From contig CANFQO010000004.1 of the NCBI GenBank assembly GCA_947449135.1, positions 59,613 to 123,612 of the forward strand: a stretch of DNA of 64,000 nucleotides, read 5' to 3'. The notes beneath the pieces were generated by a model. That model saw only the letters and a program-made list of their open reading frames with translations, was not told the DNA's origin and searched no databases. Source of the stretch: Planctomycetaceae bacterium. Its GTDB lineage: Bacteria > Planctomycetota > Planctomycetia > Pirellulales > UBA1268. Shown here piece by piece: positions 1 to 64,000 of the stretch; position 1 is the first letter of the stretch; each line of letters begins with the position of its first letter. Both the position numbers and the translations under genes were made by a program.

Positions 1-1956
<1,956 letters not shown>

Positions 1957-2104
1957 GAGGAACACCGAAGTGTGGTGAGCCGGAACCGGCCAAATCGAGG
2001 GTAATCCGACATTCTCATCCCCAGATAAAGCGTCGGTCGGGGATGGGACGGCCGCACAAGTCTTGCCCCAATTCCGCGGGCGGGGCGTGGTGTAGAGTAA
2101 TGGG

Positions 2105-3184
2105 ATGAACCACCCCGCCTCCGTCCGTTCGGCTACCACCGTGCCCTCCACTTCGAACCTCCGCATCCGCAGCCTCGAGCCGCTCGTGCCCCCGGCCCGC
2201 CTCGCCGCTCTGTTGCCACTCGATGAGGCCGCCACGAGGACCATTGTTGAAGGCCGACAGACGGTCGAGCGGGTGCTCGCCGGCGAGGATTCCCGACTGA
2301 TGGCCGTCGTCGGCCCCTGCTCGATTCACGATCTCGATGCAGCCCGTGACTATGCAACTCGGCTGCTGAAACTAGCCGAGCGGGTGAACGATCGACTGCT
2401 GATCGTCATGCGGGTCTATTTCGAGAAGCCGCGTACAACGGTCGGCTGGAAGGGGCTGATCAATGATCCGCACCTCGACGATTCGTTCGATGTCGCGACG
2501 GGCCTGCGACTGGGCCGCGGCTTGCTGATCGAAATCGCCCAGATGGGTCTGCCGACGGCGACTGAGTTCCTCGAGCCGATCACGCCGCAATACATCGCCG
2601 ACACGATCGTGCTCGGCGCCATCGGCGCCCGCACGACTGAGTCGCCCACGCACCGGCAGATGGCCAGCGGACTGTCGATGCCAGTCGGCTTCAAGAACTC
2701 CACCGACGGCTCCCTGCAGGCCGCCGTCGATGCGATGCAGTCGTCGCGTGCCGCCCATTGTTTCCTCGGGATCGACAACGATGGCGGCACCTGTGTGGTC
2801 TCGACCACCGGTAATCCCTGGGGCGTGCTGATGCTCCGCGGCGGCCGCAGCGGCTCGAACTACTCCCCCGAAATTCTCCACGAAGCCCGCGCGAAGCTGG
2901 AGGCGGCGGGCCTGCCCGCCTGCGTCATCGTCGACTGTAGCCATGCCAACTCCGGCAAGGACCACAGGCGGCAGTCGATCGTCTGGCGCGACGTGCTCTC
3001 ACAACGCGTGGATGGCGATCGTTCGATCGTGGGGATGATGCTCGAAAGCAACATCCATCCCGGCAACCAGCCGGTGAACAGCGACCGCTCCCGACTCCAG
3101 TACGGCGTGTCTGTCACCGACGGCTGCATCGGCTGGGAGGAGACGGAGGAGCTCCTTCTCGAAGCCCACGCCCGGCTGGCGTGA
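2105..3184 (+). CDS. 3-deoxy-7-phosphoheptulonate synthase (DAHP synthase, AroF/G/H class)
   Basis: Motifs VVGPCSIHD, MRVYFEKPRTTVGWKGLINDP, GARTTESPTHRQMASGLSMPVGFKNSTDG, DCSHANSGKD. Confidence 0.95.
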   Translation: MNHPASVRSATTVPSTSNLRIRSLEPLVPPARLAALLPLDEAATRTIVEGRQTVERVLAGEDSRLMAVVGPCSIHDLDAARDYATRLLKLAERVNDRLLIVMRVYFEKPRTTVGWKGLINDPHLDDSFDVATGLRLGRGLLIEIAQMGLPTATEFLEPITPQYIADTIVLGAIGARTTESPTHRQMASGLSMPVGFKNSTDGSLQAAVDAMQSSRAAHCFLGIDNDGGTCVVSTTGNPWGVLMLRGGRSGSNYSPEILHEARAKLEAAGLPACVIVDCSHANSGKDHRRQSIVWRDVLSQRVDGDRSIVGMMLESNIHPGNQPVNSDRSRLQYGVSVTDGCIGWEETEELLLEAHARLA

Positions 3185-3206
3185 CGCCCAAGGCCGGCCC
3201 CGCTTC

Positions 3207-3327
3207 GCTCAAGGAGCCGGGGGTCGGGGGAAGCCGGAGCGAGTCGGGCTGTCCTGCCCTCGAGCCGGAGCCTCTCCGCCGCCGGGGCAGCGGACGCAGT
3301 CCTGTCACCGCCCCCCGCGGCTTGGGC
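3207..3327 (+). repeat. Dispersed intergenic repeat family A, copy A1
   Basis: gagccgggggtcgg(g)ggaagccggagcgagt...ctgtcaccgcccccc.cggcttgggc; aligns without gaps to 8131-8243 with about 14 mismatches in about 114 nt (counted by eye). Confidence 0.85.
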
Positions 3328-3452
3328 CAATCTGCCGCAAAACGTTGTTCACGTCGGCTCCGGAATCACGCGACGAACTGCCGTCGACCAGGAGGGCACC
3401 GGGGGGATAGGCTGTTTGGCCTCGGTTTCTCCTCGCCGCGAAGGGATGCGCC

Positions 3453-4397
3453 ATGCGAATGATGTCTGCCCGTCTGGTCTCCGTGTTCTCGATCTGCGTT
3501 CTGGTGTCATGCAGCTGTGTCGGGCCGGCTTTGGCCCAGCCCATCGCCGGCGAGCCTGAGGTTCAGACCGTCGTGGGCGCCCACCAGGCACTTGACCAGT
3601 TCTTCACGAATCCCGGTGAGTCCCTGCCGGCCACGATGCTGCAGAAGGCCGAGGGCGTGGCGATCTTTCCCAACATGATCAAGGGCGGTTTCATTCTTGG
3701 TGTGAACTACGGACGGGGTGTACTGCACGTCCGCAACCCCGATCGCACGTGGAGCCCGCCGGTGATGGTGACGATGGGGGGTGGCAGCGTCGGTTTTCAG
3801 GTGGGAGTGCAGTCGGCCGACATCCTGCTCGTATTTGCCACCCCACGCAGCCTCAACGGCGTGCTGCAGGGGCAAAAGATCACGCTTGGTGCCGATGCGT
3901 CGGTGGCGGCCGGCCCGGTCGGCGTGCAGGCCAATGCTGGCACCGATGCAAAGCTTGGCGCCGAGATCTACTCGTATGCCCGTAGCCGAGGGCTGTTCAT
4001 GGGCGTGTCGCTCGGTGGTGCCGATCTCTCGGTCGACAACAACGCCTGCTCGGTACTCTATGGCCGGTTCGGCGTGACGCCGACCGATGTCTTCCAAAAC
4101 CGTGGCATCGGCATCCGACCGGAGGTGCAACAACTGGTCGATGACCTCAACATGCGATCTCGGCAGATGGTAGCCTCCGCTCCTCCGGTCGCCACGGCAT
4201 CGGGCTTCCCGGCAGCCGTGCCCACACAGCCCGCCTTCACCGCACAGCCGGCCGGCTTTCCGGTGCAGCCGCAACTTCTCCCGTCACAGCCGATTCCACC
4301 GCCGCTGCCGATCCAGCCTCAGCAACCGCTGCAGCCCCAGCCGGCGGCACCGGCACCCAACGTCGCCAATCCTCCGCTGGTGCCGATCCCACGGTAA
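3453..4397 (+). CDS. SYLF (YSC84-like) lipid-binding domain protein with signal peptide and Pro/Gln-rich tail
   Basis: N-terminal hydrophobic signal; LQKAEGVAIFPNMIKGGFILGVNYGRGVLHVR...GGGSVGFQVGVQSADILLVFATPRSL...SRGLFMGVSLGGADLSVD typical of SYLF; C-terminal QPIPPPLPIQPQQPLQPQP. Confidence 0.85.
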   Translation: MRMMSARLVSVFSICVLVSCSCVGPALAQPIAGEPEVQTVVGAHQALDQFFTNPGESLPATMLQKAEGVAIFPNMIKGGFILGVNYGRGVLHVRNPDRTWSPPVMVTMGGGSVGFQVGVQSADILLVFATPRSLNGVLQGQKITLGADASVAAGPVGVQANAGTDAKLGAEIYSYARSRGLFMGVSLGGADLSVDNNACSVLYGRFGVTPTDVFQNRGIGIRPEVQQLVDDLNMRSRQMVASAPPVATASGFPAAVPTQPAFTAQPAGFPVQPQLLPSQPIPPPLPIQPQQPLQPQPAAPAPNVANPPLVPIPR

Positions 4398-4403
4398 CTC
4401 GTC

Positions 4404-5951
4404 TCAGGCGGTCACGATGCCCAACCGAACCAACTCGGGCAGGCTCGTGGCAATGAAGGCCTTGCAGGCCTCCTCGACGAGCTGACTCCGCTGACTGGCA
4501 TCGGCCACAGGCTGACCATTCTGCTGCAGTGTGCGACCGCTCGCCTCAAGCCGCGTGGCAACCCGCGAAGACAGGCCGTCGCGTCCCCGTTCGACGAGCT
4601 CGTGGAGGATCGCGGCATCAAGGTCGCCAACGGTGTGGCCCGTGCCGGACAGGGCACTGGCCAGGGCCAGCGAGCGGCCGCCCAATGAGTCGGTCTCGAG
4701 TATGGAACGGTTGAACGGATGCGCGATCGATACGGATTCCGGGAGGGTGGCTGGGACATCGCCCACCGGACCAGCCGTGATGTCGAACAGTCCCATCGCG
4801 ACGCCGGCATCGATGGCGCGGACGAGATCCGCAGACGGTGTGCCCCGCAGTGCGTCGGCCGCGATGATCTCAGACAGCTGCATGCTCCGTCCGTGGGACA
4901 GAAGCCCGAGGAGCGACTGGTAGAGCGGCCCCTGTACGGTCGAGGTGACGACACCCAGATTCGCCTGGTAGGGCAGCGTGACGTCGGATCGCGCCACGCG
5001 GTAGTGAAGATCATCCACCTTCCGCAGCCGGTCATCGGGTGACCGCATCATCTGTGGTGACTTGCCGTAGATGTCCCAGCGAAAGGCCGTGTTGGCGCAG
5101 AAATCCTTGTGAGCCTCGGTGACGAGCCGATTCGTGGTCGTCCTGAACAGCTCCTGGAACTCCGGCCGCACGCAGAGGTCCCAAAAATTGGTGAACACCG
5201 GCAGGCTCCCGACGAACGAGAGACCCGCCTGACCAAACGCCCCGGCCACCTCCGCAAAATAGAAGCTGGTCCAGTGTTCGTTCATGTATTCGTGAACGAG
5301 GTAGCGGGGATCCTGCTTTACCAAGGCATCGACATAGGCGGCGGCGCGAGGGTTGTCCTCGAAGTATTTCGCATGCTTTTCGCGCATGAACACCACATAC
5401 GCAAGGGCATCACGAACCCGTTGGGCGCTATCGCCCGTGCGCAACGCGGCATACTGCTGCAGAATGCCGCGGATTGGTTGAAGATGGGCCCAACCCGGCA
5501 TGGCGTTGTAGCTCACGAGCAGAAGGCCACCCGGGGCAAGTCGCTCGCGCGCGGTCGCGAGAATCTGATCGCGGACGCTTGGCGCCACCCAGCTATAGAC
5601 GCCATGCAACGCGATGAAATCAAAGACCCCTATGTCATCCGGGAGATGCCCAAAGTCGGCCGTGATGATGCGGGCATTGTCGAGTTTCCCCGCTGCGATG
5701 TCGCGGGCCACGGCCGCGGTGTGATCGGGATTGAGATCCACGCCCACAAATTCGCCGCGGGGGTGGGCGGCGGCGAGCGTGGTCAGGCAGCGGCCCAGCC
5801 CGCAGCCAAGCTCCAGGAACCGGAAGCTGTCCGCGGTCTGCGGCGGGATCACGCCGTTGAGCGCGGCGACATACCGGATCGCCACCGGCGACATCTGCGG
5901 ATAGAAGCCTGGTACGTAGACGACGTCGGTGACATAGCCGGCAGCGGTCAT
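4404..5951 (-). CDS. SAM-dependent methyltransferase with methyltransferase regulatory domain
   Basis: FLELGCGLGRCLTTLAAAHPRGEFVGVDLNP (motif I) and LHGVYSWVAPSVRDQIL...APGGLLLVSYNAMPGW, followed by a long regulatory-domain-like C-terminus. Confidence 0.82.
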   Translation of the reverse strand: MTAAGYVTDVVYVPGFYPQMSPVAIRYVAALNGVIPPQTADSFRFLELGCGLGRCLTTLAAAHPRGEFVGVDLNPDHTAAVARDIAAGKLDNARIITADFGHLPDDIGVFDFIALHGVYSWVAPSVRDQILATARERLAPGGLLLVSYNAMPGWAHLQPIRGILQQYAALRTGDSAQRVRDALAYVVFMREKHAKYFEDNPRAAAYVDALVKQDPRYLVHEYMNEHWTSFYFAEVAGAFGQAGLSFVGSLPVFTNFWDLCVRPEFQELFRTTTNRLVTEAHKDFCANTAFRWDIYGKSPQMMRSPDDRLRKVDDLHYRVARSDVTLPYQANLGVVTSTVQGPLYQSLLGLLSHGRSMQLSEIIAADALRGTPSADLVRAIDAGVAMGLFDITAGPVGDVPATLPESVSIAHPFNRSILETDSLGGRSLALASALSGTGHTVGDLDAAILHELVERGRDGLSSRVATRLEASGRTLQQNGQPVADASQRSQLVEEACKAFIATSLPELVRLGIVTA

Positions 5952-6027
5952 GAGCGGTTCTCCTCAGATGCAGGAATCGAGCGTGCAGGAGTATGCGGAA
6001 TGCGGACGACTCCCACAATCGTCGCAA

Positions 6028-6993
6028 TCACGACACGGTGCAAAACAGCTTGCGCCATTTTCGCAGGATGCGGCGGCGCACGCTGGCACACTCCGCAGGC
6101 AGGCGATCGAATCCCAGCACATGCCTTACGGAGCGGCAGCGGGCGATCGGCTCCACGGGCGTCGAGACAATCCGTGCGAACTGGTCGAGGAGCGCCTCCG
6201 TGTCGGCGCACGCCGGCACGCGGTTGCCCGGATACCACGGCCGGCCGAGCAGTTCGAGATGGAGGGCCGGGTTGCGATCCACTTCGACGACGCGATCCAC
6301 GAGGTCGTCCAGCGAGGGGGAATCATGAGCCGAAAGAAAACTCCGGGTGTCGAAGTCTCGGCCTACGAGCGGATCGCCCCAGTAGATCGGGATCGAGTGA
6401 GCCAGCATCGGCTCGACGATCTTCTCGGTGGTATAGCCGGGATGCGACTCGTTTTCGAAGGCGATCGTGAACTTGTAGTCCCGCAGGAAGGCCTGCTTGT
6501 CGCCCACGCGGTAGCCCAGCGTGTTGAACACCTTCCCGCCGGAATCGACGGGCTTGTAACGGGAGAGCTTGCGGAAGAAGTTATTCCGGGTGCGGCATAG
6601 TGGATTGGAGACGACGAACGCACAGAATCGAGTTTTCTGTGATTGGATGGCAGCGGGATCGTGGTCGGGCGGCTTCACGAGCGCCGCCGGGTCGACGTAG
6701 AACGGCCAATGCGGCAGCCGAAAGTGCCGCGGGTGCTGGCTGTGTTCGAAGGAAAATGCCCAGTCGCACGCGCTCCAGTCGGGCGTGATGTTCTCGCCCG
6801 TGTAGAAGATCCGCACGCAGTTCCAGCGGCGATACTCGCGTCGTCGCTTGCCGACATACGAAAAGATGATGAAGTCGGGGTCGTCACAGAGTTCGACGTG
6901 ATACCGTTGGCCGAGCAACCTCATGAAATAGTTGTCGTGCGGATCGAATCCGTCCCAGAAGCCGACAAACTGCAGACGGATTGTCGGGAGCAT
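6028..6993 (-). CDS. Glycosyltransferase family 10 (alpha-1,3/1,4-fucosyltransferase-like)
   Basis: IRLQFVGFWDGFDPHDNYFMRLL...FCAFVVSNPLCRTRNNFFRKLSRYKPVDSGGKVFNTLGYRVGDKQAFLRDYKFTIAFENESHPGYTTEKIVEPMLAHSIPIYWGDP, a GT10 hallmark. Confidence 0.9.
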   Translation of the reverse strand: MLPTIRLQFVGFWDGFDPHDNYFMRLLGQRYHVELCDDPDFIIFSYVGKRRREYRRWNCVRIFYTGENITPDWSACDWAFSFEHSQHPRHFRLPHWPFYVDPAALVKPPDHDPAAIQSQKTRFCAFVVSNPLCRTRNNFFRKLSRYKPVDSGGKVFNTLGYRVGDKQAFLRDYKFTIAFENESHPGYTTEKIVEPMLAHSIPIYWGDPLVGRDFDTRSFLSAHDSPSLDDLVDRVVEVDRNPALHLELLGRPWYPGNRVPACADTEALLDQFARIVSTPVEPIARCRSVRHVLGFDRLPAECASVRRRILRKWRKLFCTVS

Positions 6994-7031
6994 GGCGCCG
7001 TCCAACGCCGACGAAGCAGTGCGGCTGTCGC

Positions 7032-8018
7032 TCACGTGGCGGCCGTCCAGCCGTAGGGAATGTAGCGTCGCTCGACGGTGCCGTCGTCGAACAGGTCGAC
7101 CACCGCGTAGCCGAAATCGGTGCCGCGATTCAGGCCCTTCCACCAGCCCGCCGACACGGCACCGTTGCAAAGGTACCGTACACCCTGATAGTCGAGCTGC
7201 TCAACGAGGTGCATGTGACCGGACGCGCAGGCCTTGATGTTGCGTTGCCGGGTGAACAGCTTCTGAAAGCGATCGCCATCGACGTGGATCCGACCACCCG
7301 GGATCTGGATGCTTCCCACCTCTGGCGATGTCGGCCCCGCCACCGCGAGCGGCGTGGCCGAGAGGATCGGGATGTGGGAGAAGATGATCACCGGCGTCGC
7401 CGGATCGACGGCCGCCAGATCGCGTTCAAGCCAGTCCCACTGGGCATCGTCCAGCCGGCCAATGTAGCTCTGCTCATTGGGGAAGACGCTGTCGAGCAGC
7501 ACCAGGTGCCAGCCGCCACGGTCGAAACTCGTGTACGGCAACTCGCGTCCAAATTCGTCGCACACCCACCGTTTCCCGTAGAGCGGTTCGGTGCCGGTGG
7601 TGCCCGCCTTCCCACGAGCCCAGCCCCAGACATCGTGGTTGCCAACGACGCTGTGCATCTCCATGCCGCAGTGATCGGCCTTCACTTTGCGCCAGAGTTC
7701 CCACTGGAGCTTCGTGCGGGCCATATCGGCCTCGAAGGCGTCCATGATGGTGTCGCCGCCGGTGATGATCAGATCAGGCGGGCTGCTGTCAGCCACGTCA
7801 CCGTCGATGACGGCAGGACGAGTCTGTACATGCGCGAGGCAGGCGGCAAAGCCACGGGCAGCCTCCAGTTCCGGCTGCAGATGGATGTCGGTGAGATGTG
7901 CGATCCGCAGGCGGCGTGTCCGGGGAGTAGACACCGCGGCCAGTGTGGGAGCCGCAGCAGCCGCCAAACAGACGCTGGCCGCTCCTGTCACCAAAAAGTC
8001 GCGTCGAGTGGTGGTCAT
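7032..8018 (-). CDS. Tat-exported calcineurin-like metallophosphoesterase
   Basis: MTTTRRDFLVTGAASVCLAAAAA (Tat-like signal) then RIAHLTDIHLQPE, ITGGDTIMD, VVGNHDVWG, ASGHMHLVEQ. Confidence 0.9.
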   Translation of the reverse strand: MTTTRRDFLVTGAASVCLAAAAAPTLAAVSTPRTRRLRIAHLTDIHLQPELEAARGFAACLAHVQTRPAVIDGDVADSSPPDLIITGGDTIMDAFEADMARTKLQWELWRKVKADHCGMEMHSVVGNHDVWGWARGKAGTTGTEPLYGKRWVCDEFGRELPYTSFDRGGWHLVLLDSVFPNEQSYIGRLDDAQWDWLERDLAAVDPATPVIIFSHIPILSATPLAVAGPTSPEVGSIQIPGGRIHVDGDRFQKLFTRQRNIKACASGHMHLVEQLDYQGVRYLCNGAVSAGWWKGLNRGTDFGYAVVDLFDDGTVERRYIPYGWTAAT

Positions 8019-8123
8019 GAGCTGACTCCTTGAATGGGAAGCCGCAGTATAGGGCACTTTTTAGCCCCGCGTATCCCCAGAGCCAGAGCGCATCTCGGAT
8101 CGCTGGAGCGGCTTATTCGACTC

Positions 8124-8271
8124 GTGAAGGGAGCCGGGGGTCGGAGGAAGCCGAAGCGAGTAGGGCTATCCTGCCCCCGAGTCGGAGCCACTCCGCCGCA
8201 GGGGCGGCGAATGCAGTCGTGTCACCGCCCCCGGCGGTTTGGGCTACTCGACATCTTCCATATGCGCTCTA
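8124..8271 (+). repeat. Dispersed intergenic repeat family A, copy A2
   Basis: Near-identical to A1 over the core; continues to tatgcgctctaga, which includes the stop codon of the downstream minus-strand gene (shared with A3). Confidence 0.85.
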
Positions 8272-9786
8272 GAGCAAAGCGGCGACCTTCTGCCACAAGG
8301 TCCACATGCCGAGCACCACGAAGCCGGCCGAACAGAGCCACAAGAGTACGTCCCAGGCCCGCGACGGCCGCAGTCGGGGATCGAAATCGCGATGGCGAAA
8401 GAAGAGCACGGCCACGCCCAGGGCCGCCAGCATGATGGCCTGTGCAATCCCGCTGGCTAGAACCATCGCCACGGGTTCGCGGATGATCAGCGCCAGCACC
8501 AGCGCCACGAGCGGCCAGACCACCGACAGCCGCCGGGCCCAGGCGGCCCGCGACACCTCGTCGGACGGCAACCACCCGGCCAGAATCAGTCCGTCGACGA
8601 CCATCCGGGCATTGCCCGCTGCGGCCACGAAGAGCGTCGAGTAAAGCACGGCGAACGCCCCGATGAGAAATACGCCCCGAGCCCACTCGCCGAACACCGG
8701 CGCATACATGGCACCCAACGTGCGAACCATTTCTCCACCGGCAGGCCGCAGGCCGAGCCGGCCGAGCGTGGCGGCACCCAGCAGATAAAAGCAGATCGTG
8801 ACGGTTGTGTAGACGATCATCGATCCCCAGGCGTCGAGATGCATCACCTTCAGCCAGCCACGAGCACGGGCGGCCCAGACCGGTGAATCATCCCGTGGGC
8901 CCACCGCCCGGCCGTAGCCCTTCTCCAGGCACCAGTAGGGATAGATCATCAACTCGCTCGCCCCCACGCCGATGATGCCGACCGTGGCCAGCGCCGTGAC
9001 CAGCGGCGATCGGCCGCCCACCGCCGGCGGAATCGACGGCAGCATGCCACTGGCGATTTCACCCGACGTGATCGCCCAGGCCGGATCGCACTGAAGCATT
9101 GCAAGGGCCAGGAGCGTGACGACCGTGAAGGTGCCGACCAATAGGATCGACACGCGTTCAATGAGGCGATAGCGACCGATGGCTAGAAGCAAGGCGGTAA
9201 ACACTCCCACGATGACGGCCCAGATCGTTTCATCCGGAGGCGACTGCTGGGTGCTCATCTCCTTGGTCACTCTCTCCCGCTGCGCGTGGATCGCATTGGC
9301 TTCAGAGGCGTCGCCGCGCCGCCGCAGCGCTGCCTCCGTCACCAGCATGTCCGCAGCCTTGTCGTGCAGCCTGTTCCATTCCCGGCCGGCCGCCGTGACG
9401 GGTAGGCCACCGGCGAGCGACTGCGCCACGCCGGAGAGAATGCCACCCTGCTGCACGATGATGAGCGCCGTCATGACCACCCATCCCCAATAGATCCAAC
9501 CAAGACCGGCGAATCGGGGGCCCGGCACGCGGTTGAATGCATCCAGCGGCGTGCGGCCCCATGTCAGAGTCGTGCGACCGATCTCGATCTGGGCCGCCAC
9601 CTTGATCGCACAGCCGAGAACGATCAACCAGAGCAGCACAAAGCCGGCTTCTGCACCGACGATGGTCGTGGCGATCAGTTCGCCGCTGCCCACGATGGAA
9701 CTTGCCAAAACAATTCCCGGTCCGAGATGGGCGAGCGACTGCCAGAGCGTCTGCGGCGGCTCGGATCCTGTGCATGTCTCGGCCAT
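8269..9786 (-). CDS. Nramp-family-like transporter (non-canonical metal-site motifs)
   Basis: Multi-TM protein; HLGPGIVLASSIVGSGELIATTIVGAEAGFVLLWLIVLGCAIKVAAQIEIGR...WYWGW; overall Nramp-like but lacks DPGN. Confidence 0.75.
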   Translation of the reverse strand: MAETCTGSEPPQTLWQSLAHLGPGIVLASSIVGSGELIATTIVGAEAGFVLLWLIVLGCAIKVAAQIEIGRTTLTWGRTPLDAFNRVPGPRFAGLGWIYWGWVVMTALIIVQQGGILSGVAQSLAGGLPVTAAGREWNRLHDKAADMLVTEAALRRRGDASEANAIHAQRERVTKEMSTQQSPPDETIWAVIVGVFTALLLAIGRYRLIERVSILLVGTFTVVTLLALAMLQCDPAWAITSGEIASGMLPSIPPAVGGRSPLVTALATVGIIGVGASELMIYPYWCLEKGYGRAVGPRDDSPVWAARARGWLKVMHLDAWGSMIVYTTVTICFYLLGAATLGRLGLRPAGGEMVRTLGAMYAPVFGEWARGVFLIGAFAVLYSTLFVAAAGNARMVVDGLILAGWLPSDEVSRAAWARRLSVVWPLVALVLALIIREPVAMVLASGIAQAIMLAALGVAVLFFRHRDFDPRLRPSRAWDVLLWLCSAGFVVLGMWTLWQKVAALL

Positions 9787-9840
9787 GAAGTGCTCCCCCA
9801 GCTCTTTCTTGCCGGCTCGACAGTGGCCGCGGGGCTAAGG

Positions 9841-11193
9841 TCAGCCTCGGCTGGCCCGCGAGATTCCCTCGAGCCAGTCTGCGAACCGTGCATACGTCTT
9901 GTCGCGATCGAACTCCGCCTCCGCAAGCCGGCGGGAGCCATGCCTCATGTCGAGCAGTCGACGCCGGTCGCCTGCCAGCGAGGCGATCGCGCGGGCGAGC
10001 GAGTCGCCGCTGCCTGCCGTATAAGGCACACCCGCCCGGTATTCCGATACGAACCGTTCCAACTCTCCCGGCAGCGAATTGACGATCGCCAATCCAGCGG
10101 AAGCGTAGTCGCATACCTTGTAGGGCACCGCCACGAGTGACTCCGGCTTCACGAGCACGAGCCCGACGTCGCACTCCGACAACAGTCGCACGTAGGCACC
10201 GCGATCGAGGAGGCCATGCACCCGCACCGAGCACGATCCTCGGAGCGACTCGGCCGCCGACCGCAGGCTCGGCTCCAGCCGGCCAGTGCCTGCCACGTGC
10301 AGCGTGGCCGAAACGCCCTGCGCCGAGAGCAGCCGTGCGGCGGAGAGGAGCGTGTCGAGATCCTGACCCGCTTCGAGCGTGCCGGAATAGACACACGCCA
10401 GCGGTGCGGAGGAGGACGCGGCCGTTGGCTGTTTCGTCTCAGCCACGCCTGTCGCGGTCGACTCGGCCGCCGGCACCGTACTGGCGGCTGGGATCTCGTC
10501 GATCAGTCGCGGAGGCGCGTCAAACTCAGGCAGCCAGGCTCCGAGGTGGCAGACATGACGAGGCTTGTCACCGCTCGTGGCCTCGGGAATGACGTCGAGG
10601 TAGCCGTGGGCACACGACGACACAGCATCGGCCGCTTCGAGCAATGCCCGACGTCGCGTCGCCATGCGGCCGAAGAGCAGCGGATACAACGTTTTTCGCA
10701 ACCACTGTGGACCGGGCAGGAGACGCTCGAATGTCTCGGGCCAGACGTCCATCAGGTCAACGACCAGATTGGCGTCGAGACGCTTTGCAAGGCGGGCGGC
10801 TGCCTCCGGCCCCTCCAGGGGCGGCAGGCTGGCAAGGATGATGTCCGGCCGCTCGAGTTTCCCTGCCGCGATCGACTCGTTAGCCAACCGTTCGAAGGTG
10901 CGGCCAAAGTCGCGATGGCTGCCCAGACGGGCGAATGAGATATTTTTCGTGTACGGACGGACGGCCACCAGTCTGACGGCAAAGCCCTCTTCATCACGCG
11001 TGTGCAGCGGAGTGGTGCGGGCAGCCTTGCGGCGGTGACTCCAGGCCGCGGTCCACCAGGTCACATCGTGCCCCCGGCCGGCCAGAATCCGGGCCAGCGA
11101 CCAATACCGCAGCGGGGGCAGGCCCTCCCCGGGGATGTCATCGAAGGGATTGACGATCCAGACAGACAGGGGCAGGGGCTCGGATCGATACAT
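9841..11193 (-). CDS. Glycosyltransferase family 4-like
   Basis: WIVNPFDDIPGEGLPPLRYWSLARILAGRGHDVTWWTAAW...ACVYSGTLEAGQDLDTLLSAARLLSAQGVSATLHVAGTGRLE...YKVCDYASAGLAIVNS. Confidence 0.87.
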   Translation of the reverse strand: MYRSEPLPLSVWIVNPFDDIPGEGLPPLRYWSLARILAGRGHDVTWWTAAWSHRRKAARTTPLHTRDEEGFAVRLVAVRPYTKNISFARLGSHRDFGRTFERLANESIAAGKLERPDIILASLPPLEGPEAAARLAKRLDANLVVDLMDVWPETFERLLPGPQWLRKTLYPLLFGRMATRRRALLEAADAVSSCAHGYLDVIPEATSGDKPRHVCHLGAWLPEFDAPPRLIDEIPAASTVPAAESTATGVAETKQPTAASSSAPLACVYSGTLEAGQDLDTLLSAARLLSAQGVSATLHVAGTGRLEPSLRSAAESLRGSCSVRVHGLLDRGAYVRLLSECDVGLVLVKPESLVAVPYKVCDYASAGLAIVNSLPGELERFVSEYRAGVPYTAGSGDSLARAIASLAGDRRRLLDMRHGSRRLAEAEFDRDKTYARFADWLEGISRASRG

Positions 11194-11365
11194 GGCGGAA
11201 AGGTAGCAGATGCCCCCCGTCGGGCAGAGGAGGACGCGTCTGGGCCGTTGTTTTCGGGGGTAATTCGTCGAGACGATTCGCCGGGGAGCGGGTGCCGACT
11301 ACAACACAATCTCCGGAACACGCATCCCACTCCCATTCGCGTCAACTCTCCAGGAACCCGTCGCC

Positions 11366-12181
11366 ATGCCGACCGTCGAAGCCCAGCCGCCCGGCACAGC
11401 CGCCAGCCATCCTGCGACGGGACAGGCGGCCGACCTGGTGATTCATCTTGGGAAGGGCCGAGATCGCCTGGTCGATCATCCGCTCTACGCCCTCATCGAC
11501 AGCCCCGACCGTCTCCGGCGATTCATGGAGCACCATGTCTTTGCGGTCTGGGATTTCCAGAGTCTCTTGAAGGCGATGCAGCAGAAACTCACCTGCACCA
11601 GCATCCCCTGGCTGCCAACGCCGGATCCCGAGGCGCGACGGCTCGTCAACGAAATCGTGCTCGACGAGGAATCGGACGAACTCCCAAATGGCGGACACGC
11701 CTCCCACTTCGAACTCTACCTCGAGAGCATGCGGCATGCGGCCGCCGACACGGGGCCGATCGAGCGACTGCTGGACCTGATTCGACGGGGCGAATCGATC
11801 TCCCAGGCCCTGACAGCCTGCGGCGGCCCCGCCGCCGCCTGCGATTTCGTACGGCGGTCGTTCGAGGTGATCGAGTCGGGATCCACCCGCCGGATCGTGG
11901 CCGCCTTCACCTACGGCCGTGAGGACGTGATCCCCGACATGTTCCGCCACCTTGTGGCCTCACTGGCCGTCGAAGACCCGGCCGCCTGGGCACCGTTCCG
12001 CTTCTATCTGGAACGGCACATCGCCCACGACGACGCGAAGCACGCACCTGTCTGCAGACGGATTGTTGCACGTCTGTGCGGCGACAATCCTGCCCACTGG
12101 GCAGAGGCCTCGGAGACGGCCCGCGCATGCCTCGCCTCGCGAATCACGTTTTGGGACGAGATCGCGGCGACGTGGCAGTAG
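11366..12181 (+). CDS. DUF3050 / heme-oxygenase-like iron-containing redox enzyme family protein
   Basis: DHPLYALIDSPDRLRRFMEHHVFAVWDFQSLLKAMQQKLTCTSIPWLP...EIVLDEESDEL...HFELYLESM...YLERHIAHDDAKHAP. Confidence 0.8.
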   Translation: MPTVEAQPPGTAASHPATGQAADLVIHLGKGRDRLVDHPLYALIDSPDRLRRFMEHHVFAVWDFQSLLKAMQQKLTCTSIPWLPTPDPEARRLVNEIVLDEESDELPNGGHASHFELYLESMRHAAADTGPIERLLDLIRRGESISQALTACGGPAAACDFVRRSFEVIESGSTRRIVAAFTYGREDVIPDMFRHLVASLAVEDPAAWAPFRFYLERHIAHDDAKHAPVCRRIVARLCGDNPAHWAEASETARACLASRITFWDEIAATWQ

Positions 12182-12182
12182 C

Positions 12183-14273
12183 CTACTTGGCAGCTGCCAA
12201 GTCCGCCTTCTTTCGCTCCTCCACGATCTCCTTCTGGATGTTCCCCGGCGTCGGCCGGTACTTCGAGAATTCCATCGTGAAGACACCTTGCCCCTGCGTC
12301 ATGCTCCGCAGGTCGGTCGAGTAGCCAAACGTCTCCGCCAGCGGCACCTCGGCGATGATCGTCGAGGTCTTGCCCACCGTTTCGGTGGAGACGATGAGTC
12401 CCCGCCGCTTGTTGAGCTCGCCCGTGACAGGACCCTGGAAGTCGGAGGGCACCTCCACCTCCATCTTCATGATCGGCTCGAGCAGCACGGGCTTCGTGTT
12501 GAGGAATGCCTCGCGGAAGCCAGCCCGGGCACAGATCTGGAAGGCCATGTCAGACGAGTCGACGTCGTGGTAGGAGCCGTCGACCAGCGATGCCTTGACG
12601 CCCACGATCGGAAAGCCTGCGATCGGCCCCTTGGAGAGCACAGCCCGGAAGCCCTTCTCGACCGACGGAATATATTCCCGCGGCACGCGGCCCCCGACGA
12701 CTGCATCGTCGAAGATGAAGTTCTCGGTCGATTCCTCCGGGAGCGGCTCGAGCGAGCCGATGATGTGGGCATACTGCCCGGAACCGCCCGTCTGCTTCTT
12801 GTGCTTGTAGTCGTAGTTCGTGGCCCGGGTCGGCGCCTCGCGGTAGCTCACCTTCGGAGCACCGACTTCGACTTCCACCTTGAACTCCCGCTTGATCCGC
12901 TCGACGTAGATGTCGAGATGGAGCTCGCCCATACCTGCGATCAGCGTCTCGCCGGTCTCTTCGTCCGTGGCCACGCGGAACGTGGGATCCTCACGGCTGA
13001 ACCGCTGCAGCGCCTTGCCGAGCTTGTCGAGGCCGTCACGGTTGGTCGGCGTGATCGACATCTTGATCACCGGCTCCGGCACAAACATGTTCTCGAGCGT
13101 GCAATACTTGTGATCGGCGGCGTAGGTGTCGCCGCTGGCCGCGTCGACGCCCATCACGGCGACGATGTCGCCGGCCTCACCGGAATCAATCTCTTCGCGC
13201 TTATCGGCGTGCATCTTCACGATCCGGCTGAACCGCTGCTTCTGGCTGGTTCGCTGGTTGATGTAGGCCTCACCCTTGGTGATCGTGCCCTGATAGATCC
13301 GCATGAAGGTCAGCTGGCCGTACGGGTCGTCCACGATCTTGAACGCCATTGCCACGAGCGGCTTCTTCGGATCGGGATTGAGATCGAATGCCTCGTCGGG
13401 GTTGTCCCACTTCTTGGCGATCACCTTCCGCTCCAGCGGGCTGGGCAGATACCGCACGACGGCATCGAGGAGTTTCTGCACGCCCTTGTTCTTGTAGGCC
13501 GATCCGCAGAAAACGGGTGTGATGCTCTGGCTCTGCATGGCCGCCTTCACCACGGCGTGAATCTCATCATCTGACACGGGCTGCTCGCTGAGCAGTTTCT
13601 CCATCAGCGAGTCGGAATACATCGCGAGCGCCTCGAGCATGGCATGCCGACCTTCGGCCGCCGCCTTCGCCAGAGCGTCGGGGATCTTCTCCTCGCGAAC
13701 GGTCTCGCCATTGTCGCCATCAAAGTAGGCGGCCTTCATCGACACCAGGTCGATGACACCCTCGAGTTTGTCTTCTTTGCCGATCGGGATCTGCATCGGG
13801 ATCGCGTCGCAGCCGAGCTTATCCCGGAGTTGGCCGACAACGCGGTCGAAGTTGGCGCCGGTGCGGTCCATCTTGTTGACGAAGGCCAGACGCGGCACCT
13901 TGTACCGCTTCATCTGCCGGTCGACCGTCATCGACTGGCTCTGCACGCCGCCCACGGCGCAGAGCACCAGGATCGCGCCGTCGAGCACCCGCAGGCTGCG
14001 TTCCACCTCGACGGTGAAATCGACGTGGCCAGGGGTATCGATCAGGTTGATGTCGCAGTCATGCCACTTCACGCTCGTGGCGGCACTGGTGATCGTGATG
14101 CCGCGCTCGCGCTCGAGATCCATGTAGTCCATGGTCGCGCCGTCGCCGCCACCCTTCACCTCTTGGATCCGGTGAATACGGCCTGCGTAGTAGAGAATCC
14201 GCTCCGAGAGCGTGGTCTTACCAGAGTCGATGTGGGCCGAGATGCCCATGTTGCGCAGCTTGGACAGATCCAT
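12183..14273 (-). CDS. fusA: Elongation factor G
   Basis: MDLSKLRNMGISAHIDSGKTTLSERILYYAGRIHRIQEVKGGGDGATMDYMDLERERGITITSAAT...DTPGHVDFTVEVERSLRVLDGA...NKMDRTGA. Confidence 0.97.
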   Translation of the reverse strand: MDLSKLRNMGISAHIDSGKTTLSERILYYAGRIHRIQEVKGGGDGATMDYMDLERERGITITSAATSVKWHDCDINLIDTPGHVDFTVEVERSLRVLDGAILVLCAVGGVQSQSMTVDRQMKRYKVPRLAFVNKMDRTGANFDRVVGQLRDKLGCDAIPMQIPIGKEDKLEGVIDLVSMKAAYFDGDNGETVREEKIPDALAKAAAEGRHAMLEALAMYSDSLMEKLLSEQPVSDDEIHAVVKAAMQSQSITPVFCGSAYKNKGVQKLLDAVVRYLPSPLERKVIAKKWDNPDEAFDLNPDPKKPLVAMAFKIVDDPYGQLTFMRIYQGTITKGEAYINQRTSQKQRFSRIVKMHADKREEIDSGEAGDIVAVMGVDAASGDTYAADHKYCTLENMFVPEPVIKMSITPTNRDGLDKLGKALQRFSREDPTFRVATDEETGETLIAGMGELHLDIYVERIKREFKVEVEVGAPKVSYREAPTRATNYDYKHKKQTGGSGQYAHIIGSLEPLPEESTENFIFDDAVVGGRVPREYIPSVEKGFRAVLSKGPIAGFPIVGVKASLVDGSYHDVDSSDMAFQICARAGFREAFLNTKPVLLEPIMKMEVEVPSDFQGPVTGELNKRRGLIVSTETVGKTSTIIAEVPLAETFGYSTDLRSMTQGQGVFTMEFSKYRPTPGNIQKEIVEERKKADLAAAK

Positions 14274-14412
14274 GGAACAAAAACACTTTCGGGGGCGGAG
14301 GGCGGGGGATGTCGGGGAACGAACCGGCGAGCGGAAATGACCGACTGAACGACAGAAAACAGACCTGTCGTCCGAACGGAATATACTCAAGCCAGCCTGA
14401 ACGCGACAGACC

Positions 14413-15159
14413 ATGAACGCCATGCAGCAGCAAGACGCATCCACGACCTCAAACCCTGCGGGCCCGGAGCGGCCCTGGGGGGCGTGCGTCGTGCCGTTTG
14501 TCGTGTTTTTGGCCGTCGGAATGCTCGAGCCCACCCGCAGCGGCGACGGCCTGGCTGGGGCGATGGGGATCCCCTTCGCGGCCTATCCCCTCATCTACAG
14601 CCTCCGCATCGTCGCCACGCTGGTGGCGATCGCGTGTTCGTGGAGGGCGATCCGCCGCTGGTGGGGCCGGCCGACCTGGTGGCCACCGCTCATTGGTCTC
14701 ATGCTGGTCGTGCCGTGGGTCGTGCTCGCGGCGATGCAACGCGATGCCGGCTGGACTGGGGCCACAGCTGCGCGGGCGGGATTCAATCCGTTCGTCGATC
14801 TCGATGCGCCCCCCGGGGGGGTGTGGATATTTTTAGCCATCCGTGCGATCGGTCTGATCGCCGTGGTGCCATTGATCGAGGAACTCTTCCTACGCGGATT
14901 TTTGCTGCGGTACGTAATCCGCGAAGACTTCTGGACCGTGCCGTTCGGCATGCTCACGTTCTCAGCCGCCGCCACCTGCATGCTCTACGCCGCGGCATCG
15001 CATCCCAATGAGTGCGTCGCCGCCGTGGGCTGGTTTGCGATCGTCACCGGCATTGCGGCGGCCACGCGGCGACCGATCGACACGATCCTCGCCCATGCCG
15101 CGACCAACCTGGCGCTCGGTGCCTACGTGTTGATGACGGCCAACTGGTGGCTGCTGTAG
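14413..15159 (+). CDS. CPBP-family intramembrane (CAAX protease-related) protein
   Basis: Multi-TM; EELFLRGFLLRYVIREDFWTV and HAATNLALGAYV match CPBP glutamate/Arg and His motifs. Confidence 0.85.
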   Translation: MNAMQQQDASTTSNPAGPERPWGACVVPFVVFLAVGMLEPTRSGDGLAGAMGIPFAAYPLIYSLRIVATLVAIACSWRAIRRWWGRPTWWPPLIGLMLVVPWVVLAAMQRDAGWTGATAARAGFNPFVDLDAPPGGVWIFLAIRAIGLIAVVPLIEELFLRGFLLRYVIREDFWTVPFGMLTFSAAATCMLYAAASHPNECVAAVGWFAIVTGIAAATRRPIDTILAHAATNLALGAYVLMTANWWLL

Positions 15160-15179
15160 CGGCCCGAGAGGAAGCGTCG

Positions 15180-16052
15180 ATGTCTCTCCGCGGTCGACTC
15201 GCCCCGACGCCTACCGGCTTCCTGCATGTCGGCCATGCGCGAACATTTGCCGTGGCAGCGACGCGGGCCGGCAACGCCGGGCTCATCCTCCGGATCGAAG
15301 ACCTCGACCAACCGCGATGCCGCGAAGAATTCTGCGCGGCCGCCATCGACGACCTCCGCTGGCTGGGGCTCGACTGGACCGAGGGGCCCGAAGTCGGCGG
15401 GCCGCACGCCCCCTATCGGCAGTGCGAACGCACCGCCTGGTATCTCGACGTCTGGCGACGGCTGGAAGCGGCGGGCGCGATCTACCCGAGCCCACACTCC
15501 CGCCGCGATGTCGATGAGGCCGCCACCGCGCCGCACGAACCGAGGCCCAGCGAGACTGGCGCCGACACGGATGCCGAGCCGCTCTTTCCGCCAAGCCTGC
15601 GGCCGGCATTGTGGGACCGTGCGGCCACCCCTGGCGCCGTCGCGTGGCGATTCCGCGTCCCCGACGGCCGTACGATCGAGTTCGACGATGGACTGGCCGG
15701 CCGCGTACGGCGGACGGCAGGCGTCGACTTCGGCGATTTTGTTGTCTGGAGGAGAGACGATCTGCCAGCCTACGAACTAGCGGTAGTGGCCGATGATCAT
15801 GCGATGGAGATCGCGGAGGTGGTTCGCGGCGAGGATCTGCTCACGAGCACGGCGCGACAACTCTTGCTCTACGAGGCACTTGCCTGGACGGCCCCGAGGT
15901 TCTGCCACGTGACACTCGTGCGCGACGCGGAGGGACGCCGGCTCGCCAAGCGAACCGGTGGGCTGGCGATTCGGGAATTACGAGAGCGAGGATTCTCGCC
16001 GGCCGACGTGCTGTCAGCCGCGCTTGAGCAACTCGCGGTGCCCCAGCCCTGA
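15180..16052 (+). CDS. gluQRS: Glutamyl-Q tRNA(Asp) synthetase
   Basis: RLAPTPTGFLHVGHARTFAVAATRA (HIGH region), RIEDLDQPRC, VVRGEDLLTSTARQLLLYEAL, RRLAKRTGGLAIRELRERG (KMSKS-like). Confidence 0.9.
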   Translation: MSLRGRLAPTPTGFLHVGHARTFAVAATRAGNAGLILRIEDLDQPRCREEFCAAAIDDLRWLGLDWTEGPEVGGPHAPYRQCERTAWYLDVWRRLEAAGAIYPSPHSRRDVDEAATAPHEPRPSETGADTDAEPLFPPSLRPALWDRAATPGAVAWRFRVPDGRTIEFDDGLAGRVRRTAGVDFGDFVVWRRDDLPAYELAVVADDHAMEIAEVVRGEDLLTSTARQLLLYEALAWTAPRFCHVTLVRDAEGRRLAKRTGGLAIRELRERGFSPADVLSAALEQLAVPQP

Positions 16053-16053
16053 G

Positions 16054-17805
16054 TCAGCCAAAACCGGGAACACGCCGCGGCTGCAGCGGCCTCTGCGGCG
16101 TGGCGATCACCAGAATCGCCTCCACGAGCATGGCCGCAGCCAGCGACAAGAGCACGAGGCCCGCCCACGGCACCGGATCGGCCGGTAGCACGAAGCCGTT
16201 CGCATCTCGGAATTTTGGCAACGTCATGCTGGCCAGCGCCCACGTGCTCATCACATACATGAACACGGTCGGCACCCCGGTCACCAGCCAGACCCAGGCC
16301 TCGCGGCGGGTTCGCCAGAGCCAGACCGTCACGCCGAGCAGCGTCAGTGCCGCCAGCAGCTGGTTGCTCGCGCCGAAGAGGCTCCAGAACGTCTTCCAGA
16401 CCGGCACGGTGTTGCCCTGGGCATCGACGTGCGGCTGCAGGAGAAACACGAGCGGCACGCCCGCCGTTAGCGCCGTCCCCAACCAGCCGCCGGCTTTGCC
16501 CGTGAGGCCGGTGAGTTCCTGGACGATGTACCGACCCAGTCGCGTGCAGACATCGAGCGTGTCGTAGACGAACGTCGTGAACGCCATCAGTGCGAATGAA
16601 ACGCCGATCATCGCCGGCACGCCGAGAATCTCCAGAAACCGCCCCATGCCGAGCGCGTAGATAAAATTCGGCGGCTGGTTGGCGAGCTTCGAGTCACCGG
16701 CGAGCACCATCACGCAGGCCAGGCTCACCACCGCTACAAAAGCCTCCAGCAGCATCGTGCCGTAGCCGATCGCCTTGGCGTCGGTCTCCTTGCGGAGCTG
16801 CTTGCTGGTCGTACCCGAAGCGATCAGCGAATGAAAACCGGAGCAGGCGCCGCAGGCGATCGTGATGAAGAGCATCGGGATGAGGCTGCCCGTCTTGCCG
16901 GCCTGCCAACTCGTGAAGGCCGGGTAGCGGATCGCGGAATCGCCGGCCACCAACCGATCGCTGACGATCAGCCCGATCGCAGCCCCGGCGAGTGCCACAT
17001 AGAGAAAGCAGCCTCCCAGATGGCCGCGGGGCTGCAGGAGCAGCCACATCGGCACCATCGCCGCCACCAGACAGTAGGCCAGCAGGAGCACGCCCCAGAT
17101 CTTCTGGGCCGTGGCATCGGAGGTGCCCAGCCACTGTCCCAGATCGAACGGTATGAACTGACCGACCCAGATCGTCAGCCCCACCAGCGGCAGAAAGATC
17201 ACGGTCGCCAGCCAGAGCGGCATCTTCGCATACCGCATGCAGAGTCCCATGATGATCGGCAGCGCGAGATAGAGCAGACTCGACGTGGCGATCCCGCCTC
17301 CCGACACCGTCTCGCCATGCTCAAGAACCTGTCGGCCTATGAAGCTCGATGCAGTGATGTCGGTGAAGGCGACGATGATGTAGACCAGCGCGATCCAGAC
17401 GAACGCCAGGAACAGCAGGTAGCTCCGTCGGCTCATGTGGTCGCGGACCACCTCGGCGATCGACCGCGCCTTGTGCCGCACCGATGCCACCAGTGCCGCG
17501 AAGTCGTGCACGCCGCCGATGAAGATGCTGCCGAGCAGGATCCAGAGCAGGGCGGGCAGCCAGCCAAAGGCCACGCCCGCGAGGATCGGCCCCACGATCG
17601 GCCCCGCTGCCGCGATCGCCGAAAAATGCTGCCCGAGCAACAGCTCCGGCGGGATCGGCGCGTAGTCGACGTCGTCGCGGAGCGTGACAGCCGGCGTGAC
17701 GGCATTCGAATCAAGCTGAAAGAGGCGGGCCAGCAGGCTGCCGTAGAGACGGTAGGCGATGAGCAGCACGAAGGCGCTCGGCAGCAGGACGACAAGCAGG
17801 CTCAT
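16054..17805 (-). CDS. cstA: Carbon starvation protein A family transporter
   Basis: Multi-TM; YAPIPPELLLGQHFSAIAAAGPIVGPILAGVAFGWLPALLWILLGSIFIGGVHDFAALVASVRHKARSIAEV; ITIACGACSGFHSLIASGTTSKQL. Confidence 0.95.
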   Translation of the reverse strand: MSLLVVLLPSAFVLLIAYRLYGSLLARLFQLDSNAVTPAVTLRDDVDYAPIPPELLLGQHFSAIAAAGPIVGPILAGVAFGWLPALLWILLGSIFIGGVHDFAALVASVRHKARSIAEVVRDHMSRRSYLLFLAFVWIALVYIIVAFTDITASSFIGRQVLEHGETVSGGGIATSSLLYLALPIIMGLCMRYAKMPLWLATVIFLPLVGLTIWVGQFIPFDLGQWLGTSDATAQKIWGVLLLAYCLVAAMVPMWLLLQPRGHLGGCFLYVALAGAAIGLIVSDRLVAGDSAIRYPAFTSWQAGKTGSLIPMLFITIACGACSGFHSLIASGTTSKQLRKETDAKAIGYGTMLLEAFVAVVSLACVMVLAGDSKLANQPPNFIYALGMGRFLEILGVPAMIGVSFALMAFTTFVYDTLDVCTRLGRYIVQELTGLTGKAGGWLGTALTAGVPLVFLLQPHVDAQGNTVPVWKTFWSLFGASNQLLAALTLLGVTVWLWRTRREAWVWLVTGVPTVFMYVMSTWALASMTLPKFRDANGFVLPADPVPWAGLVLLSLAAAMLVEAILVIATPQRPLQPRRVPGFG

Positions 17806-17978
17806 AGTCGGTCTGTCGGATGCGGGAAGATCGAGCAGCGGTCCGAACAACTCCCGGGCTTCGTGGGCCCGGTCTTTCGGGAGACGACAACTTCGTACAT
17901 CATGCCCGATTCAGAAGCCTCAGTCGATCGGCGGCTGGGGCAGAGGGCCCGGGAAATTCGAAGCACGCGGGAGCCACC

Positions 17979-19055
17979 ATGGCCGCCACCACAGGCAACA
18001 CGATCAAGGAAACCCTCGTCATCATCGGCAGCGGGCCGGCCGGCTGGTCGTCCGCCACCTACGCCGCCCGGGCCCAGCTCAAGCCGCTCGTCTTCGAAGG
18101 CGCGATCACCGAGAAGAACCGGATGGCGGGCACGCTGCCGCTCGGCCAGCTCGCCCTCACGAGCGAGGTCGAAAACTATGCCGGCTTCCCACACGGCAAC
18201 CTCGGAGCCTTTCTCGATTCCGCACTGCCCGCTGAGCGTCGGCAGATGATGGCACCACATGCTGGCGAGGGCGTCACCGGCCCGGAGCTGATGGAGTTGA
18301 TGCGGCAGCAGGCCGTCAACATGGGCACGCGGATCGTCACCGACGACATCCTGAAAGTCGACTTCTCGAAGCGGCCCTTCAAGCTCTATCCCTCCGAGGG
18401 CGGCGTTGTGGAGGCGGAGTGTGTGATCGTGGCCACGGGGGCGAGCGCCAACTGGCTCGGCCTGCCGAGCGAGGAGAAGTTCAAGAACCGGGGTGTCAGT
18501 GCCTGCGCCGTCTGCGACGGTGCGCTGCCCCGCTTCCGCAACAAGCCGATCGTGGTCGTCGGCGGCGGCGACTCGGCCGTGGAGGAGGCGACCTACCTCA
18601 CGAAGTTTGCCAGCAAAGTGCATCTCGTGCATCGCCGCGATGAGCTGCGTGCCTCGAAGATCATGGCCCAGCGGGCGCACGACGACCCGAAGATCGAGAT
18701 TCACTTCAACACCGGACTGGCCGAGGTGCTCGGCGACGACGCCAAGGGAGTGACGGGCGTACGGCTGGCGAGCACGATCGATGCCGGCAAGGAGACGACC
18801 CTCGAGGCGACGGGTGTCTTCCTCGCGATCGGCCACACGCCCAACACGGCGTTTCTCGACGGTCAGTTGGAGCTCAATCCGAAGAAATACATCGTCTGGA
18901 CGAAGCACTTCCGCACTGAGACGAGCGTGGAGGGAGTCTTCGCGGCGGGCGACGTGGCAGACGACTACTACCGTCAGGCGATTTCAGCCGCCGGCACCGG
19001 CTGCATGTCGGCCCTCGACGCGGAGCGCTGGCTGGCGGCGCAGGGCACGCACTAG
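17979..19055 (+). CDS. trxB: Thioredoxin-disulfide reductase
   Basis: [35 protein letters not shown] active site, [53 protein letters not shown]. Confidence 0.95.
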
Positions 19056-19095
19056 CTGCACGCGAAACATCGGCATCCTGCCCGACCCGGCCATT

Positions 19096-19725
19096 TCAAT
19101 AGCCGAAATGGGCCATGTCTTGCGAATAGAAGTCCTCAATGACTCGTCGTAGTCCCTGGAACTCCGCTTCTGCTTCCGGCGACGGCTTGGAGCGATTCAA
19201 TCGGGCGGGAAAGGTCTGCGCGACCCATTGCTGGAAACGCGACGCGGGGGCCAGCGCGTTCACCCGTTCCAGCGCCTTGCGAACGCCATCTTCTTCCAGC
19301 CTGAAGCGGAGCACTTCCCGATGGGCCGGAATAAATTCCACCTGGGGCCTCAGGTGGTTGTCGTAGACGTAGGGGTCTTCGGCGTACTGGTTCCGGACCG
19401 CATCCAGCCATTCACGAGGCCTGCTCTCAGGGGCGATGTCATTGTTGCGTTGCCAATAGTATTCCGACTTCATCCGATCGAAGGGGTGCCGGCATATCGT
19501 GAACGCCAGGTCGATTTCCTCCCAGCGAAAGAGTGCCTCCAGCAGATCGGCATGGAAGTGTTGTGGCGTCGCCTTGAGGTAACGCAGCTCCTTGACGTGC
19601 TGTTTTCGCACGATCAGGGGCTCCAACCATCCGAACCCTCGCAAGGAGTGCCCCACCGACATTCCACCCGCCTTCGGGATATGAACGAACAGGCAGCGAA
19701 TGCCTTGTTTGACGAAGATCGACAT
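19096..19725 (-). CDS. Sulfotransferase family protein
   Basis: MSIFVKQGIRCLFVHIPKAGGMSVGHSL (PAPS-loop-like) and FTICRHPFDRMKSEYYW. Confidence 0.85.
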   Translation of the reverse strand: MSIFVKQGIRCLFVHIPKAGGMSVGHSLRGFGWLEPLIVRKQHVKELRYLKATPQHFHADLLEALFRWEEIDLAFTICRHPFDRMKSEYYWQRNNDIAPESRPREWLDAVRNQYAEDPYVYDNHLRPQVEFIPAHREVLRFRLEEDGVRKALERVNALAPASRFQQWVAQTFPARLNRSKPSPEAEAEFQGLRRVIEDFYSQDMAHFGY

Positions 19726-19835
19726 GGTGTGTGTTGGGGGGCCGCAGGCAACGCTCGGATGGGCATGAACGCCTCTCAACTGCACAGCCGCGGGCAGAAG
19801 ATGAGTGCGGAAGAATAACGGCACTTTCGCGAGAG

Positions 19836-20786
19836 TCAAGCAGCGGAGCGATGGTTCGATAGCGCCTCGGCGACCGCCTGCCAGCAGAAGCCGGCCGCAT
19901 TGGCCACCTGCCACACGCACAGCAGCAGGATAACCTTCACGCGCATCCACAGCGGGAGTGGCTGGAGTTGTGCGTGCACATGCTGACGTAGTTGCAGGTG
20001 AAGCTTGGTGTCTTCCGACATCGCCCCGCTTCCTCGCCTGGCCCGCAGGCGGTGATACCGCCAGGCTCCGCGGCCGTAGTTGAAATACTGCTTCAGGAAT
20101 CCCCGCAGGCTGCTGCGGTGCTCGTGGCGAACGATGGCCTCCGGGCAGGCCGTCAGCCTCCGACCCGAGGTCCGCCAACGGTCGATGAAATCACGATCCT
20201 CGGCTGCCAGCCGACCGAAAGCGGCGTCGCACCCGCCGATGGCGAGGTAGGCGGCCCGCTCCACCGCAAAGTTGAGACCCGGGAAAAAACGTGGCTCCTG
20301 ACCAGGCGGATTGAAGAACGAATCCACTGCGGCCGTGATCACCTGCCCGGCAGCAGCGTAGGCGTTCTCGGCGTGCGGGTTCTCCACCCCGCCCCCAATC
20401 AGTGCACCAGAGTTTTCGCGACAGGCTCTGGACAGCCGTTCCAGCCAGGTCGCATGCGCCACGCAGTCATCATCGAGAAATGCAAGCAACTCGGCGGAAG
20501 CCGCATCAGCGCCGCGGTTCCGATTCCCCGCGACGCCAAGATTCGGGCCGGGCAGATGCACGAGTCGCAGCCGACTGGAAAACTCCGCGGCGATATCGAC
20601 CACAGGAACGTCGGATGCGTCCACCAGCACGACCTCGAACTGCTCCGACGGAAGCGTCTGAGCAGCAAGCGATTCGAGGCATCGCCGCAACGGCCCAGGA
20701 CGGTTGAACGTCATCACGATCACGCTGACGGTGGCGCCCTTCGCGATTGGTACGTGCGTCGCTGGTGATTCTTGGCTCTGGCACAT
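19836..20786 (-). CDS. Glycosyltransferase family 2
   Basis: VSVIVMTFNRPGPLRRCLESLAAQTLPSEQFEVVLVDASD...RNRGADAASAELLAFLDDDCVAHATWLERL. Confidence 0.9.
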   Translation of the reverse strand: MCQSQESPATHVPIAKGATVSVIVMTFNRPGPLRRCLESLAAQTLPSEQFEVVLVDASDVPVVDIAAEFSSRLRLVHLPGPNLGVAGNRNRGADAASAELLAFLDDDCVAHATWLERLSRACRENSGALIGGGVENPHAENAYAAAGQVITAAVDSFFNPPGQEPRFFPGLNFAVERAAYLAIGGCDAAFGRLAAEDRDFIDRWRTSGRRLTACPEAIVRHEHRSSLRGFLKQYFNYGRGAWRYHRLRARRGSGAMSEDTKLHLQLRQHVHAQLQPLPLWMRVKVILLLCVWQVANAAGFCWQAVAEALSNHRSAA

Positions 20787-20797
20787 CGATGACACGC

Positions 20798-21763
20798 CTA
20801 TGGCTGGCTTGACCGTTGAGGCACAAGCCGCCGCCATGCACGCTCGGCCAAGTGACGGCCCTGGCGGAGATAGAAACGAACGCTTCCGAAATCGACCAAT
20901 CCGCCGGTGCTGTCGAATTGAACAATACCTCTGGAGTGGCCTCGCCACAGGCAGACCCAGAGCGCCAGATTACCAGTGTGATTCACGACATAGGCCGCCC
21001 GGGAAAGCAGTTCGGTCACGGCCACCAGCATCACACCGAATTCGCCACGATCCAGTTGCAGGGCGGCATCGTCCAGTTCATGAACGACGACGCCATGACG
21101 ACTTACCGGCATGTCCTCGATGAAAAAGCATCTGGAGCCAAATGCTTCGACAAACAGATCGCGCACCGCCAGTTCGTCGGTCTGGATCAGGATACGGAAG
21201 TCGGGGTGCCGTTCCAGAATCTTCTTCGCCTGATCCACGTAGGCGAGTGGGCTTGCCAGCGTGAGTTCAGTGCTTTTGTCGGTGCCGCGGTAGACCACCG
21301 CGATAGTTCTGGCAGGCTCGATGTCGTAGCGGGCGATCCACTTCGACTGAAACGCCCGAGCGTTCTCCGACGGCTGAAAATAGCGACGCATGACAAGGCC
21401 GAGACGACGGTAATCAATCCAGCAATAGAGGCCGTGATACCTCACCCTCGGCAGCCTCGTCAGCCCTTTGGTGGCGTCGATTGCCCCAGGGCTGAAGAAC
21501 AGCGGATACATGTCGGATGCGTCGCGAGTCTGTTGGGCGTTCCGAAACCACCTGAACGCTTGCGAGAAATCGATCCGCCGGGGCATGTCTCCAGTCTTTT
21601 CCAAAACCTCGGCGATGTTCCAGAGCGCGACGGTACAGGTGGAAAAGAATCCGGATTGGTAGCCGCAGAACAGGGTGCCGTCACGACGGTTGTAGGACCC
21701 CTTGCGACTGAGTGGGATGTTCGCCAAGGGCGTCGAAGCGTGCCGGCTCAACATAGCGATCAC
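20798..21763 (-). CDS. Putative glycosyltransferase, fucosyltransferase-like GT-B fold
   Basis: IAVVYRGTDKSTELTLASPLAYVDQAKKILERHPDFRILIQTDELAVRDLF...AAYVVNHTGNLALWVCLW; resembles the HxRRxD(K)/TDD/C-terminal pattern of the O-FucT/GT11/GT23 superfamily but divergent. Confidence 0.45.
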   Translation of the reverse strand: MIAMLSRHASTPLANIPLSRKGSYNRRDGTLFCGYQSGFFSTCTVALWNIAEVLEKTGDMPRRIDFSQAFRWFRNAQQTRDASDMYPLFFSPGAIDATKGLTRLPRVRYHGLYCWIDYRRLGLVMRRYFQPSENARAFQSKWIARYDIEPARTIAVVYRGTDKSTELTLASPLAYVDQAKKILERHPDFRILIQTDELAVRDLFVEAFGSRCFFIEDMPVSRHGVVVHELDDAALQLDRGEFGVMLVAVTELLSRAAYVVNHTGNLALWVCLWRGHSRGIVQFDSTGGLVDFGSVRFYLRQGRHLAERAWRRLVPQRSSQP

Positions 21764-21920
21764 GGCCTAATCACCCAGAATGAATGAACCGATGTATGCG
21801 GGTGCAAGGATAGGATTCCGAACGGCTTTCCGCAAACAGGCCCACGCTGTCCGATTGACAACTCTTCGTGCGTAGCTTGTATGCTCGTCTGTCGCCTACC
21901 AAGAAGCCTGCGAGCCCAGC

Positions 21921-22775
21921 GTGATCATCGTTCAGCTTAAACACGGCTTTGGGAATCAACTCTTTCAGTATGCGACTGCTCGTCGACTCTCGTTGACGTT
22001 GGGAGTGCCACTCAAGCTTGATCTGAGTTTCTACAGGACCCACCGGCTGCGGTCCTATGCTCTTGATCGGCTGAGCATCGAAGCCGATATCGCAACCGCC
22101 TTGGAGATGGTCCGTTGGCGGGGCCCGCGAGTGCTGATACCGATCACCCATCCGCTGGGAATGGTCCCACGCCTCGTGCGGGAACGTGCCTTCACGTTTG
22201 ATCCGTCGATTCTCGCGCTTCCAGATGGCCGTTGCCTTGACGGCTATTGGCAGTCGTACCGTTACTTCGAGGATGTTGCGCCGACCATCCGTCGGGAATT
22301 CGCGGTGAAAGCTCCACCGCCCGACCGCGACCGCCGACTGCTCAACAGGATGGAGCAACGCGATTCCATCTGCCTGCATGTGAGACGGGGGGATTACGTT
22401 TCGAATCCTGTCGTCCGTAAGTTCCACGGCTTCTGTTCCGAAGACTACTACCGTCGTGCTGTCGAGCAACTGGCTGCCCAGCTGCAATCCCCGGAACTCT
22501 TCGTATTTTCCGACGATATGCCCTGGGTGAAACAGCACCTCACGTTCGACATGCCAACGACCCACGTCGATCACCACGCCGCCGACAGCGCTCCCGAGGA
22601 ACTGCGACTGATGGCCGGCTGCCGGCATTTCGTCATCGCCAACAGCACGCTGAGTTGGTGGGCGGCCTGGCTGGCATCCGATCGTGGCGGCGTTGTGTAT
22701 GCGCCACGGCAGTGGTTTGCCGATCCCTCCATGAATAGCACCGACCTCATGCCACCCTCGTGGCATCGAATCTAG
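21921..22775 (+). CDS. Alpha-1,2-fucosyltransferase-like, glycosyltransferase family 11
   Basis: MIIVQLKHGFGNQLFQYATARRLSLTLGVPLKLDL..., HVRRGDYVSNP, FVFSDDMPWVKQHL, MAGCRHFVIANSTLSWWAAWLA. Confidence 0.93.
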   Translation: MIIVQLKHGFGNQLFQYATARRLSLTLGVPLKLDLSFYRTHRLRSYALDRLSIEADIATALEMVRWRGPRVLIPITHPLGMVPRLVRERAFTFDPSILALPDGRCLDGYWQSYRYFEDVAPTIRREFAVKAPPPDRDRRLLNRMEQRDSICLHVRRGDYVSNPVVRKFHGFCSEDYYRRAVEQLAAQLQSPELFVFSDDMPWVKQHLTFDMPTTHVDHHAADSAPEELRLMAGCRHFVIANSTLSWWAAWLASDRGGVVYAPRQWFADPSMNSTDLMPPSWHRI

Positions 22776-22826
22776 CTGGCAGTGGAAAAGGCATCCCCGA
22801 CCTGTTTCCACACGGTCGGCTGCACT

Positions 22827-23699
22827 TCAGCGTGGTGGCTGCCCGGTGCAGGCAGTCACAAACGCAGTCCCCGCCCGAGCCCCCGCCGATGTGTCGCTGA
22901 ACGGGAGGCTTGCGCGGACACGGCACAACGCCCGCCTGCCCCGTGCCCAGGCCGTTCGCAGGCCACGGAAGCGGCGATACTCTGGATGCGCGTCGAGGAC
23001 CATGCGTGCCTCGCGGGACTTCACCTCCTCGGACATGTGGTTCGTCAACTGATGCCCCCCGATCCGGATGATGGTGTTGAAGTGCGGAATGCACGCTGGC
23101 GGGCCGTATCGCTTCAGAAGCCGCAGGTAATACTCGCAGTCCATCAGCCAGACGAGGTCTTCGTCGAACAACAGCGGGTCCGCGTTCACGACTCCAAGCA
23201 GGCTCGGGGGCCCTATCGTGTTGACTCCATAGGTCATCGCCGCGCTGGCGAAAGGCGTGAGAGCTTGCGACATCCGTCCTTCCACCATGTGCATGGCGCG
23301 TCCCACACACCACCTCGCGCCTCGATGAAACTCCTGCATCATCTGCCCGAGACTGTCCGGGCCAAACAACAGGTCGTCCTGAAAGAGAATGCGAACCACG
23401 TCGCCAGTAGCCGCTCGAATGCCGGCGTTGAGAGTGTCCGTCGACCGACGCGTGCCGGGCCTGATGTGCACGATTGGCAGGAGATGTCGCCAGCGATCAA
23501 CCACCTGGGTGATCGAGTCATCCTGCGCATTGTCAGCCACGACCACTTCGATGTGCTTCCACTTCTGCAGGAAGATGGAGTGCAGTGCACATGCCAGATA
23601 TTCCGCCCCCTTGCCATGCATCTCATAGCACGGGATGACGACCGACACACGGCTTGAAGCAGCTTCTGGCACCTTGAGGCGGTCTCGGTTAGTTGCCAC
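22827..23699 (-). CDS. Glycosyltransferase family 2
   Basis: VSVVIPCYEMHGKGAEYLACALHSIFLQKWKHIEVVVADNAQDDSITQVVDRW...GDVVRILFQDDLL. GTG start at 23699 overlaps the stop of the upstream gene by about 11 bp. Confidence 0.85.
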   Translation of the reverse strand: MATNRDRLKVPEAASSRVSVVIPCYEMHGKGAEYLACALHSIFLQKWKHIEVVVADNAQDDSITQVVDRWRHLLPIVHIRPGTRRSTDTLNAGIRAATGDVVRILFQDDLLFGPDSLGQMMQEFHRGARWCVGRAMHMVEGRMSQALTPFASAAMTYGVNTIGPPSLLGVVNADPLLFDEDLVWLMDCEYYLRLLKRYGPPACIPHFNTIIRIGGHQLTNHMSEEVKSREARMVLDAHPEYRRFRGLRTAWARGRRALCRVRASLPFSDTSAGARAGTAFVTACTGQPPR

Positions 23700-24669
23700 G
23701 CACCCAGCGTGTGTACCACCGCGGCAGAAACCGGGCACACTGCCAGGGCGCGGCCCTCTTGAGTATCTCGAAGTACCACGGCCCCGATTCGTAAGCGCGG
23801 CCATCCTGCCCGATGCGCGTGAAAAACGTCACGTCCGTAGGGTAGCTCGGGGCATCCCAGATGTCGACCTGATTGTATTCGTATGACGAAGTCGGGAGCG
23901 TCGTGGTGCCGGTAATGCATCCCTCAACGAGGGCGTTCACGGAGCTCCACTTGCGCTCGTGGAAATCGCCCCCTCGCCTGTCCCAATTGGATCCTGAGAC
24001 ATAGTGCAGAAACGCGTGCTCCCAGATTTCAATCGCAAAGCGGTCATCGTATTGATCGAGGAACGCGTCGGGCAGACAGGAGTGATTCCCGTTCCTCGTA
24101 TTGATCTTGCCGGAGTACGCGAAGCCGCGGACCTTCGCCGTCGGGTGATTCCTCAAATAGTGATAGAGGCCACCACCGGTGTCGGTGTGGACGCCCTCAA
24201 TACACGCTGGGGTGAAATCCAGATCCGTGACAGATGGCACAAGAGCCGTGTTGATGGCGAGTATTCCCGAACCAACCAGATACCGCACGTTGCCACGACG
24301 ATCTTTGCGGCCAGCCAACGCGTAACCGTCGAGAAAGTCGCGAAATGAAAAGTCTCGCAGCAGGAACATGTCGGAATCGATCAGGCAAATGATCGAGCCC
24401 GGTGGTGGTTTCGGCTGATTGCGAAGCACCCCGTGAATGAGCTGCGAGTGCGCGTGGGATGGCTGCAGCGATTTGTCAGGGGCAGCAACGCTCAGCGTCG
24501 GCAAGGAGAGGTCTGCAGCGGCGGCGGCGATATCGGCACGTGCGGACTCGCTGGTTGCCGAGTTGACGATTCGCAACTCGTAGTCGTCACGAAGAAATCG
24601 CCGGAAACATCGTGCCTGAACCGTCATGAACTCAGGCCGATTCGGATAGAACGCGTAGATGATGACCAT
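23689..24669 (-). CDS. Putative GT-A-like glycosyltransferase / hypothetical in glycan locus
   Basis: VIIYAFYPNRPEFMTVQARCFRRFLRDDYELRIVN...SIICLIDSDMFLLRDFSF (DxD-like DSD)...GSGILAIN. Start codon uncertain. Confidence 0.6.
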   Translation of the reverse strand: MVIIYAFYPNRPEFMTVQARCFRRFLRDDYELRIVNSATSESARADIAAAAADLSLPTLSVAAPDKSLQPSHAHSQLIHGVLRNQPKPPPGSIICLIDSDMFLLRDFSFRDFLDGYALAGRKDRRGNVRYLVGSGILAINTALVPSVTDLDFTPACIEGVHTDTGGGLYHYLRNHPTAKVRGFAYSGKINTRNGNHSCLPDAFLDQYDDRFAIEIWEHAFLHYVSGSNWDRRGGDFHERKWSSVNALVEGCITGTTTLPTSSYEYNQVDIWDAPSYPTDVTFFTRIGQDGRAYESGPWYFEILKRAAPWQCARFLPRWYTRWVRGN

Positions 24670-24784
24670 ACAGGCTGGCGCTGAGCGATCGAGGGCAATG
24701 GAGGACTTCTCACCGGCAACGATCAGACCGTGCCCCCCCCCAACCGAGGACGAGGCGGGGACGGCACCTTGGTTTGGCCGATCG

Positions 24785-25891
24785 CTATGTGCGCACAGTG
24801 AGCACGGGCCCACTCGGTGATTGTGGCGAGGAATCCAGGCGTTTCGCAAGTTGCATGAACGGTCGCTCCACGATCATGTAGCTGAGAGTTGAAACGGTCA
24901 GCGTACCCACCAGATACAGCACAACCTGCCAAGCAGGAGGAATCCATTGGAACCTGCTGTTCATGACCACGGAACGGACGAGCATGTTGCAGAGATACGC
25001 TGAGTAGGAGATCGTGGCAATCCACCGAATCGCTGCGGGCACGAACCGACCCGGAAGGGTTGTGATTCGGGCAAAAAGCGGCAACATCAGCGCCGCTCCA
25101 AGCGGGCAGATGAAAAGAAGCCCGGTGCGGGCGAAAAATGAATGACTGGGTGACGAACTCCAGACGAAGCCCACGCAGAAGATGACGAAAGCCAAGCCCA
25201 GGATAGCGAGTGTCTGGCGGATGGCACGGTTTTCAAATGCTCCCTCCTCATTGAAGCACGCTATCAGAACGCCCACCCCAATCGCATCCAGCCGGAACAG
25301 TGCGACTTTGCGAACGCCTTCATCCCACGTGGGATCAGCAAACGCAACGAAAACGCAACGGGCGACCAATGGCAGCACCATCAGAATACAGGCCATGAAC
25401 ACGAATCCACGCCGCGCCGGGAGACACCAGCCACTGCCGATCAGAAGCAGGGGAGCCAGGAGATAAAACCATTCCTCCACAGCGAGGCTCCACGCCTCGG
25501 GGAAGAAATACGGGTGGGGCCAGCAGAGATTCTGGACATACAGCAGAAACGGCCATATCGCCGACCAAGAGATTGCTTTGTATCTACCGACGTAGATGGC
25601 ATTGATTAAGAGATACACGAGATACGCCGGAACGGTCCGCAGCCACCTGCGGCGCCAGAAGCGGGCAAGGGAGAGCGTGCCACTGGTGTAGCTGCGATAG
25701 AGAATTCCACCAACAAGAAACCCGCTCAGCGCAAAGAAAATCTCAACTCCCACCACGCCGCATTCTCCGATACGCAGACTCGTCGACTTGGGGATGGCAG
25801 GCAAGATCGCCATGTGCGCCAGCAGCACCATGATAATGGCGGTGGCTCGCACAAGATCGAGACCGACAATCCGTTCGGGTGCCCGACTCAT
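24785..25891 (-). CDS. Acyltransferase 3 (O-acetyltransferase) family membrane protein
   Basis: ERIVGLDLVRATAIIMVLLAHMAILP...VEIFFALSGFLVGGILYRSYTSGTLSLARFWRRRWLRTVPAYLVYLL...EAWSLAVEEWFYLLAPLLL. Confidence 0.92.
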   Translation of the reverse strand: MSRAPERIVGLDLVRATAIIMVLLAHMAILPAIPKSTSLRIGECGVVGVEIFFALSGFLVGGILYRSYTSGTLSLARFWRRRWLRTVPAYLVYLLINAIYVGRYKAISWSAIWPFLLYVQNLCWPHPYFFPEAWSLAVEEWFYLLAPLLLIGSGWCLPARRGFVFMACILMVLPLVARCVFVAFADPTWDEGVRKVALFRLDAIGVGVLIACFNEEGAFENRAIRQTLAILGLAFVIFCVGFVWSSSPSHSFFARTGLLFICPLGAALMLPLFARITTLPGRFVPAAIRWIATISYSAYLCNMLVRSVVMNSRFQWIPPAWQVVLYLVGTLTVSTLSYMIVERPFMQLAKRLDSSPQSPSGPVLTVRT

Positions 25892-26013
25892 GACGTCCTG
25901 CTCGTTTCCTGGTCCATACAGATTGTCACTGCGAAACCTCTTCCGACTTGGCTCCGCCGGTGACCGGGGAAAACGCGCAGATGATGACCATGCAAGACCC
26001 GTCTTCGTTTGAC

Positions 26014-26048
26014 ATAAAAGCCCCGGACGGAAGTCCGGGGACACCGGG
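26014..26048 (+). repeat. REP-like hairpin element, left member of inverted pair
   Basis: ataaaagCCCCGGACggaaGTCCGGGGacaccggg; 8-bp perfect stem with GGAA loop. Confidence 0.75.
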
Positions 26049-26096
26049 CCGTTGGGCTTTTCCGAGTTCTACATACCAAGCGGGACGATGTTCTCT

Positions 26097-26131
26097 CCCG
26101 GTGTCCTCCGGCTTCCGCCGGGGGATTTTAT
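26097..26131 (-). repeat. REP-like hairpin element, right member of inverted pair
   Basis: Reverse complement ataaaatCCCCCGGCggaaGCCGGAGGacaccggg; 29/35 identical (by eye) to 26014-26048, same GGAA loop. Confidence 0.75.
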
Positions 26132-26160
26132 TGAAGGGGTTCGTTATTCCCTCACAATAT

Positions 26161-26197
26161 CAAACAAAAACCCTGCCGGGAGGGGCTCCCGGCAGGG
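26161..26197 (-). terminator. Intrinsic terminator of the cysteine-rich protein gene
   Basis: On the minus strand CCCTGCCGGGAG-CCC-CTCCCGGCAGGG followed by TTTTTGTTTG: perfect 12-bp stem plus T-tract. Confidence 0.9.
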
Positions 26198-26241
26198 CTC
26201 GTTGTGATTGAAGCGGACGGCTCTGATCCATCTGCGACGGA

Positions 26242-26748
26242 CTAGAAACCTGAGTAGGTGACGAGGATGTCGCCGTGCTTCTGGAAGCGGATGATCACCG
26301 AGCAGCCGCAGGCGTAGTCATACTTCACCTGGCCGCAGCCGAGCAGCGTGCACCGCGAAGTCTCGCAGGGGCAGCCCTGGCAGCAGGCCGGCAGGCAGAC
26401 CGGAACGGCTACCATCTTGCAGGTCTCCGGGCTCGTCGGATTGAGGACCGTCTCGTAGGTCGGCTCCTCGCAGCAGCCCTTCGCACACTTGTGCTTGTGG
26501 GCATGCTTGTGGCGATACTTGATGCAGGGATTTGTAGGGCAGCAGGTCTCGGCACCACAGTCGGGCTCAAGGCCGCATGACGGCTCGAGGGTGCAGGCCG
26601 GCTCGAATGCCGAGCAGCCAACTTCAGCAGGTGCCGCACAGCCCGGATCGGCTTGGCGACGATGATGGCCAAAACCCGCGTCGGCGAGCGAGGCGACGGC
26701 AAACGACAGGACGGCCGCAAGACCGCAGAGAAACAGCGAACGACTCAT
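26242..26748 (-). CDS. Small secreted Cys/His-rich protein of unknown function
   Basis: MSRSLFLCGLAAVLSFAVASLADA signal peptide, then about 21 Cys and a KYRHKHAHKHKC segment in about 145 residues. Confidence 0.75.
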   Translation of the reverse strand: MSRSLFLCGLAAVLSFAVASLADAGFGHHRRQADPGCAAPAEVGCSAFEPACTLEPSCGLEPDCGAETCCPTNPCIKYRHKHAHKHKCAKGCCEEPTYETVLNPTSPETCKMVAVPVCLPACCQGCPCETSRCTLLGCGQVKYDYACGCSVIIRFQKHGDILVTYSGF

Positions 26749-27036
26749 GAAGTGAGCCTCCAAAAGAAAAGCTGGCAGTGACTGGGGGGACCGCAGAAAA
26801 TTTCCCGCGGGCGAAGCCGGGATGCCGCCCGAAAGCTTCGAGCAACTCTGACACACAGATGGCAAATGTCAAAAAACGCTGTTTTCACCTCGTTTCGGTC
26901 TCAATTCCCACGGTGTGTTCAGAACGGCCACCACCCGGTTGCAGCCATAGTGCACGCCCGTATACACTTCGGCAAAGCCGGCAGGATGCGGCAACCGATC
27001 TGAATGTATTGACTACCCATCCAACTGGAGGCCCGC

Positions 27037-27273
27037 GTGACGACGTTGCAAGAGATCATCGCCGCAGTGAAGTCTCTGAGCCCGGCCGACAGGCTCCGTC
27101 TCGTCGACACTGTGTGGGACGAGACATCGCCCGACACGTGGCCGACACCGAGCGAGGAGTGGATCAAGGAAGTACAGCGGCGGTCATCTGAGTACGACGC
27201 CGGCCGAATGTCTGCCTCACCGTGGCCTGAAGTGCAGGCCCGCGCCCGGCGAAAGGCCGGCCTCGATGGCTGA
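27037..27273 (+). CDS. Addiction-module antitoxin component (TIGR02574-like)
   Basis: GTG start with upstream ctggagg; MTTLQEIIAAVKSLSPADRLRLVDTVWDETS...PTPSEEWIKEVQRRSSEYDAGRMSASPWPEVQARARRK typical of the family; overlaps the downstream toxin gene. Confidence 0.88.
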   Translation: MTTLQEIIAAVKSLSPADRLRLVDTVWDETSPDTWPTPSEEWIKEVQRRSSEYDAGRMSASPWPEVQARARRKAGLDG

Positions 27274-27559
27274 AGTGCTGATCCTGCAGGCGGCCGACGA
27301 CGAGTACGTCGCGGCCCTGCAGTGGTACGCCGAACGAAGCATCGCCGCAGCAATCGGATTCGAAGCGGCTGTCGCCTGCGCAATTGATTCGATCACCGTT
27401 CAGCCCAACTGGCCTCCTGCCTGCGACGAACGGCATCGATTCATCATTGTTCGTCGATATCCGTTCCAGGTCATCTATCGCATCGATGACCCCGCTTCCA
27501 TCGTGGTTGTTGCAATAGCCCATTGCAGCCGTCAGCCTGACTACTGGCGTTACCGGTAA
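27266..27559 (+). CDS. RelE/ParE-family toxin
   Basis: AADDEYVAALQWYAERSIAAAIGFEAAVACAIDSITVQPNWPPACDERHRFIIVRRYPFQVIYRIDDPASIVVVAIAHCSRQPDYWRYR. Confidence 0.9.
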   Translation: MAEVLILQAADDEYVAALQWYAERSIAAAIGFEAAVACAIDSITVQPNWPPACDERHRFIIVRRYPFQVIYRIDDPASIVVVAIAHCSRQPDYWRYR

Positions 27560-27593
27560 TCTAAATCAAGGCATCGGCAAATCAATCGCAACG

Positions 27594-28739
27594 TCACGCC
27601 ATCATCTGGCGGAAGCGGCCGAAGAGATAGGCGGAATCGTGCGGGCCGGCGGCCGCTTCGGGGTGATACTGCACGCTCGCGGCGTTGGCCGTGGCATGAC
27701 GCACGCCCTCGATCGTGCCGTCGTTGAGATTCCGATGGGTGACCAACAGTTCCGGGGGCAGCGTCGCCTCGTCCACGGCAAAGCCATGGTTCTGAGACGT
27801 GATCTCCACCTTGCCGGTCTCGAGGTCCATCACCGGCTGATTGGCGCCACGATGGCCAAACTTCAGCTTGTAGGTCTTCGCGCCGCAGGCCAGTGAGAGG
27901 AGCTGGTGGCCGAGGCAGATGCCAAACATCGGCACCTTGCCGATCAGATCGCGGACGGTGTCGACGCAATAACCGAGCACCTCAGGATCGCCGGGGCCGT
28001 TGGAGAGAAACACGCCGTCGGGTTTGTGGGCGAGCACCTCGGCCGCCGTGGCCTTGCCAGGCAGCACGGTCACGCGACAGCCGGCGCTGGCGAGATGCCT
28101 CGCGATGTTCCATTTCATCCCATAGTCGAGCGCGACCACGTGCTTCGTGCCTGACAAGGCAGCCGGAGGCGGCGGAAACACGCCCCCTTCCAGCGGCTGC
28201 GGCAGCGGCCGCGCCCATTCGTCGAGCGTCTCGGTCCACTCGCTGTCGGCTACCGGCATCACCTCGCGGACGAGATCGCGGCCCACCAGCGTCGGCGCGG
28301 TCCTGGCCATCTCGACAAGCTTCGCCGGATCGAGCACCTCGCTCGACACCACCCCCGTCATCGCCCCGCGAATCCGCAGCCGGCGAACGAGCGCCCGCGT
28401 GTCGATGCCCGCGAGCCCCACGACACCGGCCCGCGCGAGATAGTCACCGAGCGTGCCCGTGGCGGTGAAGTTGCTGGCAATGCGGCTGGCCTCACGGACG
28501 ATGAAGCCCGCCATCTGCAGTTTCCCGCTCTCGATGTCGTCCTCGTTCACGCCGTAATTGCCGATCTGCGGCGCGGTCATCGTGAGAATCTGACCACGGT
28601 AGCTGGGATCGGTGAGGATCTCCTGATACCCAGTCATCGAGGTGTTGAAGCAGACCTCACCGGAAACGGTGCCCGTGGCCCCAAACGACTCACCGAAATA
28701 AACCGTGCCGTCTTCGAGTGCCAGTGCCGCGCGTGCCAC
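27594..28739 (-). CDS. carA: Carbamoyl-phosphate synthase small subunit
   Basis: [59 protein letters not shown] and GATase motif [33 protein letters not shown]. Confidence 0.97.
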
Positions 28740-28822
28740 GCCAAAATCCCTCGTTCGAGTGGTGTCATGCCGTTGTAAATGGCATCATAGCACATGCGCG
28801 GCGACGTTCAGCCACGCTGCCC

Positions 28823-30277
28823 TCACGGCGTGGGCGTGGCCGTCACGAGCACATCCTGTGGATCCTCGACGAGCACGAGCCCGCGGAACCGCACCTCCTG
28901 CGGCACGGTGTTCGAGTGCAACTGCAGGCCGATCGGCCCGCTCTCGCAGAGTTCCGGCTTGGGATCGGTCCAGTCGAGCACCTCTTTCCCATTCACGGCA
29001 AACCGGATCCGGCTGCCGATGGCCAGAATTTCCATTTGGTTCCAGTCGTGCTGCCTGCCGGCGGCCTTCGCCCTGCCATCCTGATCGGGGCTGATGCCAT
29101 TGCGACGATGGAGGTCAAAGAGCCCATAGCCCGAGGGAAACATGACCAGGTGGCCCTGGTAGCTCGACGCCTCGCCATCCTTCTCGAACTTCTTTCCCCA
29201 GATGGCGACGCCCGAGTGCATCTCGCTCGTCACGAGTTTGCCCTCAAGGAGCAGGCGGAAATTGCGATAGGGCTTCTTGGTGAGGAGATAGGTGCTCACC
29301 TGCGGCGCGTTGGCTTCAGTGTTTCGTCCCACGATCTCACCACCCTCGACCGACCAGTAGGGATCGACGTGTCCCTCCCAGCCCTCGATGTCGCGACCAT
29401 TGAAGAGCTTGACTGCCTTGGACTGCTCCGCTTCCGGCAGCTTGACCGTGGCTGACCAGCCGGCGGCTGCAGCCGCCTCGGCCGGTGACGCAGCGAGTTC
29501 GGCAACAGGCGTGCCGTCGTCCTGAAGCTTGCCGGCAGCCCAGAGCGTGCCCCGCGTCATCATGTCGAGGAACTGAGGCATCTCGACCGTGGGCGTGTAG
29601 TGACCGATCGTCGTTCCAAAGACTCTCGCCTTGCCATATTGATTGGTCCAGATGATTGTCTGCTTGGTCTTCCGCTCCCGGCTCATCGCCTCGGCCAGCG
29701 GCTTGGCCGTGTCGAACACCTTGTCGCAGTAATACAGCTCTTCGTTTGGAATCTTCCATTCCTTGGGCAGACCCTTGAGGATCGGGTGCTCGGCAATGAG
29801 ATTCGCGGTGTATTCATAGTGCGCCCCATGGCCGGGCGACTGGATGCCGCAGAATTTGAACCAGTCGTCGTTGCCGGCCCGGTAGCAGTGCATCGCGCAG
29901 TGCATGAGCACGGCCGGGGTTCCCTTTTCGTGCTCGGCGACGATCTGCTTGAGGAACTCGGGGTCCTTGACGTCGGCGAAGCACTCGTTGTGGAAGACCA
30001 CGTCATAGCCCTTCGACCAGTCGGGCTTGGAATAGATGGAGACCTTGTGGCCCGTGCTCGCGCCTCCCTCATGGATCACGGTGCAGTTGATCCTGGCCCG
30101 CGAGGCCAGGCCCTCCGTGATCACCTTTTTCTGCCCGTCGTAGTCATGGCAACAGCCGCCAGTGATGTAGAGCACTTCGAGCGGCTTCGTCGCTTCGGCG
30201 GCTACCGCCACGACTCCGTCGACGACGGTCAGGCCGCTGGCGAGCAGGCAAGACAGACCGATCGCCAAGCGACGCAT
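28823..30277 (-). CDS. Secreted ThuA-domain / DUF1080 (3-keto-disaccharide hydrolase-like) fusion
   Basis: Signal peptide; VLYITGGCCHDYDGQKKVITEGL (ThuA); C-terminal KLFNGRDIEGWEGHVDPYWSVEGGEIVGRN...LLEGKLVTSEMHSGVAIWGKKFEK (DUF1080). Confidence 0.9.
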   Translation of the reverse strand: MRRLAIGLSCLLASGLTVVDGVVAVAAEATKPLEVLYITGGCCHDYDGQKKVITEGLASRARINCTVIHEGGASTGHKVSIYSKPDWSKGYDVVFHNECFADVKDPEFLKQIVAEHEKGTPAVLMHCAMHCYRAGNDDWFKFCGIQSPGHGAHYEYTANLIAEHPILKGLPKEWKIPNEELYYCDKVFDTAKPLAEAMSRERKTKQTIIWTNQYGKARVFGTTIGHYTPTVEMPQFLDMMTRGTLWAAGKLQDDGTPVAELAASPAEAAAAAGWSATVKLPEAEQSKAVKLFNGRDIEGWEGHVDPYWSVEGGEIVGRNTEANAPQVSTYLLTKKPYRNFRLLLEGKLVTSEMHSGVAIWGKKFEKDGEASSYQGHLVMFPSGYGLFDLHRRNGISPDQDGRAKAAGRQHDWNQMEILAIGSRIRFAVNGKEVLDWTDPKPELCESGPIGLQLHSNTVPQEVRFRGLVLVEDPQDVLVTATPTP

Positions 30278-30412
30278 AAGGGCAAAGCGGATCACGGCAG
30301 GGATTCCTTGTGATGGCCGGGGGAGTGTTCCTCGGGAAGTATGCTCCGGGTGGACGCGCGCAGTGTCAAGCGGCACGGCACCCGATGCCGCGGCGGGCAC
30401 TTGCGACCAGCA

Positions 30413-31546
30413 TCATGTTCGCGTGCGCTTCGACACTGGCAGGACCAGCCTGGCAATCCGGCGGCCGGGGGACGTCATCGCCAGCAACTCGAGTGCCGTG
30501 GCCGTCACCCACCGGCGGCCTCGCATGGCCAGGCCGATGCGACCCGCCGTGCAGGACACGACGTCGAGCGTAATGCGGTGATGCGTGACCGAGTGCGCGA
30601 TCTTCCCGCGCCGTTCGGTCGCTCCGCATGAGAGGCCGCCCAGCACCTCAGATCGCTCGATGCCCCGCCGCACACTCCGCAGGCCCCCCGGCACCCGCGG
30701 AAAATCCCAGAGCCCTTCCCACCACTCGCCCGGCCCGCGTTGCACGACGAGCACCCGAGCCCCGCGCCGCACGACGACAGCCGTCTCGTGGACCACCTTG
30801 ACCGCGCGGCGGCTGGCCTTCGCAGGGATCTCGGCCACACGATCAGTTCTTCGGGCCTCGCAATGGTCAGCGAGCGGACAGGTTCCACAGAGCGGTTGCT
30901 CTGGCGTGCAGACCATGGCGCCCAGATCCATCAACGCCTGATTGAAACGCCCCGGATGCTGCCGTGGCACGAGACCAGTGGCGATCTCCCAGATCGGCTC
31001 ATCACTCCCCGGGCCGTCGAACGGTTTCGCATATCCGACCAGCCGGGCGATGACACGCCGCGAGTTGGCCTCAACGATCGGTTCGGGCTGATCCAACGCA
31101 ATCGATGCGATCGCTCCGGCCGTATAGCGACCGATCCCCGGAAGGGTGCGCAGGCCGACGACGGTCTGCGGAAATTCGCCGCCATGCTCAGCGACGAGTT
31201 TTTTCGCCGCGGCGTGCAGCTGCCGCGCACGGCGGTAGTACCCCAGCCCTTCCCAAAGTCTGAGCACGTCGTGCTCGGTCCCCGCTGCCAAGGCCGTCAC
31301 GGTGGGAAACCGCTCCAGAAAGCGGAGATAAAAATCCTTGACCCGCTCCACCTGCGTCTGCTGGAGCATGATCTCGCTCACCCAGACGCGATAGGGATCC
31401 TGCGATCGCCGCCAGGGCAGATCCCGCCGGGCACGGGCGTACCAGCGAAGCAACGCGTTGGCGACGGCAGCCGAATCGGCCGGCCCGATCACCCCCGCGG
31501 CCTGCCTGCGGCGGCGTCTGCCTGCGACCTTCCCGGCCTTCTTCAC
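30413..31546 (-). CDS. mutY: A/G-specific adenine glycosylase
   Basis: RDLPWRRSQDPYRVWVSEIMLQQTQVERVKDFY, TLPGIGRYTAGAIASIA, FNQALMDLGAMVCTPEQPLCGTCPLADHC (4Fe-4S), NUDIX-like C-terminus. GTG start proposed. Confidence 0.93.
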   Translation of the reverse strand: MKKAGKVAGRRRRRQAAGVIGPADSAAVANALLRWYARARRDLPWRRSQDPYRVWVSEIMLQQTQVERVKDFYLRFLERFPTVTALAAGTEHDVLRLWEGLGYYRRARQLHAAAKKLVAEHGGEFPQTVVGLRTLPGIGRYTAGAIASIALDQPEPIVEANSRRVIARLVGYAKPFDGPGSDEPIWEIATGLVPRQHPGRFNQALMDLGAMVCTPEQPLCGTCPLADHCEARRTDRVAEIPAKASRRAVKVVHETAVVVRRGARVLVVQRGPGEWWEGLWDFPRVPGGLRSVRRGIERSEVLGGLSCGATERRGKIAHSVTHHRITLDVVSCTAGRIGLAMRGRRWVTATALELLAMTSPGRRIARLVLPVSKRTRT

Positions 31547-31618
31547 GCGAGCCCCTTGCAAACGGGTTTTTCTTGGGTTCCAAACACAGAGTCTAGAGTG
31601 ATCCGGAAAGAGTGATCC

Positions 31619-32107
31619 ATGGCTGAAAAACTCTCCCTCAAACAACGCGAGTCCCCGGCCGGCCCGGTATGGGAATTTGTGCACCCCAGATGTGCCCGCC
31701 GGCGGCGGGCCGACATGGAGGAGGTGGAGGCGATGGTGGAGGCGGGTGAAACGGAGATCGCCCGGGACGAACTCGTCTGGCTGCTCTCCGAATGCCCCGA
31801 CTTCCTCGATGCCCATGTGCACCTAGGGCTGATCGCTCTGGAGGAAGAAGACCCGAAGCTGGCGCGGGGCCACTTTGGCAGAGCCTACGAACTCTGCATT
31901 CGAGCACTCGAGGCTGCCGGCAATCCGCAGCCGCTCCCCTATGCGGTCGATGGCAACAAGCCGTTCTACGAGGCGGCGAAAGGACTCGTTCACTGCCTGC
32001 TCGACATGGGCCGCCAGAAGGTGGCACAGGATGTCTGCCGACGGATCGCGCCGCTCGATCCCTCCGATCCACTGTCTATCCAGCGTCTTGCGGAGCATCG
32101 CGCATGA
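31619..32107 (+). CDS. Hypothetical TPR-like protein
   Basis: 162-aa ORF; helical LLSECPDFLDAHVHLGLIALEEEDPKLARGHFGRAYELC; stop overlaps the tmk start (ATGA). Confidence 0.7.
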   Translation: MAEKLSLKQRESPAGPVWEFVHPRCARRRRADMEEVEAMVEAGETEIARDELVWLLSECPDFLDAHVHLGLIALEEEDPKLARGHFGRAYELCIRALEAAGNPQPLPYAVDGNKPFYEAAKGLVHCLLDMGRQKVAQDVCRRIAPLDPSDPLSIQRLAEHRA

Positions 32108-32757
32108 CGACAACGCCAACCGCTCACCCGCCCCGTTTCATCGTGCTGGAGGGCATCGACGGCGCGGGGAAATCCTCGCAGGTGGAGCCGCTCGTCGCCT
32201 GGCTGCGGGAGCGGGGCCGCACCGTCACCACCTGCCGCGATCCCGGCGCCACGCCGGTCGGCGATGCGATCCGGGAAATCCTGCTCAATCGCGCTGATCT
32301 CCATCTCGCGTCAACCGCCGAGATGCTCCTCTATATGGCGGCCCGCGCTCAACTCGTCGCGGACGTCATCCAGCCCAGCCTAGCCCGCGGGGAGTGGGTT
32401 GTCTCCGATCGCTACCTGCTCGCCAACATCGTCTATCAAGGTCATGCCGGCGGCCTCGCTCCCGATGCGATCCGGCAGGTGGGCGCCGTCGCCACGACTG
32501 GTGTCGAGCCCGATCTCGTGCTCGTGCTCGATGTCGATCTGGAAACGGCGGCCCGTCGGCTGGCCCGTCCGCTCGACAAGCTGGAAAACCGTGGCGATGC
32601 ATTCCGTAGCCGACTGCGGGCGGGGTATCTTGCCGAGGCGGCTCGGCGGCCTGATCGCATCGTCGTCGTCGATGCGGCCGGCGACCCCGCTGCGGTGCAG
32701 GCCAGCCTGCGGGCGGCGATCGAGCTTCGCTTCCCGGAACTCCAGCCACACGGCTGA
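32104..32757 (+). CDS. tmk: Thymidylate kinase
   Basis: RFIVLEGIDGAGKSSQVEPLVAWLRERGRTVTTCRDPGATPVGDAIREILL and WVVSDRYLLANIVYQGHAGGL. Confidence 0.95.
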   Translation: MTTTPTAHPPRFIVLEGIDGAGKSSQVEPLVAWLRERGRTVTTCRDPGATPVGDAIREILLNRADLHLASTAEMLLYMAARAQLVADVIQPSLARGEWVVSDRYLLANIVYQGHAGGLAPDAIRQVGAVATTGVEPDLVLVLDVDLETAARRLARPLDKLENRGDAFRSRLRAGYLAEAARRPDRIVVVDAAGDPAAVQASLRAAIELRFPELQPHG

Positions 32758-32773
32758 CGAGAAAGGCAGACCC

Positions 32774-33850
32774 ATGGCCTGGCAGGCAACCACAGGTCGC
32801 GGTGAGATCATCGGCCAGGATGCCGTGGTCGAACAGTTCGTGAGGGCCGCCGCCCATGGACGGATTGGGGGCTCCTATCTCTTTCTCGGACCGGCGGGCG
32901 TGGGCAAGAGCACGGTGGCCCTTGCGGTCGCGAAGTCGCTGCTCTGTGAGCATCCCCGCGCTGGGCTGGTCGCCTGCGGCGCATGCGCATCGTGCGTGCA
33001 GGCGGATGGAGGCAGTCATCCCGATATCGATGTCGTGGCGAAGCCGGCAGACCGGGCAACGATCCCGTTGGAAACGTTCATCGGGAATCCCGAGCATCGC
33101 ATGCGCGAAGGACTCTGCTGGCGGCTGCTTCTCCGTCCGGCGCTTGGTGGCCGCAAGGTGGCGATCATCCTCGATGCCGATCATCTCTCCGACGAGGCAG
33201 CCAACTGCCTGCTCAAGACGCTGGAAGAACCGCCCGACCGGGCCGTGATCATCCTGGTGGGCACCTCGCTCGAACGGCAGCTTCCCACGATTCGCTCGCG
33301 GTGTCAGATCGTGAGATTCCAGCCGCTTGCAGAGGAGAACGTATTCCAGATTCTCGCTGCGGAAGCCAGCACCACGGGAAACCCGGTCGATCCCGCCCTG
33401 CTCCGCCAGTGCGCCGCAGCCGCTGCAGGCAGTCTGGCTCGTGCACGCCTCCTGCTCGATCCGGAACTGACGGCATTCCGTGGACGGCTCATCGCGCTCC
33501 TGTCACAGCGGCCGCTGCACGGCGTCGAACTCTCACGGGAAACGATCGCACTCGTCGAGGCCGCGGGCAAGGAGGCGCCGCCTCGGCGGGCCCGGCTACG
33601 GATCGTGCTGGAAGCCGCAGTCGAATTTTATCGGGCCGCCATGCGGACCGCTGTAACGGGTGAACGGCCAGCCGATGCAGCGCTGGCTCAGCGGTTGACT
33701 GCTTGGAGTGCCGATGGTGAAGAAGCGGCGCAGGCGATTCAGAGTACGCTCGACGCGATTGAGTCCATCGATCGCAACGCCAACCTGACGATCCTCGTCG
33801 ACTCCTGGACGGCGCTGCTCGAACAACCGTCCCTGAACCGAGTGGACTGA
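32774..33850 (+). CDS. holB: DNA polymerase III delta-prime-like AAA+ subunit
   Basis: IIGQDAVVEQFVRAAAHGRIGGSYLFLGPAGVGKSTVALAVAKSLLC...CGACASCVQADGGSHPDI...ADHLSDEAANCLLKTLEEPPDRAVIILVGTSLERQLPTIRSRCQIVRF. Confidence 0.9.
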   Translation: MAWQATTGRGEIIGQDAVVEQFVRAAAHGRIGGSYLFLGPAGVGKSTVALAVAKSLLCEHPRAGLVACGACASCVQADGGSHPDIDVVAKPADRATIPLETFIGNPEHRMREGLCWRLLLRPALGGRKVAIILDADHLSDEAANCLLKTLEEPPDRAVIILVGTSLERQLPTIRSRCQIVRFQPLAEENVFQILAAEASTTGNPVDPALLRQCAAAAAGSLARARLLLDPELTAFRGRLIALLSQRPLHGVELSRETIALVEAAGKEAPPRRARLRIVLEAAVEFYRAAMRTAVTGERPADAALAQRLTAWSADGEEAAQAIQSTLDAIESIDRNANLTILVDSWTALLEQPSLNRVD

Positions 33851-34117
33851 GTAGGGCTCATCTCGTTCAGCCGCACGCGACGGGATCCAACGCTCGGGCT
33901 TGCCTGCGGAACCTTCCTATTCTGCGCGGACCCCGCGAGCCCTCTCGCCTACCGGGGCGACTGCGGGGTTTCTGCCTGACGTTCCTTCCACATCGATTTT
34001 TTCGGTCGTAGCTGTCGATCCTCCTGAAAGGTCGGCGGGTTTCGTACGGCGAACAACGCACCGTGAACGGAACGCATGCAGACCGGTGTGTGTCGCGGGC
34101 TAGGGGGGCGATCGGGC

Positions 34118-37100
34118 ATGTCGGAAAAAAGGGCGGGCGGAATCTTTGCATCGTCGTTCGTTGCCGGCCTCCTGCTGGCGGCGGCGATCTTCGCGCCACG
34201 GGCCTGGGAGCCAGTGCCCGGGCCCTATTTCGGCCTCGATGATCCGGCCTCGGTGGCATCTCCCGAGACTGAAGGGATCGAGGCTGCGCATGCCGAACTC
34301 TCCGCCCGTGCCCAGGCCCACGGGGCGAATACCGTAAACCGATCGAGCATCGATCGGCCCATGTCCTTGCAGGCGCATCAACCCGACCGCTCAGCAGGCC
34401 GTCCGTCTTCCAACAGTGAACTCGCCGATTCTGTCGCCTCGCACCTGCGGGCTCCGCTGGCAGCAGGAGCCTTCACGACCGTGCCGGCGGCTGGAGTCAA
34501 CCACCAGCCTTCCACGCCTTTGCCGTCGGTCACTCATTCGGCCTCGCCGGCGGCCCTTCCGCCGGAACGTGTTGCAAACGCCGACGCCTCAAGTCCCGCT
34601 GCCACAGCCGCGCTCGCCAGCACGTTGCCGTCGCTGCCAACGCCATCCAGTCCAGCGGCGTTGTCCAGCCCAGCAACGCCACCATCGGCAGCGCAGGATG
34701 AGGGAAGCACACCAGCGAACGTCATCAGTCAAGCCGTCCAACCGCCCGAGCCGCCGGAATCGCTCAAGGGGTTGATGAATCGTCTGCAGGCATCCCAGCC
34801 GACCGTCGTCCAGCAATCGCCTCAGCAAGCCCACCAGCCAATACAGTCCGAAGGACGCATTTCGGCGCCAACAGCGACGGTTTCTGAGTCGCAGTCCTCG
34901 TCGCAGTCGCTCGCGCACGCTCCCGCTCCCATCCCTGCGCAGTCGTCGCCCCTGGCCGTCGATCCTTACCGACCTGCCGCCAGCGCGCCGCGTTCGCTTG
35001 CCTTGCCGGTGTCGGCAGGTGCGGTGGGAGCGGTACCGCTGCCAGGCGAGCCGTGGACCGACCCCGATGGCGTCAACTGGTCAGACGTTGTCGCGTCACC
35101 ACGTTTGTCGACGACCGGCGGAGAACGGCGTCGTACGTGGCTGGGCGAGTGGCGGAACGACACGCGTGGAACGCTGCCGCGGACTGATGAACCCCAAGGG
35201 TCGGCAAACGCCTCCACGAGTAGGCTTCTCGATCGACTCCGAGGGGGCGATCGCAGGCAGGCACCGGCACCCGTTCCCGGCGCGGGGGGCAACGCCCCAG
35301 CAGACGTTTCCCCCCTCGACATCAGCCAATGGCCACGGGCTTTCAAACTGGAGCAGCAACTCGATCATCTCGCCTCGCTCGCCGCCGGGACCGAGCCAAT
35401 CAACCTCTGGACGAACCAGACGCGGGCCGCAATCCAGAGCGTTCACGACACGCGTGGACCCCGCGACGCCGCGGCGGATTCGAGCCTGATTGCCCTCGGT
35501 GAAGCGGTCATTGCCGGCATGTCACTGGCCGACACGACGATCGACGGCAGCCTGGCGACCCACACCCGCCGCGCCGCACTCGCCGTAGCCCGCCGGGTTG
35601 CCGTGTGGCGATCGACTGCGGCGTTCTTCGCGGCAATTGATCGCAATCCGCAGGAAATCAGCATCAACGACGCCGCCGCGGCGATGACCCGCCAGGCCGC
35701 AGGCCGGACCGTCGTGGAGATCGCCCGGCTGCTCGACGGCATTGAGCGGTTCGAGATGACGACCTCCTCAACCGATGCCCTGGCGGTGAAGACCTCCCTC
35801 GGTTCGATCTGCGGATTTTATCCAACGGCCGCACGCGCGGTGGCGCGGGCAGTGGAAGACCATTACCTCGCACCCAACGTGCGGATCGCCGTCCATCAGC
35901 AGTTCCTAGAAACACTGCTTCCGGGAGCGAGCGTCGACACCGCGCCCTTCCAGGATACGGTGATGGGACGCGAGGTGCGAGGCACGCGGACCGTCGAGCG
36001 CACGACCATTCTTCGGCTCGTTCCCGACGATGACGAGATCTGCTTCAACCTGGAGGTGCATGGCGACATCGCGTCACGTGCCATCACCGACGCGGGGCCG
36101 GTATCCGTAACGGCCCGCAGCGCCTCGGCGTTCACCGTGCGCAAGCCGATCACGATCTCGCCCCAGGGATTGTTGTTCGGCAATGCCACCGGCGTCGCGT
36201 CCAACCGCTCGCATGTCGACACCATTCAGACGAGCTTCGATGCCGTGCCGGTGATGGGTTCGCTGGTCCGCAACATGGCGAGAAACCAGCAGGCGGAAGC
36301 GATGCCCGAAGCCAACCGCGAGGTGATCGACAAGATCATCTCCCGCGCCTGCCGAGAGGTGGACACGCAGGCCGAGCCGGAGTTCGCCAAAATGGCTGAC
36401 CGCATCCGCGACCGGGTTTGGATGCCGCTGGTGAAACTCGGCCTCGACCCGAAGGCGGTGGCCATGCAGACGACGCCGTCGGTGGCGACGATGAGACTAC
36501 GGCTCGCGGGCGAAACACAACTAGCCGCCCACACGCCGCGGCCCCGCGTCGCCACCGACGCGATGCTAAGCCTGCAGCTCCACGAATCATCCGCCAACAA
36601 CGCGCTGGACAGACTCGGAGTCGCCGGCAAGCGGCTGACGCTCGAGGAACTGATCCAACTCATCTGCGACCAGGTCGGCGTGGAGTCGAAGATTCCTGAG
36701 GAGTTGCCGGAAGGGGTTTCGGTGACCTTTGCCAAGAAGCAGCCAATTCGCGTGGAGTGCCGCGATGGGCTGGTGCACGTCCACGTCGCGCTCGATGCGA
36801 TCGAGAGCGGCCGTCGCGATTGGTATGACATCGTTGCACGCGTCGCCTACAAGCCGGTCTGCTCGGGCCAGCAGGTGTTTCTCGAACGCGAAGGGCCGAT
36901 CCAACTGAGCGGAAAGGGGCACGAAGGCCGGATGGAGCTCGCGCTGCGGACCATATTCGGCAAGATTTTCCCGAAGGAACGGCCGATCGCGGTGCTGCCT
37001 GAGCAGATCGCGAAGAATCCGAAGCTGGCCGACGTGCAGGCGGCACAGGCTGTCAGCAGCGACGGCTGGTTCGCACTCACACTGCAACAGCGCACAACAC

Positions 37101-37180
37101 CCCCGCCCGCGATCGCATCCCCGCCGAAGCCGCAGCAAGGCCGCCCCACCGAAGCCCGCCGCAAGACCGTCTGGCGATAA
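34118..37180 (+). CDS. Large hypothetical protein, N-terminal membrane anchor/signal and low-complexity Pro/Ser/Ala region
   Basis: Continuous 1,020-aa frame; hydrophobic GGIFASSFVAGLLLAAAIFAP; about 300 aa P/S/A/Q-rich region; ordered C-terminal two thirds without a recognised family. Confidence 0.75.
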   Translation: MSEKRAGGIFASSFVAGLLLAAAIFAPRAWEPVPGPYFGLDDPASVASPETEGIEAAHAELSARAQAHGANTVNRSSIDRPMSLQAHQPDRSAGRPSSNSELADSVASHLRAPLAAGAFTTVPAAGVNHQPSTPLPSVTHSASPAALPPERVANADASSPAATAALASTLPSLPTPSSPAALSSPATPPSAAQDEGSTPANVISQAVQPPEPPESLKGLMNRLQASQPTVVQQSPQQAHQPIQSEGRISAPTATVSESQSSSQSLAHAPAPIPAQSSPLAVDPYRPAASAPRSLALPVSAGAVGAVPLPGEPWTDPDGVNWSDVVASPRLSTTGGERRRTWLGEWRNDTRGTLPRTDEPQGSANASTSRLLDRLRGGDRRQAPAPVPGAGGNAPADVSPLDISQWPRAFKLEQQLDHLASLAAGTEPINLWTNQTRAAIQSVHDTRGPRDAAADSSLIALGEAVIAGMSLADTTIDGSLATHTRRAALAVARRVAVWRSTAAFFAAIDRNPQEISINDAAAAMTRQAAGRTVVEIARLLDGIERFEMTTSSTDALAVKTSLGSICGFYPTAARAVARAVEDHYLAPNVRIAVHQQFLETLLPGASVDTAPFQDTVMGREVRGTRTVERTTILRLVPDDDEICFNLEVHGDIASRAITDAGPVSVTARSASAFTVRKPITISPQGLLFGNATGVASNRSHVDTIQTSFDAVPVMGSLVRNMARNQQAEAMPEANREVIDKIISRACREVDTQAEPEFAKMADRIRDRVWMPLVKLGLDPKAVAMQTTPSVATMRLRLAGETQLAAHTPRPRVATDAMLSLQLHESSANNALDRLGVAGKRLTLEELIQLICDQVGVESKIPEELPEGVSVTFAKKQPIRVECRDGLVHVHVALDAIESGRRDWYDIVARVAYKPVCSGQQVFLEREGPIQLSGKGHEGRMELALRTIFGKIFPKERPIAVLPEQIAKNPKLADVQAAQAVSSDGWFALTLQQRTTPPPAIASPPKPQQGRPTEARRKTVWR

Positions 37181-37496
37181 CACGCCGACGGTTCGGCGCT
37201 GCCCACGCCCTATCGCCGGACGTTCACCGTCCCCCTCTGGACGTTCGCTCCGTCGCCGCATTGGTCGAGGGCAGGCTCCCCGGACACCGGAGCGAGCATT
37301 AGGGCGCCTCGGCGCACAGAGACCAGCATCATCCCCGACGCGTTCGCCGAGCCGCCCCGCGAGCGCAGCGTGTTCGGGGAGTCTGCCCGGCAGCGATCCC
37401 TTCGCTCCCACGTCCCATTGAAATCCTGCGGGGCTGGCCGGACAATCCAGCCTCTCCCGAGATCAATCATCCGCACACTCCTCATCACAGGCCGTC

Positions 37497-38915
37497 ATGC
37501 ACGCTGAAACGCCCTCCTTCCGCATCGAATCCGACAGCATGGGCGAAATCAACGTGCCCGCCGACCGCTATTGGGGCGCCCAGACGGAACGTTCCCGCGA
37601 CAACTTCAAGATCGGAACGGATCGCTTCCAGTGGGGCCGTGCCGTGAAGAAGTCGCTCGGCATCCTCAAGAAGTGCGCGGCACTCGCCAACGGTGAACTC
37701 GGCCAACTGCCAGCCACCACCGTGAAGCTGATCGTGCAGGCAGCAGACGAGGTGATCGCTGGCACGCTCGACGCCCACTTTCCGCTGGTGGTGTTCCAGA
37801 CGGGGAGCGGCACGCAATCGAACATGAACGCCAACGAGGTGATCTCGAATCGCGCGATCGAAATCGCCGGCGGCGTAATGGGCTCGAAGAAGCCGGTGCA
37901 CCCCAATGACGACGTCAACCGTGGCCAGTCGTCGAACGACACCTTTCCCACGGCGATGCACATCGCCGCCGTGGAGGTGATCCATGACCGACTGCTGCCG
38001 GCCGTCCGCAGCCTGCGGGATGTCTTCGCGACGCTGGAGAAGCGCCATGCCGACCTCGTAAAGATCGGTCGCACGCACCTGCAAGACGCCACACCAATCA
38101 CGCTCGGCCAGGAGATCTCCAGCTGGCGGTCACAACTCGACGATCGGATCGCCGGGCTGGAGCGGGCGTTGCCCGGGCTCTACGAACTGGCGATCGGCGG
38201 CACCGCCGTGGGCACGGGTCTGAACGCACACGCCCGATTCGGCGAGGTGGCTGCACGTTGGATCGCGAAAGAGACCGGCCATCCATTCGTGTCGGCACCG
38301 AACAAGTTCGCGGCCCTGGCCGCCCACGACTCCATGGTCGACGTGAGCGCGGCAGAGCGGGGCCTCGCCATCGCGCTATTCAAGATTGCCAACGACATCC
38401 GCCTGCTCGCCTCCGGGCCGCGGTGCGGGATTGGCGAGATCTCGATTCCGGAGAACGAGCCGGGGAGCTCGATCATGCCGGGGAAGGTGAATCCCACGCA
38501 GTGCGAGGCCATGACGATGGTCTGTGCGCAGGTGTTCGGCAACGATGCCGCAGTGGCATTCGCCGGCTCTCAGGGTCACTTTCAGCTCAACGTCTTCAAA
38601 CCGGTGATGGTCCACAACGTGCTCGAATCGGCCGATCTGATCGCCGATGCCTGTGATTCGATGCGGATCCACTGTGCCGCTGGGATCGTGCCAAACCTGG
38701 CGAGAATCAAGCAGCATCTCGACGACTCACTGATGCTGGTGACGGCCCTCAATACCCACATCGGCTATGAGAAGTCGGCAAAGATCGCCAAGAAGGCCCA
38801 TGTCGAGGGGACGAGCCTGAAAGAGGCCGCCGCGGCACTTGGCTACGTGACTCCTGAGCAGTATGACCAGTGGGTCGTGCCGGTGGAGATGACCAGGCCA
38901 CTCGCCTCTTCGTGA
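37497..38915 (+). CDS. fumC: Class II fumarate hydratase
   Basis: [91 protein letters not shown]. Confidence 0.97.
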
Positions 38916-38977
38916 TGTCGTCCATCAGCCTCGCAGTGAAGGCACCGGTTTCTTCCGTAGACATAGAGGAGCAAGCA

Positions 38978-40084
38978 ATGGCGCACGAACACGCTTCCGG
39001 CCAGATCACCCGCCGGGCCTTCGCCGGCATGACCGCCCTCGCGGCTGCGGCCACCGCGACGCCGGCCGAGGCGAAGATCCGCCGCGTTGGCGGCGAGACG
39101 ATCCTCGGCGAAGGAGAACACACCTTTCGCGTTCGCCACCAGTTCCCTCAACTCCCCGACCGGTTCACCTGGCAGACCACCCACAACGTCGCCGTCGATG
39201 CCGCGGGCAATCTCTACGTGATCCACGAGGGACGAAAGGAGCAGAAGGACCATCCGGCAATCTTCGTGTTCGATCCGGCCGGCACATTCATCCGCGCCTT
39301 CGGCAGCGAATTCCAGGGGGGTGGCCATGGCATCGAGGTCCGCCAGGAAGGGAATGAAGAGTTTCTCTACGTCTGCGGATATCAGCAGGTGAAGGCGTTC
39401 GCGAAGATGACGCTTGCCGGGGAGATCGTCTGGTATCGCAAGGCGCCGATGGAGTCGGGGGCCTATGCGGCCGGCGAAGACGTCTCGACGACGCCGACGT
39501 GGAAGCGAGACGGATTCCTTCCCACGAATTTCGCCTTTCTGGATGACGGCGGCTTTCTGCTGGCCGACGGCTACGGCACCTTCCGTATCCACCGCTACGA
39601 CAAGGATGCCAGGTGGGTGAGTTCCTTCGGCGGTGCGGGGGACGGCCAGGGGACGTTCAACACGCCTCACGGCATCTGGATCGACCGTCGTCCGGCCGCG
39701 GATGGCTCGGCACGCGAGCCGTCGATCGTCGTCTGTGACCGGGCCCACGACACGCTGCAGGTCTTCGGCATGGACGGCACCTACCGACAAACAATCCCGG
39801 GCTTCGGATTGCCGGCCAACCTCGACACCTGGAAAAACCTGATGGTGGTGCCGGAACTGAAGGCCTGTGTGACGTTGCTTGATGACAGGAACAACGTCGT
39901 GGCGAGGCTTGGCCGGGCGGTTGAGCGGCTTGACGAGGTCAAGGACCTGCGGGGGCAGCCCGCCCAGTGGCGCGACGGGGAGTTCGTGCACCCGCACGAC
40001 GCCTGCTTCACGCCCACAGGCGACATCTTCGTGGCCGAGTGGGTGGCAACCGGCCGGGTCACGAAGCTTGAACGCGTGGGCTGA
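38978..40084 (+). CDS. Six-bladed beta-propeller (NHL-type) protein with Tat-like signal
   Basis: MAHEHASGQITRRAFAGMTALAAAATATPAEA; TTHNVAVDAAGNLYVIHEG..., GTFNTPHGIWIDRR, HPHDACFTPTGDIFVAEWVATGRVTKLERV. Confidence 0.85.
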   Translation: MAHEHASGQITRRAFAGMTALAAAATATPAEAKIRRVGGETILGEGEHTFRVRHQFPQLPDRFTWQTTHNVAVDAAGNLYVIHEGRKEQKDHPAIFVFDPAGTFIRAFGSEFQGGGHGIEVRQEGNEEFLYVCGYQQVKAFAKMTLAGEIVWYRKAPMESGAYAAGEDVSTTPTWKRDGFLPTNFAFLDDGGFLLADGYGTFRIHRYDKDARWVSSFGGAGDGQGTFNTPHGIWIDRRPAADGSAREPSIVVCDRAHDTLQVFGMDGTYRQTIPGFGLPANLDTWKNLMVVPELKACVTLLDDRNNVVARLGRAVERLDEVKDLRGQPAQWRDGEFVHPHDACFTPTGDIFVAEWVATGRVTKLERVG

Positions 40085-40145
40085 TCATCCACGCAACTCC
40101 AGGCTTTTCGTTTGCTTCCTTTTTTCCCCTCGACAGCACACCACC

Positions 40146-41453
40146 ATGCTTCCGTTGTTTCGATCAACAGCCCTCGTAGGAATCGTTGGCATGGCGGCCT
40201 CAATCGTGCCGTTTCTCGGAGGCGTTTCCCTGGCCGCGGAAACCAACTACGACGAGGCTGCCGTCAGGCAGTACACGCTGCCCGACATTCTTGCGGGGCC
40301 GGACGGAACGGCCGTCACCAACGCCGAAGCCTGGCGGGAGATAGCACGGCCGCACCAATTCAAGCTGCTGGAAACGTTTGTCTATGGCCGAAGGCTGCCG
40401 GCGGTGCCAGTGTCCGTGACAGGGAAGGTCGATCGCGCCGACTGCATGCTCGCTGGCAACGTCACGGCCGAACGGATCCAGGCCACCATCAAACTTGGTG
40501 ACGCGCCCGATGCTCTGACCACCGACGTCTTGCTGTATCTGCCCAAGAGCGCGCGACCCGCGCCGGTTTTTCTCCATCTCAACTTCCGTGGAAATCACGC
40601 CGAGTATCCCGATCCGGGCATCCGGCTCTCGACCGCCTGGGTACCGGACAACAAAGCCACCCCCGAGGTTGAACATGTGGCCACTGAGGCTTCCCGAGGT
40701 ACGAGCAGCCGCGGCTGGCCGGTGGAGTCCCTTGTTTCCCGAGGGTTTTGTCTGGCCACCGCCTACTGCGGAGACGTCTTTCCCGACCGCGCCGACGGTC
40801 GTCCCTCGAGCGCGCTGAAGTCGCTCGGGCGGCCCGTCGAGGGCACCCTGCCCCCTGACGAACCGGGCGGCATCGCCACCTGGGCGTGGCAACTCTCCCG
40901 TATTCTCGACTGGCTCATCACTCTGCCGGAGGTTGACCCCACGCGGGTGATCGTCGTCGGACACTCGCGGCTGGGAAAGACGGCTCTTTGGGCCGGCGCC
41001 TGCGACGAACGCTTCGCGATGGTCGTCTCAAATGACTCGGGCTGCGGCGGTGCAGCCCTCTCCCGCCGCAATTTTGGCGAGACCGTGGGTGCGATCACGT
41101 CACGGTTTCCCCATTGGTTCTGCCCGGCCTTCGCCACCTATGCCGACCGGGAGACGGAGCTTCCCTGCGACCAGCACACGCTCCTAGCCATGACTGCGCC
41201 CCGGCCGCTCTACGTGGCCAGCGCCGTCGACGACCGCTGGGCAGACCCGCGTGGCGAATTCCTCTCGTGCGTCGCGGCCGAGCCGGCCTGGAAACTCTTC
41301 GGCCTCGACGGACTTGGCACGCGGGAATATCCAGCGATCAACACCCCCGTGGGTCACTCGATTGGCTACCACGTCCGCACGGGTCGGCACGATCTGCTCC
41401 CGTATGACTGGCAGCAGTTCGCCGACTTCGCCGACCGTCTGCTCAGCAAATAG
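40146..41453 (+). CDS. Glucuronoyl esterase-like alpha/beta hydrolase (CE15-like)
   Basis: Signal peptide; VIVVGHSRLGKTALWAGACDERFAMVVSNDSGCGGAALSRRNFGETVGAITSRFPHWFCPAF..., LPCDQHTLLAMTAPRPLYVASAVDDRWADPRGEF. Confidence 0.87.
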   Translation: MLPLFRSTALVGIVGMAASIVPFLGGVSLAAETNYDEAAVRQYTLPDILAGPDGTAVTNAEAWREIARPHQFKLLETFVYGRRLPAVPVSVTGKVDRADCMLAGNVTAERIQATIKLGDAPDALTTDVLLYLPKSARPAPVFLHLNFRGNHAEYPDPGIRLSTAWVPDNKATPEVEHVATEASRGTSSRGWPVESLVSRGFCLATAYCGDVFPDRADGRPSSALKSLGRPVEGTLPPDEPGGIATWAWQLSRILDWLITLPEVDPTRVIVVGHSRLGKTALWAGACDERFAMVVSNDSGCGGAALSRRNFGETVGAITSRFPHWFCPAFATYADRETELPCDQHTLLAMTAPRPLYVASAVDDRWADPRGEFLSCVAAEPAWKLFGLDGLGTREYPAINTPVGHSIGYHVRTGRHDLLPYDWQQFADFADRLLSK

Positions 41454-41464
41454 CGACCGCCACA

Positions 41465-41494
41465 CGTGCAGGGGCCGAGGTCGGCCCCTGCACG
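41465..41494. terminator. Terminator-like hairpin after the CE15-like gene
   Basis: CGTGCAGGGGCC gaggtc GGCCCCTGCACG: perfect 12-bp stem starting 12 bp after the stop codon; no strong T-tract on the + side. Confidence 0.55.
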
Positions 41495-41561
41495 CAGCGT
41501 AGAAAACGAGATCGCATTTCAGATAGCTGCAGCGACGAATTGGCGAACCTGAAGACGTAGG

Positions 41562-41664
41562 CGAGGGGGTCGGCGGAAGCTCGAGGAGCGTTGGGCCGCC
41601 GCGGCCCCCGCGACGAGACTTTTGCCGCCCCCGAAGCCGGTGCTACACCTAAGTCATTTGCGCT

Positions 41665-41667
<3 letters not shown>
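41562..41667 (+). repeat. Dispersed intergenic repeat family A, divergent copy A3
   Basis: gagggggtcggcggaagctcgaggagcgttgggc...gcccccgcgacgag...ccgcccccgaagccggtgcta...catttgcgctctaga; same order of blocks as A2, ending at the same TAG-containing ctctaga. Confidence 0.6.
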
Positions 41668-42066
<399 letters not shown>

Positions 42067-42095
42067 TCACACGACTGGCCAGCACTTCCCTGAAA

Positions 42096-42111
42096 TGCAC
42101 ATGCTGTGCCA
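42096..42111 (-). promoter_or_regulatory. Putative sigma-54 (-24/-12) promoter of the PII gene
   Basis: Minus strand TGGCACAGCATGTGCA: GG-N10-GC spacing, one mismatch to TGGCACNNNNNTTGCA, about 93 bp upstream of the PII start codon. Confidence 0.65.
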
Positions 42112-42401
42112 AACCAAATACTCGATAGTTCTCGGTGTTTTTCCGGCTCGCCGCCAGCCATGTGTCGCGCCGGCGAGGCGCCACGATCCGGTTCCTGCAG
42201 CGATCACACCGTAGGAACCACGGCGAGTCGCGGTCGGATGGGGGTGGAGGGCGTGTTGTCACGCGGCTGAGGCGCCCTGTCTCCACAGCCACACGCTCCT
42301 GTGAAGCCCGTTTGCTACCCCTCCCCCTCGTTCATTACACTCCGGCAACGGTCTGCAATCGGGGTTCTTTGCTTTTCCCGCCGTCTTGGAGGATGCATCC
42401 C

Positions 42402-43712
42402 ATGGGTCACCACACACCTGTCCGGCCTGCCAGCGATCCCAAAGGCCAGACCACAGGCACGCGACGCGGCTTTCTCAAAGGGATTGGTGCCGCGGCTGGC
42501 GGCACGATCGTCGCTCCCTACGTCATCACCTCCACGGCCCTTGGCAACGCCTCCACTCCGCCGGCCAGCGACCGGATCGTGATGGGCGGGATCGGCATCG
42601 GCAACATGGGATCAGGCGACCAAAACGCCTTCCTCGGTCGATCCGACGTGCAGTATGTCGCCGTCTGCGACGTGCGGAAGAAGTGGCGGGACGATGGCAA
42701 GGGCCGTGTCGATGGCAAGTATGGCAATGGCGATTGCGCGGCGTATGTCGACTTCCGCGAACTGCTGGCCCGCGATGATCTCGATGCCGTCCACATCGCG
42801 ACACCCGACCACTGGCACGCGATCATGACGATCGCCGCCTGTCGCTCCGGAAAGGACGTCTATCTTCAGAAGCCGGAAACGCTGACGCTCCGGGAAGGCC
42901 CGCTGATGGTCGCTGCGGCCCGCCGCTATGGCCGCGTCGTCTCCGGCGGAAGCCAACGCGTGCTGGAGGACTATCGGGATATCGTCCATCCCTGCTGGGC
43001 CGGCGAGATCGGTGCCATCCAATCTGTCGACATCAGCGTGGGCGGCCCGTCGCAGCCCTGCTATCTCCCCGCCCAGGAAACGCCAACCGACATCGACTGG
43101 GATCTCTGGCTCGGCCCGGCTCCGTGGGAACCCTACAACTCCGGCCGTTGCGATGGGAATTTCGGCACGGGTGGCAACAGTTGGCGGTCGTACATCGATT
43201 ATTCCGGTGGCAGCCTCACCGATTGGGGTGCCCATCACTTCGGCGGCACGATCTTCGCCACCGATCTCCGCGAACTGCAGCCTGTGAAGGCGACCTACCA
43301 CCCCGCATCGGCCGACGGCAAGCAGGCGGCCTACGCGAGCGTCACCTATCCAAATAACGTGACGATCTACCACAACAGGCCCAATGAACTCCGCCCGGCG
43401 ACCCCTTCGGTCGCGCACGGCGGCTCGATTCAGATCACCGGCGATGGCCGAGCCCGTGAGGCCAAACCGGTGCCCGTCTACAAGGGCACCGGGGGCATTT
43501 ATGGCGACTTCATCGAATGCGTGAAGACACGTGAACGCCCCTTCCGCGATATCGAACTGGCTGTCAACACGATGACCGGGCCGCACATGATCGGCATCGC
43601 CTACCGCCTCCAGCGGTCCCTCAACTGGGATGTTGCGGCACAGCAGTTCACCGGTGACGCGGAGGCCAACCGGCTTCTCGATCGCGCCCGCCGCGAGCCC
43701 TGGATCCTCTGA
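42402..43712 (+). CDS. Gfo/Idh/MocA family oxidoreductase with Tat-like signal
   Basis: TGTRRGFLKGIGAAAGGTIVAPYVI signal; GIGIGNMGSGDQNAFLGRSDVQYVAVCDVRKKWR; DLDAVHIATPDHWHAIMTIAACRSGKDVYLQKPETLTLREGPLMV. Confidence 0.95.
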   Translation: MGHHTPVRPASDPKGQTTGTRRGFLKGIGAAAGGTIVAPYVITSTALGNASTPPASDRIVMGGIGIGNMGSGDQNAFLGRSDVQYVAVCDVRKKWRDDGKGRVDGKYGNGDCAAYVDFRELLARDDLDAVHIATPDHWHAIMTIAACRSGKDVYLQKPETLTLREGPLMVAAARRYGRVVSGGSQRVLEDYRDIVHPCWAGEIGAIQSVDISVGGPSQPCYLPAQETPTDIDWDLWLGPAPWEPYNSGRCDGNFGTGGNSWRSYIDYSGGSLTDWGAHHFGGTIFATDLRELQPVKATYHPASADGKQAAYASVTYPNNVTIYHNRPNELRPATPSVAHGGSIQITGDGRAREAKPVPVYKGTGGIYGDFIECVKTRERPFRDIELAVNTMTGPHMIGIAYRLQRSLNWDVAAQQFTGDAEANRLLDRARREPWIL

Positions 43713-43804
43713 CGACTCACCCCGCACCACGACTGCGTCGGCCCCAGGCCGACGTTCCTCTTTCCTCGAACCATTCCCTCCCTCTTTCCTCTGCGAGCCC
43801 GACT

Positions 43805-44551
43805 ATGGCCTACGATTCCGCCAGCCTCGACAAGCCGCTCGAAACCCTCAAAGCCTTCGACTGGGGCGGCGATGTCGCTGCCTTCGAGCCGATCGACGCC
43901 GCCGTCATTGCCGTCCACGCCGATCCGGCCGCGAGGGCCGATCTGGAAAAGCGGCTGGCAGCCTTGCTCACTGCTGGCACCTCCCGCGCCGCCAAGGAAT
44001 ACGTCTGTCGGAAACTGTCGCTGATCGGCACCGCCGCCTCCGTGCCGACATTGGCCGCTCTCCTTCCCGACACCGACAATTCGCACATGGCCCGTTTCGC
44101 CCTCGAGCGGATCAATGCGGCCGAGGCAGGCGCGGCGCTGCGGCAGGCGCTCGGCACCGTTCAGGGCGACCTCAAGATCGGCATGATCTCGTCGCTGGCA
44201 GGCCGTGGCGACACGACCTGCGTGCCGATGCTTGCCTCCCTGCTGGCAGGTGACACGAGAACAGCCATCGCGGCAGCCGACGCGTTGGGGCGGATCCATA
44301 CACCCGAGGCCGTGCAGGCACTCACTGCTGCCGGCGGCGTGAGTGATCAGGCGGTCGCAGCGGCAATCGTCGATGCTCGCCTGGCCTGTGCCGAATCACT
44401 GCTGAAGCAGGGAAAGCGGAGCGAAGCCACGGCGATCTACAAGTCGTTGGCGGATGCCGCAGCAGCAGGAACAACGCCCGCCGCGAAGTCCACGCGGCTG
44501 GCCGCGGCCCGCGGCATCCTCGCCTGCCTCGACACGACCTCGCCTTCCTGA
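43805..44551 (+). CDS. HEAT-repeat protein
   Basis: LAALLTAGTSRAAKEYVCRKLSLIGTAASVPTLAALLPDTDNSHMARFALERI and similar repeated helical units. Confidence 0.75.
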   Translation: MAYDSASLDKPLETLKAFDWGGDVAAFEPIDAAVIAVHADPAARADLEKRLAALLTAGTSRAAKEYVCRKLSLIGTAASVPTLAALLPDTDNSHMARFALERINAAEAGAALRQALGTVQGDLKIGMISSLAGRGDTTCVPMLASLLAGDTRTAIAAADALGRIHTPEAVQALTAAGGVSDQAVAAAIVDARLACAESLLKQGKRSEATAIYKSLADAAAAGTTPAAKSTRLAAARGILACLDTTSPS

Positions 44552-44600
44552 GCGATATCACTTTCTCCGTCCATTTGAAAAGCCTTCTGGAGCTTTGATC

Positions 44601-46007
44601 ATGCGTCTGTTTTCCACGCAGGTTCTTGCCATCGTGACCCTGGCATGTCTGCCCTTCAGCCTGTCGCAGACGACAGCCGCCGCCGATGCAGGCCCGCCGA
44701 ATGCCGTGCAAATGACGATCGATTTCCTCACGCGAGATGACGCCAGCCTCCGTGCGATTGGTCTCGAACGAGTCCGTTATGGTCTCAAAGGGCAGGAGTC
44801 CACACAGCAACTGGCCGGGCTCCTCCCGAGGCTCGCTCCGGCACGCCAGCTCGAATTGACCGCGGCGCTGTCCGACCGCGGTGATCGCGCCGCCCTGCCG
44901 GCCTTGCTGGCCCTGCTCCAGTCATCATCCGATGCGGCGGTGCGGGCGACGGCGGTTCAGGCGGTGGGTGTGCTGGGCGGTGCCTCCGAAGTCCCCGTAT
45001 TGACGAAATCACTCGCCGCCGCCGACCCCGAGAAATCAGCGGCACGCCGCGGGCTTGCCGTTGTTCGCGGAGCCGAGGCCACAGCATTGATCACCGCAGC
45101 TGCTAAGCAGGGGGACGCCGAAATGCGATCCACCCTGATCGATATTCTTGCCGATCGACGAGCCGTGACCGCCCTGCCCGACATGGTGACCGCTGCCGTC
45201 GCAGACGACGCCACGGTCCGAACCGCGGCGATGAGGGCAATCGCCCGATTTGGTGGCCCCGACCAGGTCGTTGGTATGGTGCAGGGCGTTCTCAAGGCGG
45301 CCGCCGGCGGCGAACGCGATGATGCGGAACGTGCCCTGGTGACGGTGTGCACACAAAACCCTCGTCACGAACAGTCCGCGGCGATCTTTATCGAGCAGTT
45401 CAAATCGGCCGATGATCAGACCCGCGAAATGCTCCTGCCAGCCCTCGGCCGCGTGGGTGGCGCCGGTGCCATCGCCATCGTCGATGGCCTGATCGCCGAC
45501 ACCAATGCAGCCAAGCGGAAACTCGGCCTGACGGCCCTGACGAAATGGCCCGACGCGACGGTCTCCGATCGGCTGCTCGACCTGCTCGGCAAGGCACAGG
45601 ATCCCGACGAACGCGAGCTCCTGCTCGGTGCGCTGATCCGCATCGCTCCCCTCCCCGACAACAAGCTCAACAACCAGCAGAAGCTCGAACTGCTCCAGAA
45701 GACGATGACCCTCTGCACTGGTGACGAGGATCGCCGCCGCGTGCTGGAGCGAGCCAACGCCATTCGCCTGGTCGAGACGCTTCGGTTTGTCGTGCCCTAC
45801 CTCGATGATCCGAATCTGGCGGAGCCTGCGTGCCTGAGCGTGGTCGAACTTGCGCACCATCGCAATCTCCGGGATTCCAATAAGGAAGAGTTCACGAAGG
45901 CACTCGACAAGGTGCTCGAAACGACGAAGAACGAAGAACTCGTCGATCGGGCCACCCGCTACAAACAGGGCCAGACCTGGGAGCGGAAGAAGCCGGCCGG
46001 AAGCTGA
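44601..46007 (+). CDS. Secreted HEAT-repeat protein
   Basis: Signal peptide MRLFSTQVLAIVTLACLPFSLSQTTAAADA; repeated SDRGDRAALPALLALLQSSSDAAVRATAVQAVGVLGGASEVPVLTKSLA units. Confidence 0.82.
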   Translation: MRLFSTQVLAIVTLACLPFSLSQTTAAADAGPPNAVQMTIDFLTRDDASLRAIGLERVRYGLKGQESTQQLAGLLPRLAPARQLELTAALSDRGDRAALPALLALLQSSSDAAVRATAVQAVGVLGGASEVPVLTKSLAAADPEKSAARRGLAVVRGAEATALITAAAKQGDAEMRSTLIDILADRRAVTALPDMVTAAVADDATVRTAAMRAIARFGGPDQVVGMVQGVLKAAAGGERDDAERALVTVCTQNPRHEQSAAIFIEQFKSADDQTREMLLPALGRVGGAGAIAIVDGLIADTNAAKRKLGLTALTKWPDATVSDRLLDLLGKAQDPDERELLLGALIRIAPLPDNKLNNQQKLELLQKTMTLCTGDEDRRRVLERANAIRLVETLRFVVPYLDDPNLAEPACLSVVELAHHRNLRDSNKEEFTKALDKVLETTKNEELVDRATRYKQGQTWERKKPAGS

Positions 46008-46121
46008 ATACACGCAAATACTGGCCATTCAGGCCAGATTCTGCTTGGCCGGCCTCCGCCGGCTGATGCTGCGCGTGACGTCCTGTCATGCAGAGTCTCT
46101 CGAATCGCGAGCCGCGGCATC

Positions 46122-46286
46122 TCCAGATGCTGGGGAGCCGGTCGGAGGCACGCGCAGGATCCGGTGCACTTTGACTGCGAGAGTTGACTCACCACGCGAG
46201 TCGAGCATATGTCGTCACACCGCAGGTGGGTCGGAGACCTCAAGTCCGCCGGCGACGAGCATGCCGCAGCCGGCGAACCAATGTGG
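46122..46286 (+). repeat. Dispersed intergenic repeat family B, copy B1 (variant middle)
   Basis: ccagatgct...gagccggtcggaggcacgcgcaggatccggtg at the 5' side and gtccgccggcgacgagcatgccgcagccggcgaaccaatg at the 3' side shared with B2/B3; middle differs. Confidence 0.85.
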
Positions 46287-46342
46287 CATAGCAGCACCCG
46301 CCCGTACCCCAGCTGCCGAGGAACTCCTGGGCAACAGAACTC

Positions 46343-47245
46343 TCACGAGCGCCGCGGCTTGAGCCAGAGCAGGTAGTAGGCCGTGATCTGCCACTGGAAG
46401 AGCTGCACGTTCATCACCCAATCCAGCCCCGCGTGAAACGCGAGGCCTGCCAGCAGCACGGGCAGCCGCAGCCGCGGGATCCAGATCAGCACTGGGAATC
46501 CCAGCTCGAATGCCAGCGTGCCGTAGGTAAACACTTGCGACATGAGTGGGGTCAGGAAGAAGTCCGGAATCGGAAACCGCTGAAACTCGCCGAGTTGCAG
46601 CACCAGACCGACGGCGGTGCCATTCCGCCACGTGGGCCCCATCGTCTTCCAGATGCCGGCCGCCAGATAGATGATGCAGAGCTGGAGCTGCAGGATCCGT
46701 TGCGGCCAGGCGGGCACGGGTTCGTAGGGAGTAACCGGATCGGGAGCTGCCCGAGGAAACAACCAGCGAGACACACCGCGAGACAGCGAAAGCGCTCCGT
46801 CGGACCGGGCGAAGATCAGAAAGAACGCCCCGATCCGGATCAGATTGTCACCGGAGTGCAGGATGTCCATGTTGCGCCAGGCGTAGCTGACGGCGGCCAA
46901 CCAGACGCAGGCGGCGGCGCACCGCGGAAACACCCCCAGCACCAGCCCAAGGCCGCCCACAAGACTGAGGCCACGAATCAGTCCGATCGCCATGTCACTG
47001 TATCCGGTGAGCATGAAGACGCTGAGACGAGTGCCGCTGACCATGTCGCGGTGCACATTCGGTGGGAGCACGCCGTCGTTACTCAGCCACATGCTCATGT
47101 CGGGCCAGAGCAGCCAGAGGTTCACCAGGCTGAGCAGGCCAAACCAGCAGCGAAACCAGGCCAGTGGCCGTGGATCGACAGGATCTTTCACCCATCGATC
47201 GAACGCAACTGCCGCCCCCGCGATCATGTCCCACGGTGATTTCAT
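46343..47245 (-). CDS. HTTM-domain membrane protein
   Basis: DPVDPRPLAWFRCWFGLLSLVNLW...WRNMDILHSGDNLIRIGAFFLIFARSDGALSLSR...QLQLCIIYLAAGIWKTMGPTWRNGTAVGLVLQLGEF. Confidence 0.88.
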   Translation of the reverse strand: MKSPWDMIAGAAVAFDRWVKDPVDPRPLAWFRCWFGLLSLVNLWLLWPDMSMWLSNDGVLPPNVHRDMVSGTRLSVFMLTGYSDMAIGLIRGLSLVGGLGLVLGVFPRCAAACVWLAAVSYAWRNMDILHSGDNLIRIGAFFLIFARSDGALSLSRGVSRWLFPRAAPDPVTPYEPVPAWPQRILQLQLCIIYLAAGIWKTMGPTWRNGTAVGLVLQLGEFQRFPIPDFFLTPLMSQVFTYGTLAFELGFPVLIWIPRLRLPVLLAGLAFHAGLDWVMNVQLFQWQITAYYLLWLKPRRS

Positions 47246-47835
47246 CGGCCCCACTCCCGTGGCACGCCCCACCGATGGAATGGGTAGCTGTTCCATGGCG
47301 TCAGCCGCACATCGGCACGCAGTTCCGGCCTCACCGCCGGCTGGCTCGGACGCCACCAACGCACCAACTCGATCGACACCGGATCGTGTCCCTCCATCCG
47401 CAAACGTCGCACGGCATATTCGGCGAACGGCTGCCAGAGTTGGTGTTCGACGTCGAGCCGCAGATGGTCGTTGAAATACTTCCGCCACCGATCCTTCTGC
47501 CATCGCTCGAAATAGCCCATCGCGACCATGTCGGTGAGCATCCGGCGGTCGACGCTGCCGTCGGAATCGGTGTACCGCATCTCCACGCAGATGTCGTCGG
47601 TCCTGGGATCCGGCGAGAACATGTCCCATGCCTGCCACAGTCCCAGCAAGAGAAACGGGCGTGTGACGATGCCGTCGATCGCCGCTTTCGGTGGAAACAG
47701 AACTGCCGGCATGGTCCAGCTGAAGGCGGCCAGCGTGTAGACGGCGACGAGCACCGTCTGCCAGTGCCTCGCAACGCGACGGACGAGACCGGTCGGGTCG
47801 CGAGAAGGAAGGACGGGTTTGCGGGATGTTCTCAC
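47242..47835 (-). CDS. HTTM-partner membrane-anchored hypothetical protein
   Basis: Overlaps the HTTM start by 4 bp (ATGA); VLVAVYTLAAFSWTMPAVLFPPKAAIDGIVTRPFLLLGLWQAWDMFSPDPRTDDICVEMRY. Confidence 0.7.
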   Translation of the reverse strand: MRTSRKPVLPSRDPTGLVRRVARHWQTVLVAVYTLAAFSWTMPAVLFPPKAAIDGIVTRPFLLLGLWQAWDMFSPDPRTDDICVEMRYTDSDGSVDRRMLTDMVAMGYFERWQKDRWRKYFNDHLRLDVEHQLWQPFAEYAVRRLRMEGHDPVSIELVRWWRPSQPAVRPELRADVRLTPWNSYPFHRWGVPREWGR

Positions 47836-47845
47836 GGACCACAGC

Positions 47846-49225
<1,380 letters not shown>

Positions 49226-49437
49226 GGGATGGCTCGGGCGGGCATAGCTGGCAACGGAAGACCAGCATCGAAACGTTTCGCTGTGCCGTCGGCCGCCTGC
49301 CCGCGGCGGCACTGGCGCCGGCGAGAACCCGCAAAGTATGCAGGCTCGGTGGCCAGGCGGCAACTCGCCCAGCGGGAGTGCTGGTGGTACATTGCCGGGT
49401 CGCGTTAGAACGCCCGCTTCCTGGAGATCACCCGCTC

Positions 49438-51666
49438 ATGCCCTTGGACCCCTATTCGCCGTGCCCAGGTGGCACCGGCAAGAAGATCAAGTTCTGCTGC
49501 TCCGAACTCGTGGGCGACCTGGAGCAAATAGACCGCCTCACTGAAGGGCAGCAATACGCGGCGGCGTTGGCGGAGGTGGAGAAACTGACGCAACGGCATC
49601 CCGGAAAGGCCTGCCTGATGGCCCAACGCACCCGGCTCCAACTGGGCACCAAGAAATTCGCTGAAGCCGCATCGAGCAGCATGGCGTTCCTGGAAGCCTG
49701 CCCCGACAATCCCGTGGCACTGGGGCAGGCCGCCGTGACCGAGGCTCTGGTCGGGCGGATGCAGGAGGCCATGTCGCTCTTTGATCAGGCCCGCGACAAG
49801 GTCCGAGAAATGGCCTCTGAGTCCGCAGCCATCGAGGTCCCACGGGATCTGCTCCGAACGGCCCAGACGCTCGTGCAGGCCGCCGCCCAGACGAGCCATC
49901 CTGGCTGTGCTCAGGGAATCGTGGAATGGCTGATCGACAAATCGCTCGGCAGCGAGGAGGAGCGGCAGGCGTTGGCAGCGATCGTCGGCCAGACGGGCGT
50001 GCCTCCGGCGCTCCGCACCAAGATGTCGTTCGAGCCGGCCCCGGCCGATTCACCCTACCGCTTCGAATTCGAATCGGCGTTGAAAGCCGCCACCGACTGG
50101 CGGCTTTCCAAGGCATTGGCGACGTTCCGCGGTCTGAAGGGTGTCGCGGGAGAGAGCCCGGAACTGTTCACGAATATCGCGATCCTCTGCGAGATGCTGG
50201 CCCGTCCGTACGAGGCGTCGGAGGCCTGGCTGACGGTCGCCAAGCTGCGCGCCGCCACTCCCGACGACGCCGTCGAGGCAACGGGCCGCGCGATCGCGAT
50301 GGAGACCGAGGCCGACCCGGATCGCTCGCCGGTGGTGACGATCACGAGCATCATCGCGCCGCTCCAGGCAACCGCTGGAGAGACTGCCGGCGGCGGGATC
50401 GAACTCTTGGAAGACACGCTCCGCCACAACGGTCGGTTCGATGTCGCGACGTTCGATCGTTCGGCCTGGGTATCGCGTGGGGCGGCACCGCCCCACTCGG
50501 TCTGGCGTGTCTATGCTCCTTCATCCGTGGCCGAGCAGCCGGATCGCCTGCTGGCCTCGCTGATGGTCTTCGGCCGGCAGACCGACCGTGAGCCGGAAGC
50601 CGTGCTGCAGGGCTTCGAGCCGGACGTCGCCGAGGCGAAGCCGATCGTGGAACAACTGCTCAGCTGCACCTTTGCCCCCCCTGTGGACATGGGCCGCGGA
50701 CGCCTGCCCACCACATCTCCCACGGCCTGGCTTCAGAACACGCAGTTCCGCGTCAAGCCGGGGGAGGTCTCGAAGGAACCAGCGGCTGCCGACGGTCCGT
50801 CCGCGATCGACCGTTTGCTCGGCCGCCAGCGGCAGGCAGTCTGGGATCGCTTTCTGCAGGTCTGGCCCGACACACCGCTCCCCGAACTGCTCGGCAAGTC
50901 GCCGCGGCAGGCAGCTGCGGAGACGGGGAAGGAACCATCTCGTCGCCTCGAAGCGATGATCAGTGAAGGAGAGGCGGCCTCCCGCCAGCCTGAGGCATCG
51001 GCCGCCTGGACGACGGTCCGCGGGAAGCTGGGGCTGCCTGCCCCGACACCGATCCGCTCGGAACGGCCGCTCGAAGATGTGCCGCCCCTGCGGTGGCACC
51101 GCGTGGTGCTCGATGGGCTCCCGATTGAACAGTTGCGGGTGCTCTTCCTCACGTCACTCGATGCTGGATTTGATCTTTCGGCCGCACGGGCCGCGGAAGC
51201 GATCGTGTCGCGGCCCGACTCCGAACCAGCTGACCGCTGGGAGGCCTATGGGCTGCTCGAGGATCGGGCGGAAACGAGCCTCGCCAAGCTCGAGATCATC
51301 GGCAAGCTTCGGGAAATCGCCAAAACGCTCGGCGCCAATGACGGCATGCTCGATGTCGCGGAACTACGGGTTCGCTTTTCGCGGGCCGACGAGGCCGGGA
51401 TCATGCGGCTACTCAATCACCTGCAGCGAGAGCACGCCCGCGATCAAAAGGTGATCGCTGCGCTCGCCGAGGTACTCGGGGAAGCGGGTGTCGATCTCTC
51501 CGCCTTGGCGGCCCAGTCAGCGGCCGCTCAGATGCAGGGCGGCCCGGCCGGACTGCCAATCGGAGGCGGTCAGCAGCCGGCTGCCGATTCTGGACGCATC
51601 TGGACGCCCGGTGGCGAGCAGGGTGGAGCCGCGGGCGAGAAGAAATCGATCTGGACGCCGGGCTGA
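49438..51666 (+). CDS. SEC-C-motif hypothetical protein with TPR-like region and C-terminal IWTPG motifs
   Basis: MPLDPYSPCPGGTGKKIKFCCSELVGDLEQIDRLTEGQQYAAALAEVEKLTQRHPGKACLMAQRTRLQLG...; ends GRIWTPGGEQGGAAGEKKSIWTPG. Confidence 0.8.
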   Translation: MPLDPYSPCPGGTGKKIKFCCSELVGDLEQIDRLTEGQQYAAALAEVEKLTQRHPGKACLMAQRTRLQLGTKKFAEAASSSMAFLEACPDNPVALGQAAVTEALVGRMQEAMSLFDQARDKVREMASESAAIEVPRDLLRTAQTLVQAAAQTSHPGCAQGIVEWLIDKSLGSEEERQALAAIVGQTGVPPALRTKMSFEPAPADSPYRFEFESALKAATDWRLSKALATFRGLKGVAGESPELFTNIAILCEMLARPYEASEAWLTVAKLRAATPDDAVEATGRAIAMETEADPDRSPVVTITSIIAPLQATAGETAGGGIELLEDTLRHNGRFDVATFDRSAWVSRGAAPPHSVWRVYAPSSVAEQPDRLLASLMVFGRQTDREPEAVLQGFEPDVAEAKPIVEQLLSCTFAPPVDMGRGRLPTTSPTAWLQNTQFRVKPGEVSKEPAAADGPSAIDRLLGRQRQAVWDRFLQVWPDTPLPELLGKSPRQAAAETGKEPSRRLEAMISEGEAASRQPEASAAWTTVRGKLGLPAPTPIRSERPLEDVPPLRWHRVVLDGLPIEQLRVLFLTSLDAGFDLSAARAAEAIVSRPDSEPADRWEAYGLLEDRAETSLAKLEIIGKLREIAKTLGANDGMLDVAELRVRFSRADEAGIMRLLNHLQREHARDQKVIAALAEVLGEAGVDLSALAAQSAAAQMQGGPAGLPIGGGQQPAADSGRIWTPGGEQGGAAGEKKSIWTPG

Positions 51667-51679
51667 GGTCACTCAGGTT

Positions 51680-52810
51680 ATGCACGTGAGCAGCCCTCCT
51701 GACGCTGACGCCTCCGATGAAGAACTGATGCGACGGGCCCTTGAATTGGCCCGCCGCGGCGAGGGACGGGTCGAGCCCAATCCGATGGTGGGGGCGGTGA
51801 TCGCGTCAGCTTCCGGCGGCCACGTCATCGCCGAGGGTTGGCACTCAGCTTTCGGTGGTCCGCACGCGGAGGTGGCGGCGCTTTCCGCCGCCGGCGCGGC
51901 GGCACGCGGCGGCACGCTGGCCGTCACGCTGGAACCATGCTGCCATCACGGCAAGACGCCCCCTTGTACGGCCGCGATCATCGCGGCCGGTATCGCCCGG
52001 GTGATCATCGCGACCAGCGATCCCTTTCCCGCCGTCAACGGTGGCGGCATCGACGCACTCCGACGAGCCGGTATCGAGGTCCGGACTGGCGTCTGCGAGC
52101 AGGCTGCACGGCGGCTGACTGCCCCCTTCCGCACGGTCGTGGAGCAGAAACGCCCCTGGTTGATCGCGAAGTGGGCGATGAGCCTCGACGGCCATGTGGC
52201 CACGGCGTCCGGAGAGAGCCGCTGGATTTCTTCGGAATCGTCGCGTGCGATCGTGCATGAGCTTCGTGGACGGATGGACGGCATCCTCTGCGGCATCGGC
52301 ACCGTTCTCGCCGATGATCCGCTGCTGACGGCCCGGCCAGCCGGACCACGGCAGGCGCTGCGGATCGTCCTCGACAGCGCGGCCCGTCTGCCGATCGAGA
52401 GCCGGCTCGTCCATACCGCCCGCGAGGTGCCGGTGCTCGTGGCCACGGGCCCGGCGGCTCCGACAGACCGTCTCCGGGCGCTGGCGTCTGCTGGCTGCGA
52501 CGTCTGGCAGGCGGCTGCCGCGGATCCACGAGACCGACTGCACGAGCTGCTCGCAGAACTGGGATCACGCCGGCTCACGAACGTGCTCGTGGAAGGCGGC
52601 CCCACGGTGCTCGGCAGCCTGGCTGATTCCCACGCAATCGACGAGGTCTGGGCCTTCATCGCCCCGACGATCATTGGCGGCGCGGCGTCCCCGTCACCGA
52701 TTACCGGCACCGGCATCGCAACGCTCGCGTCAGCCGCCTCAATCGAGATCGAGCACACAGAACACCCCGGTGGCGATCTCTTCATCCGCGGCGTCGTGCG
52801 ACGCGGATAA
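51680..52810 (+). CDS. ribD: Bifunctional riboflavin biosynthesis deaminase/reductase
   Basis: MRRALELARRGEGRVEPNPMVGAVI, HAEVAALSAAG, VTLEPCCHHGKTPPCTAAIIAAGI, KWAMSLDGHVATASGESRWISS, VEGGPTVLGSL. Confidence 0.96.
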   Translation: MHVSSPPDADASDEELMRRALELARRGEGRVEPNPMVGAVIASASGGHVIAEGWHSAFGGPHAEVAALSAAGAAARGGTLAVTLEPCCHHGKTPPCTAAIIAAGIARVIIATSDPFPAVNGGGIDALRRAGIEVRTGVCEQAARRLTAPFRTVVEQKRPWLIAKWAMSLDGHVATASGESRWISSESSRAIVHELRGRMDGILCGIGTVLADDPLLTARPAGPRQALRIVLDSAARLPIESRLVHTAREVPVLVATGPAAPTDRLRALASAGCDVWQAAAADPRDRLHELLAELGSRRLTNVLVEGGPTVLGSLADSHAIDEVWAFIAPTIIGGAASPSPITGTGIATLASAASIEIEHTEHPGGDLFIRGVVRRG

Positions 52811-52897
52811 GCACCAGCCGATCGACGTTGGCCAAGCGCTGACTCCAGCCGGGCATCCGCCCGACATTGCGACACGATGTCGTGTTTCGCTTAAAAC

Positions 52898-53026
52898 CAG
52901 ATGCTACCGAGCCGGTCGGAGGCACGCGCAGGAGTCGGTGAATTCTGCGACTCACGAGCGATGCGCGATTCGTCCAAGAGCCTCCCGTAGCAGAATCCGC
53001 CGGCGACGAGCATGCCGCAGCCGGCG
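52898..53026 (+). repeat. Dispersed intergenic repeat family B, copy B2
   Basis: gagccggtcggaggcacgcgcaggagtcggtgaattctgcgactcacgagcgatgcgcgattcgtccaagagcctcccgtagcagaatccgccggcgacgagcatgccgcagccggcg; about 95% identical to B3 by eye. Confidence 0.9.
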
Positions 53027-53131
53027 GGCTGGTTTCAGCACGCAGCAGCGTCAACTCCCAGACACGTTGGAAACGTGTCGCCATGGAGGGCAGCAGATGC
53101 CATGCCACACGGTATTGAGTGTTCGCCCCGT

Positions 53132-55531
53132 CTACTTCGACGGCATGTCGCGAATGACGTTCTGCCAGTGCGTGACCATTGCATCCGACTGCGTCGACGT
53201 CTCCGCCACCGCGACCCGCAGCGATTTGATCGCTTCGAACACGACCTTCGCCTGGGCGAGCGCATCCTTCGCCTGCTCGTTCTCGTCGTCAGGCCCCAGT
53301 TCGGATTCCGGATCCACGATGGTGCCGTCACGCTGCTGGGCGCAGGCGTACCGTGTGAAGTAGACGATCCACGGCTGCACTGCGTCAACAAGCCCCGCAA
53401 CGTCGAGCGCCCTGGCACCGACCAGCGGTTCGTCGAACTTCGAGAGCTGCGAGCCGGTTTCGAGCCGCGATTCGAGGAGCAGGCGTCCGGCCTGCACGGG
53501 GATGAACGACAACACAGCAGCATCATCGCCAACGCCGATCGACGGCTGCACCTTCTCGTCGAGTCCGCTGTTGGCAAGCGGGAACGACCAGAGCGTGCCG
53601 CCTTCCACCTTGGTCTTCACCGGATCAGGCACGCGATATTCGGCTGGTAACGCATCGGGATTGATCTCCCGGACCGCGTCCACCAGTTCGTCGGCGAGTT
53701 CGAACAGGTCGCTCATGCCCTCGCGAAAGAGCTTCGGATCGTCGACCCCCAGCACGATCGCAGGCTCCACCAGCGGCAGGGGCTCCGCAGCGGATGGCAA
53801 GTTCACGTGGGGCCGCTTCGTGGTGCTCTTGCCATCGATGACGAAGGCGACCTGCCCGTCGGCCAGTGCCGGCAGGATCTTGGTTCGCATGATCCCAGCG
53901 AACTTCGCCCCCAATGGCGCCATGTGCTCGTCAAACTCCTCGAGCGTTTCGCGTTGCTCCTCGTCTGCCTTCGGCAGCAGGTAGTTACGAAAGAACGACC
54001 ATCCCATATCAGCCCAAGAGGCGAAGTCCTCGAACTGTTTTGGGTCGTTCTTCACCCGGAAGGCAGCCGCCGCCAGCGGCGCGCCGCCGGTGTGTTCGAG
54101 AAGTTCCAGCCGTTTCGAGCCGTCGAACGGCAGGTTCTTCGACCAGTCCCAAACGTATCCCTCGTAGCCCTGCTCCGAGAGGAATGAAAATGCCATCCAT
54201 GGACCGGGGACGGGGAGCCGCCGCTTGTAGCCCTCAGCAACCTTGCTGAGGCTTTGACGGGCCTCGTCGGCAGCACCGTCTGGGAGATCGGCTAGGTCGG
54301 CGATGGTATCGCTCAGATCGGCGAGTTGTTCGATGTCGGCAGCCGAAGGTGCCAAGGCCTTCTGCATCGCCTCGCTCAGATAGGAGATGCCGGTGAGCGG
54401 CTTCGTCTGATGGGCCAGCAACGGCTCGAAGGGCTTCGTCGCGACCAATGCCCGGCGATTGCTTCCGGCCACGACGAGCTTCTCGAGGTGCTCGATCGAA
54501 TCACCAATCGAGAGAATCACCCGATCGCCGATCACGCCGAGCCCAATCACCAGTTCCAGGTCTTCGACCTTGTCGAAGACCTTTTTCAACTCCTCCTGGT
54601 AATCCTCGATGCCCGGGATCGCTTCGCGAATCAGGTTGGCGTCTGGCTTGAGCGTGAACGTAATCACCTCGCCCCCCGCCACTTTCTGACGCTTCAACGA
54701 CTCGGCGAGTTCAGGATTGGCCTGGGTGACGAGTTTGGCGAGCACCTCGATCCGCTTGAGCTGTGACGTGGCGGCATCGAGCTTGGTTGTCTTGAAACCC
54801 CAGACCACGTCTGGCACGACGATCTGATCGACGTTCTCGGAGAGCGTCTTGACCACGAGCCGCGTCGCCAATTCATCAGCGGAGATCTGCTCGGCAGCCT
54901 CAGCGGCCCGGAGTCGCACCGGCATGACGCGAAGCCCGCGAGTCCCATTCGTGGCTCCCTCTTCGTCCTCATCGTTGTCGTCTTCGTCGTCCATTTCCTC
55001 CACGTCGATGCCTTCGAGACCGTCGATTTCAACGTCGATGGCGCCGAGGGAGACGTCTCCGCTGGCCATTCGCAGCACACCTGCGGCGTTCTGTGCCTGC
55101 TGGATCTTCTTCAGGAGTTCCACGAAGGTCACGCACGACGGATCGCCGTAGACAAACGTGTCGGTCGAGACCATGTCCTTGAGGAGGGCAAGAGCCTGTT
55201 CGTTCTCGGGAAGTTGCATGAACGTTTCCAGCATCGACAGCGGACTGCCGGGTTGCAGCTTCTGCTCGTCGATCGCATCGATGGCACGGACCACGCCGGG
55301 CAGCTTCCGCAGCGCCGCCCAGACGTTGCTCTTTTCGAACCGGTCGTATTGTTCCCGGGCCCGCAGGGTCGCCGAGACGAACGCAGCGTCCTCCGGAATC
55401 ATGGACACGCCGTTGCCCGCGAGGGAATCAGCCGCATCGACGCCGGTGCCGCACACGGCAAGAAGGGCGGCGAGGGTCGCAGGAACCATCACAGGGATGA
55501 ACGCACGAATCGGGAAAAACATTGTCGACAT
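53132..55531 (-). CDS. Large secreted hypothetical protein with acidic insert
   Basis: Signal peptide MFFPIRAFIPVMVPATLAALLAVCGTGVDA; about 800 aa continuous frame; EEMDDEDDNDEDEEG segment; no family recognised. Confidence 0.75.
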   Translation of the reverse strand: MSTMFFPIRAFIPVMVPATLAALLAVCGTGVDAADSLAGNGVSMIPEDAAFVSATLRAREQYDRFEKSNVWAALRKLPGVVRAIDAIDEQKLQPGSPLSMLETFMQLPENEQALALLKDMVSTDTFVYGDPSCVTFVELLKKIQQAQNAAGVLRMASGDVSLGAIDVEIDGLEGIDVEEMDDEDDNDEDEEGATNGTRGLRVMPVRLRAAEAAEQISADELATRLVVKTLSENVDQIVVPDVVWGFKTTKLDAATSQLKRIEVLAKLVTQANPELAESLKRQKVAGGEVITFTLKPDANLIREAIPGIEDYQEELKKVFDKVEDLELVIGLGVIGDRVILSIGDSIEHLEKLVVAGSNRRALVATKPFEPLLAHQTKPLTGISYLSEAMQKALAPSAADIEQLADLSDTIADLADLPDGAADEARQSLSKVAEGYKRRLPVPGPWMAFSFLSEQGYEGYVWDWSKNLPFDGSKRLELLEHTGGAPLAAAAFRVKNDPKQFEDFASWADMGWSFFRNYLLPKADEEQRETLEEFDEHMAPLGAKFAGIMRTKILPALADGQVAFVIDGKSTTKRPHVNLPSAAEPLPLVEPAIVLGVDDPKLFREGMSDLFELADELVDAVREINPDALPAEYRVPDPVKTKVEGGTLWSFPLANSGLDEKVQPSIGVGDDAAVLSFIPVQAGRLLLESRLETGSQLSKFDEPLVGARALDVAGLVDAVQPWIVYFTRYACAQQRDGTIVDPESELGPDDENEQAKDALAQAKVVFEAIKSLRVAVAETSTQSDAMVTHWQNVIRDMPSK

Positions 55532-55729
55532 CCTTTGACTTGTGGGCGGCGAACACGCGGACGGCAGTGTGTACGTCAAGGATCGTGGCTGGCCATGGAG
55601 AGCCGCACACGATACCGGATAGGATATGCGAAACCTGCCCGCGAGGAGAACACGGAATCTCCGCTGCCCCGGCCATAATCCCGTCCGATTTTCACGAATG
55701 CTTCATCCGCCCACCGCAGGGACGCCGCC

Positions 55730-56623
55730 ATGCTCATTGAATCGACACAGATCGTGGACACGTTCGCCGAGGCCTTTCGGCTCCGGTATGCACGACTGCT
55801 CGTCACCGCCATCGATGGCCACTGGCTCGATGCCGCGATCCGCGCCGCCTGCGGCTACGGCACGAGCGTGATCGGCTGTGACGCGGAAATCGGCGTCGAA
55901 CGCTGGCTCAAGCCGGAGGACACCCCCGATGGTCGTCCCGGTGCGGCGATTCTGGCCTGCGGATTTTCTGCGGATGGCGTCGGGAAGGCGATTGGCAACC
56001 GCACCGCGCAGTGCCTGCTGACCTGCCCCACGGCGAGCGTTTTTGACGGTCTATCGACCGCAGAGGAACGGCGACCGCTGGGGGCCCATGTGCGATTCTT
56101 TGGCGACGGATTCGAAAAGACGAAGGTGGTGGATGGTCGCCGGTATTGGCGGGTGCCAGTGATGGACGGCGAGTTTCTCGTGGAGGATTCGGTGGGCATC
56201 GAGAAGGGAGTGGGCGGAGGAAACTTCATCCTTCAGGGCCGGTCGCTCGCCACCACGCTCACAGCCGCCAGACGGGCGGTAGACGCTATAGCCGCAACGC
56301 CCGGCACGATCACGCCCTTTCCCGGGGGCGTCGTCCGGTCGGGCAGCAAAGTCGGCTCCCGGTACGAGGCCCTCCGCGCCTCGACGAACGAGGCCTTCTG
56401 CCCATCGCTCGTGGGCCGCGTGGAGACCAGCCTCGTGGCCGGGGCGACCTGCAGCCTGGAAATCGTCATCGATGGCATCGACGAACCGGCGGTGGCGGCA
56501 GCCATGGCGGCTGGCATCCGCGCGGCGGTGGGGCCGGAGATCGTTGCCATCTCGGCAGGGAACTACGGCGGGAAACTCGGCAAGTTTCACTTCCATCTTC
56601 GCCAGCTTCTCTCGAATGCCTGA
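55730..56623 (+). CDS. fhcD: Formylmethanofuran--tetrahydromethanopterin N-formyltransferase
   Basis: IVDTFAEAFRLRYARLLVTAIDGHWLDAAIRAACGYGTSVIGCDAEIGVERWL...TPDGRPGAAILACGFSADGVGKAIGNRTAQCLLTCPTASVFDGL...RYWRVPVMDGEFLVEDSVGIEKGVGGGNFILQG. Confidence 0.93.
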   Translation: MLIESTQIVDTFAEAFRLRYARLLVTAIDGHWLDAAIRAACGYGTSVIGCDAEIGVERWLKPEDTPDGRPGAAILACGFSADGVGKAIGNRTAQCLLTCPTASVFDGLSTAEERRPLGAHVRFFGDGFEKTKVVDGRRYWRVPVMDGEFLVEDSVGIEKGVGGGNFILQGRSLATTLTAARRAVDAIAATPGTITPFPGGVVRSGSKVGSRYEALRASTNEAFCPSLVGRVETSLVAGATCSLEIVIDGIDEPAVAAAMAAGIRAAVGPEIVAISAGNYGGKLGKFHFHLRQLLSNA

Positions 56624-56705
56624 ACTGTGACTCCCCGGCGAATGGGCTTTCTCGCGGGTGGACTGATGTGGTACTTCACCACGACCACTCCCCGGGGACC
56701 CTCCG

Positions 56706-59252
56706 ATGCAAGAGCCCGCTTCCGAAACCGTATCCGCGCCCGCGTCAGAGCCCGTGCGCACCTCGCGACAGGACCTCGTCGTGCCTCCCCGGCAGTCGAG
56801 CCTGCCACTGCTGCTGGGGGCGATCGTCTGCGCCGGTACTGGCTTTGGGATCGTCTGGGCACTGGGTGTCGGCCGCTCCACGGATGGCGGGCCGCCGATC
56901 GCTGCTGCAGGTAGCCCTGAGATCGCGTTCACAACACCAGAGACGTCGCCACCTGCCCTCGAAGAAGGGCAGTCTCCTGGCAAAACCGGCAGTGGGACCT
57001 GGGAGCCGAAGCCATTTCCACAGCCTGATTCTGACGTGGACCCGCCGCGGGCGATGAACGAGCCAGGCTGGCGGCCCCCGGCGGCCCCAGCCGCCAGTCC
57101 AGCGACGCTCGACCGTTATCCGACGCGACCGGCCACTCTCGAGACTCCCGATAACACGGTGCCACTGCCGCTACCGACGGATGGCGCCGCGTCGCGGTTT
57201 GCGCCTCCCGGTCGCTTCCCGGGAACGGGCAACGAACCGGTTCGGCTCACATCGGCCGAATTGTCCCCTGCGGAAACCGATCTCGTGCCTGAGCCCGACG
57301 TCTCTGCTCAGCCTGCCGAAGATGATGCGTTGCCTGCTGACAGTGTCCCGCCTAACACGTCCGGGACGAATCTCGAAGCGACACCGACTGCACCGCAGCC
57401 TGAACCATTGGGTGACGATCAGCTTACGCCGCCGGCAACTGAGGAGGCCGATGCGACGTCTCAGCGGGCAGCCCCTGCGGCTCCGGAACCATTCTCCCAA
57501 TCATCTGCAATCGGTAGCGATCTTCCTCCTCCTGTGCCCGCAGCACCAACGCCGCCCCCATTCACTCCCGCTACGTCACCAAGGGAAATAACCTCCTCCG
57601 CAGGCGGCTTCACGTCCACCGACATCGCCCCGAGCGGCCCCCCACCGTCGAGTTTCAGGCCAGCGTCGTCAGCCCCGGTGATCAGCACTGCCGCCACGAA
57701 TCCCTTCGCTAGCGCGCCCCCCATGGGTCCGGCGCCACGAGCCACGCCGGCGTCAGACGGCGGCAGTGGCCCATTGCGAAGCGGCGGATCCCGCGGTCCG
57801 GGTTCCGACACAGCGGGACAGGGACGGCCCGGCCCGGTCCAGTTGGAAGGCCTACAAACGCCGCAATTGGCGGTAGAAAAACGCGGCCCACGCGAAATCC
57901 AGGTGGGGAAGCCAGCCCGCTACGAACTTCTCGTGCGGAACGTCGGCACCGCGACGGCATTGGATGTCTCGCTCCGCGATGCCGTGCCCTTTGGCACAAC
58001 GCTCATCACCACCACGCCGCCGGCCAGCCCCGTCGGTGCCGGCCAGCCAACGGGCTCAGGCAGCGGCGACGCTTCGGGCGAGTTGCTCTGGCCGCTCGGA
58101 ACACTTCCCCCCGGCGGCGAAGCCCGCGTCTCGATGGAGGTGATGCCCCAGATCGAAGGTGACATCGGCAGCGTGGCCAGTGTCAGCTTCCGCACCGAAG
58201 CGTCGACACGCTCGCGGGCCACCAAGCCTGCTCTCGCCTTGGAAGCCTCCGAGTCGAAGGCCGTGCGGATTGGCGGAGAGGTGAAACTCTCGCTGAAGGT
58301 CAGCAACCCGGGCACGGGCATCGCCACTGGCATCGTGATCGAGGGCATGCTGCCCGATGGTGTGTCCCATAGCGCCGGCCGCGAACTGGAATTTGATGTC
58401 GGCCAACTGAGGCCGGGCGAGTCGCGGACGATCGATCTGGTCATGGGGTCTACCGGACCGGGTGTTCACACGGCCCTTTTTTCCGCGCGGGCCGACGGCC
58501 AACTGGAAGTCGAACAGCCGGTGCGAATCGAGGTCACGGCGCCCACGCTTGAACTGTCGGCCGAGATGCCGTCGCGGCGGTATCTCCAGCGGCCCGCCAC
58601 CTGTGTGCTGTCGATGGTCAACGCCGGCACCGCCCCGGCGCGGGCGGTCGAGCTCGCCGCCCAATTGCCGCCCGGAATGAAGTTCGTGCGGGCCAATCAT
58701 GCTGGCTGGTATGAGGAGCGATCCCACCGCGTGCTCTGGAATCTGGAGGAACTCCCTCCAGGCGAAACCGGCACAGTGGAGATGGTATTGATGCCGGTCG
58801 ACCTGGGACCGCAGAAGATCGTGGCTGCCGCCCGGAGCAGCGACGGCCCCTCCGACCAGATGATGCACACCGTCGAGGTCGAAGGGTTGGCAGCGCTCTT
58901 CTTCGAGGTGACCGACAGCGAAGATCCAATCGAGGTGGGCGGCGTGACGGAATACATCGTGCGGATCGGCAATCAGGGAACGAAGGCCGCCGGCGGCGTG
59001 CGTCTGACGGCGACGCTGCTGGGCGATCTCGAGCCGGTCGATGCCAAGGGGCCTGTGGCCCACCGCGTTGAGAATCTCGCCTTCGTCTTCGACCCGTTGG
59101 CGAAGCTCGCGCCCTCCGAAGAGGCAGTGTTTCGCGTCCGCGTCCGCGGCCGTCGTGAGGGAGACCAGCGGGTGCAGGTGCAACTGGTCAGCGACGACCA
59201 TCCCGCACCGATCACGAAAGAAGAGATCACTCGGGTCTACGCCGACCGGTAG
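56706..59252 (+). CDS. Membrane-anchored DUF11/CARDB-type repeat protein with Pro-rich linker
   Basis: TM anchor LLLGAIVCAGTGFGIVWALGVG; long P/S/T-rich linker; EIQVGKPARYELLVRNVGTATALDVSLRDAVPFGTTLITTTPP and further repeats. Confidence 0.82.
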   Translation: MQEPASETVSAPASEPVRTSRQDLVVPPRQSSLPLLLGAIVCAGTGFGIVWALGVGRSTDGGPPIAAAGSPEIAFTTPETSPPALEEGQSPGKTGSGTWEPKPFPQPDSDVDPPRAMNEPGWRPPAAPAASPATLDRYPTRPATLETPDNTVPLPLPTDGAASRFAPPGRFPGTGNEPVRLTSAELSPAETDLVPEPDVSAQPAEDDALPADSVPPNTSGTNLEATPTAPQPEPLGDDQLTPPATEEADATSQRAAPAAPEPFSQSSAIGSDLPPPVPAAPTPPPFTPATSPREITSSAGGFTSTDIAPSGPPPSSFRPASSAPVISTAATNPFASAPPMGPAPRATPASDGGSGPLRSGGSRGPGSDTAGQGRPGPVQLEGLQTPQLAVEKRGPREIQVGKPARYELLVRNVGTATALDVSLRDAVPFGTTLITTTPPASPVGAGQPTGSGSGDASGELLWPLGTLPPGGEARVSMEVMPQIEGDIGSVASVSFRTEASTRSRATKPALALEASESKAVRIGGEVKLSLKVSNPGTGIATGIVIEGMLPDGVSHSAGRELEFDVGQLRPGESRTIDLVMGSTGPGVHTALFSARADGQLEVEQPVRIEVTAPTLELSAEMPSRRYLQRPATCVLSMVNAGTAPARAVELAAQLPPGMKFVRANHAGWYEERSHRVLWNLEELPPGETGTVEMVLMPVDLGPQKIVAAARSSDGPSDQMMHTVEVEGLAALFFEVTDSEDPIEVGGVTEYIVRIGNQGTKAAGGVRLTATLLGDLEPVDAKGPVAHRVENLAFVFDPLAKLAPSEEAVFRVRVRGRREGDQRVQVQLVSDDHPAPITKEEITRVYADR

Positions 59253-59315
59253 CACGCGAGCCGGCCGTCCAGACGTCCCAGGGAAACCGCCGCCGGGACG
59301 GCAAAGGTTGCCGTT

Positions 59316-59445
59316 GAGGAGCCGGTCGGAGGCACGCGCAGGAGTCCGGTGAATTCTGCGACTCATAAGTGATTCGCGATTCGTCCAAGAGCCTCCCGTA
59401 GCAGAATCCGCCGGCGACGAGCATGCCGCAGACCGGCGAACCAAT
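59316..59445 (+). repeat. Dispersed intergenic repeat family B, copy B3
   Basis: gagccggtcggaggcacgcgcaggagtccggtgaattctgcgactcataagtgattcgcgattcgtccaagagcctcccgtagcagaatccgccggcgacgagcatgccgcagaccggcgaaccaatg. Confidence 0.9.
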
Positions 59446-59494
59446 GCGGGCGGCTCAGGAGGCCTTCAGCGACGGAGGCCCCATCCGCTGACTG

Positions 59495-61573
59495 TCATGC
59501 CCTCAGCACAGCGCCGCACTGCCGGCCGCATGATGCCACCACCGCATCGACCGTGCGGTTGGCGTCTTCCCCTGCAAGCGTGCCCTCGCTGCTCCTCAAT
59601 CGCAGCGACACGACGAAGCTCTTCTTGCCCGCCCCGAGTCGCTCGGCATCGGTCCAGACCTGCACGAGCCGACACTCTTCGAGCAGCCCGCCGGCGCTGC
59701 CACGGATCGCCGCAGCGACATCGCCCCACGGCACCGTCTGATCCACGATCAGGTTCACGTCCCGCTCCACCGCCGGAAAGTCGCTGGGCCGGGATCGGGG
59801 CCGCTCCAGGTCGACGGCAAACTCCAGCCGGTCGAGCCGCAATTCCGCGGCGACCACCGCTCCCTTGGCCCCGACATTGAGACCGAAGTTGGTGAGCACA
59901 GTGGCGGCCACTTCACCGACGACGCCAATACGCTCGGCAGGCTGCCCGGGTCGCTCGAGCACGATCTCAGCAGCACGACCCGTCGCGAACAGGTCGAGAT
60001 GCCCCTGCCGAAACACGACGTGCGGCTCATTCGTGGCGGAGCCTCCGAGCCCCAGTCGCTCGAGCACCGCCTCAGCCAGCCCCTTGGCGGCGGCAAAACC
60101 GCCCCCCATCACGAACGATACGAGCAGCGGCTCCTCGACCGGCGAGGCGGCGTCTGGGGCCGCGGCTGGCCGAGGAAGGTAGCCGCGGGCCGTCTCGAAG
60201 AGATCGGGTTGCTGGGCTCCGATGGCCACGTTGGCCGCGCGGGCCTCAAGCAGGCTCGGCAGCAGCGTCCGACGGAGGCGATCGGCGCCGCGAACGAGCG
60301 GCGGTGCGCAGACCAGCGGCGAGACGTCACCCCATGGGCTGGCGAGGGCTTCGAGCGACGCACCGACGACGCTCCTCGTCATCGCTTCGCAGAAGCCCGC
60401 CGCCACGAGAACCTCGGTCGCCCTGTGGAGCGTGCGCTCGCGGGCCGATTCGGTCACCGGCCGGGCGGCGATCGGCTCGTTCTCAGGCACTCGATCATAC
60501 CCCTCGATCCTCGCGATCTCCTCCACGAGGTCGATCTCGCGCCCACAGTCGCGCCGCCACGTGGGGGCTTGCCAACGTGATCGATCCGTCCCGCCTGGCT
60601 CAGCCACGAAGCCCAGTCCAATGAGGATTGCCTGCTGGCGTTCGATCGGGATGTCGATTCCCAGCACCTCAGCAACGCGGTCAGGACGCAGTTGGATGGT
60701 CGCGGGGCTCACCGCGAGTCGGCCCGCCTCGACCGTGCCCCGGGCGATCTGCCCGCCGGCGATCTCAGCGATCATGGCGGCCGCGCGTCGACTGGCCCAG
60801 GCGACGGCCGCTGGATCGGGAACCCGTTCGAAGCGGTAGGACGACGCGCTGGCCAGCACGAGCCCTCGGGCTGCAGCGCGGACGGTGAGGGGCGCAAACT
60901 GGGCCGATTCGAGCAGAATGTCGGTGGTTGCGGCGGCAATCTCAGTGCCGGCTCCGCCCATCACCCCAGCCAACGCCACCGGCCTCTCCGCGTCGGCAAT
61001 CACGCCCATCCCCGCAGTGAGTGCGTACGTCTTGTGGTTGATGGCCGTGAACGATTCGCCGGCAACAGCCCGGCGGACGCTGATCCGACCACCCCGGATC
61101 TTCGCGAGATCGAAGGCATGCAAAGGCTGCCCGCATTCGAACATCACGTAGTTGGTGATGTCGACGACGTTGTTGACGCTCGCGATGCCGACCGTGGTGA
61201 GCCGGTCGACGAGCCACTGGGGGCTCGGCCCCACCCGCACGCCCCGGATCACCCGGGCCGTGTAGTGCGGGCAGATTTCGGGGGAGAGAATCTCCACCGC
61301 GATGTTCGCGGCAGACTCCGCACCAACTTCCTGCGGATGGGGTTCGGGAATGTGAAGCGGACATCCAAACAGCACGGCGACCTCGCGGGCCACGCCGATG
61401 TGGCCAAGGCAGTCGGGCCGGTTGCTCGTCACCTCGAGATCGATCGCCGTGTCGTTCCCAACGCTCTGCGTCGACTCGTGATTGAGGCCGGAGAGCAGCA
61501 GTCGTTCGACGAGGGCATCGGTCGACTCTGGCAGACTCACATACTCCGACAGCCAATTCGTCGAGATGATCAT
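59495..61573 (-). CDS. pheT: Phenylalanine--tRNA ligase beta subunit
   Basis: MIISTNWLSEYVSLPESTDALVERLLLSGLNHES...VTSNRPDCLGHIGVAREVAVLFG, VVDITNYVMFECGQPLHAFD. Confidence 0.96.
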   Translation of the reverse strand: MIISTNWLSEYVSLPESTDALVERLLLSGLNHESTQSVGNDTAIDLEVTSNRPDCLGHIGVAREVAVLFGCPLHIPEPHPQEVGAESAANIAVEILSPEICPHYTARVIRGVRVGPSPQWLVDRLTTVGIASVNNVVDITNYVMFECGQPLHAFDLAKIRGGRISVRRAVAGESFTAINHKTYALTAGMGVIADAERPVALAGVMGGAGTEIAAATTDILLESAQFAPLTVRAAARGLVLASASSYRFERVPDPAAVAWASRRAAAMIAEIAGGQIARGTVEAGRLAVSPATIQLRPDRVAEVLGIDIPIERQQAILIGLGFVAEPGGTDRSRWQAPTWRRDCGREIDLVEEIARIEGYDRVPENEPIAARPVTESARERTLHRATEVLVAAGFCEAMTRSVVGASLEALASPWGDVSPLVCAPPLVRGADRLRRTLLPSLLEARAANVAIGAQQPDLFETARGYLPRPAAAPDAASPVEEPLLVSFVMGGGFAAAKGLAEAVLERLGLGGSATNEPHVVFRQGHLDLFATGRAAEIVLERPGQPAERIGVVGEVAATVLTNFGLNVGAKGAVVAAELRLDRLEFAVDLERPRSRPSDFPAVERDVNLIVDQTVPWGDVAAAIRGSAGGLLEECRLVQVWTDAERLGAGKKSFVVSLRLRSSEGTLAGEDANRTVDAVVASCGRQCGAVLRA

Positions 61574-61625
61574 GGGATCGGCCTCCTTCGGCGGACAAGA
61601 TCAGAGAGCGTTGGGCTGCTGCCGT

Positions 61626-62705
61626 TCAGAACTGCCGCAGGAAGCGGACGTCGTTGCGATAGAAATCCCTGATGTCGGCCACACCGTAACGACGGGCCGC
61701 GATCCGCTCGACGCCCAAGCCGAACGCGAAGCCCGACACCTCTTCGGGGTCGTAGCCGACCGCCGCCAGCACCGCCGGATCGACCATGCCAGCTCCGCCC
61801 ATTTCGATCCAACGACCTCCCCATTCCATGTCAAACTCGACGCTCGGCTCGGTGAAGGGAAAGAAGGATGGCCGGAATCGCACATGCACGTCGCCGCCGA
61901 GGAAGCTCGAGGCGAGCTGCCGGAGCACGCTCTTCAGATGGGCCATGGTCGTCCCCGGCTCGATGAGCAACCCTTCCACCTGATGAAACATCGGGTAGTG
62001 GGTGGCGTCAGCCGTATCGGGACGATAGACCCTGCCGAGCGACACGATCCGCAGCGGCGGCCGGCGGTTTTCCATGACGCGAATCTGCACGGTGCTCGTC
62101 TGCGACCGCAGCAGGAGCGGATCGGCTCCGCGGGCGACCGCCAGATAGAAGTTGTCGAGGGGATCTCGGGCCGGGTGTTCGGCGGGAATGGCGAGCGCCT
62201 CGAAGTTATGCCACTGGTCTTCAACCTCGGGCCCGTCGACGCTCTCAAACCCGAGGCGGGCCATGATCTCCTGCACACGGCGGATCGTCTGCGTGATTGG
62301 ATGGACATGCCCCAGTCGCAGTGGTTCGCCAGGCAGGGTTACATCGATCGCATCGGCGGCAGCGGCAGATCCGGCACCTGCGCCGGCAAGCGTGTCCTGA
62401 ACCGCGGCAAACAGCGCGTTCACAGCCCCCTTGGCCTCATTGAAATGCCGGCCTCCCGCCGGTCGATCAGCGGATGCCAGTCCAGAGAGGAGCTTTTGAA
62501 TCGCCTTGAGACGACCACTCCGCGCTCCGAGAAACTCGATCCTGGCCTGCTCAAGGCCTGCAGCGCCAGCGACGCCACCAAGCGTCTCGGACGCCGCAGC
62601 CCGGAACGCCGCGAGTTCGGCGATGAACGAATCGATCGTGACAGCCTGAACGGCAGGGGCGGCCTTGGCAGCGGCCGCCTTGTCGCGGCCAGTGGGCTCA
62701 GTCAC
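61626..62705 (-). CDS. pheS: Phenylalanine--tRNA ligase alpha subunit
   Basis: [92 protein letters not shown] start proposed. Confidence 0.95.
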
Positions 62706-62709
62706 GGCA

Positions 62710-63087
62710 CTACGCGACCGCAGCCGGCTCCGGCAATCCAAGGGCCTTTCTCGCCGCATTCACGACCGCATCGAAGCCGGTCGGATCAAGGACGGCCATT
62801 TCAGAGAGCGTGCGTCGGTCGAGTTCCGAGCCGATCTTCTCCAGGCCGGCGATGAACTGGCTGTACCGCAGGCCGCGCTCGCGGCAGGCGGCATTGATCC
62901 GCACGATCCACAGCCGTCGGAAATCCCGCTTCTTACGGCGACGATCCCGCCGGGCGTAGACGCCAGCCCGGATGATTGATTCCTTGGCAGTGCGGAGCAG
63001 GCGGCGACGGCCACCGACGGATCCCTTCACTCGCTTGAAGAGACGCTTCTTGGCTCGGAGACGGGGAACGACGTTTTTTGTGCGCAT
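62710..63087 (-). CDS. rplT: 50S ribosomal protein L20
   Basis: [83 protein letters not shown]. Confidence 0.95.
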
Positions 63088-63302
63088 GTTTTTTGCTTGC
63101 CTTCTGGAACGAACACTGTCGCTGTTTTAACGGGATTTTCAAGGCCCCCCATCTTCGAGCCGGAACACTCGGCCGTGCCGCGGGAGGCGAGCGCGTCAGG
63201 AGGGCGGTTTCGGGGTTGCTTGGTTCGGCGTCGGCGGTGAGTGCCGCGATCCGAGAACAGCGGGGCCCCGTCGCCAGAGCCCCTTTCACCGCCCCTTTTG
63301 AA

Positions 63303-63506
63303 CTAGTAGCTATAACCCCTGAGCATCTCGACGATCTTCGCTGTTTCGGGAGCAGCGAGCACGTCCGTGCCACGGAGGTTGCGCTTCCGCTTGCTGGTGA
63401 GCCGCACCTGCAAGTGGCTTGTGCCGGCGCGGCGATGCTTCACCTTGCCTCGGGCCGTGACTCGGAAACGCTTCTTGACGCCCTTGTGGGTCTTCTGCTT
63501 CGGCAT
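63303..63506 (-). CDS. rpmI: 50S ribosomal protein L35
   Basis: MPKQKTHKGVKKRFRVTARGKVKHRRAGTSHLQVRLTSKRKRNLRGTDVL. Confidence 0.95.
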   Translation of the reverse strand: MPKQKTHKGVKKRFRVTARGKVKHRRAGTSHLQVRLTSKRKRNLRGTDVLAAPETAKIVEMLRGYSY

Positions 63507-63577
63507 GATTGATCCCTACGAATGACTGGAGAACGCTGTGAACGGGAAGAACTGAAAACGGTTGGAGCGGGTCGGTC

Positions 63578-64000
63578 CTACTTGGGCGAAAGCGTGCAGA
63601 CCAGCCGACGGCCCATCTGCTGAGGCGGGGCGTCGACTTTTCCCACGGGGTCGAGTTGTTCGATGATCGTCTTCATGACCCGCTGCCCTTCATCAATATG
63701 GGCGAGTTCGCGGCCCCGGAACACGACTGACACGATGACCTTGTCCTTGTGTTGCAGGAAGCCTTTTGCCTGATTGACCTTGAAATCGATGTCGTGCTCG
63801 CCCGTCTTGGGACGGAGACGTATTTCCTTGATTTTCGTCTGATGAACGTGGGTGCGGTGGAGTTTCTTCTTTTGCTGATACTTGAACTTGCCGAAGTCCA
63901 TGATCCGGCAGACGGGCGGCTTTTCGTTCGGTGCCACCTCGACGAGATCGAGGCCAGCCTCGCGGGCGCGGTTGAGCGCCTCTTCCGTCGGGATGATCCC
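63578..64000 (-). CDS. infC: Translation initiation factor IF-3 (partial, N-terminus beyond window end)
   Basis: ...[98 protein letters not shown]. Confidence 0.96.

Follow-up and report, generated by a model that had tools for sequence, protein, structure and literature searches.

The window, that is, the whole stretch of 64,000 nucleotides analysed here, carries three copies of a dispersed repeat that we call B (B1, B2, and B3; Table 1), each lying between convergent genes. B2 stands behind a gene that we take to be ribD and B3 behind one that is presumably pheT, both names being recognised from translated sequences rather than by a family search. A preliminary description of this DNA had reported the three copies, with B2 and B3 about 95% identical and B1 sharing their 5' and 3' blocks around a different core. 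The copies are present as described (46122-46286, 52898-53026, and 59316-59445), the identity of B2 and B3 is 95%, and B1 has its conserved blocks at 46131-46162 and 46245-46281, with a longer core between them that constitutes a fourth core type, common to copies on contig C91 of the genome to which the window belongs (G000) and contig C113 of G002. The inverted pair TTCTGC...GCAGAA noted at the same time is real and reads, in B2, as ATTCTGC (52942-52948) and GCAGAAT (52990-52996). Within the 5' loop block of B2, GGCA pairs with TGCC at 53013-53016, and GC at 52926-52927 pairs with GC at 53010-53011.

Table 1. Copies of the B repeat in the window, the parts of copy B2, and its upstream neighbours
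Feature	Position in window	Strand	Remarks
B1, full copy	46121..46286	+	head GATGCTGGGG, tail AACCAATGTGG, long core type T4
B2, full copy	52898..53026	+	core type T1, then alternative tail GGCTGGTTTCAGCACGCAGC (to ~53075)
B3, full copy	59316..59449	+	core type T1, tail AACCAATGCGG
B2 outer helix, 5' strand GCCGG	52911..52915	+	pairs with CCGGC 53021-53025; covariation counts, helix 1
B2 outer helix, 3' strand CCGGC	53021..53025	+	covariation counts, helix 1
B2 5' conserved internal-loop block GGCACGCGCAGGAGT	52921..52935	+	invariant alignment columns
B2 3' conserved internal-loop block GCGACGAGCATGCC	53003..53016	+	GAGCA invariant in 41/41 diverse copies
B2 inner and core stem, 5' strand CGGTG-A-ATTCTGC	52936..52948	+	two-sided pair changes between copies
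B2 core and inner stem, 3' strand GCAGAAT-C-CGCCG	52990..53002	+	two-sided pair changes between copies
B2 exchangeable loop	52949..52989	+	differs from copy to copy
Companion hairpin modules upstream of B2: CCGGGCATCCGCCCGA, CGACACGATGTCGTG	52804..52897	+	dispersed in the genus themselves

Other repeats share the window. The hairpin modules that form a chain upstream of B2 are also found alone in all genomes of the genus; the ~100 bp directly upstream of B1 (46000-46103) belong to another, distinct dispersed repeat, 84 to 88% identical at several sites in G000 and G004; and a further pair of 120 nt (3213-3332 and 8130-8249) is 87% identical, both members being intergenic.

B1, B2, and B3 are 3 of the 42 full copies in their own draft genome (3.69 Mb in 169 contigs, 96% complete), which holds about 10 partial copies besides; these are figures after merging of the matches from nucleotide searches, of which there were 45 with B2 as query and 52 with B1. 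As a whole-element match recurs at all these full and partial sites, with E-values down to 1e-57, the repeat is not a product of chance. Among the partial copies are 5' blocks strung together with other hairpin modules in short tandem arrays (contigs C8, C9, C42, and C46). Many contigs of the assembly (C4, C42, C48, C70, C77, C84, C90, C137, and C140) break off no more than about 250 bases from a B copy, so that repeat chains probably interrupt the assembly and the copy numbers are to be read as minimum values.

Nucleotide matches were found in 9 of the 59 genomes searched, the own genome included, across four genera, and a covariance-model search of 72 genomes from a single planctomycete family gave matches in 31 of them, spread over five genera. 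With that model at least 50 copies are counted in G017, and G015 holds 7, both genomes being 95 to 96% complete; subfamilies are genus-specific, and copy number shifts abruptly between related genomes. Among 298 genomes drawn from the class, matches occurred only in members of that planctomycete family. Scanning named genomes for the pattern yielded 92 stretches, and among the matches listed all belong to planctomycete MAGs or to lake MAGs whose labels, 'Kuenenia' for example, are doubtful. A phage or plasmid origin was rejected, since the viral contigs and phages searched gave no match and the plasmid search gave a single marginal, partial match of 41 bases. A search of Rfam 15 returned no covariance-model match at gathering scores, and for B2 none at E up to 5; likewise, no description of the family was found in the literature searched. 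B is a previously unnamed family of repeats of about 130 bases (~130 to 165 bp), present in dozens per genome in freshwater planctomycete bacteria. Its members are intergenic, dispersed, structured, and mosaic, and the family is new to Rfam 15.

The structure is best documented by covariation. RNAalifold, applied to 34 and then to 41 copies, predicts one long imperfect hairpin. In the alignment of 41 divergent copies, made with MAFFT without structure and itself the source of the predicted hairpin, 97.5% of the pair cells are standard pairs against 89.7% after shuffling, double-sided compensatory changes occur in 16 of 27 pairs against 6.2 in shuffled alignments, and two-sided change cells number 78 against 15.1; none of 500 shuffles reached the observed covariation values. 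The signal is lost when the pairing partner is shifted by 1 to 3 columns, a control that carries the caveat of a structure predicted from the same alignment. Minimum free energies, lying only -0.5 to -1.8 SD from those of dinucleotide shuffles, were set aside as weak evidence because the sequence is GC-rich, and covariation was used instead.

Changes that preserve pairing are seen in the middle of the element. Core stems occur in G000 as ATTCTGC/GCAGAAT, CTTTGC/GCAAAG, CTTTGAC/GTCAAAG, and CTTTGCC/GGCAAAG, and in relatives as ATTGC/GCAAT, TGTGTG/CTCACA, and CGTGTG/CTCACACG; the first, third, and fourth of the G000 variants, together with the longer B1 type, represent at least four middle types in which the two stem halves change together. 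The inner helix similarly varies between CCGG, CTGG, or TTGG on one side and CCGG, CCAG, or CCAA on the other. Two internal loops, GGCACGCGCAG and CGAGCA, are near-invariant in sequence and, to judge from this conservation, look like a recognised motif.

The ends of the element are sharp. Across 124 copies, information content departs from background some 12 bases ahead of the GAGCCGG block and is back at that level some 12 bases past CCGGCG, so the boundaries first proposed for the element were close to right. The usual head, GATGCTGAGG, is present in 99 of these 124 copies and the usual tail, AACCAATGCGG, in 91, and a second tail, GGCTGG..CAGCACGC, accompanies core types T1 and T2. The terminal inverted ends are imperfect, becoming nearly perfect over ~17 bp in some g4/g10 copies, and the covariance model gives the reverse complement a score as well. 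No target-site duplication signal was found, the longest word shared by the two flanks being no longer than in permuted pairs.

Whether one strand is the functional one can be approached from the mismatches and the folding energies. Non-canonical stem cells in 128 unique copies are G-T in 162 cases and A-C in 8, cell counts that include related copies; by column only 12 pairs lean to G-T and 4 to A-C, and the excess is thus suggestive rather than proof. Folding with DNA parameters makes the written strand the more stable one in 33 of 41 copies; with RNA parameters this holds for 21 of 41 and neither strand is favoured. The G-T excess and the DNA energies together hint at one functional strand.

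When the copies are placed into genomic context, a marked preference is evident. With gene calls from a simple codon-based caller trained on the window, 107 copies fall between called genes, 42 of them in convergent, 60 in tandem, and 5 in divergent gaps. The gaps that hold no copy number 28 convergent, 98 tandem, and 70 divergent (p ~1e-10 for the comparison). No more than one copy falls within a called gene. B copies sit almost only behind gene ends and avoid genes and divergent promoters. Within tandem gaps no orientation bias was found (31 versus 29), and a strand-specific cis-acting RNA was rejected on this ground. A family of trans-acting non-coding RNAs, present in multiple copies and with its own promoter, would account for the RNA-like covariation, for internal loops that stay near-invariant over several genera, and for the tolerance of G-U pairs in the written strand; we nevertheless consider it unlikely, as orientation relative to genes is unbiased, no Rfam relative was found even at E up to 5, copy number changes abruptly between related genomes, and the flanks are unconserved beyond ~12 bp, which argues against a shared promoter. 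Given the absence of both an orientation bias and an Rfam match, a hairpin of single-stranded DNA fits at least as well as one of RNA.

Comparison of orthologous positions reveals both turnover of whole sites and exchange of cores. In the sister species G003 the B1 and B2 sites are empty, the aligned flanks being separated by 11 bases and 3 bases, and in G004 it is the B3 site that is empty; the empty sites are without the whole intergenic chain, so that no clean single-element insertion was seen, and in other species the same intergenic gaps hold unrelated hairpin modules. Where orthologous copies are shared, their cores may differ within matching flanks. The B1 site in G004 has a CTTTGC core, the B2 site has core T2 in G004 and T1 in G001, a site on contig C96 of G000 has a T1-like core against T2 in G004, and an orthologous pair in G001 and G002 has CTTTGC in one copy and ATTCTGC in the other, the inner helix differing correspondingly. 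These differences are most simply explained by an exchange of modules in which the two halves of a stem move together, and they could also be independent insertions.

A role retained by the host could be considered from the same data. In enterobacteria, a host-kept function at gene 3' ends, spread by recombination, has been proposed for BIMEs. Applied to B, the copies would be 3'-end structures that attenuate transcription, stabilise mRNA ends, or bind proteins between convergent genes, and recombination would be the main means of their spread. The strong preference for gene 3' ends with avoidance of promoters would follow, as would the 100% identity of two orthologous copies over ~165 bp, set in flanks of 89 to 95% identity. 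Purifying selection on random insertions also leaves promoter avoidance, however, and the high identity of shared copies may reflect gene conversion. As copies are moreover often absent at orthologous positions, and the hairpin is followed by no T-run and is thus not an intrinsic terminator, we regard a host-kept structure as rather doubtful.

REP-like repeats in bacteria are usually explained by RAYT transposases. A single Y1_Tnp gene, of RAYT type, was found in G000, and the inverted conserved ends, variable spacer, compensatory hairpin, and 3'-end placement of B match what is described for REPINs and tagged REPs (PMC3116915, PMC3733652), as would be expected if B were a classic REPIN mobilised by a transposase of the RAYT (Y1/HUH) type. 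The RAYT genes of G000, G003, and G009 are, on the other hand, flanked by AAATGGGGACGGGA..GAATTT instead of B ends, and no Y1_Tnp gene was found in the B carriers G004 (72% complete), G015, and G017, draft assemblies in which genes can be hidden. In addition, no conserved GTAG, GGAG, or CGTC tag is present: the GGAG of the 5' block can also read GGGG, and the ends have no invariant tag. With neither the tag nor a cognate transposase found, the family is not filed as RAYT-REPIN, a RAYT was rejected as the mobiliser, and this origin appears quite improbable. As a separate observation, the RAYT-type gene of G000 (L091, G000:C148:3742-4083) is flanked by AAATGGGGACGGGACTGAATTTCC, apparently its own REP, with similar ends in G003 and G009.

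RNA-mediated, SINE-like copying by a reverse transcriptase could be expected to yield structured, possibly strand-asymmetric elements in high copy number such as these. An RVT_1 domain was not found in carriers G000-G004, G007, G013, and G015, an absence at the level of the assemblies, and no target duplication was found either; a reverse transcriptase was accordingly rejected as the mobiliser, and we give SINE-like copying very little credence. More generally, no transposase with matching B ends was found, and nucleotide matches in G007, a better-assembled carrier among fragmented assemblies, include no widely spaced pair of B ends.

B can be compared with several known systems. BIMEs and BOX-like elements are mosaics of exchangeable modules, and B is similarly a mosaic, chained with other hairpin motifs in intergenic regions; its sequence is unrelated, however, and its covarying stems show that exchange keeps both stem halves together. 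Like MITEs, B is short, non-autonomous, and multi-copy, and its ends are inverted, if imperfectly; neither a target-site duplication nor, in these fragmented assemblies, a partner transposase with the same ends was found. REPINs, or REP doublets, are short, intergenic, non-autonomous repeats with inverted conserved ends, a variable spacer, a compensatory hairpin, and species-specific subfamilies (PMC3116915), all of which B shares; B differs in having no conserved tetranucleotide tag, in its longer, asymmetric halves with invariant internal loops, and in its presence, with no cognate RAYT found, in genomes where no RAYT gene was found. The GTAG- and CGTC-tagged REPs, planctomycete ones included, are stem-loops of 20 to 40 bp with short loops and a tag (PMC3733652). 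B resembles them in convergent and tandem placement, and the CGTC families are likewise without a dedicated transposase (PMC3733652), but it is longer, at ~130 bp, its loop spans ~41 bases or more, and it carries no tag.

Taken together, we consider it probable, at roughly 60%, that B is a non-autonomous dispersed hairpin repeat, REPIN- or BIME-like in architecture and behaviour, which is moved by an enzyme and whose modules recombine. One strand folds into the long imperfect hairpin, and the near-invariant internal loops (GGCACGCGCAGnnG facing nnCGAGCATG) would probably be the recognition site for a putative trans-acting enzyme, which may copy or paste the element via a single-stranded hairpin intermediate. 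Insertion would be into tolerated places, mostly behind gene ends, and resident copies could then trade cores and tails by ectopic recombination with both stem halves kept together. Observation covers the dispersal, the structure and sharp ends, the intergenic placement at gene 3' ends, the random orientation, the gain or loss between sister species, and the coordinated core differences at orthologous sites. What we infer is that an enzyme acts in trans, that the intermediate is single-stranded DNA, and that cores are swapped by recombination. The preliminary description had likened B to a non-autonomous mobile element or a structured RNA family rather than decayed coding sequence, which is borne out by further copies, covariation, and boundary conservation. 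Mobility, as we infer it, is supported by the dispersal, the species-specific subfamilies, and the empty orthologous sites, but not by target-site duplications or a mobilising enzyme, neither of which was found; of the RNA proposal the structure holds, while orientation and the Rfam search lend it nothing. A bolder version, which we hold only tentatively, is that B represents a class of mobile hairpins several genera old, whose mover would be neither a RAYT nor a reverse transcriptase and would read the two conserved loops, the stem tops being swapped with the strands kept complementary.

The B family is copy-rich and strongly covarying, has its own recognisable loops, and is present in genomes with no detected RAYT and often no detected reverse transcriptase; the spread of tag-less REP-like elements thereby becomes testable within one clade, and the covariance model can be used for annotating these genomes. 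At G007:C1:83368-83471, one B copy seems to have its 3' block repeated four times, at intervals of ~22 bases.
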